Part shown: positions 1 through 57,584 of the stretch, one piece after another
How positions within the stretch are numbered: the stretch's first letter is position 1
How the letters are laid out: each line of letters starts with the position of its first letter
From: Anaerolineae bacterium
Lineage (GTDB): Bacteria > Chloroflexota > Anaerolineae > Aggregatilineales > J027
DNA length: 57,584 nt
Reading direction: 5' to 3'
Assembly: GCA_019913005.1 (NCBI GenBank)
Contig: JAIOHL010000291.1
Coordinates: 1 to 57,584 of the forward strand
Translations under genes and position numbers: made by a program
Notes under the pieces: generated by a model
Told to the model about the DNA's origin: nothing
The model's database searches: none
The model's input: only the letters and a program-made list of their open reading frames with translations

Positions 1-64
1 CTCTCTCCAACATGGCGAGGGGGGAGCGATTACCAATTATTGAAATTATGTTTAGGAAGGCGAC

Positions 65-1177
65 ATGATGACACGAATTAGGGAGTGGATTCAACGAGGC
101 TGGGCGAGTAAGTGGGTGGTGGCAGGGAGGGATTACTTGCGGCGGTATGGGGTCATCACGGCGCTTGCTATTGCGCTGATTTATTCGATAGGGCCTTGGC
201 GATACTCACATGATTGGACAGGCTTTCGAGGCGACAATGATGGCGCTACAAAAAAGCTGTGGGACTGGTTAGATTTGCTGGTCGTGCCGATTGTTTTGGC
301 AGTAGGGGCATATTTGTTTAATCGGCGGGCGGCGATCAGGGATAAGGAAAGGGAAGAAGCGGCAAAGGAGCGCGAGAAAGCATGGGAAGAGGCCACACGG
401 TATGAGGAGATATTGCAGGAATATCTGGATGATATGAGCCAGTTATTGATGAAGGAGGGCCTTAAGGCGGCGCTTAAGAAACGAAACAAGAAACCCAAGC
501 AAGAGGATGAAACCAAAGCAGATGGTGAATCGGAAGGAAAGCCGGAAACCGAAGCCGATGAAGAACTGCCAGTGGTGGACATAGCACGAGCACGGACAGT
601 CAATACATTGCGAAGATTAAAGGACCCCCAACGGCGACGGGAATTATTGGATTTTTTGCAGGACGCAGGGTTGTATAACGGGGAAACAGCGCTGTTGCGA
701 AATGCTAAGATGGATGGAATCAATTTAGACGAGACGAATTTGGAAGGGATTGACCTCGGTGGGGCGAGTTTGATAGAGGCACACTTGGTGGGGGCAGTAT
801 TGGCGGAGACAGTGTTGGTGGAGACAGTGTTGGCAAGGTCACACTTGGCGGGAGCATACATGTGGAAGGCTAATCTGATAGGAGCAAGCTTAGTCCGAGC
901 CAATCTGACCGGGGCATTCCTATGGGAGGCAAATCTAAGGGGCGCAAGCCTGACAGGAGCCAACCTAACTGCTGCATTCCTCGCGGAGGCCGATTTAAAA
1001 GGGGCAAACTTGATAGGAGCCAATCTGACTGGGGCCGACGTGGGGGAAGCCGATCAGATGTGGCCGGTGAACCCTGAGATTGCTGAGTTTGATGAGACGA
1101 CGCACCTGCCGGATGGGACAAAGTGGCATGAGGGGGTGGATTGGACGCAGTGGACGGAGCCGAAGAAGGCAGAGTAG
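65..1177 (+). CDS. Membrane-anchored pentapeptide-repeat protein
   Basis: This 370-residue protein has two hydrophobic segments near the N terminus (about residues 28-43 and 71-86). A highly charged Lys/Glu-rich linker follows (about 88-165). From about residue 210 to 335 there is a run of pentapeptide repeats of the A(D/N)LxG type, which fold as a right-handed quadrilateral beta helix. The repeats probably face the cytoplasm, since both the linker and repeats follow the second membrane segment. The last 40 residues carry a LPDGTKW...EG motif that reappears at the end of the pentapeptide protein at 18691-19428. The start is the first of two adjacent ATG codons, after an AGGAAGG ribosome site. 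The biochemical role is unknown; pentapeptide domains usually act as scaffolds or DNA mimics. The family call is firm, the function is not known. Confidence 0.85.
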   Translation: MMTRIREWIQRGWASKWVVAGRDYLRRYGVITALAIALIYSIGPWRYSHDWTGFRGDNDGATKKLWDWLDLLVVPIVLAVGAYLFNRRAAIRDKEREEAAKEREKAWEEATRYEEILQEYLDDMSQLLMKEGLKAALKKRNKKPKQEDETKADGESEGKPETEADEELPVVDIARARTVNTLRRLKDPQRRRELLDFLQDAGLYNGETALLRNAKMDGINLDETNLEGIDLGGASLIEAHLVGAVLAETVLVETVLARSHLAGAYMWKANLIGASLVRANLTGAFLWEANLRGASLTGANLTAAFLAEADLKGANLIGANLTGADVGEADQMWPVNPEIAEFDETTHLPDGTKWHEGVDWTQWTEPKKAE

Positions 1178-1373
1178 AGGGAGAAAGCATGAGGATAAGA
1201 ATTGCGATATTTCAAAGCAGATGGGAATCAAACAGGAGTTAGAAAACTTACCAAAAGCACCAGTTATTAGGTACTTCTGGTCAAGCCATCTCTGAAATTG
1301 TTTTTCGATGGGGGCACTTTATATACTCGTTATTAAAATCCTATAGGAATTAGATTGGGTAAAGTAATTGAGC
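1178..1373. other. Convergent intergenic gap
   Basis: About 200 bases lie between a plus-strand gene and a minus-strand gene that converge here. I see only very short open frames without convincing ribosome sites, and no clear hairpin plus T-run terminator. The gap is more AT-rich than the flanking genes. Confidence 0.5.
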
Positions 1374-3302
1374 CTAAGTATCTTGCTCCCAATCAAGCGG
1401 AATCAAAGCGTAATCTCCCCGCCAAACATTGTCTACAATAGCATTCTGAAACTCAATAGAATCCAAGTTGGCATGGTCTAATACAACAATTTGAAGGCCA
1501 TATGCTTCTGCAAAATTGAATAGAAGGTCAAATATTTTGTTGACTGCTTGGCGATCCTCATCCTTAGCATCTTCAAGGCCAACTACATTTTCAAAGATTT
1601 CCGGCGGGAAGTAAACCTGAGTTGGTTGATCAAGTACGAGAAAATTAGGCACCGGACGATCTTGATTGATAAAGTACCAATGGAGAGCCAACAAAGCAAT
1701 TAAATGTGATCCAAGATGGTTAGCTGCACTTCCCATATTTTGGTTCATCACAATAGGAACAACAGGCCTATCTGCAACAACGGTTAAGTTACGCCAATCA
1801 AATCTATATGGCCCTTCTTCAATATCCAACTGCTGGCTAAGTTCTGTCATCTTATTGCCAATGATATTTAAAATGGACATTCGACGGGTTTCTAAGTTTT
1901 CGCTATCTAGCTGTTCCTCAAGTAAATCAAACTCTCGCTGCAATCGCTCCACTTTAATCCGAAGTTCGGCACTCTCGTCGTCAAGCGATGGAGTAGTATC
2001 CAGAAAATAGCTAATACGACCTACCACCCTTGCAATTCTTGCATTAGAGTCTCTTATTTGGGTTGCTGCCTCTTGCTCACTTATAGCAGCCTGCAAATCC
2101 AATTCTTTTTGATTTATTTGGCGACGAACCTCTTCAAGCTGACTACGTAAATCGTTGATATATTCTTCTAACTCTGGCCTCTCACCTGACACAACTTCCA
2201 AGTCCGATTGCAGATTCAGTAAAGAGCGATAAATGGATTCTACTGAAGCAGATACTTTCAAAAGCTGCGTACCACATAAAGGACATGTATCCAACGCGCT
2301 ATCCTCAAAGAGATGGATGGATTGAAGTCGGCTAGTCTGTTCAGAAGCTTCTCGGCTATATCCATCAGCAGACTGGATGTAAAACTCCGCCGCATGAATT
2401 TTCTCATGGGTACTCTGAAACTCGCGACGCAGCTCAACAATTTGATCTTGTAGTGAAAATTGACGATCCTCAACGACAATAGGATTTATGGTTGGTTGCC
2501 AACCTCTCAAGGTTCGCAATAATTCCAACGCTTCCCCAAAACTTTGCGGTTGATGCTCCTGCGATAACAATCCGACCTGTTGAGCTTCTATAACAAGGCT
2601 AATTCCACGATTTACTCGCTCAGCAATCAGGCTTTTTGTCTCTTCAAGATCTCGTTTTGCAGAACGTAGCTCACGCCTTTTATTGTTTATCTGGTAAATA
2701 AGGCTCAATCTATCCTCTTGGACTACTCCCAAGAAATAATTCATGGTGTCCTTGATAGCTTGGGGAATTTGCGGCTCCGACTGACGATAGAATAAGATAC
2801 TCCGGCTGGCAATAACATCTTGAGGCTGAAATAAGTAATACTCTGTGTGCCGAATAGTCGCAGAAAGGGACTCTCGTGTTTCGCCCTCAGCCGGAATATT
2901 TAAGTTTGGAGATATACCTAGACGACGGGAAAGCTCATCAACAACGGCATCATCATTTGAGTTTGCGAATAACGCCTGCATCTCAGGAATATCAATCTGC
3001 TGTGCAATTTCAAAGTAAGCTTGATTATTTCTCGCCTGACCAAGTTCAGGGGGCTGTTTAGCAATGAACACTTCGAGATCGTTAAGTTGGTATAAGACGG
3101 CATACCATGCAACACTATCCTGAATAACTCCAGCAGCAACTTGAAATCGACTGCGCCCCATACAGTAGCTAATAATAGGGATAATGCTAGATTTGCCTGT
3201 CTTGGATTTACCAGTGATAATGTTAACTTGATTAAGTTTGAAGTTGATACGACGAATTTCACCTGTATGGTTGTACAGCAGAATGGCCTTGATTTGCATC
3301 AT
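1374..3302 (-). CDS. DUF3732-type ATPase of an ABC-three-component system
   Basis: This is an SMC/Rad50-like ATPase of 642 residues from the chosen start. A Walker A motif (GKSKTGKSS) lies at residues 31-39, long coiled-coil arms fill the middle, and a Rad50-like zinc-hook motif CPLCG lies near residue 337. The C-terminal Walker B region reads LVLDQPTQVYFP (about 554-565), which is the hallmark of DUF3732. An IVVLDHA motif follows. In ABC-3C conflict systems such an ATPase is thought to sense an invader or DNA state and license the partner effector. The start is the ATG at 3302. It overlaps the stop of the upstream gene as ATGA, so the two proteins are probably made by coupled translation in fixed ratio. 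A longer upstream frame exists, but it only overlaps the end of the partner gene. Family assignment is strong; activity is inferred. Confidence 0.85.
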   Translation of the reverse strand: MMQIKAILLYNHTGEIRRINFKLNQVNIITGKSKTGKSSIIPIISYCMGRSRFQVAAGVIQDSVAWYAVLYQLNDLEVFIAKQPPELGQARNNQAYFEIAQQIDIPEMQALFANSNDDAVVDELSRRLGISPNLNIPAEGETRESLSATIRHTEYYLFQPQDVIASRSILFYRQSEPQIPQAIKDTMNYFLGVVQEDRLSLIYQINNKRRELRSAKRDLEETKSLIAERVNRGISLVIEAQQVGLLSQEHQPQSFGEALELLRTLRGWQPTINPIVVEDRQFSLQDQIVELRREFQSTHEKIHAAEFYIQSADGYSREASEQTSRLQSIHLFEDSALDTCPLCGTQLLKVSASVESIYRSLLNLQSDLEVVSGERPELEEYINDLRSQLEEVRRQINQKELDLQAAISEQEAATQIRDSNARIARVVGRISYFLDTTPSLDDESAELRIKVERLQREFDLLEEQLDSENLETRRMSILNIIGNKMTELSQQLDIEEGPYRFDWRNLTVVADRPVVPIVMNQNMGSAANHLGSHLIALLALHWYFINQDRPVPNFLVLDQPTQVYFPPEIFENVVGLEDAKDEDRQAVNKIFDLLFNFAEAYGLQIVVLDHANLDSIEFQNAIVDNVWRGDYALIPLDWEQDT

Positions 3303-4984
3303 GGTTGCACTCTCCACATCATGTAAATAGATGTGGCAGAACCAGCTTGAGCAAACCACCGACCGACAAAGTGGGCACGTTGTTCAATTCTTTCTACTTC
3401 TTCAGTATCCACAGTATTGGCAGGGCGCCTACGAAAACGTTTTGCTGTTGAAGAAAATTCCGCGTTATCAGCTAGGTTGATGACTTCATGATGCATTCCA
3501 AACATTATTCCTTCTTTGGTAATCGGTAGAAGATTTCGCGCTCGAGATGGGAACTGAATATGCACATGTTGATTTTCACGTAACCAAACATGCATCTTCG
3601 TGGAAATACTGCGCGGCAGAGATTCACGCAAAGGCTTATGCAATACAATGGGCAACACTAAGAATACTAGCGCATACGGCATCCCTTTATTGGCTTCATT
3701 CTGATAACCCTTGATACTCTCCCTTAAAATTCTCGTGCTAAAAGGCGCATTAAACAGGTTCGTGATCTCGAGCGGCTCTTCCGATTTTAAAATTTCAGGT
3801 AGTTGAATAATTGCCTGTAAACGGTTCACAAACTCTGGATGCCACCATACGCGAGGGATATCCTCGTTCGCCAATATATGGAAACTCCCACGACGTACAT
3901 AAGGCTCTGTTACATTATCTCTGATACGAACATCAACACCTTGGCAATGATCAAATATTTCCCGGCCAAGACTTTGTAGACCAATCTCATCATTGGATAT
4001 AAAAGAGGGCTGGCGTTGAACGCGAAGAATAAATCGCTCCCATTCGTCAAATAGTCGCTGCTCATAGTGCTTAAGCTCATCAATATGGAGTAGTTGCTCA
4101 CGCTCCCAGCGAGATCGTTGCTCAAATGCTCGGTAATAATCTACTATGGCAATTTCAATCTCGCGGTTTGTTAACATAATTTCTTTAAGTTGTTTTACAA
4201 ATAATCTTTGATCTGTGTTTGCATTAGGAGGTTCGGGTGGATTTACCCCACGAAAATCAATAGGAAGGGCCTGAGGATGAAACTGAACATTCAAATCTGA
4301 GAGCTGATTAATTAGTTCGGCTTTGGCGATCCAATTTGAATTTCGCTCAATAACATGGAGTTTTACCCTCTCAAACCACCAAGAATACAGGCGAGTGTAA
4401 AATTGATCTCTGTATTCATGCCGAACTTGTAATAATGGCTTGATTTTAGCCGCCATCTCGTCAATATGGGGTTCACCATCCAAAAGGCGAATCGAGGCAA
4501 TAAGCGTTTCGCGTTGCTTATCCGATAAAGCCTGATACGCATCAAATGAAGGCTCTAAGGTTTGATTATTAGATGAGTAGGAAACTTCTAATAATTTTTC
4601 ACTGATGGCTTTATTATCACGCCCTATAGTCGGCTTTAGTAATTCTGATATTGAATTAGGAGTAGCAATAGCAGTTGTGACAAGAGAAAGAATGCTATCA
4701 GGCTTTAAGTATCCTTGCTTGGTATAATCACTCCAAGCCCGGATAGATTTCCATAAATCAGGACTGTAGTCGGTTAGCGTTGCCAGATGGCTGATGTGAT
4801 GTTTCAGTTGGAATAGTTCTACAGATGTACCTGTAGAACTGAAGTTCACGTCATCCAAATATTCGATCGCAATTTTTGCCTCATCGTGTTCAGCCTTCAG
4901 AAGCAAAAATAGCGCATACTCCATCTGATAGAGATAGCCTAAAAAAGAAGGCCCCGCATTCGTGTTAATCGTCATTTGACTCAC
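3299..4984 (-). CDS. Fused nuclease / ABC-3C C-terminal domain / middle component protein
   Basis: This protein has 561 residues. The N terminus (about 1-110) resembles the DUF4297/Cap4-like dsDNA nuclease fold: it has GYLYQMEYALFLLL, then an E-x-LDD stretch, then FQLKHH, which fits a PD-(D/E)xK-type core. A middle section (about 210-400) with a DYYRAFEQRSRWE helix and a G-F-H...W-HPEF motif resembles the ABC-3C C-terminal domain. The last 150 residues (LVLPIVLHKPLRE, then GRWFAQA and a C-terminal MMWRVQP) resemble the separate middle component of ABC-3C systems, here apparently fused on. The start is GTG at 4984; an in-frame ATG at 4975 is equally possible, and neither has a strong ribosome site. 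It is the first gene of a two-gene operon with the DUF3732 ATPase. Domain calls come from motif memory, so the exact boundaries are uncertain. Confidence 0.75.
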   Translation of the reverse strand: MSQMTINTNAGPSFLGYLYQMEYALFLLLKAEHDEAKIAIEYLDDVNFSSTGTSVELFQLKHHISHLATLTDYSPDLWKSIRAWSDYTKQGYLKPDSILSLVTTAIATPNSISELLKPTIGRDNKAISEKLLEVSYSSNNQTLEPSFDAYQALSDKQRETLIASIRLLDGEPHIDEMAAKIKPLLQVRHEYRDQFYTRLYSWWFERVKLHVIERNSNWIAKAELINQLSDLNVQFHPQALPIDFRGVNPPEPPNANTDQRLFVKQLKEIMLTNREIEIAIVDYYRAFEQRSRWEREQLLHIDELKHYEQRLFDEWERFILRVQRQPSFISNDEIGLQSLGREIFDHCQGVDVRIRDNVTEPYVRRGSFHILANEDIPRVWWHPEFVNRLQAIIQLPEILKSEEPLEITNLFNAPFSTRILRESIKGYQNEANKGMPYALVFLVLPIVLHKPLRESLPRSISTKMHVWLRENQHVHIQFPSRARNLLPITKEGIMFGMHHEVINLADNAEFSSTAKRFRRRPANTVDTEEVERIEQRAHFVGRWFAQAGSATSIYMMWRVQP

Positions 4985-5019
4985 ACATCGGTTAAGAAAG
5001 AGTTAGAACGGCTTAATTA

Positions 5020-5047
5020 ATTATATTAGAATTGTATATGATTTAAA
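5020..5047 (-). promoter_or_regulatory. Likely sigma70-type promoter of the ABC-3C operon
   Basis: On the minus strand a perfect TATAAT (5025-5020) is preceded, 16 bases away, by TTTAAA (5047-5042). The predicted start site lies about 25-30 bases before the GTG/ATG starts of the nuclease-fusion gene. The surrounding 120 bases are very AT-rich compared with the genes. This promoter would separate the ABC-3C pair from the DUF3006 gene that lies upstream in the same orientation. Confidence 0.5.
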
Positions 5048-5159
5048 CTAGAGTGGCAAAAATTGTGTTTTATCCAGAAGTCAATTGTACAAATCACGCT
5101 CTAAATTGTAAGATGTCGTTGTTCGGTTGAGTGTAAATGGTGATTTTTTGCTTCCAAAT

Positions 5160-5399
5160 TTACTTCAGATGGTCGCCGCGCCGCAGTCGTTCTATCTTTT
5201 CCCAGATATTTTGCCATGCCGTCTTAGTCTGAACTTCGTCAACCATGACCATCACTACCTGCCCTTCTTCTACCATCACTTCCAGCTGATGTCCCTCACC
5301 TACTCCAGCGGGCAGTAGCTCACGGCGTACATTAATAGGCTGCCCTTCAATGAGCAGCACGGCCCACTCGCCTTCGAAACGATCCACCACGGCTTTCAT
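5160..5399 (-). CDS. DUF3006-like small protein
   Basis: This 79-residue protein begins MKAVVDRFEGEWAVL and contains the short beta-rich pattern expected of DUF3006, ending in a basic helix. The open frame extends upstream, but only inside the preceding gene. The chosen ATG at 5399 sits 7 bases after an AGGAG ribosome site that overlaps the stop codon of the MBL gene, a tightly coupled arrangement. DUF3006 genes commonly follow ComEC-like metallo-hydrolases, and the pairing here fits. Its molecular role is not known. Confidence 0.8.
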   Translation of the reverse strand: MKAVVDRFEGEWAVLLIEGQPINVRRELLPAGVGEGHQLEVMVEEGQVVMVMVDEVQTKTAWQNIWEKIERLRRGDHLK

Positions 5400-5412
5400 G
5401 ATTTTCCGCTCC

Positions 5413-6663
5413 TTACGGCAAACTCTCACAAGCGATGCCGTCATTATCTCTATCCAATCCATGCGGATCTTCTTCTGGCCCACCCGCCGCGATGAAAAAG
5501 GCCTGCGCCTCAGCATGGGTGGCGAAGTTTCCACAGTCTCGATCCGGCCCATTCGGATCATAGCGCAGAGTTGCCGACGGAAAGCCGACCACAGGGGGCT
5601 GGGGTAATACTGTCGCTGGGTTGGTCACGGCGGGTTGAAGATTACCACCTGCTATCGCTGGCGTGTCGAGGGCAGGATACACCAGATAACGGCTGCCATC
5701 GGTCTCCACAACCACCGTGCCATGTACATCCGTCCCATAAATCGTGGCCCCGGCATTTATCAAATTGGTGATGGTTTCTTGATGCGGATGCCCATAGTCG
5801 TTGTTGCGACCTGCCGAATAGATCGCCACTTCAGGTTGTACCGCCGTTAAAAAGGCAGGTGACGATGAGGTATACGACCCATGATGCCCTACCTTGAGGA
5901 TTTGGGCAGGCAGTTGGTCGGCAACCGTCTGGAGCATTTCCATCTCGGCGGCATATTCGGCATCTCCGGTGAACAAAAATGAGATCGTGCCATAACTCAG
6001 ATGCAGCACCAGCGAGGTATCATTGAGGTCGGCGGCATTGGGTTTACTATAGAGGGCCTTAAGTTCAAGATCACCCGCCTGAACGGTTGTACCGACCTCG
6101 GCTTCATGATAGGGAATCTTTTGGTCGGCAATGGTATCGATAAAACTCTCGAATATACTGGTGGTATGGATCGCGCCGTTCGTCCAAATCTCCCCGACGG
6201 ACATGGCTTGCATGACTTGAACCAACCCACCGATATGATCGGCGTGTGGGTGAGTGGCGATCATGACATCTATGTGCGTGATGCCCTGCTGCTGGAGATA
6301 AGCCAGCGCCATGCCATTGTCATACCCACCATCAATCAGGGCCGTCGCGCCGTCGGGTGCTATGATGAGAATGCTGTCGCCCTGATCCACATCAATAAAG
6401 TGCACCCGCAGTGGGCCGTTGATGACGCTGGTTGATGCTACACCCTCCACCACCACCGGGATGTCCTCACTTGGGACTTCAATCGCAAGGGGAATGGTCG
6501 GACTTTCGACCCGCTCAATTTGTGCCGTTTCATCATCGGGCACACGCAGCGACAAACCCAAGAGCACCCCTGCGCCACAGATCACTGCCATGAGGCAGAT
6601 CACGACACTACTTACCACGCAGGTGAGTGCTAAACATTTGGTATCGGGGGAAGAACGATTCAT
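5413..6663 (-). CDS. ComEC-like metallo-beta-lactamase-fold hydrolase with excalibur domain
   Basis: This 416-residue protein has an N-terminal hydrophobic segment (about residues 9-38) that should anchor or export it. From residue 85 on there is a ComEC/Rec2-type MBL domain: DVDQGDS at 91-97, the metal-binding THPHADH at 137-143, and a later VGHHGS motif. Such domains hydrolyse phosphoester bonds, often in nucleic acids. The C-terminal 50 residues form an excalibur calcium-binding domain ending DRDNDGIACE, with paired cysteines. The combination suggests a surface or extracellular nuclease or phosphodiesterase. The ATG is preceded by GAGGGTG. It forms an operon with the DUF3006 gene 13 bases downstream. 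The substrate is not shown by the sequence. Confidence 0.88.
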   Translation of the reverse strand: MNRSSPDTKCLALTCVVSSVVICLMAVICGAGVLLGLSLRVPDDETAQIERVESPTIPLAIEVPSEDIPVVVEGVASTSVINGPLRVHFIDVDQGDSILIIAPDGATALIDGGYDNGMALAYLQQQGITHIDVMIATHPHADHIGGLVQVMQAMSVGEIWTNGAIHTTSIFESFIDTIADQKIPYHEAEVGTTVQAGDLELKALYSKPNAADLNDTSLVLHLSYGTISFLFTGDAEYAAEMEMLQTVADQLPAQILKVGHHGSYTSSSPAFLTAVQPEVAIYSAGRNNDYGHPHQETITNLINAGATIYGTDVHGTVVVETDGSRYLVYPALDTPAIAGGNLQPAVTNPATVLPQPPVVGFPSATLRYDPNGPDRDCGNFATHAEAQAFFIAAGGPEEDPHGLDRDNDGIACESLP

Positions 6664-6947
6664 GGCCCACCCTCAAAACTTAACAGTCCCGTATATTTAA
6701 TGATAAAACAAGATCAATGAAATGAGGATAAGGTTAGGGTGGCAGCGATAAGTTTTGGTAATCAAGAGGAAATAAATTCATGTTAAACGGCGTGCGATCA
6801 AACCAGACTATTTATCCATCAAAGAAAAAAATCCTCCATCCTTATTATGCCAAATATCGACGGCGCGAAATATTTGTGGTAAATTCTCCATTGAGATAAT
6901 CTCCTAACAACCTTGTCCATAACAGAACGCCTTTTAAGGAGGAAGCG
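6664..6947. promoter_or_regulatory. Divergent intergenic region with two promoters
   Basis: This AT-rich gap of 284 bases separates divergently transcribed genes, so it must hold promoters in both directions. For the plus-strand gene, TTGTGG (6874-6879) and GATAAT (6895-6900) form a weak candidate with 15-base spacing. A strong ribosome site TAAGGAGGA lies just before the ATG at 6948. On the minus strand a TTGATC...TATACG pair lies upstream of the MBL gene. No gene or repeat is visible. Confidence 0.4.
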
Positions 6948-8222
6948 ATGTTTAATGGAAAGAGGTTTTTACAGCTCTGTATTCGTTTACTCATCGTCCC
7001 CTTTGGCAGTTTAGCTATTTTCACATTCACTCTCATCGTGGTAAGTGCTCAGGATGATTCCCAAACACACAGATTCGAGGCGAGTGGTGCAACAGTCACC
7101 TTTGACAATTCTTGGACACTCGTTTCCAGTGATGATGAAAGCGCGACGCTGATCCATGGATTGATACAGGTTACTCTTTACGATCCGTTATATGTTTCAA
7201 GCGAAGTTCAACTTGACGATTCCGGCACCTTGGAAGATGTTCTAAAGGAGATGCGGACGGCTCTAGGGACAGACTCTCATACACGCTTTGACGCTACCCG
7301 TCTCGTTGAAGAAGTCATACCGAAGGTAAATCGAGTAATCGTCACCTATCTGTACACCCCTGATGACGATGGCATGACAGGAATCTTTATTGCTCTGTCA
7401 TTCGACGACGGTTCATATGGCTTCGCTGATGCATTGATGCCGCTTGATAACGTGGACGATGATCGGGAAACCGTTCTGGAATTGATTGGAACATTTAACA
7501 TCGCCTCAACCGAACCCTGCACCGTCAGCACAAGTCAATCCAATACAGTGCAATTGCGAGTTGGGCCGGGCACCAATCGCGGGGTCTTTACTTTCCTGCC
7601 TGCGAATCGGTTGTTCAAGGTTTTAGGGCAGACAGTTATTGATGGAAAAATTTGGTGGAAACTAGATAAAAATGAGGTTCTACCACAGGGTGCCGCAGGC
7701 GAGTTATGGGTTGCTGCTGAAGATGTAACGGCGACCCCAAGTTGCGAATCGGTTACACCCATGCTTGCACCTCCCCCCACCATTCCTCCTCGCCCCACCT
7801 CCGTCAGCACATCACAATCTGGTTCCGTTTTTGACCCCCTTTGCCCGGGAGAGACTACACGGCAATTCGTGGCAGTAGCGTGGAGTTCGAATGATATCAA
7901 TGTGGTTCGGGCCTGTGTTGGGAATTTACAGTTCTTTGCAGGTCGAGCTTATGATCAACAGGCTGCACGTTTGGCAAGTGGTCAATGCAGTGTACAACCG
8001 ACCCCGGAAGAACTGGACGCTTATTTTGCAAGTAATTGGGCACTTGCGGATGTTGCAACTGGTTATTTCATTCTAGGGCTTCGATATGAAAGTATTGGAC
8101 AAACCGGCAATGCCCGAACCGCTTTCAATACTGTCATTAACAACTATTCCTGTGCATGGGCATGGGACACTCGTGGTTGGTTTTGGTCGCTTAAGATCGC
8201 CGCTCAAGAACATGTAGGGTAG
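6948..8222 (+). CDS. Secreted protein with bacterial SH3 domain and TPR-like C terminus
   Basis: This 424-residue protein begins with a signal-peptide-like segment (hydrophobic core about residues 14-33, then SAQDD). Residues 35-185 form an undefined beta-rich domain. A bacterial SH3 domain follows (about 190-265), recognisable by VQLRVGPGTNRG and a later WWKLD. SH3b modules usually bind peptidoglycan or cell-wall peptides. After a Pro-rich linker, the last 110 residues contain a helical repeat (YFILGLRYESIGQTGNARTAF) that resembles a TPR unit. The start is fixed by a very strong AAGGAGG site. It stands alone and is followed by a strong bidirectional terminator. The function is probably envelope-associated and otherwise unknown. 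Confidence 0.8.
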   Translation: MFNGKRFLQLCIRLLIVPFGSLAIFTFTLIVVSAQDDSQTHRFEASGATVTFDNSWTLVSSDDESATLIHGLIQVTLYDPLYVSSEVQLDDSGTLEDVLKEMRTALGTDSHTRFDATRLVEEVIPKVNRVIVTYLYTPDDDGMTGIFIALSFDDGSYGFADALMPLDNVDDDRETVLELIGTFNIASTEPCTVSTSQSNTVQLRVGPGTNRGVFTFLPANRLFKVLGQTVIDGKIWWKLDKNEVLPQGAAGELWVAAEDVTATPSCESVTPMLAPPPTIPPRPTSVSTSQSGSVFDPLCPGETTRQFVAVAWSSNDINVVRACVGNLQFFAGRAYDQQAARLASGQCSVQPTPEELDAYFASNWALADVATGYFILGLRYESIGQTGNARTAFNTVINNYSCAWAWDTRGWFWSLKIAAQEHVG

Positions 8223-8232
8223 TCACAATATA

Positions 8233-8275
8233 AGGCGACTTTCATGCTCATGTGGCTGAAAGTCGCCTATTTTAT
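8233..8275. terminator. Bidirectional rho-independent terminator
   Basis: A perfect 12-base-pair stem is formed by AGGCGACTTTCA (8233-8244) and TGAAAGTCGCCT (8257-8268), with a 12-base loop and a TTTTATT run after it. It lies between two convergent genes and probably serves both. Confidence 0.85.
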
Positions 8276-8295
8276 TCTACCAATTACACTCGACG

Positions 8296-10890
8296 CTACT
8301 CGTCCATTGCATTGCGTAAGTAGCGGATGTTACGAACATAGACGGTTTGTGCGGACGTTCCTGATCCAAATACCAGTTCTAAAGGAACCTGAATTGTGGT
8401 GAAATCAGCCGTCACAAACTGATCCACCTCAAACACATAGGTTCGCCAATTAGACGTTAGCTGAACAGGAATTTTTGTCTCTTCCCCCGTATCAGGGTCG
8501 TTACTGTCTTTCACTCCAATCAAGACTAATTCCCCGCCAACTTCCCCACGCAAATCAACCGCAATGGCATCATATCCGGATAAATCCAGTGAGCTGGAAT
8601 CTAGTGGCTGGGCTAAAGTCCCTACGTTGATAAACACGACGCCCCATTCTTGCTCGGCTGGATAATCCAACCGCAAGGCACCACCTTCGTCCATGACCCA
8701 GTCCCGTTGTTCTTCAGATGTATCAACCCCTAGCGAAAAACCACGCACCAAACGACTTCCGTCAAGGATTACCAGCGATGTTTGGGGAACAATTGGTGGA
8801 GTCACAATGGCAGGCGGGGGAGCTGTATCGAAAACAATATTATCGACATAAAGCGTTACTCCATCTGGGGTATGCTCTTGATCTGCGACCCAACCAAACC
8901 CATCTATGACAGAGTGGAGGTCTGCTCCGCGCAAGTCTATATGATATTCGTGCCATTCTGAGGTAACTGTAACAAACCCTAACGGATCTGCTTCTTGGGC
9001 ATAGATGGGGTTAGAAATAGAGCTGGGATATTCTCCATTGTTGATGCCACCTACAAAAAATTGCACTTGGACATCTTGGGAATCTGGTGTTGCAGCACGA
9101 GCCATGAACCGGACTTGAGTGTAATTGGTTAAATCATAACCAGCATGTGGGACTGTCCCCCAATTACCTTTGGGTGTCTGCCAATAGATTCCTGCCCATT
9201 GCCCCAGATCAAGTTCTGATGGCCGATATCTCAATTCAATGGCTCGCTCTTCCCAAGGGCCATCTGCAACAGCACAGGTATCCACTGATATCGTGTGAAT
9301 ATCACCCATGAAACCACTTGGCTCAAAATGGTTGCTGAGAGCGTCGTCGGTCTCCGAAAAAACAGCGTAATTGGTATAGATAGGAAAAACGATACTGGTT
9401 GGTTGGTTTGAACCAACTGGAACCTCAGGATGATCCATATCCATCGTAGCGACGGGTGTAGCCGTTGCAACAGCAGTTAACGATGGCACATTATAGTTGA
9501 CCGTTTGAATGTTGGCTGACATTGGGACAAGGACACTTTGAAAGTCATACTGAGTATGTCGTTTTGAATCCAGCACACCCCAAAACGCGCCAACCCCACC
9601 CTCTGTTTTCCATAGTTCGTTAAAAGCGGAGAAGTAATAGAACTCAACATTTTCCGCGGCAGCCAATGCCAAGAACTCGCGTGTAAAGCGCCGCTGGTTT
9701 TCAGGGCTAGGGATTGAAGGCCCGAAAGCTGGGCCATGCGAGGGCCATCCTGTTTCCCCTATTATTACAGGTTTTCCGTCAGCCAAATCTTGCACGTTGT
9801 GATATTGGTCAACGACATATCGGGCCGCATTCTCAATAAGCTGCCCTTCCCAGAAAGCATAGATATGGACAAGAACGTAGTCCACCGCCTCCACCAATTT
9901 GGGGTGTCCTGCAAAAACAGCGGCAATATCAGCAGTGGTCACAGGTACATTCACAGCCTCTCTGACCCGCTCGATATAATTGATAAGATCGGTTTCGGAC
10001 AGGTCACCGCGTAGCAGCACTTCATTACCCACAATCACTGATTCTAACTCAACCTGTTGACTGATCTCGACTAAAGCCGCAATTTGACGCTCGTTTTCTA
10101 TAGGATCACGCCCCAACCATGCACCAGCACTTACCCTCAGTCCATATTGCCTTGCGATGGCTGGAATGGCCCCCTCAATCCCCTCACTTGAGTAGGTACG
10201 GATTGCATTCGCCATATGTCGTAGCGTAATCATGTCTTCATGAACCTGCCCTATAGTTGGGCCGTCGCCAAAATGTGGATTCTGACAGTCTCGATAAGGG
10301 CTATATGCGATCCCTTGTATTGTCTGAGGCATCAATTCCCATTCGACTTCAACATTTGCCAGTGACCAAACCAACCCAGACGATACAGTTAGCACCAATT
10401 TGTGTTTTGCTGGCTGATCTGCGACATAGGCAATCACGGGAGACTCGCCTAGCGCTAATGCATTGCAGGTTCCATTCCCATCACAGCGCGTTGACCACAT
10501 AACGTGCCCATCTATGGACAGGACAACCTCGCCTCCATTGGATGCTTTCAATGCACCCGCACAACCTGAAGTTCCTGTGCAGACAAGGCGAATCAAAAGG
10601 ACGTGACGATCCAACGAGGCGGGAATATCAAGGGTCGCGGTTACACTACCACCCCGGCCTGCTACGCACGAAGACTTATCCAAGCCTAAGGCAAAGCCAG
10701 TTGGTGGTAAGTTCAATTGGCAGGGGTCATCCTCTGGCAGTACAACATCGCCATCAAAAACCCGCGAATGCAATGTGGGTAGAGTGTCCTGAGCCGTGGC
10801 AGGCGGTGCAGGAAAAGAAAAGGTACCAATGACCAGAGTGCAAATCAAACTCAAGATCACCAGCTGGAAGATCGAAAACCGTTTGGACAT
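8296..10890 (-). CDS. Secreted GH17-like beta-1,3-glucanase with carbohydrate-binding-like tail
   Basis: This 864-residue protein has a signal peptide (hydrophobic core about 9-27, cleavage near ATAQD). After about 160 residues of beta-rich sequence comes a glycoside hydrolase family 17-like barrel (about 190-460). It starts GIAYSPYRDCQNP and contains the proposed acid/base Glu in VIVGNEVLLRG (near 289) and the nucleophile Glu in IIGETGWPS (near 378). GH17 enzymes cleave beta-1,3-glucans or related glucans. The C-terminal 350 residues hold two beta-sandwich-like regions resembling carbohydrate-binding modules, with WGTVPHAGYDLTNYTQVRF and a similar later segment. It begins 30 bases after the TIR protein gene on the same strand, so the two are probably cotranscribed. 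The substrate is not proven by sequence. Confidence 0.82.
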   Translation of the reverse strand: MSKRFSIFQLVILSLICTLVIGTFSFPAPPATAQDTLPTLHSRVFDGDVVLPEDDPCQLNLPPTGFALGLDKSSCVAGRGGSVTATLDIPASLDRHVLLIRLVCTGTSGCAGALKASNGGEVVLSIDGHVMWSTRCDGNGTCNALALGESPVIAYVADQPAKHKLVLTVSSGLVWSLANVEVEWELMPQTIQGIAYSPYRDCQNPHFGDGPTIGQVHEDMITLRHMANAIRTYSSEGIEGAIPAIARQYGLRVSAGAWLGRDPIENERQIAALVEISQQVELESVIVGNEVLLRGDLSETDLINYIERVREAVNVPVTTADIAAVFAGHPKLVEAVDYVLVHIYAFWEGQLIENAARYVVDQYHNVQDLADGKPVIIGETGWPSHGPAFGPSIPSPENQRRFTREFLALAAAENVEFYYFSAFNELWKTEGGVGAFWGVLDSKRHTQYDFQSVLVPMSANIQTVNYNVPSLTAVATATPVATMDMDHPEVPVGSNQPTSIVFPIYTNYAVFSETDDALSNHFEPSGFMGDIHTISVDTCAVADGPWEERAIELRYRPSELDLGQWAGIYWQTPKGNWGTVPHAGYDLTNYTQVRFMARAATPDSQDVQVQFFVGGINNGEYPSSISNPIYAQEADPLGFVTVTSEWHEYHIDLRGADLHSVIDGFGWVADQEHTPDGVTLYVDNIVFDTAPPPAIVTPPIVPQTSLVILDGSRLVRGFSLGVDTSEEQRDWVMDEGGALRLDYPAEQEWGVVFINVGTLAQPLDSSSLDLSGYDAIAVDLRGEVGGELVLIGVKDSNDPDTGEETKIPVQLTSNWRTYVFEVDQFVTADFTTIQVPLELVFGSGTSAQTVYVRNIRYLRNAMDE

Positions 10891-10920
10891 GAGGTTTACT
10901 CTCCCTCTGAAATACAGAAT

Positions 10921-11916
10921 TTATTTTGTGTGGGCATTGAAAGTGAAATGAACTATTCGCCATTGGCCTGTCTCGTCGCGTGTAAACTCCCAAACATCGG
11001 CCCCTGACGGATTGTCGTACCTATTTGGACAACCGTTATTATCTGAGCGGTAGCCGAAATCGCCTGCGCTACTAGTGGTCACTTGGGCATAGTTGTCTGT
11101 CAATACGAGAATCTCAAAATCTGCATGTTCAATATGGCAATGAACTTCGCGTGCCCATTTTTCGGCGTAATACGCGAGGGCACCGTACCAGATATGCCCA
11201 TTAGGATCGGCATCTTCGATAATCGCCTCGGCAAGGTATATATCCGCTATGGCTTGCTCATCTTCCATAAGAATGGCTTGCGCTTCACGCTCGATAAGCG
11301 ACTCTAGGGTTTGATCAACGGGTATGGTTGGTCGCGGCGTAATGGTAGGGCTAGGAATCACCGTTGGGGCACTTGTTGCTACGGGAGTCGGGATGCATGT
11401 CGGACATGATTCACACAGAAGGTCAGCTATAACAAAACCTAGAATTCCCCCTATCATCAGTGCACCCAGTATCACTAGCCAACAAATCCAGTCCGATTCT
11501 CGACAATCGCGTGTCAATGACTTAACCAGATTCAATAGTCTCCGTCTTTTGTCACCCGTCATAACCCCGGTTAAATCAAGCCATTGAAGGGTATGTATCT
11601 GTTCTGGTAATTTTTCTGGTTCTGTTTTCTCGATCAGAATGGGAAGAATTCGAATTCCACATTTATGAGCCAGCGCTAGTTCCCGTTGGCAGGCTTCAGA
11701 TTGGATAGATGCGGGCGAAACGGCAAAGAGGAAAACACAGCATTCCTTGATATGGTTTTCGATCTCCTCCCAAAAGTCTTGCGGCGGCTGTATCCTAATG
11801 TCATACCAAAGTTTATATTTTTTGTTCGGAAGACTATCAATGATTCGAGACTTGACGCTGTCTTTATCCTCATGGGCGTAACTAAGGAAAAGATCAACTG
11901 GCTTGGCTTTTCGCAT
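10921..11916 (-). CDS. TIR domain - transmembrane - NTF2-like protein
   Basis: This protein has 331 residues. The N-terminal TIR domain (about 5-130) starts VDLFLSYAHEDKD and has the SEACQREL helix with Glu79 at the position used for NAD+ cleavage in catalytic TIR domains. A single membrane segment follows (about 143-167), then a Cys-containing Thr/Pro-rich linker (168-200). The C-terminal domain (about 205-331; conserved-looking WEFTRDETGQWRIVHF end) resembles the NTF2/SnoaL fold and would lie outside the cytoplasm. The TIR part would stay inside, making this a plausible transmembrane sensor-effector. The start has an AAGGTGGG site. It is the first gene of a probable operon with the GH17 gene. 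TIR catalysis is inferred from family knowledge. Confidence 0.82.
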   Translation of the reverse strand: MRKAKPVDLFLSYAHEDKDSVKSRIIDSLPNKKYKLWYDIRIQPPQDFWEEIENHIKECCVFLFAVSPASIQSEACQRELALAHKCGIRILPILIEKTEPEKLPEQIHTLQWLDLTGVMTGDKRRRLLNLVKSLTRDCRESDWICWLVILGALMIGGILGFVIADLLCESCPTCIPTPVATSAPTVIPSPTITPRPTIPVDQTLESLIEREAQAILMEDEQAIADIYLAEAIIEDADPNGHIWYGALAYYAEKWAREVHCHIEHADFEILVLTDNYAQVTTSSAGDFGYRSDNNGCPNRYDNPSGADVWEFTRDETGQWRIVHFTFNAHTK

Positions 11917-12194
11917 GGCGACCCACCTTCGGGAGAAAAAGAATTATATTCTTACGAGTCTAAATAGACTATCTATCTATTAACCAATACATTATCGCTC
12001 CTTTGTTGTTATCGTGCCACAAAACGAGATATTTTGGGAAAATCATCGCCTCCCATTACTTCAGATTCTTGATTGATCTACAACTTCGACTACGCAAAAA
12101 TTATCCATCTCCTTATCCGACTAATTTTTGGCCTTATGCCGCGCATTGTATATACTGGTATAAGTTTCTACTTGCAACCTAATAGAAAGCCAGC
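11917..12194. other. Divergent AT-rich intergenic region
   Basis: This gap of 278 bases separates the minus-strand TIR gene from the plus-strand hsdM gene. It holds the hsdM promoter described separately and presumably a promoter for the TIR operon that I cannot pinpoint. No credible short gene is seen. Confidence 0.5.
12128..12156 (+). promoter_or_regulatory. Likely promoter of the type I restriction operon
   Basis: TTGGCC (12128-12133) and TATACT (12151-12156) are separated by 17 bases, close to the sigma70 consensus. They lie about 40 bases before the hsdM start. The hsdM ribosome site itself (AGAAAG) is weak. Confidence 0.5.
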
Positions 12195-13766
12195 ATGGAT
12201 TACCAGACACTTGAGAAGCAACTCTGGGAGGCTGCCGACCAATTACGCGCCAACTCTGAGCTAAAAGCCTCTGAATATTCTGTCCCGGTGTTGGGACTCA
12301 TTTTCCTGCGTTTTGCCGACCACAAATTTGGGCTGATGCAAAAACGGCTGGAAGGCACCGCCACCGGACGGCGTAGAATCAGCAAAACCGACTATCAAGC
12401 CGAGGGGGTGGTGTTTGTTCCCGACCTTGCCCGCTATGACTACCTGCTCGCCCTACCCAGCGGCACGGATTTAGGCAAGGCCATTGACACCGCGATGGAA
12501 GGCATCGAGCAGGAAAACGACGATCTGAAAGGTGTATTGCCCAAAAACTACACCAGCTTTGATAATCAAATCCTCTTGACCCTGCTCAAAAAATTCAATT
12601 TCTCGATGGCTGGACTCACCGGCGACGTATTCGGGAAAATCTACGAATACTTTCTCGGTAAATTTGCCATGACCGAAGGGCAAAAGGGTGGCGAATTCTT
12701 CACCCCTAGCTCCATCGTCAAACTGATTGTGGAAATCATCGAACCCTATCAAGGCCGTATTTTTGACCCGGCGTGCGGCTCTGGCGGCATGTTTGTTCAT
12801 AGCGCGGCTTTTGTGGAACGCCACCGCGCCAACAAACTGGGGATTAGCATTTTTGGGCAGGAACGGGTCAACGAAACCGTGCGGCTCTGCAAAATGAACC
12901 TTGCCGTGCATGGCCTATCCGGGCAAGTCACCCAAGCCAACACCTACTATGACGACGTGCATTCTGAATCCCGACCCTTCGACTTTGTGATGGCGAATCC
13001 CCCTTTCAACGTTAACGGGGTGGATAAAGAGCGCATCAAGGCCGATAAAGTGCGGTTTCCGTTGGGGATGCCCAAGATTGACAATGCCAATTACGTCTGG
13101 ATTCAGCTTTTCTATAGCGCCCTCAGCAAAAAAGGCCGGGCCGGGTTTGTCATGGCGAATTCCGCCAGCGATGCCCGCCATACCGAGCAGGACATCCGCC
13201 AAAAATTGATTGACGACGGCGTGGTCGATGTGATGATTGCCATCGGCTCCAATTTCTTCTATACCGTCACCCTGCCCTGTACGCTATGGTTTCTGGATAA
13301 GGGCAAACAAGGCACGGAGCGCCAAGACTGGGTGTTGTTCATTGATGCCCGCCAGATTTTCCAACAGGTTGACCGCGCCCATCGAGAATTTACCCCGGCC
13401 CAGTTGGAATTTATCGCCAATATCGTGCGGCTCTATCGCGGCGAAGACCCCGAATTTTATATCCCCGACGATGCCGAGGCCGACTACGCCACCAGCCAGC
13501 GCCTGATTGAAGAGGTTTTCCCAGAGGGGCGGTATCAAGACATTGCGGGGTTATGCAAGGTTGCCACCCGTGCCGAGATTGCCGCGCAGGGGTGGAGCTT
13601 GAATCCGGGGCGGTATGTAGGGGTAGCCAAGAATGGGCAGGATGAAGATTTTGATTTCATCGAGCATATGGAAGCACTGCATGAACGCTTGGAACTGCTT
13701 AATGCCGAGGCGAGGGTTTTGGAAGAGCGGATCGCTGAGAATATGCGGAAAATCTTGGGGGAATAA
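12195..13766 (+). CDS. hsdM: Type I restriction-modification DNA methyltransferase subunit
   Basis: This 523-residue protein begins with the HsdM N-terminal helical domain ([23 protein letters not shown]...[11 protein letters not shown]). It has the N6-adenine methyltransferase motif [11 protein letters not shown] (about 191-200) and the catalytic motif IV NPPF (267-270). With HsdS it methylates adenines in a bipartite target, protecting host DNA. With HsdS and HsdR it forms the restriction complex. Length is normal and no frame damage is visible. The C terminus has a coiled-coil-like helix ([23 protein letters not shown]) that probably docks on HsdS. It is the first gene of the hsdM-hsdS-hsdR operon. 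Confidence 0.97.
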
Positions 13767-13767
13767 T

Positions 13768-15024
13768 TTGTCAAAGAGTAGCCAACTTACCCTAAATGAT
13801 ATTTGCGAATTTATCGCAGATTGTCTTCACAAGACAGCCCCTATCCAAGAAACGGGTTATCCATCAATTAGAACGCCAAATATTGGCAGGGGAAGACTGA
13901 TACTAGAGAACGTGAATAGAGTATCAGAAGAAACTTACCTAGAATGGATACGAAGAGCCACACCTCAAGGCGGTGACTTAATCATCGCTAGGGAAGCACC
14001 TGTTGGCAATGTTGCAATAATTCCTGATGGTCTACAAGTATGTTTAGGCCAAAGGACGGTCTTGGCTAGGCCGGATAGAAACAAGGTTGAGCCTGATTAT
14101 CTAGTCTATCTCCTGCTAGGGGATGAAATTCAAGGCAAGTTTCAATCATACTCTGGGGGTGCGACTGTAGCACATCTAAATGTAAAGGATATACGTGATC
14201 TCGAATTACCTCCATTACCCTCCCGCGAAACACAGCGCAAGATTGCGGCGATACTGTCGGCGTATGATGACCTGATCGAAAACAACACCCAACGGATTCA
14301 GGCATTAGAAGCGGCGGCGCAGGCCCTCTACCGCGAATGGTTTGTCGAGTTTCGCTTTCCGGGCCATGAATCCGTCGCGTTTGTGCCGTCCGAGTTGGGG
14401 GATATTCCGGCGGGGTGGGAGATTGGGCCTGTTTCGGAATTCATCGAAATTAATCCGCGTGTTTCAGTGCACAAAGATAACGAATATCCGTTTGTGCCAA
14501 TGGCAAATTTATCGGAAAACTCAATGCTCATAACTGGCATTGAATACCGAGTAGGAAATAGTGGGGCAAAGTTCAAAAATAATGACACGTTATTTGCCAG
14601 AATTACCCCATGCCTTGAGAATGGCAAAACGGGCTTTGTCCAGTTCTTAGACTCAGAGGAAGCTGTTGCCACCGGGTCAACTGAATTTGTTGTGATGCGC
14701 TCAAAACATGTATGCCCTGAGTATGTATATTGCCTTGCCCGTTTACCAGAATTTAGGGAAGCAGCGGCAAAAAGTATGACCGGGGCGACAGGCAGACAAA
14801 GAGTCTCAAACAGTTTTTTCGATGAATTTCTGATTGTTCTACCTCAGAGAGATATGATTGCTTCATTCCGCGAGGCAACACTGCCTGTTTTTAAAGAAAT
14901 ACAGATATTAGCCCATAAAAATGCGGTTTTGAGAGAAGCTCGCGATTTGCTCTTGCCCCGCCTGATTTCTGGGGAGTTGGATGTAGCAAGGCTAGAGATT
15001 GAATTAGATATTGAGCCTTCATAA
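13768..15024 (+). CDS. hsdS: Type I restriction-modification specificity subunit
   Basis: HsdS carries two target recognition domains (about 1-140 and 205-350), each followed by a conserved helix. The central one reads LPPLPSRETQRKIAAILSAYDDLIENN and the distal one ends LREARDLLLPRLISGELDV. The first domain reads half of the recognition site, the second the other half. The open frame extends upstream to 13633, but that part overlaps hsdM. I choose the TTG at 13768, one base after the hsdM stop and preceded by a GGGGGA ribosome site, which gives a normal length of 418 residues. The TRDs are the variable part, so the target sequence cannot be predicted here. Confidence 0.92.
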   Translation: MSKSSQLTLNDICEFIADCLHKTAPIQETGYPSIRTPNIGRGRLILENVNRVSEETYLEWIRRATPQGGDLIIAREAPVGNVAIIPDGLQVCLGQRTVLARPDRNKVEPDYLVYLLLGDEIQGKFQSYSGGATVAHLNVKDIRDLELPPLPSRETQRKIAAILSAYDDLIENNTQRIQALEAAAQALYREWFVEFRFPGHESVAFVPSELGDIPAGWEIGPVSEFIEINPRVSVHKDNEYPFVPMANLSENSMLITGIEYRVGNSGAKFKNNDTLFARITPCLENGKTGFVQFLDSEEAVATGSTEFVVMRSKHVCPEYVYCLARLPEFREAAAKSMTGATGRQRVSNSFFDEFLIVLPQRDMIASFREATLPVFKEIQILAHKNAVLREARDLLLPRLISGELDVARLEIELDIEPS

Positions 15025-15043
15025 TGGATAAAAGGTCTACGAA

Positions 15044-18000
15044 ATGACAGGACATAATCCAGACGCGGAAGATAGCCTAGAACTCGCAACAATGGCCCTG
15101 TTAGGTGAATTGGGCTATGCAACCTTCAACGCCTTAGATGAGATTTGCGGCGTCAACAGCCCACTGGGACGGCAAACCCGCAACGAAGTGGTGCTGCTGC
15201 AATATCTCTGGCCTCAATTGGAATTCCTCAATCCCGATGTGCCTACCGAAGCCATTGAGCAGGGCATTCGAGAGTTAACCAGCGATAAAAGCATCATGCT
15301 GTCCGTCATGGCGAATCGGGAAATCTACCGCTGGCTGCGGGACGGGCTTAAGGTCAGGGTTCGGGATAGACGGGGGGAAATGAAAGATTTCACGCTGCGC
15401 GTCATAGATTGGGAGACGCCGGGGCAGAATCACTTTTTGGCGGTGCGGCAGCTTTGGATCGCGGATGTGTATGGCAACAAACGCCCGGATGTACTGTTGT
15501 TTGTCAATGGCCTGCCGCTGGTCATCCTTGAACTTAAAGCGCACTATCGCAAAGCGGATCGGGGGTTTCTGGATAACCTGCGGGATTACAAAGACACCAT
15601 CCCCCGGCTGTTTTGGTATAACGCCTTTATCATCGTCTCCAACGGCACAGACAGCCTGATGGGGAGTATGACGGCGGGTTTGGAACATTTTAGCCAATGG
15701 AAACGCATTAATTCCGAGGGCGAGGTGGGGGTGATTGCGCTGGAAACGATGCTGCGGGGGACGTGTGCTCCCACCCGGCTGCTGGATTTGGTCGAAAACT
15801 TCACCCTGTTTGATGAAACGCGGGGCGGGCTTAAAAAACTGATCGCCAAAAATCACCAGTATCTGGGGGTGAATAACGCGGTGGAGGCCGTGCGCAACAT
15901 TGAGGAAAACAGAGGCCGTCTGGGGGTCTTTTGGCACACACAGGGCAGCGGCAAAAGTTATTCGATGGTCTTTTTCACCCAGAAGGTGCAGCGCAAGATT
16001 CCGGGCAACTGGACGTTTCTGATTATCACGGACCGCGATGATTTGGACGATCAAATTTATGGCAATTTTGCGGGGACAGGCGCAGTAATGGAGTTAGAAG
16101 AGGATGCCCGCGCTCAGAAGGGGGAACATCTGCGGCAGCTTCTGCGTGAAGACCACCCCTACATTTTCACCTTAGTGCAGAAATTCCACACCCGCGACGG
16201 CGAATCTTTCCCCCTACTCTCCGAACGGGATGACATCATCGTCATTACTGATGAAGCCCATCGCACGCAGTATGATACTTTTGCGGCTAATCTGCGCCTT
16301 GCCCTACCCAACGCGGCCTTTATCGGGTTTACGGGTACACCGCTCATGGCAGGTGAACAAAAAACGCGGCAGGTCTTTGGGAATTATGTCAGCGTCTACA
16401 ACTTTAAACAGGCGATTGAAGACGAAGCTACTGTGCCGCTGTGGTATGAAAACCGCATCCCGGAGCTACAACTGAGCAATCAGGACTTAAACGAAGGGAT
16501 TGAAAACCTGCTGGATGAAGCCTTGTTAGACGAAGACACCGAGCGGCGGATTGAACGGGAATTTGCGCGTGAATATCACCTTATCACCCGCGATGATCGG
16601 TTAGAGGAAATCGCCCACGATATGGTGGAGCATTACAGCGTGCGGGGATTTGAGGGCCGCGACTACTACAGCAAAGCAATGGTGGTGTGTATAGATAAAC
16701 TCACCGCTGTTCGCATGTATGACAAGGTGCAGGCGCACTGGGGGGACAAACTAAAGGCGCTCCGCAAACAACGGGCCAAGACCAAATCGGAATTAGAGCA
16801 TCTCCAACTGGATGCCCAGATTCAATTTATGGAAACCACCGACATGGCCGTCGTGATTTCCAAAGCACAGGGGGAGATTGCCGACTTTGACGCCAAAGGC
16901 CTCGATATTCGCCCGCATCGTCAGCGGATGGAAGCGGAGGATTTGGAGACGGCATTTAAAAAGCCCGACCATCCCTTCCGGGTGGTGTTTGTGTGTGCGA
17001 TGTGGATGACGGGGTTTGATGCCCCGGCTTGCGCCACGATCTACCTTGATAAACCGATGCGGAACCATACGCTGATGCAAACCATCGCCCGCGCTAACCG
17101 GGTCTTTGAGACCAAACCCAACGGCTTGGTGGTGGATTACATCGGGGTCTTCCGAGAACTGCAAAAAGCCCTCGCCATCTATGGCACATCCTCCGGTGAC
17201 GACGAGTTGCCTGCACAGGATAAGGGGGTGCTGATTAAACAACTGGCGGCCTTGATTGCAGATTTAAAGCGGTTCTGTGGGGGCATTGGGGTGAATTTGG
17301 ATGGCATTAGCCCGTTACGTGGTTTTGAGCGGATACGGGCCATTGAAGACGCGGTGAATGCCATCTTGCGCGATGAGGCGACCAAAGCCCATTATCTGGA
17401 ACTGGCCCATGCCGTCTATAAAACCTATAAATCCATTTTGCCGGATCGGGACGCTGGCAAATTTGAGGCTATCAGCCGTTTGGCCGGGGTGATTGTTGAA
17501 AAAATCCGCTCCCTTAATCCAGACGACACGGATATTGCGGGGCTGGTGGAGAGTGTCGAAGAATTGTTGGATGAGTCTATCACGACCAAATATGTGATTG
17601 ATAAACCCATGAATGAGCAGCTTGATCTGAGCCGGATTGATTTTGAGGCATTGGCGGCGCAATTTAAGACCGGGTGGAAAAATATCGAGGCGGAAAAACT
17701 TAAGGTGGCGATTGGCCGTCAACTGAGGCAGATGATTCGTCGTAACCAGACGCGGCTGGACTTTCAGGCGAAGTTTCAGCAGATGATTGATGAATACAAC
17801 ACCAGCACCGATAAACAAACGATTGATGCGCTGTATAACCAGCTATTGGTGTTTGCACAGGCACTCAACGCCGAGGAACAGCGCGGGATTAGTGAAAACC
17901 TGACGGAAGAAGAACTGGCGATTTTTGATCTGATTATGCGGCCACAATTGGAATTGACGCCGGATGAAACGCAGACGATTAAACAGACGGTGCGGGAGAT

Positions 18001-18217
18001 GCTGCAAAAACTTAAGGCTGAAAAGCTGGTGCTGGATTGGCGCAAAAAGCAGCAATCCCTAGCGGATGTCAAAAAGGTGATTGAGATCGAACTGGATCAT
18101 GGCCTGCCCCATTCGATCCCGCAAGAGGTCTACGATCAAAAGTGCGCTGTCGTCTATCAGCATATCTATGATTCCTACGTGGACGGCAGCCATAGTGTGT
18201 ATTCCGGGGCGGCGTAA
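15044..18217 (+). CDS. hsdR: Type I restriction endonuclease / translocase subunit
   Basis: HsdR has 1057 residues, the expected length. The N-terminal nuclease shows RPDVLLFVNG followed by ILELK (near 163), matching the PD-(D/E)xK core. The SF2 motor has Walker A TQGSGKS (about 301-307), the DEAH box TDEAHRTQYD (near 403), GFTGTPL, and MTGFDAP in the second RecA-like lobe. The remaining C terminus is helical and should bind HsdM. The enzyme pumps unmodified DNA and cuts at a distance. It starts 19 bases after hsdS with an AAAAGG ribosome site. The gene appears intact, so the system is probably active. Confidence 0.97.
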   Translation: MTGHNPDAEDSLELATMALLGELGYATFNALDEICGVNSPLGRQTRNEVVLLQYLWPQLEFLNPDVPTEAIEQGIRELTSDKSIMLSVMANREIYRWLRDGLKVRVRDRRGEMKDFTLRVIDWETPGQNHFLAVRQLWIADVYGNKRPDVLLFVNGLPLVILELKAHYRKADRGFLDNLRDYKDTIPRLFWYNAFIIVSNGTDSLMGSMTAGLEHFSQWKRINSEGEVGVIALETMLRGTCAPTRLLDLVENFTLFDETRGGLKKLIAKNHQYLGVNNAVEAVRNIEENRGRLGVFWHTQGSGKSYSMVFFTQKVQRKIPGNWTFLIITDRDDLDDQIYGNFAGTGAVMELEEDARAQKGEHLRQLLREDHPYIFTLVQKFHTRDGESFPLLSERDDIIVITDEAHRTQYDTFAANLRLALPNAAFIGFTGTPLMAGEQKTRQVFGNYVSVYNFKQAIEDEATVPLWYENRIPELQLSNQDLNEGIENLLDEALLDEDTERRIEREFAREYHLITRDDRLEEIAHDMVEHYSVRGFEGRDYYSKAMVVCIDKLTAVRMYDKVQAHWGDKLKALRKQRAKTKSELEHLQLDAQIQFMETTDMAVVISKAQGEIADFDAKGLDIRPHRQRMEAEDLETAFKKPDHPFRVVFVCAMWMTGFDAPACATIYLDKPMRNHTLMQTIARANRVFETKPNGLVVDYIGVFRELQKALAIYGTSSGDDELPAQDKGVLIKQLAALIADLKRFCGGIGVNLDGISPLRGFERIRAIEDAVNAILRDEATKAHYLELAHAVYKTYKSILPDRDAGKFEAISRLAGVIVEKIRSLNPDDTDIAGLVESVEELLDESITTKYVIDKPMNEQLDLSRIDFEALAAQFKTGWKNIEAEKLKVAIGRQLRQMIRRNQTRLDFQAKFQQMIDEYNTSTDKQTIDALYNQLLVFAQALNAEEQRGISENLTEEELAIFDLIMRPQLELTPDETQTIKQTVREMLQKLKAEKLVLDWRKKQQSLADVKKVIEIELDHGLPHSIPQEVYDQKCAVVYQHIYDSYVDGSHSVYSGAA

Positions 18218-18264
18218 GTCTTCCGAGTCTGTTACGATTACATACTTGAACGGGTTCAATTACT

Positions 18265-18654
18265 ATGGGCAAGAATGAATGCAAGGTATTAGTTGTTGAT
18301 GATCAATACGACTTTGTTGAAGAAGTCGAGGCAGCATCTGATCAACTCAATCCGCCATGCGAAGTCCGTTGGGCCTCGACCTTCATTGAGGCCAGAGATT
18401 TCCTATTGCAATGGGAGCCCCATATAGTCTTGCTGGATGTGCATATGCCGCCTGATGATAATGTTCTTAGATCATTTCGCTTTTGCTCTTTTATACTCTC
18501 GCATCTGGAAAGTACTGTGATTGTTTTCATAAGTGCAGACTACGAATCTGATTTGGTAAGTACCGCAATTTCAGTGGGCGCACGAGATTACATCTTTAAA
18601 GGAGATTTTGATAAAGACCTCTTGGAGAAACTCAGAAGTGAAGTGGATCCCTAA
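18265..18654 (+). CDS. Stand-alone CheY-like receiver protein
   Basis: This 129-residue protein consists of a receiver domain only. It has the acidic pair in VLVVDDQYD, the phospho-acceptor Asp in LLDVHMPPDD, a Ser in VFISADYES at the Ser/Thr switch position, and a conserved Lys in YIFKGDFD. It has no output domain and no sensor kinase nearby. It lies 47 bases after hsdR on the same strand, without a visible terminator between them and with only a weak ribosome site, so it may be an occasional read-through gene of the restriction operon. It could act by protein-protein contact with a kinase encoded elsewhere. Confidence 0.85.
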   Translation: MGKNECKVLVVDDQYDFVEEVEAASDQLNPPCEVRWASTFIEARDFLLQWEPHIVLLDVHMPPDDNVLRSFRFCSFILSHLESTVIVFISADYESDLVSTAISVGARDYIFKGDFDKDLLEKLRSEVDP

Positions 18655-18690
18655 ATAGTAAAGCGTTAACAAAACCACTGAAAGCTCCGG

Positions 18691-19428
18691 CTAGAAATCG
18701 TCAGGTTTTGGATTGGTGAATTGATCTATATTCATACCTTCATACCATATACTCCCGTTTGGTAATGTGGCTTGATATAAATCAGAGCCTGTAAGGTCTG
18801 CGCCTTCAAGATCCGCATTTAACAAATTTGCGTAGCGGAGATTTGTCCGACTTAGCTTGGCGCTTCTTAGAATGGCGCTAATCAGCAGTGAAGATTCTAA
18901 ATCTGCAGCCGTTAAATCTGCTTGCTGGAGGTTTGCGTTGTGTAAAAACGCATGACCCAATTGAGCTGAACGAAGTATGGCTTTTGTCATATTTGCACTG
19001 TCGAGATTGGCTTGGCGTAGATCCGCGCTATGTAGTATAGCATTTTGAAGATCTGCGTTTGCCAAATATTTCCTGCGTAACATACCATTTGTTATCCACC
19101 CTTTTGCCCTCAATTCATCGACCGCATAAAGTGCACGACGATTATTTCTGCTTCTAAGTTCTTTGATTAGATGTAACTTTTCTCTACGGGCTTCCTTCTG
19201 AGTTGCTTCTAGTTCTAATCTTTTTTCAATTATCCAGTCTATAACTATGAATGTGATGCTCGACCCTATCATTTCAGTTCCAAAATTTAGGAGCAAGCCA
19301 TCCCAATCAGGGCTAATCAATAGTGCTGAAGTGGAAGATAGTGCAGCGAGGGTTAAAATAAAAAGAAAAGCATAAATTCTTAATCTATCAGTAGATTTAA
19401 GCTGCTTCCAATATCTGAATCTACGCAT
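18691..19428 (-). CDS. Membrane-anchored pentapeptide-repeat protein (paralogue)
   Basis: This 245-residue protein has two hydrophobic segments (about 17-37 and 47-66) and a charged Lys/Glu/Arg linker (67-105). About 20 pentapeptide repeats follow (105-225, A(N/D)LxxA type). It ends with the motif LPNGSIWYEGMNIDQFTNPKP. That tail and the overall layout match the pentapeptide protein at 65-1177, so the two look like paralogues. The ATG at 19428 is chosen over an in-frame TTG at 19443 because GGGG and CAGGA lie just upstream of it. Function is unknown. Confidence 0.85.
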   Translation of the reverse strand: MRRFRYWKQLKSTDRLRIYAFLFILTLAALSSTSALLISPDWDGLLLNFGTEMIGSSITFIVIDWIIEKRLELEATQKEARREKLHLIKELRSRNNRRALYAVDELRAKGWITNGMLRRKYLANADLQNAILHSADLRQANLDSANMTKAILRSAQLGHAFLHNANLQQADLTAADLESSLLISAILRSAKLSRTNLRYANLLNADLEGADLTGSDLYQATLPNGSIWYEGMNIDQFTNPKPDDF

Positions 19429-19714
19429 TTTCCTGATCCCCAAAATTTACAGTCAATTCCAGTTATTAATTATTTTTGCTACTATATGAAAAAAACTCCA
19501 TGAGTGCCATACTTGTTTACCTACGTGGTGTCAAGTCGACTGTATCGATTTAAACACCACTCGTGTGCATTCCCACCCGTATTCAATAACTCTAGATCAT
19601 ACTAGAGACCATCGTATCTCACGAAATTTCATTTTCACAAGGGAGATTACCCCAGCAACTCCAAGTTCACCCCATTCGTTTGTGCTTACCTAACTTCTAT
19701 ATTGGTAAACGCTC
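19429..19714. other. Intergenic gap between pentapeptide and nSTAND genes
   Basis: This AT-rich gap of 286 bases lies between two minus-strand genes. I looked for continuation of the nSTAND protein (sensor repeats, membrane segment) in all three minus frames after its stop and found only short, stop-rich frames. It must contain the promoter of the pentapeptide gene, which I cannot place with confidence. Confidence 0.5.
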
Positions 19715-21442
19715 TCATGTCTTCTTGATCCAATAAACCAAAGGTGACCAACTTTGCAATAGAGCTTCATAGGCTGCTTTGATAATCGTGTCATGATCTA
19801 AGTTCCTACGACTTTCAACTAATACCCGAGCCTCTGAAAATGCCTTTACCAATTGAAACACTACTGAATCGTGAGCAGATGAGCCACCAGCCATGCTTTC
19901 CATCAGTTTACTCTTTATACCCCCTGCGCCACCCATCCCCTCATATAGAGCGTAACTAAGTTGTCCACGGGTCTTGTCTGCGTGATAGAGTTGGTCAAGT
20001 AAATAGGCTATAAGAACCAGCGAATAGGGTTCGAGGCCTATATCATGCAAAATCCGCCCCGGCAGTCCTTCTTCGAATTGCAGTCCCGCCCGTTCGGTGG
20101 GTCGGATTATGATGTCCAACAGGGTATCTGTCGGCATAGCTAACGGAAATATCCCCATCTCAAACAACCGCCCCAACGTCGGCACCTCTATGCAGTGAGC
20201 ATAAAAATCTGAACGCATGGTCACCACGACTCGCAACCGCTCAGATTGAACTGCTGTCACCAGCAGTTCGATAAAGGGCAAACGGTAGGGAGACGCGACT
20301 AAAGTGAACAGTTCTTCAAATTGATCTATAAACAGCATTGCCTCCGCCCATGCGGGTTTGTCATTAAAAAGTGATGCCGTTGCAGTCTCCAGTAATGTAG
20401 GTGTATCCTCCAAGAACTCAGTTAATTCCCGCCGGGTGACCCGTACCAACGGCGCGAGTTTAATAGCCAGAGCCTCAAATGGATTATCGCCTACCTCACC
20501 GGGAGTGAAACGCAAGCCCCACCATTGACTATTGACTTTGTCCCAATCTGGCAATATCCAGTCTTTGCTGCCTTCAAGCGCATTAGCAGCTAGGCGTGGC
20601 AAGAGTCCAGCTCCAACCAGTGAGGATTTACCCGATCCGGACGCCCCCACCACCGCGACAAAATGAGTCGTAGAGACTTTCTGCAGCAGGGCATCCGTTT
20701 CACGGCCTCGTCCAAAAAAGATAGGGGCATCAGCGGGAGTAAAGGCTCGCAGGCCGGGAAAAGGTGAGCCGGGCCATAAATCCAGCGCGGGTGGCTTCAA
20801 CTTGGGCGCTATCCCATCCATCGCCGTTTCGTCAAGCCGACGTTTGACCAATACTTTGAGGTGTGATTCAAAGGTACGGCGAAAATCTTCAGGTTTTTCG
20901 TATTCGTTATATCCGTACACAATCACACCAGTAATGGTATCACGAAACTCCGCAAAAAACGCCTCAACTCGCTCCCACTGCTCTGTTTTTTCCTTGCGCT
21001 TGGGGTCTTTAAGCCCAAGGACAGGTTCTTCCGTGCGGCGGTAGACCACAACATCAGGGCGTTTGTACTCACGAGCGGCTCGCATGGCATCAGCATATTC
21101 CCACTCCGTACCAGAATAATACGGCTGACCATCTGGTTTCTGATACTCTGGATGCGGTAGTGGTGTGCCCATACGTGCCCAGAAAATCACCGCCACAATG
21201 TCACATTCAGAGGGTCTGGGTAACCCAGCATCAATGGCCGCTTGGGGTGTCATGGTCGCCAACATCGGGGTACCTGCACCGGGTTTATCCCAAGCTACCA
21301 CTTCAAACGTGACTTTCCCCCGCAACAGAGGGTCATAGGGCAGTTGGTCAATGACTTGAAGGGCGAGGGTGCGTTCATCGCCAACATCACCGGGAGACGA
21401 AACAAAAATCCGCAGATGCAGAGGGGTAGATGGGCTGGTCAT
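19715..21442 (-). CDS. nSTAND1-type NTPase with N-terminal effector-like domain, lacking a sensor domain
   Basis: This 575-residue protein starts with a DUF4062-like or TIR-like domain (about 5-200; LHLRIFVSSPGDVGDER, later GTEWEYADAMRAAREY). The nSTAND1 module begins at about 230 (PFPGLRAFTPADAPIFFGR). Its Walker A is VGASGSGKSS (near 267) and its Walker B is MLFIDQFEELF (near 370), with VVVTMRSDFY as sensor region. STAND ATPases usually oligomerise on ligand binding and activate an effector, often in phage defence or programmed death. The protein ends at YEALLQSWSPLVYWIKKT, exactly where relatives continue into a membrane segment or WD40/TPR sensor. It is either a compact natural variant or a truncation. 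Upstream lies a long intergenic region. Confidence 0.82.
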   Translation of the reverse strand: MTSPSTPLHLRIFVSSPGDVGDERTLALQVIDQLPYDPLLRGKVTFEVVAWDKPGAGTPMLATMTPQAAIDAGLPRPSECDIVAVIFWARMGTPLPHPEYQKPDGQPYYSGTEWEYADAMRAAREYKRPDVVVYRRTEEPVLGLKDPKRKEKTEQWERVEAFFAEFRDTITGVIVYGYNEYEKPEDFRRTFESHLKVLVKRRLDETAMDGIAPKLKPPALDLWPGSPFPGLRAFTPADAPIFFGRGRETDALLQKVSTTHFVAVVGASGSGKSSLVGAGLLPRLAANALEGSKDWILPDWDKVNSQWWGLRFTPGEVGDNPFEALAIKLAPLVRVTRRELTEFLEDTPTLLETATASLFNDKPAWAEAMLFIDQFEELFTLVASPYRLPFIELLVTAVQSERLRVVVTMRSDFYAHCIEVPTLGRLFEMGIFPLAMPTDTLLDIIIRPTERAGLQFEEGLPGRILHDIGLEPYSLVLIAYLLDQLYHADKTRGQLSYALYEGMGGAGGIKSKLMESMAGGSSAHDSVVFQLVKAFSEARVLVESRRNLDHDTIIKAAYEALLQSWSPLVYWIKKT

Positions 21443-21554
21443 AGCATATCCCTTAGAGGGTGATCAATTTCTCTAATAGGATACTCATGCCTTTGCAAAC
21501 TGCCAACTTTTACCTTTGATATTCTTGTCAGTTACTTTCTATTCCGTCACACTG

Positions 21555-21563
21555 TGATATAAT
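21555..21563 (+). promoter_or_regulatory. Extended -10 promoter element
   Basis: TGATATAAT is a perfect TGn plus TATAAT extended -10 element, which can work without a good -35 box (none is seen at the right distance). Transcription would start near 21570 and give a leader of about 350 bases before the PD40 gene. Confidence 0.45.
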
Positions 21564-21680
21564 TAGAACGGTTGTGTGAGAGCAGTAGTTTTGCTTTTGC
21601 CTTTCCCCCTTCCTCGAACTCCCCACCACTGAGCCGCTGTCGAGGATCACGGCCCAGTGATCAAAGGCATATTCTTTTCG

Positions 21681-21706
21681 ACGGCGCACTTCGCGCCGTT
21701 TTGTTT
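21681..21706 (+). terminator. Terminator-like hairpin in the leader
   Basis: ACGGCGC (21681-21687) pairs with GCGCCGT (21693-21699) over a 5-base loop and is followed by TTTTGTTT. The stem and T-run closely match the hairpin after the PD40 gene (24782-24808). In this position it would end a short leader transcript unless bypassed, so it may be an attenuator. Confidence 0.55.
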
Positions 21707-21885
21707 GGAGTCCCCGCGATCCGTCCTACAGGGTAGCTCACCCGAATTTCTCAGATGGCATGATAGATCTTGCCCACCTATTAAGGGAATAAACAAGGAA
21801 GATGTGAGAAATTACTGTGAAATCGTAGTCAAGCGGCATAGGTAATCGTCTTAGAGCGTTCTATAATCTTCTCCATTTCAAACTA

Positions 21886-21904
21886 GATGGTCTGCTTGAC
21901 CATC
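21886..21904 (+). other. Small hairpin next to ribosome site
   Basis: GATGGTC (21886-21892) and GACCATC (21898-21904) form a perfect 7-base-pair stem with a 5-base loop. It ends 7 bases before the GAGGT ribosome site of the PD40 gene and could modulate translation start or protect the mRNA. Confidence 0.4.
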
Positions 21905-21921
21905 CATCTGTGAGGTCTCTT

Positions 21922-24750
21922 ATGAAACTTCAACGCAATATTGTCATTTATTGCCTTTGCATCGCACTCATGGTGGCGCACCTAATGGGGAATTCACCCT
22001 CTGTGCGCTCCCAAGACTCAGCTCCAAAGCGTATCGAATCCGATCACCTCAGCGTGGCCCGTGCGGGTAATTGGACATCGCAAGCGGCAAGCCAAGCCAG
22101 CGGTGGCCGTTATCTGTATTCCAGCGGCGCGGATGACGACGTGTTGACCCTGCAATTTTCCGGCCCGTCTATCGAAGTGATTTTTGTCGCTGGCCCATCA
22201 CTCGGCACGCTGGCGGTTGAAGTGGACGATATAGTACTGCGCACGGTCATCACCACCGCCGACCAGACGGCCTATCAGCAGTCCTCGCGCATTGATTACC
22301 TGAGCGATGAGCCGCATACCTTGAAAGTGTATGCACAGGCGGGCGGTGTTGTGGGGGTTGATGCGTTTGTTATCCCCACCCCTAACCTCTCCCTACTGAG
22401 TGGAGAGGGGAACGCCACTGGTCAACCCCGCGACCCGTTCTGTGCTCCGACGAATCAAATTCATCGGGTGTCGCTGATAAGCATGAGTGGGGAGGCCAAC
22501 TTATCTAGTTCTGCCTCAAAACTTTCAGCTGATGGGCGGTACGTCGTATATGCCTCTGATGCCACGAATTTGTTTACAGGTGACAACAATGCATCTAGGG
22601 ACATATTTGTCTATGATCGGATGACCTGTACAACGAGCGTAGTATCCGTGAGCAGTACCGGGGCAATCGCCGATGGCAATTCCAATAATGCTGCCATCTC
22701 TGGCGATGGACGCTATGTCGCCTTTGACTCTCTGGCCACTAATCTCGTCAGTGGTGATACCAACGGGGAAGTCGATGTCTTTGTGCATGATCGGCAGACC
22801 CATACGACCACGCGCGTCTCAGTTGCTACAGGTGGAATACAATCAACGGGCGGTTTTTCAAGGTTCCCTGCAATTTCTGCCGATGGACGCTATGTCGCCT
22901 TTGACTCTCTGGCCACCAATCTCGTCAGTGGTGATACCAATGTAACAAGGGATGTGTTTGTCCGCGACCTTCAGACAGGTACGACCATTCGTGTCTCTGT
23001 TGCCTCAGATGGAACACAAGCCAACAGCAGTTCATATTATCCACAACTTTCAGCAGATGGACGGTATGTTTCCTTTACTTCGAATGCAACTAACTTAGTG
23101 ACGAATGATACCAATGGCCTTACCGATACATTTGTGCATGATTGTGTCTCCAACACCACCACGCGGGTCTCAGTTGCTACTGGCGGAACACAGGCAGTAT
23201 TGGGATATTCAATGGTTTCGTACATTTCTGGGGATGGCCGTTATGTGGCTTTTGACTCCACAGCAGGCAATCTCGTCCCAGATGATACCAATGGGGAAAC
23301 AGATATTTTTGTGCATGACCGCACGACTAATACAACAAGCCGGATTTCAGTTGCCGATGACGGGGCCCAAAGTAACGGTGCCTCTATTGTTTCTTCTATA
23401 TCAGCCGACGGTCGTTTCGTTGGCTTCGACTCACAAGCTACAAATTTAGTTTTATATGATACCAATGGTACATCAGATAGCTTTATCCATGACCAGAGCG
23501 GCGGTAACACGACCCGCGTTTCCGTATCAGCCGAAGGCGCACAAGGATGGGGCGGTTCTATCTCTATTTCTGGGGATGGTCGTTATGTGTCATTTACGTC
23601 CAATGATCCATACTTGGTGACGGGTGATACCAATAACTCTTCAGATGTATTTGTTGCCCCGGTCAACCCCCTCTTTATCCCTTCAAATTTGGCTGCCACA
23701 ACCATCTCGCAATCCGGCATTCAACTTGTTTGGACGGATAATGCCAGCGATGAAACCAATTATGGGATTGAGCGGTCCCCCAACGACACATCGGGTTGGT
23801 CACAGATCGGCTCGACTGTCGCTAATGTCGCCAGTTTCACCGACACGGTCTATCTGGCCTGCGGCACGACCTACTATTACCGCGTTCGCAGCTACCGCAG
23901 TGGGGATGGCGTCTTTTCGGGCTATTCCAACATCACTCATGCCAACACCGCTCCCTGTCGGCCCGATGCACTCGCGCTCGTCAGCCCGACCACACGCTCG
24001 GCCAATCTCATCCACACCCTGACCAATCCCCCCGCTGGTGGGGATTACAGCCAGTTTGCGACGGGTTTCCCCTACGGCACTGGGGGTCAGTATGTCACGG
24101 GGGACTGGAACGGCGATGGCCTTGATACGCTCGGCGTCTATTGGAATGGCGCGTTTTTCTTTACCAACGACTTTGGCACAGGTGGCACATGGGGTGGCAT
24201 CTGGTTTGGTTTGGGCGGGCAACCTGTGGTGGGTCGCTTTGATGCGACCATCAACCATGATTGTCTGGGGGTCACGGATTCGGGCACATGGACAAATGGG
24301 GATACCTTTTTCGCCCTCTATTTCACCTGCAATCTCACCAGCGGGCCGACACCACCGCTGACCTTCCAATGGCTGAGTATCCTCCTGCCCAATTCACAAG
24401 GGTTCACGGGCACATTCCAGTTTGTGGCGGGGGACTTCAATGGCGATGGGGTGGATTCGGTGGCGGTGCGGCGTGGCGCTTTCATCGCATGGACGAACAT
24501 TCCACCCACCACATTGCTCTCCCAGTTCAATCTGGCTCAATATATCGGCGCACCGGGTACTGGCGATGAAGGCAAAGTTGTGGCAGGCGACTGGGATCGG
24601 AATAACGTGGATTCCTTTGGGCTGGTCTATCAAAACGGCACCTTCTATCGGCGCAATGATGTCGAATGGAACACCGGAGTCTACATTTTGCAGACCTTCA
24701 CCCCATCTGTCGGCACCCCCTTTGATGTCGCCAGCTGGCGACCCAACTGA
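21922..24750 (+). CDS. Secreted PD40 / fibronectin III / FG-GAP protein
   Basis: This protein has 942 residues from the ATG at 21922, which follows GAGGT; an upstream GTG at 21910 overlaps that site and is less likely. A signal peptide (about 5-30) is followed by an N-terminal module (about 35-152; GNWTSQAASQASGG, then VAGPSLGTLAVEVDD and VGVDAFV). The same module occurs in the genes at 50388 and 55654. Residues 182-580 hold about eight PD40/TolB-like beta-propeller repeats with the core SADGRYVAFDS.ATNLV.GDTN. One FN3 domain follows (about 587-680), then FG-GAP-like repeats ([27 protein letters not shown]) to the end. It is probably an exported adhesive or ligand-binding protein. No enzyme motif is seen. 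Confidence 0.85.
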   Translation: MKLQRNIVIYCLCIALMVAHLMGNSPSVRSQDSAPKRIESDHLSVARAGNWTSQAASQASGGRYLYSSGADDDVLTLQFSGPSIEVIFVAGPSLGTLAVEVDDIVLRTVITTADQTAYQQSSRIDYLSDEPHTLKVYAQAGGVVGVDAFVIPTPNLSLLSGEGNATGQPRDPFCAPTNQIHRVSLISMSGEANLSSSASKLSADGRYVVYASDATNLFTGDNNASRDIFVYDRMTCTTSVVSVSSTGAIADGNSNNAAISGDGRYVAFDSLATNLVSGDTNGEVDVFVHDRQTHTTTRVSVATGGIQSTGGFSRFPAISADGRYVAFDSLATNLVSGDTNVTRDVFVRDLQTGTTIRVSVASDGTQANSSSYYPQLSADGRYVSFTSNATNLVTNDTNGLTDTFVHDCVSNTTTRVSVATGGTQAVLGYSMVSYISGDGRYVAFDSTAGNLVPDDTNGETDIFVHDRTTNTTSRISVADDGAQSNGASIVSSISADGRFVGFDSQATNLVLYDTNGTSDSFIHDQSGGNTTRVSVSAEGAQGWGGSISISGDGRYVSFTSNDPYLVTGDTNNSSDVFVAPVNPLFIPSNLAATTISQSGIQLVWTDNASDETNYGIERSPNDTSGWSQIGSTVANVASFTDTVYLACGTTYYYRVRSYRSGDGVFSGYSNITHANTAPCRPDALALVSPTTRSANLIHTLTNPPAGGDYSQFATGFPYGTGGQYVTGDWNGDGLDTLGVYWNGAFFFTNDFGTGGTWGGIWFGLGGQPVVGRFDATINHDCLGVTDSGTWTNGDTFFALYFTCNLTSGPTPPLTFQWLSILLPNSQGFTGTFQFVAGDFNGDGVDSVAVRRGAFIAWTNIPPTTLLSQFNLAQYIGAPGTGDEGKVVAGDWDRNNVDSFGLVYQNGTFYRRNDVEWNTGVYILQTFTPSVGTPFDVASWRPN

Positions 24751-24781
24751 ACCCATCCGTCCTGAAAACACCCTTCCAAAG

Positions 24782-24808
24782 CGGCGCAGCTTGCGCCGTT
24801 TTGTTTTT
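24782..24808 (+). terminator. Rho-independent terminator after PD40 gene
   Basis: CGGCGCA (24782-24788) pairs with TGCGCCG (24792-24798), followed by TTTTGTTTTT. It lies 32 bases after the stop codon. It is nearly identical to the leader hairpin at 21681-21706. Confidence 0.75.
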
Positions 24809-24818
24809 CATATATAAT
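24791..24818 (+). promoter_or_regulatory. Candidate promoter of the phage structural cassette
   Basis: TATAAT (24813-24818) is perfect and TTGCGC (24791-24796) lies 16 bases upstream, overlapping the preceding terminator. It is the only promoter-like sequence found immediately before the cassette. The half-matched -35 box makes it only moderately convincing. Confidence 0.45.
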
Positions 24819-24843
24819 ACGAAGTAACTGAATAAGCACTCAC

Positions 24844-24893
24844 ACAGCCCGTCGGGGATTTTTTGTTGTCCCGGCGGGCTGTTTTGTTTTTTT
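24844..24893 (+). terminator. Strong terminator-like hairpin directly before the phage cassette (candidate attenuator)
   Basis: CAGCCCGTCGGG (24845-24856) pairs with CCCGGCGGGCTG (24870-24881): twelve pairs with a single G-T wobble and a T-rich loop. It is followed by TTTTGTTTTTTT. The T-run ends exactly where the GAGGAG ribosome site of the first cassette gene begins. Because the candidate promoter lies upstream of the hairpin, it would end most transcripts unless an antiterminator acts. Confidence 0.75.
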
Positions 24894-24904
24894 GAGGAGT
24901 CAGG

Positions 24905-25570
24905 ATGGCAGACGGGACTTGGATCGCCGTCATGGGGGTGTGGAGTGCCATTATCACCGGATTGTTTGGGGTGGTGATGTGGCTGCTGAATCGGCCACGC
25001 CATGAAGCCGAAGCCAAACAGGTCGAGGTGCAGGTCTATGGCACGATGCTGTCCACGATGGAGCGCATGTCGGTGGTCTTGGAACAGAAAGAGATGCGCC
25101 TCGAACGTCTGGAAAAACGCCAAGACGAACTCGAAGCCCTGCTGCGCCAGAAGGATGGCCGCATCGCTGAACTGGAAGGGCAGATGGCCGACCTCCAAGT
25201 AGCGATGGCCGCCAAAGACAAACAGATCAGTGACCTTAACCAACTGGTGGTCAGCTTACAAGCCGAAGGCGAGAAAAAAGACCAACGCATCGGCGAACTG
25301 CAAGCGGAAATCGCCGACCTCCAGCGCCAGCGCGACGATGACCGCCGCCATCTGGATCGACTCCAACAGGAGAAAGACCGTTTGGAAGCCGAAGTCGCCC
25401 TGTTACGCGGCGAAAAGGATGACACGGTGGAAATTCTACCGGAAGTCGTCGCGGCGGCGCGAGCGACGGCCCATCCCCCTGAACACCCCTCCCTGATAGG
25501 TGTCAACGCAACCCTTGTGCTCACCGCCCCGGAGAGTGCCATTCGCACCGATGGAGGGATGCCGTCATGA
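24905..25570 (+). CDS. Membrane-anchored coiled-coil protein, first gene of phage cassette
   Basis: This 221-residue protein has an N-terminal membrane segment (about 6-27; WIAVMGVWSAIITGLFGVVMW). A long heptad-rich coiled coil follows (about 45-185), with repeated units such as KDGRIAELEGQMADL and KDKQISDLNQLV. The tail is short and non-helical (185-221). The ribosome site GAGGAG is strong. The stop overlaps the next gene as ATGA. No family is recognised. It could be a membrane-bound scaffold, spanin-like factor or anti-host protein; the sequence does not decide. Confidence 0.75.
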   Translation: MADGTWIAVMGVWSAIITGLFGVVMWLLNRPRHEAEAKQVEVQVYGTMLSTMERMSVVLEQKEMRLERLEKRQDELEALLRQKDGRIAELEGQMADLQVAMAAKDKQISDLNQLVVSLQAEGEKKDQRIGELQAEIADLQRQRDDDRRHLDRLQQEKDRLEAEVALLRGEKDDTVEILPEVVAAARATAHPPEHPSLIGVNATLVLTAPESAIRTDGGMPS

Positions 25571-26841
25571 CCAGCATCCGCAACCGCATTGTTGGCTATC
25601 GGGTCATCAAAGCCAGTGAGTTGCAAGCCCATCCGGACAACTGGCGTGAGCATCCGACGGCCCAAGAAACAGCCCTACGCGGGGCTTTGTCGCAGGTCGG
25701 CTGGGTGGACACGGCCCTGTACAACGTGCAAACTGGACGCATGATTGACGGGCATCTCCGCAAAAAGATCGCGGCTGATGATGAGATTCCGGTGCTGGAT
25801 GTGGATCTGACCGAGGATGAAGAGCGGCTGGTGCTCGTCACCTTGGATCCCATCGGCGCAATGGCCGAAGCCAGTGGGGAAACCCTGCACCACCTGCTCC
25901 AATCACTCCATGTCGAAGACGCAGGCCTGCAGGCCCTGTTAAATCATCTCCAGAAGGAAGCGGAGAAACTCCTGCCACCCACTCCCGCCGCAACGGATCC
26001 CGGCCCAGACATCGACCACGCCGACGAACTGCGTGAGAAATGGCAGGTGCAACCCGGTCAAGTCTGGGAAATCCCCAGTCTCAGCGTACTGGGTCAAAGC
26101 CATCGGATTATTTGCGGCGACAGCACGGATGCCACCACCATCCGCCGTCTGATGAACGGGCAGCGAGCCGTGCTTTTTGCCACCGATCCACCGTATCTGG
26201 TGGATTACGACGGCAACAACCATCCGCACAAGTGGAACGAACCGGCCAAAAACAAAGACTGGTCGGATGAGTACCACGACTGGGATGACTCCTCGCAAGG
26301 TCGAGCTTTGTATGAAGGTTTTATCCAAGTCGCTATCGCCGAAGCCATCACGGAGGACGCGGCATGGTACTGCTGGCACGCCTCCAAACGCCAAGCCCTC
26401 TTGGAAGGCATCTGGGAGCAGTTTGGCGCGTTTGTACACCAGCAGATCATCTGGGTCAAAGACCGTCCGGTGCTGACCCGCTCATGGTATATGTGGCAGC
26501 ATGAACCCTGTTTTATGGGCTGGATCAAAGGCCACAAACCCAAGCGCATCGCCGAAGATTATCCGTCGAGCATCTGGCAGTTACCGACCCTTGCCCCCGG
26601 TACGTCGAGTGACCACCCCACCCAGAAACCCACCGAAGTCTTTGCCATCCCGATGCGCCAGCATACCAGCTATGGCGACCTGTGTTACGAACCTTTCTCC
26701 GGCAGCGGGTCGCAACTGGTGGCAGGTGAAGAGACGCGCCGGATTGTCTACGCCTGTGAACTCAACCCGGCTTTTGTCGCGGTGGCCCTTGAACGACTGG
26801 CGGGCATGGGCTTGCAGCCGCAGCGGGTGGAGGAGGGGTAA
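25567..26841 (+). CDS. ParB-like / DNA methyltransferase fusion
   Basis: This protein has 424 residues. The N-terminal ParB/sulfiredoxin-like nuclease domain (about 1-115) has the pattern LQAHPDNWREHP, GWVD and the MIDGHLR box. The C-terminal part is an amino-methyltransferase (about 160-420) with the catalytic DPPY (near 206) and the AdoMet-binding FEPFSGSGSQ-like motif EPFSGSGSQ (near 376). It should methylate adenine N6 or cytosine N4. Such fusions are common next to phage terminase genes, where they probably protect phage DNA from host restriction. It overlaps both neighbours by 1-4 bases. Confidence 0.88.
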   Translation: MTSIRNRIVGYRVIKASELQAHPDNWREHPTAQETALRGALSQVGWVDTALYNVQTGRMIDGHLRKKIAADDEIPVLDVDLTEDEERLVLVTLDPIGAMAEASGETLHHLLQSLHVEDAGLQALLNHLQKEAEKLLPPTPAATDPGPDIDHADELREKWQVQPGQVWEIPSLSVLGQSHRIICGDSTDATTIRRLMNGQRAVLFATDPPYLVDYDGNNHPHKWNEPAKNKDWSDEYHDWDDSSQGRALYEGFIQVAIAEAITEDAAWYCWHASKRQALLEGIWEQFGAFVHQQIIWVKDRPVLTRSWYMWQHEPCFMGWIKGHKPKRIAEDYPSSIWQLPTLAPGTSSDHPTQKPTEVFAIPMRQHTSYGDLCYEPFSGSGSQLVAGEETRRIVYACELNPAFVAVALERLAGMGLQPQRVEEG

Positions 26842-27134
26842 TGACGGGGTTATCTATCGAGCAGCAGTTGGCACTGGTGGAGGCAGGTCACCCTTTTATC
26901 GCCGGGGAATACGTGGTCATGTATATGGCTATGGTCTATGGACGCCAGCCCGCTGATCCCACCACGCTTCGTCCGGAACTCGTCAAGGGCACGCTGCGGA
27001 TTCGACCTGTGACGGAGGCCGATCATGTACTGGTTGGATCCGTTGACGAGTTAGCACACTGCACCGCCGTTGTGGAATTGACGGCGAGGGGACACCAAGC
27101 CTTGCGACGACTGGAAACCGGAGGGTGGGCGTGA
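26841..27134 (+). CDS. Small phage protein of unknown function
   Basis: This 97-residue protein begins at an ATG overlapping the methyltransferase stop (TAATG), with a strong GGAGGAGGGG ribosome site. It overlaps the next gene as GTGA. The tight packing and codon use fit a real gene. No family is recognised; the C terminus (VVELTARGHQALRRLE) looks like a short helix. Confidence 0.65.
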   Translation: MTGLSIEQQLALVEAGHPFIAGEYVVMYMAMVYGRQPADPTTLRPELVKGTLRIRPVTEADHVLVGSVDELAHCTAVVELTARGHQALRRLETGGWA

Positions 27135-27775
27135 ACGAGTGGTTGCAGCGCGAAGGCGAACCAACCAAGTGGTACGTGCGGTTTGAACGGTACCGCTTGT
27201 TAGGTGTGGCCCGCTCGATGGATGCCGCCTTTCGTTACTGCACGGCCGAAGAACGTGCCGCCAAGGGCAGTCAAGGGAAGCAAAAGGAAGTACCCGCTCA
27301 AGCCAATCGCCACTGGTTCGCAGCGGCTGAAAAGTGGCAGTGGAAGGCTCGCGCCGAAGCATGGGACCGACACGAGCAGCTACTGGAAAGTGCGCGGATT
27401 GAAGCCGAACGGGTGGAAACACGGCGCATCGCGCGTGAAAATGCCGCCAAACACCGGGAGCAAATGATCCAAGCCATGAGTAATCCCTTGCTGCGAGCGG
27501 CGGCCAGCTTCAAACCTGAAGCAGCAGGGCTGGCTGAGATGAGCAAACTCTTTGAAGCCGTGCTCAATCAGAGCCGACTGGAATTTGAACCCGAACCGAT
27601 CCGACGGCTGGATGTGACGACGGATGGCAAAGGGCTACCACCGGGCACCTTTGTGCTATCCCTGCAAAGTCTGGCGCATTTGATGCAGCTGGGCTACTTG
27701 CCGCAGGAATTTGGCAACTTGTTTGATCGGGTGATAGAGGAGATGGCCCATGCTGGCAACGACCTCACTCCCTAG
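27131..27775 (+). CDS. Probable terminase small subunit
   Basis: This 214-residue protein begins GTG at 27131, overlapping the previous stop as GTGA and preceded by GGAGGGTGG. An in-frame GTG six bases earlier is less well placed. The N terminus (NEWLQREGEPTKWYVRFERYRLLG and a later WFAAAEKWQWKARAEAWDRHE) resembles the helix-turn-helix region of phage small terminases that recognise packaging sites. A long helix follows (about 85-120). Its position immediately before the large terminase supports the call, which is partly positional. Confidence 0.65.
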   Translation: MNEWLQREGEPTKWYVRFERYRLLGVARSMDAAFRYCTAEERAAKGSQGKQKEVPAQANRHWFAAAEKWQWKARAEAWDRHEQLLESARIEAERVETRRIARENAAKHREQMIQAMSNPLLRAAASFKPEAAGLAEMSKLFEAVLNQSRLEFEPEPIRRLDVTTDGKGLPPGTFVLSLQSLAHLMQLGYLPQEFGNLFDRVIEEMAHAGNDLTP

Positions 27776-29303
27776 ACCCGCCCCACGTGAGTTCGCCGCG
27801 CGGATTCACCACCTTAAACAGGCGCAAACTGCCGTCGCCGTCAGTACGGACATGCCGTCCCTTGGCCTGCCCGACATCGGGGACTGGGCATCCCAGCGCT
27901 TTTATGTGGCGGAAACGGGACGACCGATCGTGCTTGAACCCGTGCAAATAGCCGTCCTGCGCCTCTTTTTTGAGCAGCGCGACGATGGACGTTTTAAATG
28001 GCAGACCGGGCTGTATTCGACCATCAAAAAGTCCGGCAAAACCACCATCGCCGCCCTCGTGCAGCAGTGGGCGTGTGAAACATGGGGTCGTTATGGGCAG
28101 ATCTACCACATGGGCAACAAACTCGATCAAGCCAAAGAACGGGCCTTTGAACTCACGCGCAAGAGCATCGAACTCTCGCCGTTTGCCCCTGAATGGGAAG
28201 TCCAAGCCACCCGGCTGACCTATCTGCCGGCCCAGTCCTTCATCAAACCCCTACCCGTCAACGCCAAAGGCGAAGCCGGGGCCAATCAATGCCTGACGAC
28301 ATGGACCGAGTTTCATGGCTACATCTATGAAGACGAAGAGCGTTTCTGGGATGAAATGCAGCCTGTGCCCACTCAACCCCTGAGTTTCCGTTTTGTGGAG
28401 AGTTATGCTGGGTATGAGGATGAAAGCCATCTACTCAAGACCCTGTGGGATCGCGCACTGGAAGAAGGCGTGCGTCTACATCCGGACTATCCGATCTATG
28501 GGCATGAAGCCTCGGGTCTGATCGCTTATATTGACACCGGGGTGGAAGCCCGCCGGATGCCTTGGCAACAAGGCGCAGCTGGCGAGGAATACTACCGTCG
28601 CCAAGAAGCGTCGGAGCGACCCATCAACTTCCGGCGTCTGCACCTCAATCAGTGGGTCAGCAGTCAAAACGCTTTTGTCCCGATGGAACTCTGGGACGGC
28701 CTTGCCCTTGACCCGGATGAACGTCAGCGCATGGCAACACTCCCGGTGGTCATCGGGGTGGATGCTGCCGTCTCCAGCGACAGCACCGCAGCGGTGGCCG
28801 TGACCTTGTACCACGACACGGTCATTGAACTGGAAACGCAGATCTTCCTACCACCAGCCGAGGGCAAGATGGATTATGCCCTGACGCTCAAACCCGCCCT
28901 TGAAGCCATGTTCCGGCGCTATGGGGTGGTGTGTGTGGCTTATGATATGCACCAGCTGCATGACTTCATGACCCAACTCGGCAAGGTCTACAGCGGCATT
29001 CCTTTGTATGCCTTTGGACAAGGGGCCGAACGCCTCAAAGCCGACACCGCGCTGCTCTACCGCATTCACCAGCGCCGTCTGCGCCATTCGGGTGACCCCA
29101 CCTTACGCCAGCATATCCAGAACGCCGATGCCAAAGAAGAACTGGGTGGGGAAGCCATCCGGATCGTCAAACGTAAGGCGGGCAAAAAGATTGACGGGGC
29201 CGTCGCGCTCAGTATGGCGGCCTATCAGATCAGCCTGATCGCTGAGGCTGGCGTGGGCGCAACTGTGGTCTATGAATCTTGGCATGATCGGTTAGGGTGG
29301 TGA
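27750..29303 (+). CDS. Terminase large subunit
   Basis: This 517-residue ATP-driven packaging motor has a Walker A-like TIKKSGKTT (near residue 92). A TEFHGYIYEDEE segment carries the acidic Walker B-type residues. The C-terminal RNase H-like nuclease begins VVIGVDAAVSSDSTA (near 335) and has later acidic residues in ...KRKAGKKIDGAVALSMA. It cuts concatemers and fills proheads. The ATG follows GAGGAG with a 7-base spacer and overlaps the small subunit gene by 26 bases. The gene looks intact. Confidence 0.92.
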   Translation: MLATTSLPRPAPREFAARIHHLKQAQTAVAVSTDMPSLGLPDIGDWASQRFYVAETGRPIVLEPVQIAVLRLFFEQRDDGRFKWQTGLYSTIKKSGKTTIAALVQQWACETWGRYGQIYHMGNKLDQAKERAFELTRKSIELSPFAPEWEVQATRLTYLPAQSFIKPLPVNAKGEAGANQCLTTWTEFHGYIYEDEERFWDEMQPVPTQPLSFRFVESYAGYEDESHLLKTLWDRALEEGVRLHPDYPIYGHEASGLIAYIDTGVEARRMPWQQGAAGEEYYRRQEASERPINFRRLHLNQWVSSQNAFVPMELWDGLALDPDERQRMATLPVVIGVDAAVSSDSTAAVAVTLYHDTVIELETQIFLPPAEGKMDYALTLKPALEAMFRRYGVVCVAYDMHQLHDFMTQLGKVYSGIPLYAFGQGAERLKADTALLYRIHQRRLRHSGDPTLRQHIQNADAKEELGGEAIRIVKRKAGKKIDGAVALSMAAYQISLIAEAGVGATVVYESWHDRLGW

Positions 29304-29313
29304 GGGGGATGCG

Positions 29314-30993
29314 ATGCTGGATACTTTAGACACCCTACGCCCCCACCTCTACGAGGCGGTCTTGTCCGAAGCCCTCGGCCAGCGTCTGCCGTCCGAACCG
29401 GGCTGGCTGCCCTTAGGTAGCCTCGGGCCAGAGACGTACACGGGCCTCAACCGCCGTCAGATCAATGATGAGGTACGCCATTACTACCACAGCGATCCGA
29501 CCTTACACTACATGGTCGAACTGGAAAACGCCTACACCTTCTCACGCGGGGTCAGTGTCAAAGCCAAGGACCCCGACATTGATGCATGGTTGCAGCGGTT
29601 CTGGCGACATCCTAGCAACCGCGCCAGCCTGACCACCGCCAAAGCCCAGTGGGAGTTGAATAAAGAGTTGCAGTTGGAAGGGGAGTTGTTTTTTATTCTC
29701 TACACCTCGACCCTCACCGGGCAAGTCACCGTGCGGAATCTGCCACCCCAGCAAGTCGTGCAAGTCATCCCGGCCAAAGGTGATGCCCAACTCCAGCAGT
29801 ATTATCTGGCCGACTTCACCGGGCCACAGCAACGCACCGAACGGTATCCCTTGCTGGATTACCGCGTGGCCGACACCAAACGGCAGCTCAGTCAGCCGGA
29901 TTTTGTCGGCAGCAACACCGAAGTCGCTATCCTGCACGTCCTGTCGGATGCGGTCGGTGGGCGGGGTCTCTCGCCCAAACGTACCTCGATCCGCTGGGTC
30001 AAAGCCCTGACCGGGTTTATGCAGGATCGGGCCGTCTTAACACTGGCAGGCAGTACCTTCGCCTTCAAACACAAGATCAAAGGCAATCGTCAAGCCTTAG
30101 AGTTGGCGCTCGCCCGCTGGGGAGCCTATGAAGCCCAACTCAAATACGGCACGGACGGTAACGAACGGCGGCAGGGTGGCAACACCTTCATCGAAAACGA
30201 GGCTGCGAGCTTAGAGCAGCTCAAGTTCGACACGATGGCGGCCAATGCCTACCAAGACATGCGCATGTTCCGTCAGTTAGCTGGGATTGGTTCGGGGGTC
30301 TTTGAACATTATCTGGGCGATCCCTCGACCGGCAATCTGGCGACCGCCACCGCGATGGAACTGCCTATGCTCAAACTCTTTGAGTTCCGCCAGCAGTTCT
30401 GGGCCGATGTGCTGAGTGATTTGCTCCACTATGTGCTGCTGCAAGGGCTGCGGTATGGCCGTTTGGGTCGCAAAGCCCAAGTTGAGGTGGATCAGTCTGG
30501 CGGCTATCCCATGTGGGTGGTCGAGCCACAGGCCGGGGTTGACCTGACCTTGGATGTGATCTTCCCACCCATCGTACAAAAGGATGTGGCCGTGCAAGCC
30601 AGTGCTTTGGCCCAAGTTGCTGCCGCCGAAGCGACCACCGGACAGCAGATGCTGCCGCCCGAAAAGAAGGCGGAAGTCGCCATTAATCTGTTTGGTGGGG
30701 ATAAAGACAGTGGAGCCTTGATTGAAGACATGAAAGCCAACGACTTTGCCCTGCCCAACCGACCTACTCCGCAATCGTCAGTCGCAGCTGAGACGGCGCA
30801 GGATGAGCCAACCGCGGAAAGTGCCGTGCTGCATGAGGTCACAGGAAGCCCCCTGCCCAAAGCCGCAGCTGAGGCCGTACCACGCATCACGCAAAAGGAA
30901 ATCAACCAAGCGTTGGACGACTGGTTGGACTTACCGCCACTCGATGAGTTGTTGGCCGAACTGGGTGTGTCAAGGGAGGATGTCGATGCCTGA
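29314..30993 (+). CDS. Phage portal protein
   Basis: This 559-residue protein lies directly after the terminase. It has the N-terminal pattern NDEVRHYYHSDPTLHYMVELENAYTFSRGVSV. The middle (WVKALTGFMQDRAVLTLAGSTFAFKHKIKG and MRMFRQLAGIGSGVFEHYLGDPSTGNLATATAMELPM) is typical of siphophage portals. The portal forms the dodecameric DNA gate at one capsid vertex and contacts the terminase and MuF protein. The Pro/Ala-rich C terminus (about 470-530) is linker-like. Its stop lies 8 bases inside the next gene. Confidence 0.9.
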   Translation: MLDTLDTLRPHLYEAVLSEALGQRLPSEPGWLPLGSLGPETYTGLNRRQINDEVRHYYHSDPTLHYMVELENAYTFSRGVSVKAKDPDIDAWLQRFWRHPSNRASLTTAKAQWELNKELQLEGELFFILYTSTLTGQVTVRNLPPQQVVQVIPAKGDAQLQQYYLADFTGPQQRTERYPLLDYRVADTKRQLSQPDFVGSNTEVAILHVLSDAVGGRGLSPKRTSIRWVKALTGFMQDRAVLTLAGSTFAFKHKIKGNRQALELALARWGAYEAQLKYGTDGNERRQGGNTFIENEAASLEQLKFDTMAANAYQDMRMFRQLAGIGSGVFEHYLGDPSTGNLATATAMELPMLKLFEFRQQFWADVLSDLLHYVLLQGLRYGRLGRKAQVEVDQSGGYPMWVVEPQAGVDLTLDVIFPPIVQKDVAVQASALAQVAAAEATTGQQMLPPEKKAEVAINLFGGDKDSGALIEDMKANDFALPNRPTPQSSVAAETAQDEPTAESAVLHEVTGSPLPKAAAEAVPRITQKEINQALDDWLDLPPLDELLAELGVSREDVDA

Positions 30994-31720
30994 CCCGCTG
31001 CACAATGCCGATGATCGCCGTCGGTATGCCAATGCCCTGCGCCTCGCCAGTGAACGCCGCATGGCCGTCCTCACCCAGCAGCTCGTGGACGGCCAGATCA
31101 GTTTGCAGGACTGGCAGTTGGCGATGCGCGAGGAACTGCGCCGCAGTGCGCTTGAGCAATACATCACAGGTAAAGGCGGTGACCCGACCCATATCCAAGC
31201 CACCGACTATCTGGCGTTGGGGCCGGAACTCAAAAGTCAGTACCAGTATCTGAGCAAGTTCGCACGGGCCATTGACAAGGCTTCTCAAGACGGCAAGTCA
31301 CTGGATTTTGCGGTGCAGCGAGCCAAGTTGTATGCCAAAAGCACCCAAGCTATTTTCTGGCAAAGTGCCATCCCGGTGCGTCTGCCGCAGTATCCACGCG
31401 ATGGTCAGACCGCCTGTCGGGGTAACTGCAAATGCCGTCTGCGCCTCCAGTACGAATATGGCGATGGGGGTGAAGTCGTTGCCACACTGGTCTGGTGGCA
31501 GCTCTCCCCAGCGGAGCACTGTGAAGATTGTTTGACACTGGCCCGCACATGGAATCCGCTGCGACTGGCGACGGCAGCGACGCAAGAGAGTGATCTGGCA
31601 CAGGGCATCGCTTTGATGTTAGTGGAGTCGCCTGAACTGCGCCCGGTGGCGCATGAATTGTACACCATCTATGAGGTTGCCCATGTAGAGGGGCAATGGG
31701 AGGGTTCGATATGCTCGTAA
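30986..31720 (+). CDS. Minor head protein, MuF/SPP1 gp7-like
   Basis: This 244-residue protein starts at the ATG at 30986, after AGGGAGGA. The frame runs open further upstream, but only inside the portal gene. The C-terminal half has Cys pairs in CRGNCKCRLRL and EHCEDCLTLARTWNPLRL, the layout of the MuF C-terminal domain of head morphogenesis proteins. These sit inside the capsid near the portal and may be ejected with DNA. The N terminus is helical. Position after the portal supports the call. Confidence 0.78.
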   Translation: MPDPLHNADDRRRYANALRLASERRMAVLTQQLVDGQISLQDWQLAMREELRRSALEQYITGKGGDPTHIQATDYLALGPELKSQYQYLSKFARAIDKASQDGKSLDFAVQRAKLYAKSTQAIFWQSAIPVRLPQYPRDGQTACRGNCKCRLRLQYEYGDGGEVVATLVWWQLSPAEHCEDCLTLARTWNPLRLATAATQESDLAQGIALMLVESPELRPVAHELYTIYEVAHVEGQWEGSICS

Positions 31721-33156
31721 ATTTTCAGGAATCTGGCGGGTCGCTGGATGATGTCATTGAGCGTGTGCGCACGGCATGGCAGACCCCACGCGGTGAAAGC
31801 CCGGAGGTCTGGTCGTATGTGTGTGATGTGTTCCCCGATCATGCCTATGTGAAATACGGCGACTATGCCAATCCCAAGTATTGGCGCGTGCCCTACACAC
31901 GGGATGAAAACGGCGTGACCTTTGCCCCACGCGAGCAGTGGGCATCATATACACTGGACTATGTTCCGGTGACGATGGCAAGCGAAACAAGCCCCACTGA
32001 AACCACCGAAACGGTTCGGACAAGCTCTATCCAACGCCCAATACCAGACACGCCGCCCGTCGAAGCAGCTACCGTCGCACCGTCCCCCAACCCAATCGCG
32101 CCAGTCGAAGCCGTTGGAGTGGAAAACACTGCCGAGATTACCACCGTCGAAGAGTCCTTCACGGGGTTTTTGGAAGCGGTGGGCAAAAAGACCGAAGCCG
32201 TCATCATCGTACAAGGCGAATCGGCCAATGGACGACACTACACCGAAGCGGCTCTGCACTCCGGCATCCCGATCTTCACGGGGCGTCCAGTCTTTGCCGA
32301 TCACCCGACCAGTGTTGAAGAAACCCAGCGTCCCGAACGCTCGGTACGCGATGTGGTCGGACGTTTGGGTCAAGCCTACGTCGGACAGGATAAACACGCT
32401 CAACCTGCCTTACGTGCCCCGCTCATCATTTCCGAGTCGGAGACCGGGCTGCGTACCAAGATCAAAGAGGGCATCTTGGGGGATTTGTCCATCCATGCCC
32501 AAGGCTCGGGGCGGCGGAATGGGGATGGCGTGTTTGTCGTGGAGCGTTTTCTTAACCATCCCCACACCTCGGTGGACTTGGTGACCGTCGGCGCGGCAGG
32601 TGGTTATGTGGACTTAGCCGAAAGCCTGTGCGAGACGGACACCAGCGAACCCACCCCTGAAGCCGCTGTTACCCCTGCGCCCGATCCAGTCGAGACGCCC
32701 CCAGTCGCGGCGACGACACCCATAACCGAAGCCGAGCCGTCCGCTGAAATCCTGCTGCTGCGCGAATCCCAGCGTCAACTGCTGGAAGAAAACACCCGCC
32801 TCTTCCGTCAAGCCCGTTCACTCGAAGGCGGGCTGCATCTCCAACGCCTCTTGCGGGACTCCACCCTACCCAACCCCAGCCGTCAGCGGGTCTTGGAACA
32901 AGCCAAGTCGCTCATTGAAGCCTACAGCACCCATGGCAGTCCCCAGACCCCGGAGCAACTCCAGACGGCCTTAGCGAAGTTGGTCGAGGCGGAAAAAGCC
33001 TATCTCGCCCAAGTCCTGCCGCACGGGGTGGTGACCGGGCTGCACGCGCCAGTGGCTGAAGAAAAGACCGTCGAAAACCTGCTGACCGAAGCCTTCCAAG
33101 GCCTTGTGCCGGATGCCCTGCTGAGTGTGGCCGTGCGCGGTCGGCACGCCGTCTAG
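31711..33156 (+). CDS. Prohead protease - scaffold fusion
   Basis: This 481-residue protein begins at the ATG at 31711, after GGGAGGG; it overlaps the previous stop by 10 bases. Residues 1-90 form a small domain (VWSYVCDVFPDHAYVKYGDY...YWRVPYTRDENGVTF). After a Pro-rich linker, residues 145-310 resemble a phage capsid maturation protease (SANGRHYTEAAL, PVFADHP, then LGDLSIHAQG). A second Pro-rich linker leads to a coiled coil (about 345-460; ILLLRESQRQLLEENTRLFRQ) suited to be the scaffold. Fusing the protease and scaffold in one chain is known in several phages. The catalytic residues cannot be assigned with certainty. Confidence 0.7.
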   Translation: MLVNFQESGGSLDDVIERVRTAWQTPRGESPEVWSYVCDVFPDHAYVKYGDYANPKYWRVPYTRDENGVTFAPREQWASYTLDYVPVTMASETSPTETTETVRTSSIQRPIPDTPPVEAATVAPSPNPIAPVEAVGVENTAEITTVEESFTGFLEAVGKKTEAVIIVQGESANGRHYTEAALHSGIPIFTGRPVFADHPTSVEETQRPERSVRDVVGRLGQAYVGQDKHAQPALRAPLIISESETGLRTKIKEGILGDLSIHAQGSGRRNGDGVFVVERFLNHPHTSVDLVTVGAAGGYVDLAESLCETDTSEPTPEAAVTPAPDPVETPPVAATTPITEAEPSAEILLLRESQRQLLEENTRLFRQARSLEGGLHLQRLLRDSTLPNPSRQRVLEQAKSLIEAYSTHGSPQTPEQLQTALAKLVEAEKAYLAQVLPHGVVTGLHAPVAEEKTVENLLTEAFQGLVPDALLSVAVRGRHAV

Positions 33157-33242
33157 GAGCGTGTTCGCTTAAAAAACTGCCGTCGCCACTGCGGTGGCCG
33201 ATGGGTTTCCCAAGATCAAGTCTAGCCAAGAAAGGATGAGTT

Positions 33243-33602
33243 ATGGCAAGCAATGTGAAGTATGACCGCAATAGCAATGTGCGCCTCAAACTGGCGGTCG
33301 GGGCCAGTCAGAGCAAAGGCAGTGTGATTCTGCTCAACCAGATGCCCGTCTTTTTGCTTGAAAACAGCGACAGCGCCAATCAAGCCAGTGGTGTGCTACC
33401 GGGGGTGGGACTGGTGGTCGAACTACCCGTGACCGGGGCCGACAATGCCGGGAATGTGGCGGTGGCAGTCGGCCACAAGATTTACAAAGACGGCACGCAG
33501 TACAACCGCGATGCCACCAATGGCGTGCTGATCGGTTATGCCCTCGGCGCGGTCACGTCCGGCGCAACCACCGCCATTCAAGTGGCCCTGATCGCTAGTT
33601 AG
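33243..33602 (+). CDS. DUF2190-like capsid decoration protein
   Basis: This 119-residue protein is beta-rich with many small residues. The pattern GSVILLNQMPVFLLENSDSA...VELPVTGADNAGNVAVAVGHKIYKD...IGYALGAV resembles DUF2190 proteins, which coat the capsid surface. It starts 86 bases after the protease-scaffold gene with an AAGGA ribosome site. The preceding gap holds only a 5-base-pair hairpin. Confidence 0.8.
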   Translation: MASNVKYDRNSNVRLKLAVGASQSKGSVILLNQMPVFLLENSDSANQASGVLPGVGLVVELPVTGADNAGNVAVAVGHKIYKDGTQYNRDATNGVLIGYALGAVTSGATTAIQVALIAS

Positions 33603-33675
33603 TCGTTTCAACCGCCGTCTGACCCACGGCTGGTTGGGTTTGCATCGTTCGTTTTGAGAGAAGGAGTTTTTGGAG

Positions 33676-34944
33676 ATGCCAGATACCGTCTTGATGGATG
33701 CCATCGAAGGCATTATTGAAACCGCTACCCACGCCGCTGAAGCCATACCGAGCGCGGCGCAAGCTGTCCAAGAAAACACTGAACCTGCTGGGGTTGCTCC
33801 CTTAGAAGAACTGGGGCGGTATCAAGGGGAGCAGCTTGATCCGCAGATCCTGCTGGCTGGGGAAGGTTATCACTTCCAACCCCAGCGCCGCATGTCCCCC
33901 CAATATGCCCTGCGTCTGGCTGAGGTCGCCACCGGGTACAAAGCCGTCATCGCCGGACGGCGGGGGTTACGCGGCTGGTTTCAGGAAAGTATGATGCGAG
34001 CGGATTTCCCCGTCCTGCTCGGCGACACCCTTGATCGGCTGGTGCTGACGCGCTATGCCACCTATGCCCCGACCTATCGCATGTTCACCCGCCGTCGGGT
34101 CGTGCCTAACTTCCGCAGTGTGGGTGGGGTGCGACGACATGGCGGCAGCCGTCTGACACAGGTCGCCGAAGGCAATGACTATCCCGAAGACGCACTGAGT
34201 GAATCCAGTTTCACCTATGCCATCTCGAAATACGGCAAGAAGTACCGCATCACACTGGAGATGATCGTCAACGACGACACCCAAGCCTTCGCCGATCTGC
34301 CCGATGAGATGGCCCAAGATGCCATCCAGACCGAGATGTTTTTGGTCTCGGCCCTGTATGTCGCTAACGGCGTGCTCTTCCAAGCCGCCCGTGGGGCCAA
34401 CATGAACAATCGCGGCACGGCCCTGCTGACCATCACCAACATCGAAGCGGCGGTCAATGCAATGGTCGTGTTCACCGGGGATGGCAACAACCCGCTCAAC
34501 AACACCCCCATCTATCTCGTCGTGCCACCCTCCTTACGCATCAAGGCCTTCCGTGAATTGGGGGTACTTACCTTGTCGGGTGGCAGCACCGTGACACTGG
34601 CAGGTACGAGCAATGTGCTGGCCGGGGAACTCCAGATTGTGGTCGATCCCATGATCCCCATCCTTGACCCCCTGCATGGCAACACCAGTTGGTATCTGTT
34701 CTCCGATCCGGCGCGGCTGCACGCCGTCGAATATGCCTGCCTTGCTGGGATGGAAGAACCCCAAGTCTTCATGCGTTCCCCCAATGCGGTGCGCGTGGGC
34801 AGTGGCAGTGAAAACCCCGCCGATGGCAGTTTTGAAGACGACTCGCTGGCCTACAAAGTCCGCCATTTCTTAGGCGGTGCCCACACCAACCCAACCGGGG
34901 GCTGGAAAGGCTGCTGGTGGAGCGACGGCACGACGTCGAGTTAG
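33676..34944 (+). CDS. Major capsid protein, HK97-like
   Basis: This 422-residue protein starts at the ATG at 33676, 9 bases after AAGGAG; an in-frame TTG two codons earlier is unlikely. After a helical N terminus (1-100), which may be a removable delta domain, the sequence shows the HK97-fold pattern of Mu gpT-like capsid proteins: FRSVGGVRRHGGSRLTQV, EGNDYPEDALSESSFTYAISKYGKKYRITLEMIVND, then LRIKAFRELG and WYLFSDPARLHAVEYACLAG. It forms the icosahedral shell. Its position after the protease-scaffold and decoration genes is canonical. Confidence 0.88.
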   Translation: MPDTVLMDAIEGIIETATHAAEAIPSAAQAVQENTEPAGVAPLEELGRYQGEQLDPQILLAGEGYHFQPQRRMSPQYALRLAEVATGYKAVIAGRRGLRGWFQESMMRADFPVLLGDTLDRLVLTRYATYAPTYRMFTRRRVVPNFRSVGGVRRHGGSRLTQVAEGNDYPEDALSESSFTYAISKYGKKYRITLEMIVNDDTQAFADLPDEMAQDAIQTEMFLVSALYVANGVLFQAARGANMNNRGTALLTITNIEAAVNAMVVFTGDGNNPLNNTPIYLVVPPSLRIKAFRELGVLTLSGGSTVTLAGTSNVLAGELQIVVDPMIPILDPLHGNTSWYLFSDPARLHAVEYACLAGMEEPQVFMRSPNAVRVGSGSENPADGSFEDDSLAYKVRHFLGGAHTNPTGGWKGCWWSDGTTSS

Positions 34945-35013
34945 GCGTGAACTGAGGATTTGAGTAGCGTTTCGGAGATGACCGCCCTCTAGGGCGAGAA
35001 AGGAACAACCGCC

Positions 35014-35457
35014 ATGCCTGTGTGCATCAACTGTGGCAGTGACAAGGTCGAACGACAGGGCGATGCCTTCACCTGCCATAAGTGTCAGTTTCAGTGGGAT
35101 GTGGCCTTTGAACAGGCCAACAAGGTCTATTTACGTGCGCAGGGTCGTCAACCTGCGACTTCGGTGTTGGAGAACCCGGTGAAAGCTGAAGGTGGAACAT
35201 TGACGGCTCTCGGTCAAACCGATGGAGCGGCGGTGAGCACTGCACCTGTGGCGACGGCTGCCCAGCCCGCCGGGGCGGATCAAACCAGTGACGCAGCGGC
35301 GACGAGTCCAGCGGTTCAGTCCGCAGTCGCCACACCTGCCCATCCCCCGTCGGAGAGTGTGGGTGGTGACGCCGGGTCAGCAGGTGCCCCTGAACCACCC
35401 AACACACCAACACCGGGTGTCCAGCCGCCGTCGACGCCCAAAGGCAAAAAGGGCTAA
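35014..35457 (+). CDS. Zinc-ribbon protein with Ala/Pro-rich tail
   Basis: This 147-residue protein has an N-terminal zinc ribbon (CINCGSDKVERQGDAFTCHKCQFQW; Cys at about 4, 7, 20 and 23). A low-complexity Ala/Thr/Pro-rich tail follows (50-147). The ribosome site GAAAGGAAC is good. Small zinc-ribbon proteins often follow capsid genes in phage clusters; the role is unknown. The tail may be disordered. Confidence 0.75.
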   Translation: MPVCINCGSDKVERQGDAFTCHKCQFQWDVAFEQANKVYLRAQGRQPATSVLENPVKAEGGTLTALGQTDGAAVSTAPVATAAQPAGADQTSDAAATSPAVQSAVATPAHPPSESVGGDAGSAGAPEPPNTPTPGVQPPSTPKGKKG

Positions 35458-35463
35458 AACGTC

Positions 35464-35940
35464 ATGCCGACCTATGCCGAACTCGACACGAGTGGCGTTC
35501 CAGTGGGGATGCTCAAGTGGCTGCAATACTACACCGACATCACCACGCTGGACACCACCAGCGAACCCACGCTTAACCAAACCCTTGCCACCCTCGACCA
35601 GATCGAGGCCGAGATCAATGGCGTCTTGGCAGCGGAAGGCTATGCGACCGTGCCTGCCAGTGGGTCGGCCAGTGTGAACTTGCTGCGCGGTTATGTTGAG
35701 ACCGAAGGCGCGTATAAGCTGTATACCCAAGTCTATGGCCCGAACGCCCTGCCTGAAGCAGTCAAGGCTTGGCATGAAGATTACCGGGCCTTTTTGAGCC
35801 GTCTGCGGCGGGGGGAGCAGTATTTGCCTGATCAGCAGCCCCAAAGTGAAGATGAACCCGTCTTTGGCATCGTGCGCCATCCCGAACGGGATGACACCTT
35901 TACTTTTCGCTGGCAGCCACGCGACTGGGATGAACCATGA
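35464..35940 (+). CDS. Probable head-tail connector protein
   Basis: This 158-residue protein has a helical N-terminal part (about 1-100) rich in alternating helices (LATLDQIEAEINGVLAAEGY, LLRGYVETEGAYKLY). It resembles gp6-type head-tail connectors that bind under the portal. The assignment is mainly from size, fold expectation and position between capsid and tail genes. Its stop overlaps the next start as ATGA. Confidence 0.55.
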   Translation: MPTYAELDTSGVPVGMLKWLQYYTDITTLDTTSEPTLNQTLATLDQIEAEINGVLAAEGYATVPASGSASVNLLRGYVETEGAYKLYTQVYGPNALPEAVKAWHEDYRAFLSRLRRGEQYLPDQQPQSEDEPVFGIVRHPERDDTFTFRWQPRDWDEP

Positions 35941-36461
35941 GTAAGATCAACCACAACGGCGTACAGGCAGATTTTGAGCAGGCCGAACGGGTCATTCAGC
36001 GGGCGGTAGAGGTCTTTGCCAATCCGGTGGTGAAAACCGGGATCCATGAACAAACCGCCCGCGCCGTGATGCTTGCCAAAGACTTTTATCCCTTGAGCGG
36101 CGCGCGTTATCCATTTCGCTTTGCCACCGCCAAACAGCGCCGTTACTACTGGTGGCGAGTGGCGCAGGGGGGCATCACGGTGCCCTATCGTCGCACCTTT
36201 AGGCTGCTTAAGGCCACGACAATGCAACCCGAACAACTCTCGGCACGTGGTTTTGTGTTGTCCGTGTCCATTGATCGCCGCATCGCGTCGTATGGGCCGT
36301 ATGTCATGGCCGATCGGCAGCTGCCCGGTCACTTCAACACGGGCTGGCCCAAACTCCACCGCTACGTGCGTGATCAAGTGCCCGGTCTCGCCAAACAAGT
36401 CGGCGGGGAATATGGCCGGAATGTCAAAGGTTACCTCATCGAAGGGCAGGTGCGCCGATGA
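35937..36461 (+). CDS. HK97 gp10-like neck / tail completion protein
   Basis: This 174-residue protein occupies the place of gp10-like proteins. It starts SKINHNGVQADFEQAERVIQRAVEV and has a basic, aromatic middle (YPFRFATAKQRRYYWWRV) and a helical C terminus. It overlaps both neighbours by four bases. The family link is suggestive only. Confidence 0.5.
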   Translation: MSKINHNGVQADFEQAERVIQRAVEVFANPVVKTGIHEQTARAVMLAKDFYPLSGARYPFRFATAKQRRYYWWRVAQGGITVPYRRTFRLLKATTMQPEQLSARGFVLSVSIDRRIASYGPYVMADRQLPGHFNTGWPKLHRYVRDQVPGLAKQVGGEYGRNVKGYLIEGQVRR

Positions 36462-36982
36462 GTCTGCCTAACTTCACCTTGCTGGCGCTCCAGCGCTTTC
36501 AACTCTGTAACCGTGAGATTCGGCTGGGCACTGACTTGCTCTACCCACTCGCCGACTCGGTCTATATGACCACCCCCAACTTGGTGAAACCAACCCACAC
36601 CCAACTGCCCGTGACATGGGTTGAACCCCAGAAGCAACTCGCCGTCAAGACGTCGGCGGGGGTGGCTGAGTTCACGCGCAACTTTGTGCATTTCACGCTG
36701 GTCAAACCCTTTGCCCTGAATCGAGACGGCGACCAGCGCATCGGTTCAGAAACGCCACTCGACGCAACCGACATCGAAGCCGCCATCTTAGGGTACTACT
36801 TGGAACATCCGCGTTTACACACCAGCACGCTCGATGATCTTGGTTTCCTCAGTGGTGGGGTCGTCATTCGGGAGTCGGAGATCACCACCGTCAGCAAAGA
36901 CCCCAAGTATCCCGAATTCTGGGCCGTGCTGGTGACGTATGCCTGCACTTTCAAATACGGCATTCCCACCAGTCGGGCTTAA
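36458..36982 (+). CDS. Probable tail terminator / tail completion protein
   Basis: This 174-residue, beta-rich protein lies directly before the tail tube gene and translationally couples to the preceding gene (ATGA). The pattern fits a tail terminator, the ring that ends tail polymerisation and joins head to tail, but no diagnostic motif is visible. The call is positional. Confidence 0.45.
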   Translation: MSLPNFTLLALQRFQLCNREIRLGTDLLYPLADSVYMTTPNLVKPTHTQLPVTWVEPQKQLAVKTSAGVAEFTRNFVHFTLVKPFALNRDGDQRIGSETPLDATDIEAAILGYYLEHPRLHTSTLDDLGFLSGGVVIRESEITTVSKDPKYPEFWAVLVTYACTFKYGIPTSRA

Positions 36983-37002
36983 GCAACAAGGAGTAATTTC
37001 AC

Positions 37003-37866
37003 ATGACCGAACTCATGTTAGGTGGCGCGTATCGTTTGACCCTCGCCAAACGCGGGAGTTCAGCCGGTTACGCCGCCGGATCACAAGGCACGGCCCTCGC
37101 CAACGGCTCTACCTCACATTCGTGGAGTTTGGATGGCTGTCGCCTCAATGAAATGAATCGCGCCACCCCCGGCACCCTGACATGGCAAGCGGGGGACAAG
37201 GATGTGGGCTATCGCACCTATGGTCGCCGTCGCATTAACGCCATGAAACTCACCAGCGACCTGCTGGATCGGGAGTTGGCGGTAGCGATTGTCAATACAG
37301 CGGTGGATGCCACCAGCAACAGCCGCTATCCCCAGTACAGCCTCGACACCGCCATCATCAATGCGCCGGATATGATCGCCATCCTGACCCAAGAAGCCAT
37401 GCTGCGTGGGGCCACTCAGACCAAGTATCTGCACTGGCTCTTCCCCTTTGTCAAAGGCGATGTGTCCTTCACCAATCCGACCTTCCAGCAGAAGGTCAGC
37501 ATTGAATTTAACTTCGACATCCCGGCGGATGTGGGCCGTAATATCTTTGGGCAGTTGTTCCCGACGGCGATGGCCCTGCCGGATGATGGGCTGCTGGGTC
37601 ATTACTTTATGGAATCCGACTATCCCATTGCCCTGACCGCCTTTCGAGGCGACGGCAATGAAGACACCTTCACCACCCAGTACCTGCCCGTCTCGAATGA
37701 AGTCACCTCAGGGGCGGCGTACAACTGGAGTTTTGTGAACGGTCAGAACACCCAGCCGACCAGTGTCAGCACCACCACCGGGGATGTGGTTTATACCGCG
37801 CCACCTGCCGCTGGTGCATGGGGGGTGATCTTGTACGGCACGCGCTATCGCCTGCCCGCCGCCTAA
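37003..37866 (+). CDS. Major tail (tube) protein
   Basis: This 287-residue protein starts after a strong AAGGAG site in a 20-base gap. It is beta-rich with an Ig-like or variable C terminus (about 205-287; TTQYLPVSNEVTSGAAYNWSFVNGQ). Its place between the completion proteins and the tail chaperone fits the tube protein of a long non-contractile tail. High-expression signals (good ribosome site) agree. No sheath gene is seen, so the particle is probably a siphovirus. Confidence 0.65.
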   Translation: MTELMLGGAYRLTLAKRGSSAGYAAGSQGTALANGSTSHSWSLDGCRLNEMNRATPGTLTWQAGDKDVGYRTYGRRRINAMKLTSDLLDRELAVAIVNTAVDATSNSRYPQYSLDTAIINAPDMIAILTQEAMLRGATQTKYLHWLFPFVKGDVSFTNPTFQQKVSIEFNFDIPADVGRNIFGQLFPTAMALPDDGLLGHYFMESDYPIALTAFRGDGNEDTFTTQYLPVSNEVTSGAAYNWSFVNGQNTQPTSVSTTTGDVVYTAPPAAGAWGVILYGTRYRLPAA

Positions 37867-37929
37867 GACCCGTCGTTTGAGCAAAAATAATGGTGGGGCC
37901 ACCCGCCTTGCAAGATGGAGGATGTGTAT

Positions 37930-38208
37930 ATGCCTAGTTTTGAACTCACCCTTAACGATCCACGTGTAGGCCATCGCACCCCTGAAGGTCGGGTGTGGCC
38001 GGAGACGGACATCTTAGGCCAACCTGTGGATCGCGCACAGGGCGGCTTGACCACCCGCGCTTTAGGTAATGGTTATTTTGTGGTCATCCCCCCCGGCAAG
38101 GACGGCGACATTCTGGTGACGCTTGTCGCGGAAACGCCAGCCGCGCCGCCGATGGTGCCGCTCAATGAACCACTAGTGTATGAGGACGAGACCGATGCCG
38201 CAGGTTAA
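37930..38208 (+). CDS. Small tail-region protein of unknown function
   Basis: This 92-residue protein starts at the ATG at 37930, 8 bases after GGAGG; the upstream in-frame ATG at 37915 lies too close to be the start. It overlaps the chaperone gene by 14 bases. Beta-rich, Pro-rich sequence. No family is recognised. Confidence 0.6.
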   Translation: MPSFELTLNDPRVGHRTPEGRVWPETDILGQPVDRAQGGLTTRALGNGYFVVIPPGKDGDILVTLVAETPAAPPMVPLNEPLVYEDETDAAG

Positions 38209-38710
38209 TGGGAAAGCCAAACTCAGTTTGGATGCCCTGCATACGGATAACGTCACGGTGTTGGAGGGATTAGTCGTGTTTCGCTTCCGCGCCAATTCCT
38301 TTCAAAACCGCCGTGCAGTGGATCGTCTCGAAGCAGCGCTGCGCGAAACGATCACCGACGAGGCCGAGCTGCAGCACGTGTCCAACTTCGCCTTTCTCAT
38401 CACCATGACCGAAGCCATTGAGTTTGGTGAGGTGCAAGGCTCACTGGCGGCTTTTAGGGACTGGTGGCAGAGCCACAGCGAAGACGACTTGCTGGCTTCG
38501 TTTCAAGGCTATCTAGCACAGGAGCTGCGGGTGCTCAACCTATGGGCCGATGCCCACAACGAGCGCCTCGAGGCCTTGATCCCCTCCGAACGCCGTCCGC
38601 GTTTCATGCGGACAAAAGAGGAACTGGAGGCACTGGATGATCCGGCCAGCCCTTTGCCCGAACCCGCCGAGCATGGCACGAGCGCATCATCCGGTGGGCC
38701 GAAGAGCTAA
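38195..38710 (+). CDS. Tail assembly chaperone, short (G-like) product
   Basis: This 171-residue protein starts at the ATG at 38195 (GAGGACGAG upstream), inside the end of the previous gene. It is helical and acidic, with FRDWWQSHSEDDLLASFQGYLAQELRVLNLWADAHNERLEAL, and sits just before the tape measure gene, the fixed place of tail assembly chaperones. Codons 153-154 are the slippery CCT TTG. Ribosomes that do not slip end at 38710 and make this form. Confidence 0.75.
   Translation: MPQVNGKAKLSLDALHTDNVTVLEGLVVFRFRANSFQNRRAVDRLEAALRETITDEAELQHVSNFAFLITMTEAIEFGEVQGSLAAFRDWWQSHSEDDLLASFQGYLAQELRVLNLWADAHNERLEALIPSERRPRFMRTKEELEALDDPASPLPEPAEHGTSASSGGPKS
38650..38656 (+). other. Programmed -1 ribosomal frameshift site (C CCT TTG)
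   Basis: The heptamer C CCT TTG follows the X XXY YYZ rule exactly in the zero frame of the chaperone gene. After slipping back one base, the ribosome enters a frame that is open from 38641 to 39027 and has no start codon in the first 60 codons. Lambda G/GT and many other phages use such a site at this locus. Confidence 0.8.
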
Positions 38711-39027
38711 ATAAACGCGAGGAGCACAGCGATGCGCCACCCACCAAACCACCCGGTACGACCCCCGACGGCCAGCTGGATTTTTGGTGGCCTGCCGAGG
38801 ATGAGCTGGTTAAGGCCGGCATGGACTTATGGCAGCGCCGGGGCTGGGTCGGTGAAGGGCCGTATCCCGATGAGGTCGAGCGCTATATGGCGGAACAACA
38901 ATGGTTTTTTTCATTACATACCTTTAAAGGGGTCATGGATTGGGAGCGCTGGAGTCGCACGGGCCATACCAGCCCCCGCCCGCCGCGCCACAGTCCGTAT
39001 GACCCATCTGGACGCGAGTGGTTCTAA
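38656..39027 (+). CDS. Tail assembly chaperone, frameshifted (GT-like) extension
   Basis: This 123-residue frame is reached by -1 slippage at 38650-38656, giving a fusion of about 277 residues. It reads ARTRRAWHERIIRWAEELNK, then QLDFWWPAEDELVKAGMDLWQ and AEQQWFFSLHTFKGVMDWERW, a Trp-rich sequence that looks protein-like. The only ATG in this frame is at 38821, which would discard the first 55 codons. The T part of such chaperones recruits the tail tube protein to the tape measure. It ends one base before the tape measure ATG overlaps (TAATG). Confidence 0.75.
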   Translation, partial: ARTRRAWHERIIRWAEELNKREEHSDAPPTKPPGTTPDGQLDFWWPAEDELVKAGMDLWQRRGWVGEGPYPDEVERYMAEQQWFFSLHTFKGVMDWERWSRTGHTSPRPPRHSPYDPSGREWF

Positions 39028-41678
39028 TGTCGGATGATCTGAATCCTGAAATCCGCATCAGTGTCCTTGCCGACACCGAACGGGGCCAGCAAAGTGTGGC
39101 CGCCATCCAACGTTTGGTCGCTGGCGCACGCGCTGAGGTCGAAAAGTTCGCCCAAGCGGGTGGGTTGGGTCGCTTGGCAAAGGACGCGGGCATTCTCGAT
39201 GTTGCCAATGACCTCATTGATGAAACTGCCGCCACCCTGCATTCGGCCACGCGCCGGGCTGAAACGTTGCAACAGGCGATTGGGGCGGTGGGTACGGAAT
39301 CCTCCCAGTTTGACCGCTTGAATGGTCGTTTACAAGCCACCCAAACGGAAATCTTAGATGCCGTCGCCTACCTCCAGCAAATCCCGTTGGCCCTCCAAGA
39401 CGGCGCGGCTCAAGCCGAGTTGCTCAACCGCACACTGGCCGCCACGCCCAGTGCTCCCACCGCTTCCGGCGGGACAGCCCCGCGTGTCACCCCACGCCGT
39501 AGCGGGGGTGGGACAGCGGATACACTCGGCGCGATTGAACGACCCTTTGCCCAAATTGCGGGCACCGCCAGTTTCTTGGGTCTGGCCCAAGGCAGTGCTG
39601 TCACCCAATCCCTACGCGGCGTCAGTGAGATCTCCGGCTCGATTGAGGCTTTGGGCCGGATGCGCGAGACGATGGCCGTCTTGAGGGAAACCACTGGGTC
39701 GTCGACGTTGGCGCTGGGTGGACTCGGAGTCGCACTGCTGGCTTTAGGGCCTGCGATCAATGCGCTCAAAGATAAAGCGCATGAAGTCACCGGGCCGTTT
39801 CGGGATTTGGTGGAGGAATTTGACCGCGAACGCGAGTTACTGGAGTACCGTAAACAAATCTCCGGCCAGACCCAAGACCAGATCGCGTCTGAGATTCGCA
39901 CCCAAGAGCAGTTAGTCGCCATGTATGCGCTGCAAATTGGGCAAGCCAAGACCGCGATTGACGCCTCCGAAGACTTGGGGGATCGGCTCATTGGGGACAT
40001 GGGCCTTGTCTCGGACGCCCTCACCCAAGTCTTTGCCCTCGCCGGGTATGATGCGGATGTGCTCCAAGACAAACTGCCCGAACTGCAAAAGAACTTGGAG
40101 ACCGCCCGCCAGAAGCTCGAGGCCTTAAACGATCCCCTCATCCAAATTTCACTCGCCGCCCAACAAGCGCAAGAAGCCTACTTCCAACAATTGGATTTGG
40201 AGAAGCAGCGGCTTCAACTGATCGAATCCGGCACACCCGAACAACTTGCCAATCTGCGCACCACTGCCGAGCAGGAACGCCAAGCCATTTACGACACCTT
40301 TGCCAACTTTGGGGATGCTATTCAAGACCAAGTGATAACAGCGGCACGTGCGGCGGGACTTGAAGAAGAGCTACAGACGCTTTTCCGCAACTCGGCGGCG
40401 TTTGGTGGGGACATTCCCACCCAAACCAATGCCTATGCTGAATTAGCACAAGTGCTGGGGGTCGAGCTGCCTGAATCGGTATTTGCCGCGCTCAACACCT
40501 TTAACGAACAAATTGAGCGCATGAACGAATTGGATGAGGTGTTAAATTTTCTCGACACCGGAGACATCCAAGACGCCATTGCTACCCGCGATAAACAACA
40601 ACAGCAACTTCATGCCCTGAACGACTCCACCAAAGAGGTCATTAAAAGCGAGGCGTCACATGTTGCCGCTGTCAATGCACTAGCCACTGCTAACGAAGCC
40701 GCCATTGAAGCGGAAACTAAACATGCCCAAGCTTTGCTCGATGACGCGGCTAAGACCTCCCAGTCCATTCAGCAACTCGAAACGGCCCGCGCCGAGCAAC
40801 TCGCCCAACAGCGTCAAGCCGATGCTGAAGCTGCCGTCATTGCGGGTTTTCGGTCTCAGATTGAAGCAGCCAAAGAAGCTGAAGCCATTCAAGCCCGTAA
40901 CGACAAAATCACGGCGCTTCAACAGGAAGCCCACACCAGCGAACTAACCGCCCTGCAAAAACACGCAGCCGCCAAAGCCAAAACACAGGCCGACTTTGAT
41001 CTCCAGCAAAAACGGCGCGAAGAGGACTTGGCCGAAGATTTGCGTCAGGCCGAAGAGGAGCGGGATGTCAAAGCCTACCTGCGCCTTGAACGGCAGGGTG
41101 AAAAAGAACTCAACCGGGCCAAGGAAGACCACGACTTGCGGTCTAAAGAGCAGGAGACGGCTCTGCGGGAGCAGATTCGTGAGATTCGCCAGAACGCGAG
41201 TGACCGCATCCGGGTCGAACGCGACAGTGGACAGCGACGGCTCACGCAGTCGCAGCTTTTGGAACGCAAACTGGCGGATTTCCAAAATGACCTCGCCCGG
41301 CAGCATCAACTCGAACAGCGCCAGATTGAAGCACAGGGCTATCAGGAACGCATTACCCAACTGCGTCTCCACATGCGACAAGTCACCCAAGAACTGCTGA
41401 CCGGGTTGGTCACGCCCCTGCGCGGGGGTTTAGGGGTATTGGTGGGAACCAATAACACCCTCGCGCCACTACCCGTCGGCGCTGGGAGTGCCGCCACTAG
41501 CGGGTTACGCACAGGTGGAGCGAGTCTCGCCGTCACGGTCTCGATTGGGCAGCAGAATATTGGACGGTTTGCTCAAGCCGAAGACATTGCACGGGTTGAA
41601 CGCCAAAACCAACAGCTCGCCCGAACTGTTCTGACGGCGGTGCAGCGTTCGCGTGCCAATACCGGGGGATGGTACTAA
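39027..41678 (+). CDS. Tape measure protein
   Basis: This 883-residue protein has long helical, coiled-coil-rich stretches (about 245-780), many Gln/Ala/Glu-rich repeats and a central hydrophobic segment (about 225-250; STLALGGLGVALLALGPAINAL). It begins at an ATG overlapping the chaperone-extension stop (TAATG). Tape measure length sets tail length; at about 1.5 angstrom per residue this suggests a tail near 130 nm. No lytic transglycosylase or peptidase domain is visible. Its position after G/GT is canonical. Confidence 0.88.
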   Translation: MSDDLNPEIRISVLADTERGQQSVAAIQRLVAGARAEVEKFAQAGGLGRLAKDAGILDVANDLIDETAATLHSATRRAETLQQAIGAVGTESSQFDRLNGRLQATQTEILDAVAYLQQIPLALQDGAAQAELLNRTLAATPSAPTASGGTAPRVTPRRSGGGTADTLGAIERPFAQIAGTASFLGLAQGSAVTQSLRGVSEISGSIEALGRMRETMAVLRETTGSSTLALGGLGVALLALGPAINALKDKAHEVTGPFRDLVEEFDRERELLEYRKQISGQTQDQIASEIRTQEQLVAMYALQIGQAKTAIDASEDLGDRLIGDMGLVSDALTQVFALAGYDADVLQDKLPELQKNLETARQKLEALNDPLIQISLAAQQAQEAYFQQLDLEKQRLQLIESGTPEQLANLRTTAEQERQAIYDTFANFGDAIQDQVITAARAAGLEEELQTLFRNSAAFGGDIPTQTNAYAELAQVLGVELPESVFAALNTFNEQIERMNELDEVLNFLDTGDIQDAIATRDKQQQQLHALNDSTKEVIKSEASHVAAVNALATANEAAIEAETKHAQALLDDAAKTSQSIQQLETARAEQLAQQRQADAEAAVIAGFRSQIEAAKEAEAIQARNDKITALQQEAHTSELTALQKHAAAKAKTQADFDLQQKRREEDLAEDLRQAEEERDVKAYLRLERQGEKELNRAKEDHDLRSKEQETALREQIREIRQNASDRIRVERDSGQRRLTQSQLLERKLADFQNDLARQHQLEQRQIEAQGYQERITQLRLHMRQVTQELLTGLVTPLRGGLGVLVGTNNTLAPLPVGAGSAATSGLRTGGASLAVTVSIGQQNIGRFAQAEDIARVERQNQQLARTVLTAVQRSRANTGGWY

Positions 41679-42130
41679 TGCCTACTTTACGCCTGACCGA
41701 CCATCGCCTTGCTGCTGGGATTCAGACCGTGACGTATATGACCACCCATGAAACCCGTATCCGACTCTTCCCCCTGCAACCTGATCAAGGTACGGGTGCA
41801 CCCGCGTGGTCGGCCCCAGACTATCACTTGGGCATGGTGTCGCCCCGTTATATGCGCTACCGATCCGATGCCAACTTCAATGAAATTGGCGAAGGCCGCC
41901 TCTATTGGGATCCGGTCTTTGGGCATTGGACAAACGACATGCTGGCCTATGTCAAGACGACTTTCCCGCACAATGGCCCCGTCACCGTCATGGCCTATGA
42001 CCACGAAGATTTGCCGCTGTTCTTCACCGCCATTCTGCTGCACCCCCTTGAGGAGGAGCATATGCAGTGGACACCGACGGGTTGGATGGAAGTCAAGTTA
42101 CGGTTTCGTAGAGGGGTGAGGATCACCTGA
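41678..42130 (+). CDS. Probable distal tail protein
   Basis: This 150-residue protein begins at an ATG overlapping the tape measure stop (TAATG). Its beta-rich sequence (TLRLTDHRLAAGIQTVTYMTTHETRIRLFP, later YRSDANFNEIGEGRLYWDPVFGHW) and place after the tape measure fit a distal tail protein, which links the tube to the tip. A diagnostic motif is lacking. Confidence 0.5.
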   Translation: MPTLRLTDHRLAAGIQTVTYMTTHETRIRLFPLQPDQGTGAPAWSAPDYHLGMVSPRYMRYRSDANFNEIGEGRLYWDPVFGHWTNDMLAYVKTTFPHNGPVTVMAYDHEDLPLFFTAILLHPLEEEHMQWTPTGWMEVKLRFRRGVRIT

Positions 42131-45100
42131 TGCCGTCTGCTGCGCTTACCACCACTGAATTAGCTGCCTTGCGCGGCTCAGGCCATGCCACCGATGCGTG
42201 GCTGAGTGTCGTGCCCGCCACGACCGTCGCTACGGCTCGCATCAACCAGACGACCTTCACCAACCCGGTCACCCAGCTCACGGTAGATAACACATCGGCT
42301 GCGTGGTTGACCTATGTGCGCAAAGGCATGACGGTCTGGATTGGCACGACGGCGGGCGCACGCGACATCGGGGTCTACCGCGTGCGCGAAAATCCCAGCG
42401 CGACAATTTTGCCCATTGCCGAAATGAGTACAGGTGATCCGGGGCTGCTGGCGCTGTCCACCTTACGACCACTGGTGAACGATGCGTATATCACGGTGAA
42501 GCATAGTGACGATATTTGGAGCATCCTACCCGTCATTGCCGAAGGTGAGTTCTTAAAAGATGCTGACGATCCCTACACCAACCAGAACGAACTGGGCGGC
42601 CAGATCCCCGGCATTAACAATATTGGGCCACACCGTCGTGGCCGGGTAGCTGGGGGCAGCATTTCCTTCACCTTTGCCGCCGATGTGCACTGGTTCGAGA
42701 CCATCGGCACCGCCAGTTGCACGTGGACCTTCCAAAACGGCACACCGTCCACCGCGACGGGCATCGGCCCACATACGGTCAGTTTCCCCGCCGGGACCCA
42801 TGAGGTGGTGTGTGTCGCCACGAGTGCCAACGGCGGAATGGCCCGTGCCCGACGGCGTGTTTTTGCCCATGACTTTGCCACCAATCCACCCTATTCAGTC
42901 AAAGTCCTCAGTGATCGCACCACCCAGCAAGGTCGCCGTCTGTCGCTGGAAGTGATTGGGGCTGACCTGACTGACACCGACCTGCAAACGGGCACAATGG
43001 TCATGTTCTGGGAGGAGTTGTTTTTTGAAGGTGGGGCGACACTGGCGAGTGCCACGACGGATTGTGTGGGGTGGATAGAAAGTGTCTCCGGCGGGGGTGA
43101 GTCGGGCGTGCCCGTCTACCGCGTCGAGGTGATCCAAGCCCTGCACCGCCTCGAACAGATACGTGGCTTCAGCCAAGTGCTCACCGCGACGGCGAATCCA
43201 TCGAACTGGCAGGAAGTCAGTCCGACCCTGTGTCATTTTAACTTCTATGTCTTTTATTTGTTGTATTGGCATACCACCCTGCTGCAACTCTTTGACTATG
43301 CCGCCCAAAGTTTGGTGGAAGTGGTCATGAACACATGGGCCAACGATCCGGGAGATTGGTACACGGCCATCAACCGACTTGGCTCGTTTGTGTCGGCGGA
43401 ACTGGGGCAAGCCAGTGACGGCACCTTATATATACGCCGCCAGCCGTCCCTGATGAACAATACGGAACGGAATTTACTCACCGAGCGGGTTACCCTCGCG
43501 CTCAATGCCACCGCCTGTGATTTGCTGGTCATCCCCGACATGGAACACCGTCAATTCCCCGCCGTCGGTCAAACGCAGGGGTTTGCTTTTATGTACAACG
43601 TCGTCACGGGGCAAAAGACGGGTCTTAAATCCTACGCCCCCGGTGAAGTACCCGGTCAAGGCGGACGCACCGAACCAATGCCCGATCAATGGGTCGCCCA
43701 TCCCAGTCATTTGGATTTGCTGGTCGCCAACTACCATGCCATGGTCAACAACCCCTACCCGCACGTGACCGTGCAATTGACGCGCTCCAATGCCGTCAAT
43801 GCCCTGCTGACTGCTCCGGCGGAGCTGTACTGGGTGGTTTTGGACGTGGATGCCGAGCATTGGCCGGAGGGCACGGCCTTTCATGCGCGGTGTGTCGTCG
43901 AAGATATCTCGATAGTGTGGAACGAAGACGGCACCAAAGACACGACCTTAAACCTTGTGCCGGAAACGAATGGTAACTATGCCCCCGCTCAAGCCATGCC
44001 GACCACACTGGATAACGAGACTGACCCGACGACGGTGCAGTTCCCGCAAGTGGATGACCTCACCGGCGAAATCCAAATCCCCTATGACAACTTACTGGGC
44101 TTGCCCCCTGTCAGTACACCCCTCGTCACCGAGGAAGAACAGATCAACGGCGTCCTCTTTGCTTGGAGTCCCCATGCGGTTGGGGTGGCCTATAACCCCT
44201 CCGCGCCCGCCTTTCTCCCCTTCTGGTATCCACCAGCAGGCGAGGCCATTACCTCCCTCGTCTTTGACCGCCGTTCACCCCGTTTCACCACCGATAGGCG
44301 GCGTGGGGCGCTGCGGATGGGCATTCTCACCGACAGCGCCTTTTATTATTGTGCCAACGCGCTGGCGGGCAGTCCGGTGGTCGAACAACAGCAGCTGATC
44401 AGTACCTTTTTGCTGTTACGCAATAACAACGGTGTACCCCATGCCTTTGGCGCGTATGGCGTCAATGTCGTGGCCGATATGGGGGATGTGGAAATTACCT
44501 TTGATGCGGGGGGTTATGAAGGGTACACCGTCACCCAAGGCGTCGGGCCAACGCTTGGGGGACATTCCGGCAACGGCCTGCTGCACGCGGTAGATACCGG
44601 AGGCAACCGCGTCATCACCGTCGAGATTGACCTCGGCAGTAACCTCACCTTAGACTCCATTGCCATCTGGGTGTATGTGGATCATACCGCCATCAGTTAT
44701 ACCGCCATTGGCTACAGCGATGGAGTGGGTGGTACGCAGACCGGGAACTTCGGTGGCGATGAAGCCATCACCGACTCCGTATGGACACCCCTCACGCACA
44801 GTGGCTTAAACTGGCCCAATACCCGTTACCTGCGGCTGCATCTGCAACGCGCCTCCTTTGATGCCAATGACCTGCGACTGGATGAGATCACCCTCAACGG
44901 CAACTTCACGGCGCAAGGTGCGGCGGTGGCCTATTTGGAGGACACGGGCAACACCCTGACCATTACCGCAGTCGGCAGTGGTATCCCGTCCACAGGCGGG
45001 GCCGATCTGGATGATTTTGATCGGGGCTGCTGGCTCGCCAGCAATGGCCGCCACCTCTATTTCACCACCAGCTACACCGGGGCATTTACCCGGCTGGCGA

Positions 45101-45627
45101 CGGTGGATGCGGGATCGGCCACGATTAACCTCGTGCGTATCCCCAAACGCCGACTCACCAGCACGACCTACAACGATGACCCCAACGCCCTGCATTTTAT
45201 CTATGGCATGAATGGCCCCGATGGCAGTGCTCGCACACTGGTACGCGGGGTGTTGAATCGCGGCGCAAATAGTGTGAACTTAATCAACATCACCCCCGTC
45301 GTGGCAGGCGTCACCTATCGACCCGTTGGGCCGGAGTCACTGGAAACCTATGCCGGAGACGCACGGGTCGTGCTGCTGATGGCCGTCCCCGTCGCGGGTG
45401 GGTCGCCCGTGCGCCTGCGTTCCGTTGATGCGGGCGACACGTGGGCACTGGCGGGTTCAGCCCATGACTTTAGCTTCGTGCGCTGGACCGGGCGCACGCG
45501 GGCATGGCTGGCCGGGCCGGATGGCATTGGTTTTACCCCGGATCGCGGTGTGAGTTTAGAGAATCGGGATGGGGATTATGAATTGCAGCTTGAACCCTTC
45601 CCGCTGATTGGAGCCGAAGCCGTATGA
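42130..45627 (+). CDS. Large tail-tip protein with PKD-like and discoidin-like domains
   Basis: This 1165-residue protein overlaps the previous stop (TGATG). The N-terminal part (1-180) has SWLSVVPATTVATARINQT and repeated beta strands. A PKD/Ig-like domain with paired Cys lies at about 187-246 (CTWTFQNGTPS...AGTHEVVCVATSANG). The middle (about 260-630) may form the tail hub or associated structure. A discoidin (F5/8 type C)-like domain lies at about 786-920 (VITVEIDLGSNLTLDSIAIWVYVDH and YLRLHLQRASF). The rest looks like a propeller. It probably forms the tip and touches surface glycans. Domain calls are by eye. Confidence 0.7.
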   Translation: MPSAALTTTELAALRGSGHATDAWLSVVPATTVATARINQTTFTNPVTQLTVDNTSAAWLTYVRKGMTVWIGTTAGARDIGVYRVRENPSATILPIAEMSTGDPGLLALSTLRPLVNDAYITVKHSDDIWSILPVIAEGEFLKDADDPYTNQNELGGQIPGINNIGPHRRGRVAGGSISFTFAADVHWFETIGTASCTWTFQNGTPSTATGIGPHTVSFPAGTHEVVCVATSANGGMARARRRVFAHDFATNPPYSVKVLSDRTTQQGRRLSLEVIGADLTDTDLQTGTMVMFWEELFFEGGATLASATTDCVGWIESVSGGGESGVPVYRVEVIQALHRLEQIRGFSQVLTATANPSNWQEVSPTLCHFNFYVFYLLYWHTTLLQLFDYAAQSLVEVVMNTWANDPGDWYTAINRLGSFVSAELGQASDGTLYIRRQPSLMNNTERNLLTERVTLALNATACDLLVIPDMEHRQFPAVGQTQGFAFMYNVVTGQKTGLKSYAPGEVPGQGGRTEPMPDQWVAHPSHLDLLVANYHAMVNNPYPHVTVQLTRSNAVNALLTAPAELYWVVLDVDAEHWPEGTAFHARCVVEDISIVWNEDGTKDTTLNLVPETNGNYAPAQAMPTTLDNETDPTTVQFPQVDDLTGEIQIPYDNLLGLPPVSTPLVTEEEQINGVLFAWSPHAVGVAYNPSAPAFLPFWYPPAGEAITSLVFDRRSPRFTTDRRRGALRMGILTDSAFYYCANALAGSPVVEQQQLISTFLLLRNNNGVPHAFGAYGVNVVADMGDVEITFDAGGYEGYTVTQGVGPTLGGHSGNGLLHAVDTGGNRVITVEIDLGSNLTLDSIAIWVYVDHTAISYTAIGYSDGVGGTQTGNFGGDEAITDSVWTPLTHSGLNWPNTRYLRLHLQRASFDANDLRLDEITLNGNFTAQGAAVAYLEDTGNTLTITAVGSGIPSTGGADLDDFDRGCWLASNGRHLYFTTSYTGAFTRLATVDAGSATINLVRIPKRRLTSTTYNDDPNALHFIYGMNGPDGSARTLVRGVLNRGANSVNLINITPVVAGVTYRPVGPESLETYAGDARVVLLMAVPVAGGSPVRLRSVDAGDTWALAGSAHDFSFVRWTGRTRAWLAGPDGIGFTPDRGVSLENRDGDYELQLEPFPLIGAEAV

Positions 45628-48398
45628 GCGAGGTATTTTTGCAGCAGTTGGAAGATGACCTGACCCAAGCCCTCACGCAGGCGTTTGAAGCCATTGGGTG
45701 GACGCAGCCGCTGGACGCCAAGCTGGGTAATGGCGCGGGCGTGGTGATTGTGCCGCCTGCCCAAGCCAAATTCCCCGGTGCGCTCTATGCTTACAATACC
45801 GCCAACGGTGGCCGGAAAAACGTCTTGCAAGTGGTCAACAGTCACGCGGGCATTCCTTATAACAACGACTGGGCTGAAACCAAGATCAAGCTGGCTTATC
45901 CCCCCGGTGAACGCCAATACCTGCATATTGTCTGGATTGACCTCGAAGGGCTGCTCCAAAACAAAGGCATGATGCCCGCTCAATACGAACACGAGATCAA
46001 CAAATACCTCTCGCCCGAACGCTGGGTGCCCTTGCAGATGACGGCGGGCACAGGCTTGGGGCTGAATCTGATTGGCGGGTGGTTGCAGTCCGGGCGTAGG
46101 CTCGTCTACCTGCCCAACACCAGCGGCATCTTGGACATGAGCAGTCATCGCCCTGCATCGGTGCATATGGCCCGGTATTGTATGGTCTATTATGACCCAG
46201 CCAGCGACAGTTTTGGCGCAGTGGACGGCGATGATTTTGACAACACCGATCAGGTCGAAAAAGAAAGCCTCATGCCGACCGCTGTACCGTCGGGGGTGAT
46301 GGTCTTGGGCCATGTGCGCCTGCATCACGGGCAGACGGGTTGGGGCGATTCGGCGATTGTGCGGCCCGCTCTGCCCTTTTTCACCCCACCCGGTATTGTG
46401 CCGCCGAGTATGGGGGGTGGGGGTTTTGACCTCACCACCATTCAGGGGTTCCTCTTTTACAACGGTCTGAACACCTACCAAGTCCATTGTGTGGGTGATC
46501 AAATTGCCCCACCCACTGTCAATCACGACGCGACCTCAATACCGCATCCCTTTGGGGTTTTGTCCCTGTGGGTCATGTCCGTGACTGCCGGAGCCACTGA
46601 GAACGCCGTGTACATGTGTGTCAATCCGTCGGCTGGGGCTGCCGTTTGGCTGCGGCTGGACGGCACCGGGAGTGGCGGTGGGGGTGGCATGGAGGATTTT
46701 ACCGTCGCAGCGGATACGGGCACTCCCGCGGTGATTGGTGATGGCGCAACGGTGGCCTTACAAGGTGGCACGGGCATTGCTACGAGTGTTGCGGGCCATA
46801 CCGTCGCCTTGCGTCTGCAAAATACCCCCGTGACCCCCGGCTCGTATACCAATACCAACCTGACGGTGGATGCCCAAGGACGTATTTTGGCAGCGGCGAG
46901 TGGGCCGGGTGGCGGCGGTGGGGGTGAACTCACCGTTACGACGGCTCAAATGCAAGTCAAAGTGGTGTTGTTTCAGGACGAGATTACAGGCAGTAATGCC
47001 GCCTTTGCGACGTTCGCCAGCATCCCGCCAGATTATGACGACCTAGAAATCCACATCCTTGGTCGTAAACCCACCGATGATGGCTCCGGCAAACCCGGCT
47101 CTGGCGCGATTTGCCAGTTTAATGGGGATACCACTCAAGCCAATTACCGCATGAGTGAGGTGGACTTCTACGACAACATCTTGCTCTACAACTACTTTGA
47201 TGGCCCGTATGTCTTCGGACGGTACCCCGCCGACAATCAAGCCCCCGCGGGCGTGTTGGGCGGGTCGATTATTTACATTCATGGCTATTCAGACGCGACC
47301 ATCTGGAAACATATCCGCCATTTTTCCAACTTCCAGTCCAATCCCAATCGCCATCTGGTCTCCATCGGCGGGTACACATGGGAAAACAGTGCTGCCATCA
47401 CCAGCATGGCTTTTCCCGGCAGCTTCATGCCCGGCTCGCGCATCACGGTTTATGGCGTGCGTAACCAAGCGGTGGTGACCGATGTGACTGGGGAAGTCGT
47501 GGCGGGTAGTGTGGATGCCGCTGCTGTCACCTATACCCCAGCGGACAATACCGATTGGGATAGCAACACCGACCCCGGTGATGTGCATGATGCGCTTGAC
47601 CAGTTGGCGAGTCGGGTGGGCACGCTGGAAGGCACGCCCCTCACCGTTACCAAAAAGACCGTGCAAACCCGCACCCTGCTGTATGCCAACACGCTGGCAG
47701 CAGGCACGGCAGCCCTGACCTATGCCAGCATCCCCCCGACCTATGACCACCTCTATTTTGAGTTGGTGGGCCGGGGTGACTTAGGCTCGGCCACTTTTGA
47801 GGATGTGGCCTTGTGGCTCAATAACGACAACACGACGGCCAATTATAGACGGCTATTTGTCGCCAGTGATGATGCCGCCACGACCCTGTCCGGCAGCGAT
47901 CACCCACGCATCGGCAATATGCCCAATGACGGCTCCCCGGCGAATAACTGGGGCTACTTGTTTGGTGAAATTTATCACTACACCCACCCCGGACGGCACA
48001 AACTGACGCTCGGACGGGGCGGTTATCTCCAAGACACGGTGCAGTCCCAAGTGCTCCAGTCCGTGCATAGCTGGGAAAACACTGCCGCCGTCACCCGACT
48101 GGACGTGTACAGCTTGGGCAGCAATTTCCTGCCGGGGACCACTCTCAAAGTCTGGGGCGTTAAGGATGAGGCGGTCGTGACCGATGTCACGGGTACGGCG
48201 ATCACCAGTACCCATTCCACCGCGAGTGTCTCCAATCCCCCCACCGCCGCCGAGTTAGACGTGATTTTTGGCACACCCGCTACGGTGGGGAGTGGGTTTG
48301 TCGCTACGCTGGATGACAGTGGGGCGGGCAGTCATTTCTATATTCTTGCCAGCGATGGCACAAATTGGTGGCAGACGGCCATGACCCAAGCCACCTAA
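45624..48398 (+). CDS. Tail fibre / receptor-binding protein with internal duplication
   Basis: This 924-residue protein overlaps the previous gene as ATGA. Residues 1-260 form a globular start domain. A Gly-rich hinge (around 350 and 430; GSGGGGGME, GPGGGGGGE) and a short fibre-like repeat (TGIATSVAGHTVALRLQNT) follow. Two similar modules lie at about 441-623 and 680-857; each has a YASIPPxYD...L.FELLGR-like start, ANYR and GxxVVTDVTG end. The repeated modules look like receptor-binding beta-sandwiches. It is the last large structural gene. Confidence 0.72.
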   Translation: MSEVFLQQLEDDLTQALTQAFEAIGWTQPLDAKLGNGAGVVIVPPAQAKFPGALYAYNTANGGRKNVLQVVNSHAGIPYNNDWAETKIKLAYPPGERQYLHIVWIDLEGLLQNKGMMPAQYEHEINKYLSPERWVPLQMTAGTGLGLNLIGGWLQSGRRLVYLPNTSGILDMSSHRPASVHMARYCMVYYDPASDSFGAVDGDDFDNTDQVEKESLMPTAVPSGVMVLGHVRLHHGQTGWGDSAIVRPALPFFTPPGIVPPSMGGGGFDLTTIQGFLFYNGLNTYQVHCVGDQIAPPTVNHDATSIPHPFGVLSLWVMSVTAGATENAVYMCVNPSAGAAVWLRLDGTGSGGGGGMEDFTVAADTGTPAVIGDGATVALQGGTGIATSVAGHTVALRLQNTPVTPGSYTNTNLTVDAQGRILAAASGPGGGGGGELTVTTAQMQVKVVLFQDEITGSNAAFATFASIPPDYDDLEIHILGRKPTDDGSGKPGSGAICQFNGDTTQANYRMSEVDFYDNILLYNYFDGPYVFGRYPADNQAPAGVLGGSIIYIHGYSDATIWKHIRHFSNFQSNPNRHLVSIGGYTWENSAAITSMAFPGSFMPGSRITVYGVRNQAVVTDVTGEVVAGSVDAAAVTYTPADNTDWDSNTDPGDVHDALDQLASRVGTLEGTPLTVTKKTVQTRTLLYANTLAAGTAALTYASIPPTYDHLYFELVGRGDLGSATFEDVALWLNNDNTTANYRRLFVASDDAATTLSGSDHPRIGNMPNDGSPANNWGYLFGEIYHYTHPGRHKLTLGRGGYLQDTVQSQVLQSVHSWENTAAVTRLDVYSLGSNFLPGTTLKVWGVKDEAVVTDVTGTAITSTHSTASVSNPPTAAELDVIFGTPATVGSGFVATLDDSGAGSHFYILASDGTNWWQTAMTQAT
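46945..48195 (+). repeat. Tandem protein-domain duplication in tail fibre gene
   Basis: Two segments, about 46945-47493 and 47662-48195, encode modules sharing the signposts ASIPPDYDDL/ASIPPTYDHL, TTQANYRM/TTANYRRL, YTWENSAAITSM/HSWENTAAVTRL, and GVRNQAVVTDVTG/GVKDEAVVTDVTG. The link of about 170 bases between them is not repeated. Confidence 0.8.
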
Positions 48399-48431
48399 AC
48401 CATTCAAATGGCTCAAGGAGGGCCTCAAACA

Positions 48432-48944
48432 ATGCGTACTTTACGGCGTCTCGTTTTTCTATTCGGGCTGGCACTGGTGTTGTGGGTGCCCGCGTTCCCG
48501 GTTCAGGCGGCGGATGGCACGGGTCAAGCCGTCGCCGATGAACTCGCTGGCTGGGTGGTGGTGGTCGGTTATGCCGCCCTGATCTTATTGCTGCTCGCTC
48601 TCGTCGGGGTGGGCTTGTTGTCCTTAACCGAAGTGCGCAAGTGGCTCAAGGGTCGTCTCCTGCAACTGGATTCCAGTCCGGTCTGGAACACCGTCGGTGG
48701 CCGTTTCATCAACGACAGTCTGCGCCAGTTCCAGCCGCTGGTGGATGAACCCACCGACCCCCTCATCCAAAGGCTAGAAGCCACTAAATATTTACGCTGG
48801 TTGCATAAGAACCAAATCATCAAGGGTGAGGATTTCAGTCGTCTCTTGGGAGCGCTGGTGGCCGATGGGGTGAAGCTGACCAACGGCGTGCCCGATGTTG
48901 AGTTCAACCTACTCACCTATGACTCGACCCAAACGCAGGGTTGA
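48432..48944 (+). CDS. Small membrane protein after the tail fibre
   Basis: This 170-residue protein starts at the ATG at 48432, after AAGGAGGG. A signal-peptide-like N terminus (about 1-27, ending VQAADG) is followed by a strong membrane segment (about 39-63; GWVVVVGYAALILLLLALVGVGLL) and a helical cytoplasmic or lumenal tail. The place after the tail fibre is often used by holin or lysis genes, but the 105-residue soluble tail is unusual for a holin. No family is recognised. Confidence 0.65.
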   Translation: MRTLRRLVFLFGLALVLWVPAFPVQAADGTGQAVADELAGWVVVVGYAALILLLLALVGVGLLSLTEVRKWLKGRLLQLDSSPVWNTVGGRFINDSLRQFQPLVDEPTDPLIQRLEATKYLRWLHKNQIIKGEDFSRLLGALVADGVKLTNGVPDVEFNLLTYDSTQTQG

Positions 48945-49001
48945 ACTACCCAAGCGGGACTTACGGCAAGCATGGTTAACCAGCACCGGGAGGGTGGTGC
49001 A

Positions 49002-49358
49002 ATGCCATCTCAAGACTACATTGAGTTACTCATCGTCGGGCATGACGGTATCCGGCGCAAATTCGTCGGTTACGGCGAACTCATCGAGGTGGATAACCTC
49101 GAACCCATGCGCCTCCCCATGATGGTCAAGACCCACGCCGCACCGATCATTGACCTTATGACAGGGCAGACGGCGGCAAGGTTGCACTTAGGGGATACGC
49201 TTGAGGTGTATGCCCATGTGCGCCGTCCACACGTGGGCATCCCCCACAAGCTCATTGCCGTTGGGCAGTGGCAAGGCTACTACATCTCTGAAAGCGTGAT
49301 TGAACGGGTGCTGCCCGATACCCAGCCGTCCTTGCCCACCGAGGACGTTTCGGCATGA
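49002..49358 (+). CDS. Small beta-rich protein of unknown function
   Basis: This 118-residue protein starts at the ATG at 49002, after GGAGGGTGG; the in-frame ATG at 48972 has no ribosome site. Sequence is beta-rich (IELLIVGHDGIRRKFVGYGELIEVDNLEP, LHLGDTLEVYAHVRRPH). Its stop overlaps the next start as ATGA. No family is recognised. Confidence 0.65.
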   Translation: MPSQDYIELLIVGHDGIRRKFVGYGELIEVDNLEPMRLPMMVKTHAAPIIDLMTGQTAARLHLGDTLEVYAHVRRPHVGIPHKLIAVGQWQGYYISESVIERVLPDTQPSLPTEDVSA

Positions 49359-50227
49359 GCAGCCTCCCGACGACCCGCCGTCCTGCCGCATCCCGCCTCC
49401 CTGTCTGGGGAGTCACCCACAAGCGACTTCTGACCTGCGTAGTCTTGATAGTCGCTTTTGGACTGGCTCCCTTACCGGGTGGTGACGATTGGTTGACTAT
49501 TTGTCACGCGGCGCGTCGGCTGGTCGCTGGGCATCCCCTGTATGGTGTTCAAGACCCTCACTTTTATGCTAACCCACCCCACGTGGCGGCGTTGCTCGTA
49601 CCCCTCAGTTGGCTGCCGTTTCGCCTCAGTTATGCCCTCCTGCTGGCCCTGACCCTCACCTTCGCCACCGTCTTGGTGGAGCGCTGGTGTGAAGAGGATA
49701 TCCTCCTGAAAACCCTCCTCACGATTTTCTCGCCGCCCATGTTTTATATCTTGCTGCATGGGCAGATTGACGTGTTGGTACTGGCGGGGGTACTGCTGCC
49801 GCCGTCGTGGTGGGGGCTTGTGGCACTGACCAAACCCCAGATCGTCATGGGTCTGGCCTTGGGCATCCCGCGCCGTCATTGGATGAAAGCAGGCTTGATC
49901 GTTGGCGGGGTCCTCCTCCTGTCCTTGCTCCTCTTGGGCAATTGGATCACGGATTGGCTCACCTATGGCAGCCGCTTGACGGCTTACCCGCATAATCTTT
50001 GGCGCGGTCTCTGGCCGTTTCAGGTGCCCTTGGGGTTGTTCTTTTTGCTGCAAGGGATACGCGATCACGATGAAAAGCTGCTCATCGCCGCCAGCCCCTT
50101 CCTCGTTCCCTATGCCGCCCTGTCCAGTTTTATAGGCGTGTGGCTGGTGGCCCTGAGTTATCTCAATCGCTGGCAGTCAGCCGCTTTGTTCATGGGCTGG
50201 TGGTTGGTGGTTCTCTCGCGGTTGTAG
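49355..50227 (+). CDS. GT87-like polytopic membrane protein (possible glycosyltransferase)
   Basis: This 290-residue protein has seven or eight predicted membrane segments. It carries the pattern of GT87/DUF2029 polyprenyl-phosphate-dependent mannosyltransferases: CHAARRLVAGHPLYGVQ, NPPHVAALLVPLSWLPFRLSYALLL, MFYILLHGQIDVLVLAG, then LVALTKPQIVMGLALG. Family members are usually near 400 residues, so this is a short form. It overlaps the preceding gene as ATGA, so it belongs to the phage operon and not to the following host-like gene. It could modify envelope glycans of the host, for example to block superinfection. The activity is inferred. Confidence 0.72.
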   Translation: MSSLPTTRRPAASRLPVWGVTHKRLLTCVVLIVAFGLAPLPGGDDWLTICHAARRLVAGHPLYGVQDPHFYANPPHVAALLVPLSWLPFRLSYALLLALTLTFATVLVERWCEEDILLKTLLTIFSPPMFYILLHGQIDVLVLAGVLLPPSWWGLVALTKPQIVMGLALGIPRRHWMKAGLIVGGVLLLSLLLLGNWITDWLTYGSRLTAYPHNLWRGLWPFQVPLGLFFLLQGIRDHDEKLLIAASPFLVPYAALSSFIGVWLVALSYLNRWQSAALFMGWWLVVLSRL

Positions 50228-50387
50228 GTATAAACCAAGACCGAGCGACCGGTTGGCATTTATGAATTTTTCGTAAAGACCCCTGACAATTCATCTCTTA
50301 ATGCTATAATGATTGAGGTGGAATTTTTGTAAATATATTAATAGACATTCTGCTTATAGCACTTCTCAATTGGGAGCCGTGAAGATT
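50228..50387. other. Intergenic gap after the phage cassette
   Basis: This AT-rich gap of 160 bases marks the right edge of the cassette. It contains the promoter of the next gene. I see no obvious terminator hairpin and no direct repeat matching the left edge at 24810-24900. Confidence 0.5.
50283..50310 (+). promoter_or_regulatory. Likely promoter of the 1603-residue exoprotein
   Basis: CTGACA (50283-50288) and TATAAT (50305-50310) are spaced 16 bases apart. This is the best sigma70-like match in the window. It gives a leader of about 70 bases before the ATG at 50388. Confidence 0.65.
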
Positions 50388-53300
50388 ATGCCCTCTTCCT
50401 TTGCTAAACGCCGCGTCGCGTTCGCCACTGCTTTGGTGATTACCGTCTGTGTCTGGTTGGCCCTCTCTACCAGCCTCTTCCCGGCCCTGTCCGATGACCA
50501 TCCCCAGAATTTGCACACTATCGAATCCGATGATCCGGTGGTTGTGCGTGAAGGCGAGTGGACGACTCAAGCCGCGGCAGGGGCCAGTGGTGGTAGCTAT
50601 TTATACAATACTGCCGTCAACCCGGATCGCCCTGATCCAGCCCTCACCCTTCAATTCAGCGGCACGGATTTGGAAGTGATATACGTCAGTGGGCCGAACT
50701 TGGGGACGTTGGCAATCGAGGTAGACGGCACGGTCTTACGCACAGTGATCGCTGCCAGTGACCGTACCCAATACAATCTGCACACCAGCATCAACTATCT
50801 CACCGATGAACTCCACACCCTGCGCGTTTATGCCCAATCTGGTGGTGTCGTCGGTGTGGATGCATTTGTAGTCAACAGCAACCCAATAATGTCAACTATC
50901 TCTCCGATTAAAGGAGACATTACTTCTGTGGGAGGTATTGGGACACGGGTTTTGGACTGTGTAAGTCGGGATGCAATTCAGATCCTATCCTCGCCTTACA
51001 ATGGAACAGGTGGTGGCAATACACATTCATATTATCCTGATATGTCTACAGACGGAAGATATGTTGTATTTGTGACAGATTCAAATAGCAACCTATTCCC
51101 TAATGACAACAATGGTGTGAGTGATATTGTGCTGGTGGATAGACAAAGCTGCACTGCTACACCTGTATCAGTAAATAATGCGGGAAACCTAATCGATCAT
51201 AATGCTTGGTACCCTGCAATATCCGATGATGGGCGATATGTAGTCTTTGCCTCGGAAGCTAATAACCTTGGGCCAAGTACCTATCCTGTCTACCAGAAGG
51301 TTTACCTTCGTGATCGTCAGACAAATCAGACTACTCTAGTATCTCGATCCTCATCTGGGGGTGTCAGCGGCGGCAATTACCCCCATATCTCAGGAAATGG
51401 GCGGTTCGTTGCTTTTAGCTCAGGTGCGAATGATTTAGTCCAAGGTGATACCAACGGTTTATGGGATGTGTTTGTGCGCGACCTACAAACCAATACTACA
51501 GTGCGCGTATCTGTGCGGTCTGATGGAACACAGATGACCGCAGGGAGCATCCAAGGTAGGCCTTGGATTTCAGATGATGGTCGTTATGTTACGTTTTCAG
51601 CGATGGGTGCAAACCTCACAGGTACCGCTGTTTCATGGATTCAAGTTTATCTGTACGATCTCCAAACGGGTCAACTGAGACTGCTATCTCGTAATAGTCA
51701 AGGTATCTCCGGCAACAATCATTCTGAAGATCCTAGAATTTCAGGAAATGGACAGTTTGTTGTTTTTTCTTCATATGCTACGAATTTGGGATTGGGTGAT
51801 ACTGATACCCTTTCAGATATTTATTTATATGATATTACCAATAACACTCTCTCTTTGTTAACTAGAGGCTATGGAAATACCCCATCTAGTGGTTCCTCCT
51901 ATGAAGCCTCTATTTCCACTGATGGGGTATTTGTAACTTTTTACTCAAGAGCACGCAATCTCCTACCATATCCCGTATCTGATGATACCGTTTACCGTTT
52001 GGACCGATTTACAGGCGACCTAATCCCAATAGGTGTACGCTATGATGCTTCTCGGTTAGTTGTATCTGGAACATCTTCTGAAACGTCACCTATTTCGAGT
52101 TCAGGCCGACTCATTGTATATGTATCAAATTCTACAAATGTTCTTGCGTCTGAAACGCTTGGTTGGCAGGTGTATCTCCGTGACTTGGATGCGCTCTTTC
52201 CTCCAAGCCAGTTAACGGGAGTAGTAAACTCACCAAGTACGATCACGTTAAATTGGACGTTGTACGACGCTACTGCTACTGAATTCCATGTTGAGCGGTC
52301 TCCTGTGAATACAAGTAGTTTTACTGAAGTGGGTATTGTCAGCGCGAACACCACCTCCTTTACCGATACAGGCTTGGCATCAAACACAATGTATTATTAT
52401 CGAGTACGAGCATATCGTAGCTCAGATACGCGATTGTCAAGTTATTCCAATGTAGCAAATTATCGAACCCATACGCGCAACATTCCCTATGTCAATGTTT
52501 CCGTCACAGGTCGTACCTCTATTGAGTTGAGTTGGACGGATACGAATCCGTCCGAAACAGAGTACCACCTAGAACGACAGCTGCCTTCTAGTGGAGACTT
52601 TGAGGAAATTGCAGTTTTACCTGCAACGTCTTCGACCTATACCTACACTGACACTAACCTTGCTATCTTCACAGGATACTCGTATCGAATTCGAGCCTAT
52701 TGGGCAAGCGATGGTCAATTCTCCAATTACAGCAGTGTCTATAGCGCAACCACCTATCCAGCCTGCGCCCCAAATGCTCTCGTACAGCGGGTTGCGATGG
52801 ACAATAACGGAAAGCCTGTCATTGCTCGTGATGCTGATATGAACGGCAACGGTCGGTACATTATATTTTCGAGTGCTGATCCTGTACAACCTATGGATAC
52901 CGCCAATTATTTCCTTCAGGTCTATGTTCATGACACGCTGACATGCAATACTACGCTCATTTCCAGAACCAATGACGGTCAACGCGCCAACGACGACGCC
53001 GAGGTGGGGTCAATTTCGGATGACGGACGCTGGGTAGCCTTCGCTTCGGAAGCTATCAATTTGGTGTCGAACACCAGCGCTCGCATATACCAAATCTATT
53101 TGCATGATCTGCAATCAGGCCAAACCATTCTCGTTTCCCACACGCCCAATGGTATGCCGGGGGATGCTAGGTCTCTTAGCCCAGAAATCTCCTCTGACGG
53201 ACGTTTCATCACGTTTTATTCAGACGCGACCAACCTCGTTGCTGGCGACGCGGTACCTGCCGTCAGTGATATCTACGTTTATGACCGTCAGACTGATCAA

Positions 53301-55199
53301 ATCAGCCGCGTATCGGTGGATAGTAATGGGAATGCGGGCAATGGTAATTCAAGTTATCCTTCGATTTCGGATGATGGGCGGTATGTAGCCTTTGAATCCC
53401 TTGCAACCAATCTGGTTGCGAATGATACCAACGCTCGGCGGGATATCTTTGTTCATGACCGTCAGTTGAGCCAAACCATTCGAATCTCAACCCGAATGGA
53501 TGGCACACAGACATCCGCCGATTCATGGTCTCCAATGATCTCAGGCAATGGGCACTATATTGTATTCGCCGCCCACGATGCCCTTTCATCAGACCCATTA
53601 GAGCCACCCGGTCAAATCTATCTGCGCGACCTACAGACAGGGATGCTGGAACTGATTTCCAGAACAGCAGATGGTGCATTTGCAGATCGCCTGTGCGAAT
53701 ACCCGGTAATCACACCAGATGGACGTTACGTTTTCTATGCCACTCTAGCAACGAACTTGGGTGATGATAGTCCTGACACCATGATAAACGCTATAGATAA
53801 CTATGTTTACGACCGCCAAACGCAGACTAACTTCAATGCGAATCGAGATTATCTGGGCAATGTGGCGATAGTCGGCTCCGGGGGTGGGCGCAATGCGATC
53901 TCCGATGACGGCTTGATTACATTATGGAGAGCTACTGGCGGGTATGTGCTTCCTTATAGTGGGGGATCGGGTTACTACATCTATAATCGCAACTACTCCC
54001 CATCTCCAACACCGACGAACACACCCACCTCAACCCATACGTTCACACCAACGGCGTCTGCTACAGCATCTCAAACGCCAAGCAGCACGCCGAGCAATAC
54101 GGCGACATGGACAGGTACACCAACGGCAACTCCCTCCCAGACAGCGAGCAATACGCCAAGCGCTACACCCACTTCCAGTGCAACGGTGACACCATCCGCC
54201 ACCCACACGCCCACCTTGACCGCCACGTGGACGTTCACACCCACCGCGACGGCCTCCTCTACGAACACACCTACTTCAACACCGACGTCGACCCCTTCGG
54301 TACAGCCCAGCGCGACCTATACCGCCACGCCGACCTTCACACGAACACCCAGCCCTACACCCTCGGCGACAGGGACGCCGTCACCCACCGCCTCGGCAAC
54401 TCACACGCCCCAGAACTTCGACACGCTGGCGATTTACGATACCCAAAACCAGCGGCTGTATCTGGTCAATACCCTTGATTCGCAGTCGAATCAGCTGCAG
54501 ACCGTGCAACTTTCCAGTCCCAATCCCATCGTCGGGGTCATGGGCGACTGGAATGGCGATGGCCTCAAGACACCCGGTTACTATGCGGGTGGCGTCTTCT
54601 ACACCACCAACCTGCTCAACCCGACTCGACCATCTGACTGGACAGCCACTTGGTTCGGCTTGATGGGCCGTCCGGCACTCGCAGGACATTTCGCTGGCTC
54701 ATCCCATGACTGTATTGGGGTGGTAGATTCCGGCTACTTCCCACCCTATGGCATAGCCTTTGCGCTCTACTACACCTGCGATTTCAGTCAGCCCAACCCG
54801 GACAAATCCTTCCAATGGCTCAGTGTGGTACTCCCCGATGAACAGGGTTTCACCGGGACCCACCAGTTCGAAACGGGGGATTTTGATGGGGATGGCTCGG
54901 ACTCGGTGGCGATCCGACGGGGTAAATTCATCGCCTACACCAATATCACCCCCGGTGCGGGACATGCCGCCTTTGCCTATGCCCAGTATTGGGGAACGCC
55001 GGATAGCAGTGGTGAAGGGGACTTTGTAACGGGCGACTGGGATGGCAATGGCCGCGACAGTTTTGGCGTCTATTATCCAACCTCACACCTCTTCTATCGC
55101 CGCAACGATCTCGACTGGAACAGCGGCGTGTATCTGACCCAAAGCCTTCCGATGCTGAACGCGACTGCCGTCTCGGTCAGCAGTTGGCGGGTGCGTTGA
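50388..55199 (+). CDS. Giant secreted PD40 / FN3 / FG-GAP exoprotein
   Basis: This protein has 1603 residues from the ATG at 50388 (GGGAG upstream; the frame extends back to 50313 without a signal). A signal peptide (about 8-30) is followed by the shared N-terminal module (about 44-164; [42 protein letters not shown]). PD40 block one (190-600), two FN3 domains (604-789) and PD40 block two (794-1200) follow. A Thr/Pro/Ser linker (1204-1343) leads to an FG-GAP-like C terminus (1344-1603) like that of the gene at 21922. It is probably a surface-exposed propeller protein. Function is unknown. Confidence 0.85.
54000..54415 (+). repeat. Thr/Pro/Ser low-complexity coding repeat
   Basis: About 415 bases code for a degenerate (S/T)PT.T linker of roughly 140 residues inside the giant exoprotein. 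Such linkers are common in surface proteins of Chloroflexota and probably span the envelope or carry sugars. Confidence 0.85.
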
Positions 55200-55653
55200 T
55201 GACCCTCATCCTGCCTCATGCCCAAACTGAGTGGGCATGAGGCCCATCATTGCACTTTATAATCCCATCTCCTTTTACTGCTCAAATTCGTAAACTTAAT
55301 TTATCTATGTCTGTCTTGGAGACAAACACCTAAGTCTTGCCCTTAAAGTCAAAGAGTTGTTAAAGAGTTGTCCGTATTTCCTCATGACATAGCCTCACTA
55401 AGTTTTCGGATAGTGTCAAAATGCAAATAGGCGAGTAGACTTTCATCCATCTGAGGTGAGCCAGAATTCATATCCATTATTTCCATGCAACACGGACTCG
55501 CGGGCTAATAGAGCTTTTCGCGTCTATCATCGTCTCTTCATCGCTTGTGAACTGAGCCTTATTGACCCAATGGGATGTTGCCATTTGGCATTCAACCTTG
55601 GCTGTTGCTTGCCTCAAAGTATTGCCGTCTTTTACTGAAGGGGATTATATCTT
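55200..55653. other. Long intergenic region between exoprotein genes
   Basis: This gap of 454 bases holds a 12-base-pair hairpin (55213-55243), a TATAAT at 55258 without a -35 box, and a short imperfect repeat around 55350-55370 (AAAGAGTTGTTAAAGAGTTGT). The short open frames at 55456-55799 have no ribosome site and overlap the next gene. I see nothing that codes for protein. Confidence 0.5.
55213..55243 (+). terminator. Hairpin after the giant exoprotein gene
   Basis: GCCTCATGCCCA (55213-55224) and TGGGCATGAGGC (55232-55243) form a perfect 12-base-pair stem with a 7-base loop, 13 bases after the stop. There is no proper T-run behind it, so it may be a weak terminator or a 3-prime mRNA-protecting structure. 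Confidence 0.6.
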
Positions 55654-57584
55654 ATGGCTTTCTACCGCCTTTACTATCGCCTTATTTCCATTCTGCTGGT
55701 TATTGGCCTCGTCTTTTCAGTGGGTGGCACGGATGTTTTTTCGGGGGATCAACCAACCCGTTCACCGCGAACATTGCAAACGGGCCTTACCCTAGTTGAA
55801 AGTGAAGACATCCTCGTTGAGCAAGCGGGCACATGGACGGCCCAAAGTGCGGGTAGTGCCAGTGGCGGGAGTTATCTCTATAACACGGGCAGTCTGGATG
55901 ACACCCTCACACTCCTGATTGAAGGCAGCACCTTTGAGATTGTGTATGTGGCGGGGCCGACCTTGGGCATGATGGCGGTTGAGGTGGATGGAACTGTCCT
56001 CGCTACTCCTTCAACTTTTGCGGCTTCCACCACGTATAATCAGGTGTATACCATCAACTATTTGGAGCCGGGTATCCATACCCTGCGGGTGTATGGGCAA
56101 GAAAGCAACCTGATCGCCATTGATGCGTTTCATGCCGTGATTCCCCTCACCGCTGGCAACCCCAACTGTCCAATGGCTCTCACGATTCCCTATGAAGACA
56201 TTGCGGCCTTCCGCAACGCCATTACTCAAGCCAACAGCAACTCAGATGTCACGACCATTTGCTTGGATGGGGGCTATACCTTCACCAATGCTGCGACCGG
56301 GGTGGATGCCCTACCGATTGTGACCACGCCCATCGTGATTGAAGGGAATGGGGTGACCTTAACCCGCAGCGGCATCAGCAATTTACGCTTCTATGAAATC
56401 GCCGCGACGGGCCAATTGACCTTACGTGACCAAATTCTGCTGAGTGGCTCCGTTACCGGAAATGGCGGCGGTATTCTCAATAATGGGGGTGCTGTAACCC
56501 TTGACAACATATGGCTGCATAACGGTCATGCTAATGGGAATGGCGCAGGGGTTTACAGCAATGGCGGGAGTCTACAAATTGAGGGCGGCACCTTCGCCAG
56601 CAATACCGCCACCAACGGGGCCGGGCTGTACACCACAGCCGCTACCACGACGACTATGACTGAGACGTCCTTTGAGGATAACAGCGCGACCCAAGACGGC
56701 GGGGCTATTTTTAATGCCGGCAGCTTGACCGTTGTTTTAAGTGGCTTTGGGAACAATAGTGCCGGACGGTACGGGGGTGCGATCAGCAATAGCGGGACGG
56801 CAACCCTCAGCGAAGCGATTTTAGGCACCAACACCGCCGTGACTCGCGGGGGTGGGGTCAACAACCAAGGCAGCTTGACGCTCAACGATGACACGCTCGT
56901 GTACCACAACAGTGTCACCGGCGCGAGTGGCAGCGGTGGTGGGGTGTATAGTGCCACCGCAAGCCAAACTACCCTAAGTGACATCATCGTGACTGAAAAT
57001 ACCGCCGCCAATGGCGGTGGCGTGCGTAATGAAGGCACCCTCACGATTGAAGCAGACGCGGAATTTACCCTTAATCAAGCCACGCAACAAGGCGGGGCAC
57101 TCTACAATGGGGATGGCAATGTCACCATCACCAACACCCGCATTCTGAGTAATACAGCAGGCACCAACGGCGGGGCTATTTTCAACGCCAGCACCACCGA
57201 CAGTTTCAGTTTCAGCGGCAGCCTGCTGCAAGAGAACTATGCGACGGTGCGTGGCGGTGGGTTCTATAGTGCTGGGCCGTTAACTATCGAGGGGGCCAAC
57301 CTTCACTCGAATGGGGCGGGCACACAAGGCGGTGGAATATTCCTCACGGCGGCGAGTAGTGCCTCGGCGCATAACACATGTATCACCGAAAATTCGACAC
57401 CGAATGCCGTGCATAACGCCGGGACGGTCTTGCAGGACTTCACAGGCAACTGGTGGGGAGCCGCTGACGGCCCATCCGGGGCTGGATCAGGCTCAGGGGA
57501 TGCGGTTAGCGCCTACATCAACTTTGCCAACTTCCTGACCAGTGGGGCCTCGTGTGGCACCGTCGGTCAACCCACCCCGACCCC
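55654..57584 (+). CDS. Secreted polymorphic-membrane-protein-like beta-helix protein (3-prime end outside window)
   Basis: At least 643 residues, with no stop before the window ends. It starts at the ATG at 55654 after GAAGGGG. A signal peptide (about 8-26) leads to the shared N-terminal module (about 48-162; AGTWTAQSAGSASGG, VAGPTLGMMAVEVDG, IAIDAFH). From about 170 there is a right-handed beta-helix of repeats with GGGILNNGG, GGAIFNAG and NGAGLYT cores, as in Chlamydia-type Pmp and related adhesins. The final visible residues (GQPTPTP) begin a Thr/Pro linker. It is probably a surface adhesin. It is not a shadow frame: all of it reads as one frame. Confidence 0.85.
   Translation, partial: MAFYRLYYRLISILLVIGLVFSVGGTDVFSGDQPTRSPRTLQTGLTLVESEDILVEQAGTWTAQSAGSASGGSYLYNTGSLDDTLTLLIEGSTFEIVYVAGPTLGMMAVEVDGTVLATPSTFAASTTYNQVYTINYLEPGIHTLRVYGQESNLIAIDAFHAVIPLTAGNPNCPMALTIPYEDIAAFRNAITQANSNSDVTTICLDGGYTFTNAATGVDALPIVTTPIVIEGNGVTLTRSGISNLRFYEIAATGQLTLRDQILLSGSVTGNGGGILNNGGAVTLDNIWLHNGHANGNGAGVYSNGGSLQIEGGTFASNTATNGAGLYTTAATTTTMTETSFEDNSATQDGGAIFNAGSLTVVLSGFGNNSAGRYGGAISNSGTATLSEAILGTNTAVTRGGGVNNQGSLTLNDDTLVYHNSVTGASGSGGGVYSATASQTTLSDIIVTENTAANGGGVRNEGTLTIEADAEFTLNQATQQGGALYNGDGNVTITNTRILSNTAGTNGGAIFNASTTDSFSFSGSLLQENYATVRGGGFYSAGPLTIEGANLHSNGAGTQGGGIFLTAASSASAHNTCITENSTPNAVHNAGTVLQDFTGNWWGAADGPSGAGSGSGDAVSAYINFANFLTSGASCGTVGQPTPT

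Follow-up and report, generated by a model that had tools for sequence, protein, structure and literature searches.

The heptamer of the lambda G/GT pair is GGGAAAG, and the lambda T extension ends at the tape measure gene, as it does in the 57,584-nt stretch of DNA from an Anaerolineae bacterium analysed here (contig JAIOHL010000291.1, positions 1 to 57,584; the whole stretch is referred to as the window). The locus described below resembles lambda gpG/gpGT in having two overlapping frames before the tape measure gene, a -1 shift (predicted for the window) near the 3' end of G, and a second frame that is entered by the shift (PMC5009743); unlike lambda, it carries the heptamer CCCTTT[G/A], and neither of its proteins matches a named phage family. 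According to the same review, the tail chaperones of different phages show low similarity to each other, and the ratio for lambda is 30:1, so that a low slippage rate would suit a chaperone role. Tail frameshifts are further treated in PMC10885494 and PMC3711429.

Two viruses share head genes with the window. The Curtobacterium phage Nonagon (PQ868950.1) displays the same overall gene order and a related capsid (26% identity), and is annotated in the order terminase, portal, protease, head fiber, capsid, minor tail protein, connectors and major tail protein, followed by two tail assembly chaperones and then the tape measure. Unlike the window, Nonagon has its chaperones annotated as two individual genes and carries a minor tail protein gene after the capsid gene; at E <= 5, neither G nor T of the window matched the Nonagon chaperones. 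The Methanoculleus virus L4768/Blf4 has a related portal (27%, 1e-40) and capsid (36%), as well as a protease-like and a small head protein. Its gp22 gene ends in an in-phase A_AAA_AAC (L071:13081-13087), from which the -1 frame stays open across the annotated gp23 as far as the tape measure start; gp23 probably represents the end part of a frameshift product that escaped annotation in this archaeal virus. It differs from the window in its heptamer and in the annotation of gp22 and gp23 as two hypothetical genes; the word "frameshift" does not occur in the main text of the Blf4 paper (PMC8540584), and its proteins are not similar beyond chance to G and T of the window (best E 0.1). The parallel, which amounts to one sequence (L4768 and Blf4, the only two records found, have the same gp22 protein), lends support to the idea that, in this lineage, the position ahead of the tape measure gene may be a frameshift slot, occupied by a changeable heptamer.

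The cassette in the window is comprised, in this order, of terminase, portal, protease, capsid, small genes, a tail protein, two frames (G and T) and the tape measure, with the capsid matching Phage_capsid_4 (1.2e-37) and the terminase matching TerL_nuclease (3.7e-14). G and T lie between the putative major tail and tape measure genes, which were named by position and length (Table 1). We consider it very likely that G and T form a tail assembly chaperone of the G/GT type, produced through programmed -1 ribosomal frameshifting. The -1 frame of the window is open from 38641 onward and overlaps G by 70 bases. The original prediction had described a correctly phased heptamer at 38650-38656, a -1 frame open for 123 codons and a Trp-rich extension ending at the tape measure start; each of these features was found as described. 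The heptamer reads AGC CCT TTG in the G frame, the 123 codons follow the slip, the extension has 10 Trp in the 124 residues counted from 38653, and the last base of the T stop is also the first base of the ATG (39027-39029) of the next long ORF.

Table 1. Features of the predicted frameshift region in the window and of the parallel region in Methanoculleus virus L4768.
Feature	Coordinates	Strand	Remarks
Probable major tail protein	37003..37866	+	Named by position
Small gene, 97 aa	37915..38208	+	Overlaps the G start
G-type ORF, zero frame	38195..38710	+	171 aa; ATG 38195, stop TAA 38708-38710
Predicted G-T fusion coding region	38195..39027	+	277 aa (154+123), inferred product
TGA closing the -1 frame	38638..38640	+	9 nt upstream of the slip site
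Slippery heptamer C_CCT_TTG	38650..38656	+	X_XXY_YYZ phase; tRNA-Pro CCT to CCC, tRNA-Leu TTG to TTT
T-type extension, -1 frame	38656..39027	+	123 codons and stop TAA 39025-39027
Possible hairpin, unsupported as stimulator	38663..38698	+	Begins 6 nt past the heptamer
First -1-frame ATG, possible extra internal start	38821..38823	+	Kept in 3/3 members; AAGG five bases before
Probable tape measure protein	39027..41678	+	By position and length; its ATG and the T stop overlap by one base (TAATG)
L4768 gp22, probable frameshift region	L071:12734-13347 (NC_074642.1 13007-13620)		

Searching the window's own genome at the DNA level revealed a second related cassette on a different contig (C146), and searching the family (10 genomes) at the protein level revealed a third, G004, in the Chloroflexi MAG CFX5 (QMIT01000017.1), which belongs to the same genus as the window's genome. 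Based on the phage genes found on bacterial contigs, all three cassettes are presumably prophages. The 20 window ORFs compared were matched in the same order in G004 (20 out of 20) and in C146 (17 out of 20, two of the three missing ones being expected past the end of the C146 contig). The cassettes at window positions 27750-48395 and on G000:C146 are related but distinct prophage cassettes within one assembled genome, and may coexist or reflect mixed strains.

Further members are scarce. Counting the window's own genome in each case, G was detected in two genomes out of 154 in the order, and its profile likewise in two out of 396 in the class; T occurs in two of the family's 10 genomes, and the tail protein in three of those 396. 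Scanning genome_contigs with the tail protein yielded two loci, G004 and G001 (the third genome with the tail protein), the chaperone region of the latter being out of sight because its contig ends inside the tail protein gene. No further relatives were obtained from viral_contigs using G or T, with profiles of the tail protein and capsid, or among named phages using G or the tail protein.

Within this comparison of three members, which belong to one genus and two of which come from one genome, the sequence AGCCCTTT at 38648-38655, an 8-base run ending inside the heptamer, is invariant in all members, against a pS of 0.46-0.71 for the preceding part of the G frame (38195-38649). The window and G004 share the heptamer CCCTTTG, whereas C146 has CCCTTTA, so that the slip-relevant CCCTTT is kept while the last base is variable; the alignment of relatives around the site, which had been proposed as a check, is consequently in favor of the original prediction. 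The preceding stop codon of the -1 frame lies directly at the heptamer or shortly ahead of it in all members: a TGA 9 nt upstream in the window and C146, and a TAG touching it (0 nt) in G004. The start of G and its protein are kept in the two relatives (78% and 82% identity), and their T extensions are 81% and 85% identical to that of the window. The stop of G shifts from 38708 in the window to 38726 (window numbering) in both relatives, and the junction between the T stop and the tape measure start is TAATG in the window and TGATG in both relatives.

Selection was followed by frame using Nei-Gojobori counts on the three pairs. The G frame up to the slip displays dN/dS values of 0.06-0.10. Between the slip and 38820, the -1 frame is free of stops and has dN/dS values of 0.05, 0.12 and 0.29, against 2.5, 2.0 and 1.7 for the zero frame; for the dual-coding stretch alone (38657-38710, 17 codons) the contrast is weaker, with 0.24-0.45 in the -1 frame and 1.2-3.1 in the zero frame. 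Before the slip, most variable columns fall on third codon positions of G (33, 17 and 93 for the three positions), and after it on third positions of the -1 frame (31/48 up to 38820 and 32/49 beyond), the phase skew within 38657-38727 alone not being significant (5, 12 and 6; p 0.15). A change-point scan of all three members, which was given no information on the heptamer, found the best point for the change from zero-frame to -1-frame phase at 38664 (2-lnL range, 38645-38667), the gain in lnL being 39.6 with free phase probabilities, or 77 with probabilities set by hand. The pairwise ranges were 38627-38667 for window-C146, 38648-38664 for C146-G004, and wider, 38633-38709, for window-G004. 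The low dN/dS up to 38820, together with the phase switch, identifies T as a selected protein from the slip site onward.

The heptamer itself is less decisive. The overlap holds a single XXXYYYZ in each of the three members, namely the CCCTTT[G/A] heptamer. Bare CCCTTTG is not enriched in the window (9 found versus 10.3 expected), and in-phase XXXYYYZ motifs occur at 18 of the 7197 codon positions of 19 cassette ORFs (G being included only up to 38649), none of them being CCCTTTN. The probability of an in-phase XXXYYYZ arising by chance at any of the overlap's 22 phase positions is about 0.054, and with a chance of roughly 5% the position of the heptamer alone is mild evidence. On the sequence data, the main weight for a frameshift is carried by the conservation in relatives and the switch in substitution phase, rather than by the position of the heptamer. 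Within the library searched, a literature search for CCCTTTG with frameshifting or slippery site returned a match on the West Nile virus reading frame only, and one for Chloroflexi phage frameshift or tape measure a match on cave pools only; for Chloroflexi prophages and anammox there was nothing on tail frameshifting among the matches listed.

We infer that slippage occurs at this site, that its rate is probably low, and that the products serve as chaperones. The majority of ribosomes would read G to its TAA, while a minority would slip back one base at C_CCU_UUG, with tRNA-Pro on CCU and tRNA-Leu on UUG; these tRNAs would re-pair with CCC and UUU, and reading in the -1 frame would then yield the fusion ending at the tape measure gene. 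The host encodes tRNA-Pro with the anticodons GGG, UGG and CGG, and its tRNA-Leu set includes UAA and CAA. Given tRNA-Pro(GGG), the slip from CCU to CCC could turn a G-U third pair into a Watson-Crick G-C pair, and tRNA-Leu would retain two pairs on UUU. When all 64 heptamers were measured in E. coli, 61 were shift-prone with a strong pseudoknot (PMC4066793), and CCCTTTG, which is absent from the three reported failures, can be counted as shift-prone by elimination. As A-site UUG and UUA are reported in the same study to shift less well than UUY, CCCTTTG would be expected to be a weak or moderate shifter when no stimulator acts. If the lambda model applies, the tape measure protein would be coated by many copies of G and few of G-T, which would also recruit the major tail protein.

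No stimulator was identified among the candidates considered. When the 61 or 81 nt following the heptamer were folded, the result was no better than for shuffled sequence in the three members (z-scores for the 61-nt folds of -0.71 in the window, 0.71 in G004 and 1.57 in C146), and no SD-like element was seen by eye at a fixed distance upstream of the heptamer. The hairpin listed in Table 1 is not supported as a stimulator: four of its seven outer pairs are lost in one relative, and 5 of its 12 pairs are lost in at least one relative, with no covariation. Its pairing is kept in 83% of cells versus 22-50% when slid, the hairpin itself having been taken from the window.

The shift could in principle occur by slippage of RNA polymerase, or by slippage of a single tRNA at or near the site, instead of by tandem slippage. 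The range of the phase switch is indeed wider than the heptamer and contains the tetramers C_CCU and U_UUG; however, homopolymers at the site are no longer than 3, and the entire CCCTTT is invariant, a need of tandem but not of single-tRNA slippage. The best tetramer is reported to lie about 10-fold below the best heptamer in E. coli (PMC4066793). We regard these routes as very improbable and tandem slippage as the preferred reading.

The proposal that T is a separate protein, translated without a frameshift from ATG 38821 or from a non-standard start upstream, draws on the conservation of this ATG in all three members with AAGG at a short distance before it. It is nevertheless very improbable, since purifying selection acts in the -1 frame on the 56 codons that separate the slip from 38821, and a start at 38821 fails to explain T as a whole because these selected codons lie upstream of it. 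As the original prediction had stated, no ATG, GTG or TTG occurs in the -1 frame of the window before 38821; the ATG present at 38776 in both relatives is CTG in the window and has no good ribosome site by eye, so an own start with a ribosome site before 38821, which had been named as evidence that would count against a frameshift, was not found. The stop at or just before the heptamer in all members also argues against independent translation of T. An additional short product of 68 aa from ATG 38821 is possible next to the frameshift product. That one gene was recently broken in two by an indel, or looks so through misassembly, a scenario in which the fused reading of both frames would occupy one operon slot, is extremely improbable, given the same arrangement in three sequences from two genome assemblies, the 196 and 185 columns at which the relatives depart from the window, and the selection of each frame on its own side of the site.

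Programmed tandem slippage being the preferred reading, we turn to the identity of the products. No named family was found in Pfam or PHROGs for G, T, the tail protein or the tape measure, the best PHROGs match being an unnamed family (E 0.0068, for the G of the window only); an NCBIfam scan of G yielded no named match, and G and T had no solved-structure match among PDB sequences, with one chance-level row for T (E 0.7). The AlphaFold models, with a mean pLDDT of 47 for G and 52 for T, were too poor for a fold search, and a Foldseek search with the G model gave none of its 156 matches at E <= 0.001, as expected for a pLDDT of 47. As neither protein has a sequence or fold match, the chaperone label derives from gene order plus the frameshift itself. 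For the tail assembly chaperone frameshift originally proposed, phase, open frame and conservation are therefore upheld, with the name chaperone being assigned by gene order and having no family match. In the tail region, a long ORF at window positions 42130-45627 shows a sub-threshold match to a PKD domain (E 0.0057).

The comparison supports well that the frameshift is very probably real, and of the ordinary lambda G/GT sort. The locus provides a further case, from prophages of uncultured Chloroflexi, of G/GT frameshifting in proteins without a named relative in the scans made, and indicates that the layout is recognisable from substitution phase even after similarity to known chaperones is gone. 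It also implies a correction to annotation, as a gene caller depending on start codons would miss the extension or trim it to the 68 aa from ATG 38821. A more speculative and rather doubtful extension is that the slip rate at CCCTTT[G/A] sets the amount of fusion and, via coupling, that of the tape measure protein; such coupling is proposed because the T stop and the tape measure start share a base and the ribosome site of the tape measure gene looks weak by eye. If true, one leaky codon pair would fix the chaperone : fusion : ruler ratio.

Two further observations concern other parts of the window and its genome. A tRNA-like gene with the anticodon CUA, called tRNA-Pyl by ARAGORN, is located at G000:C333:49915-49986 (L068); no pyrrolysyl-tRNA ligase was found over the cut-off in the window's genome, and the gene could be a UAG suppressor or a decayed tRNA. 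In the window, three ORFs at 12195-18217 resemble what we take to be a type I restriction-modification set, with methylase, specificity and restriction subunits.
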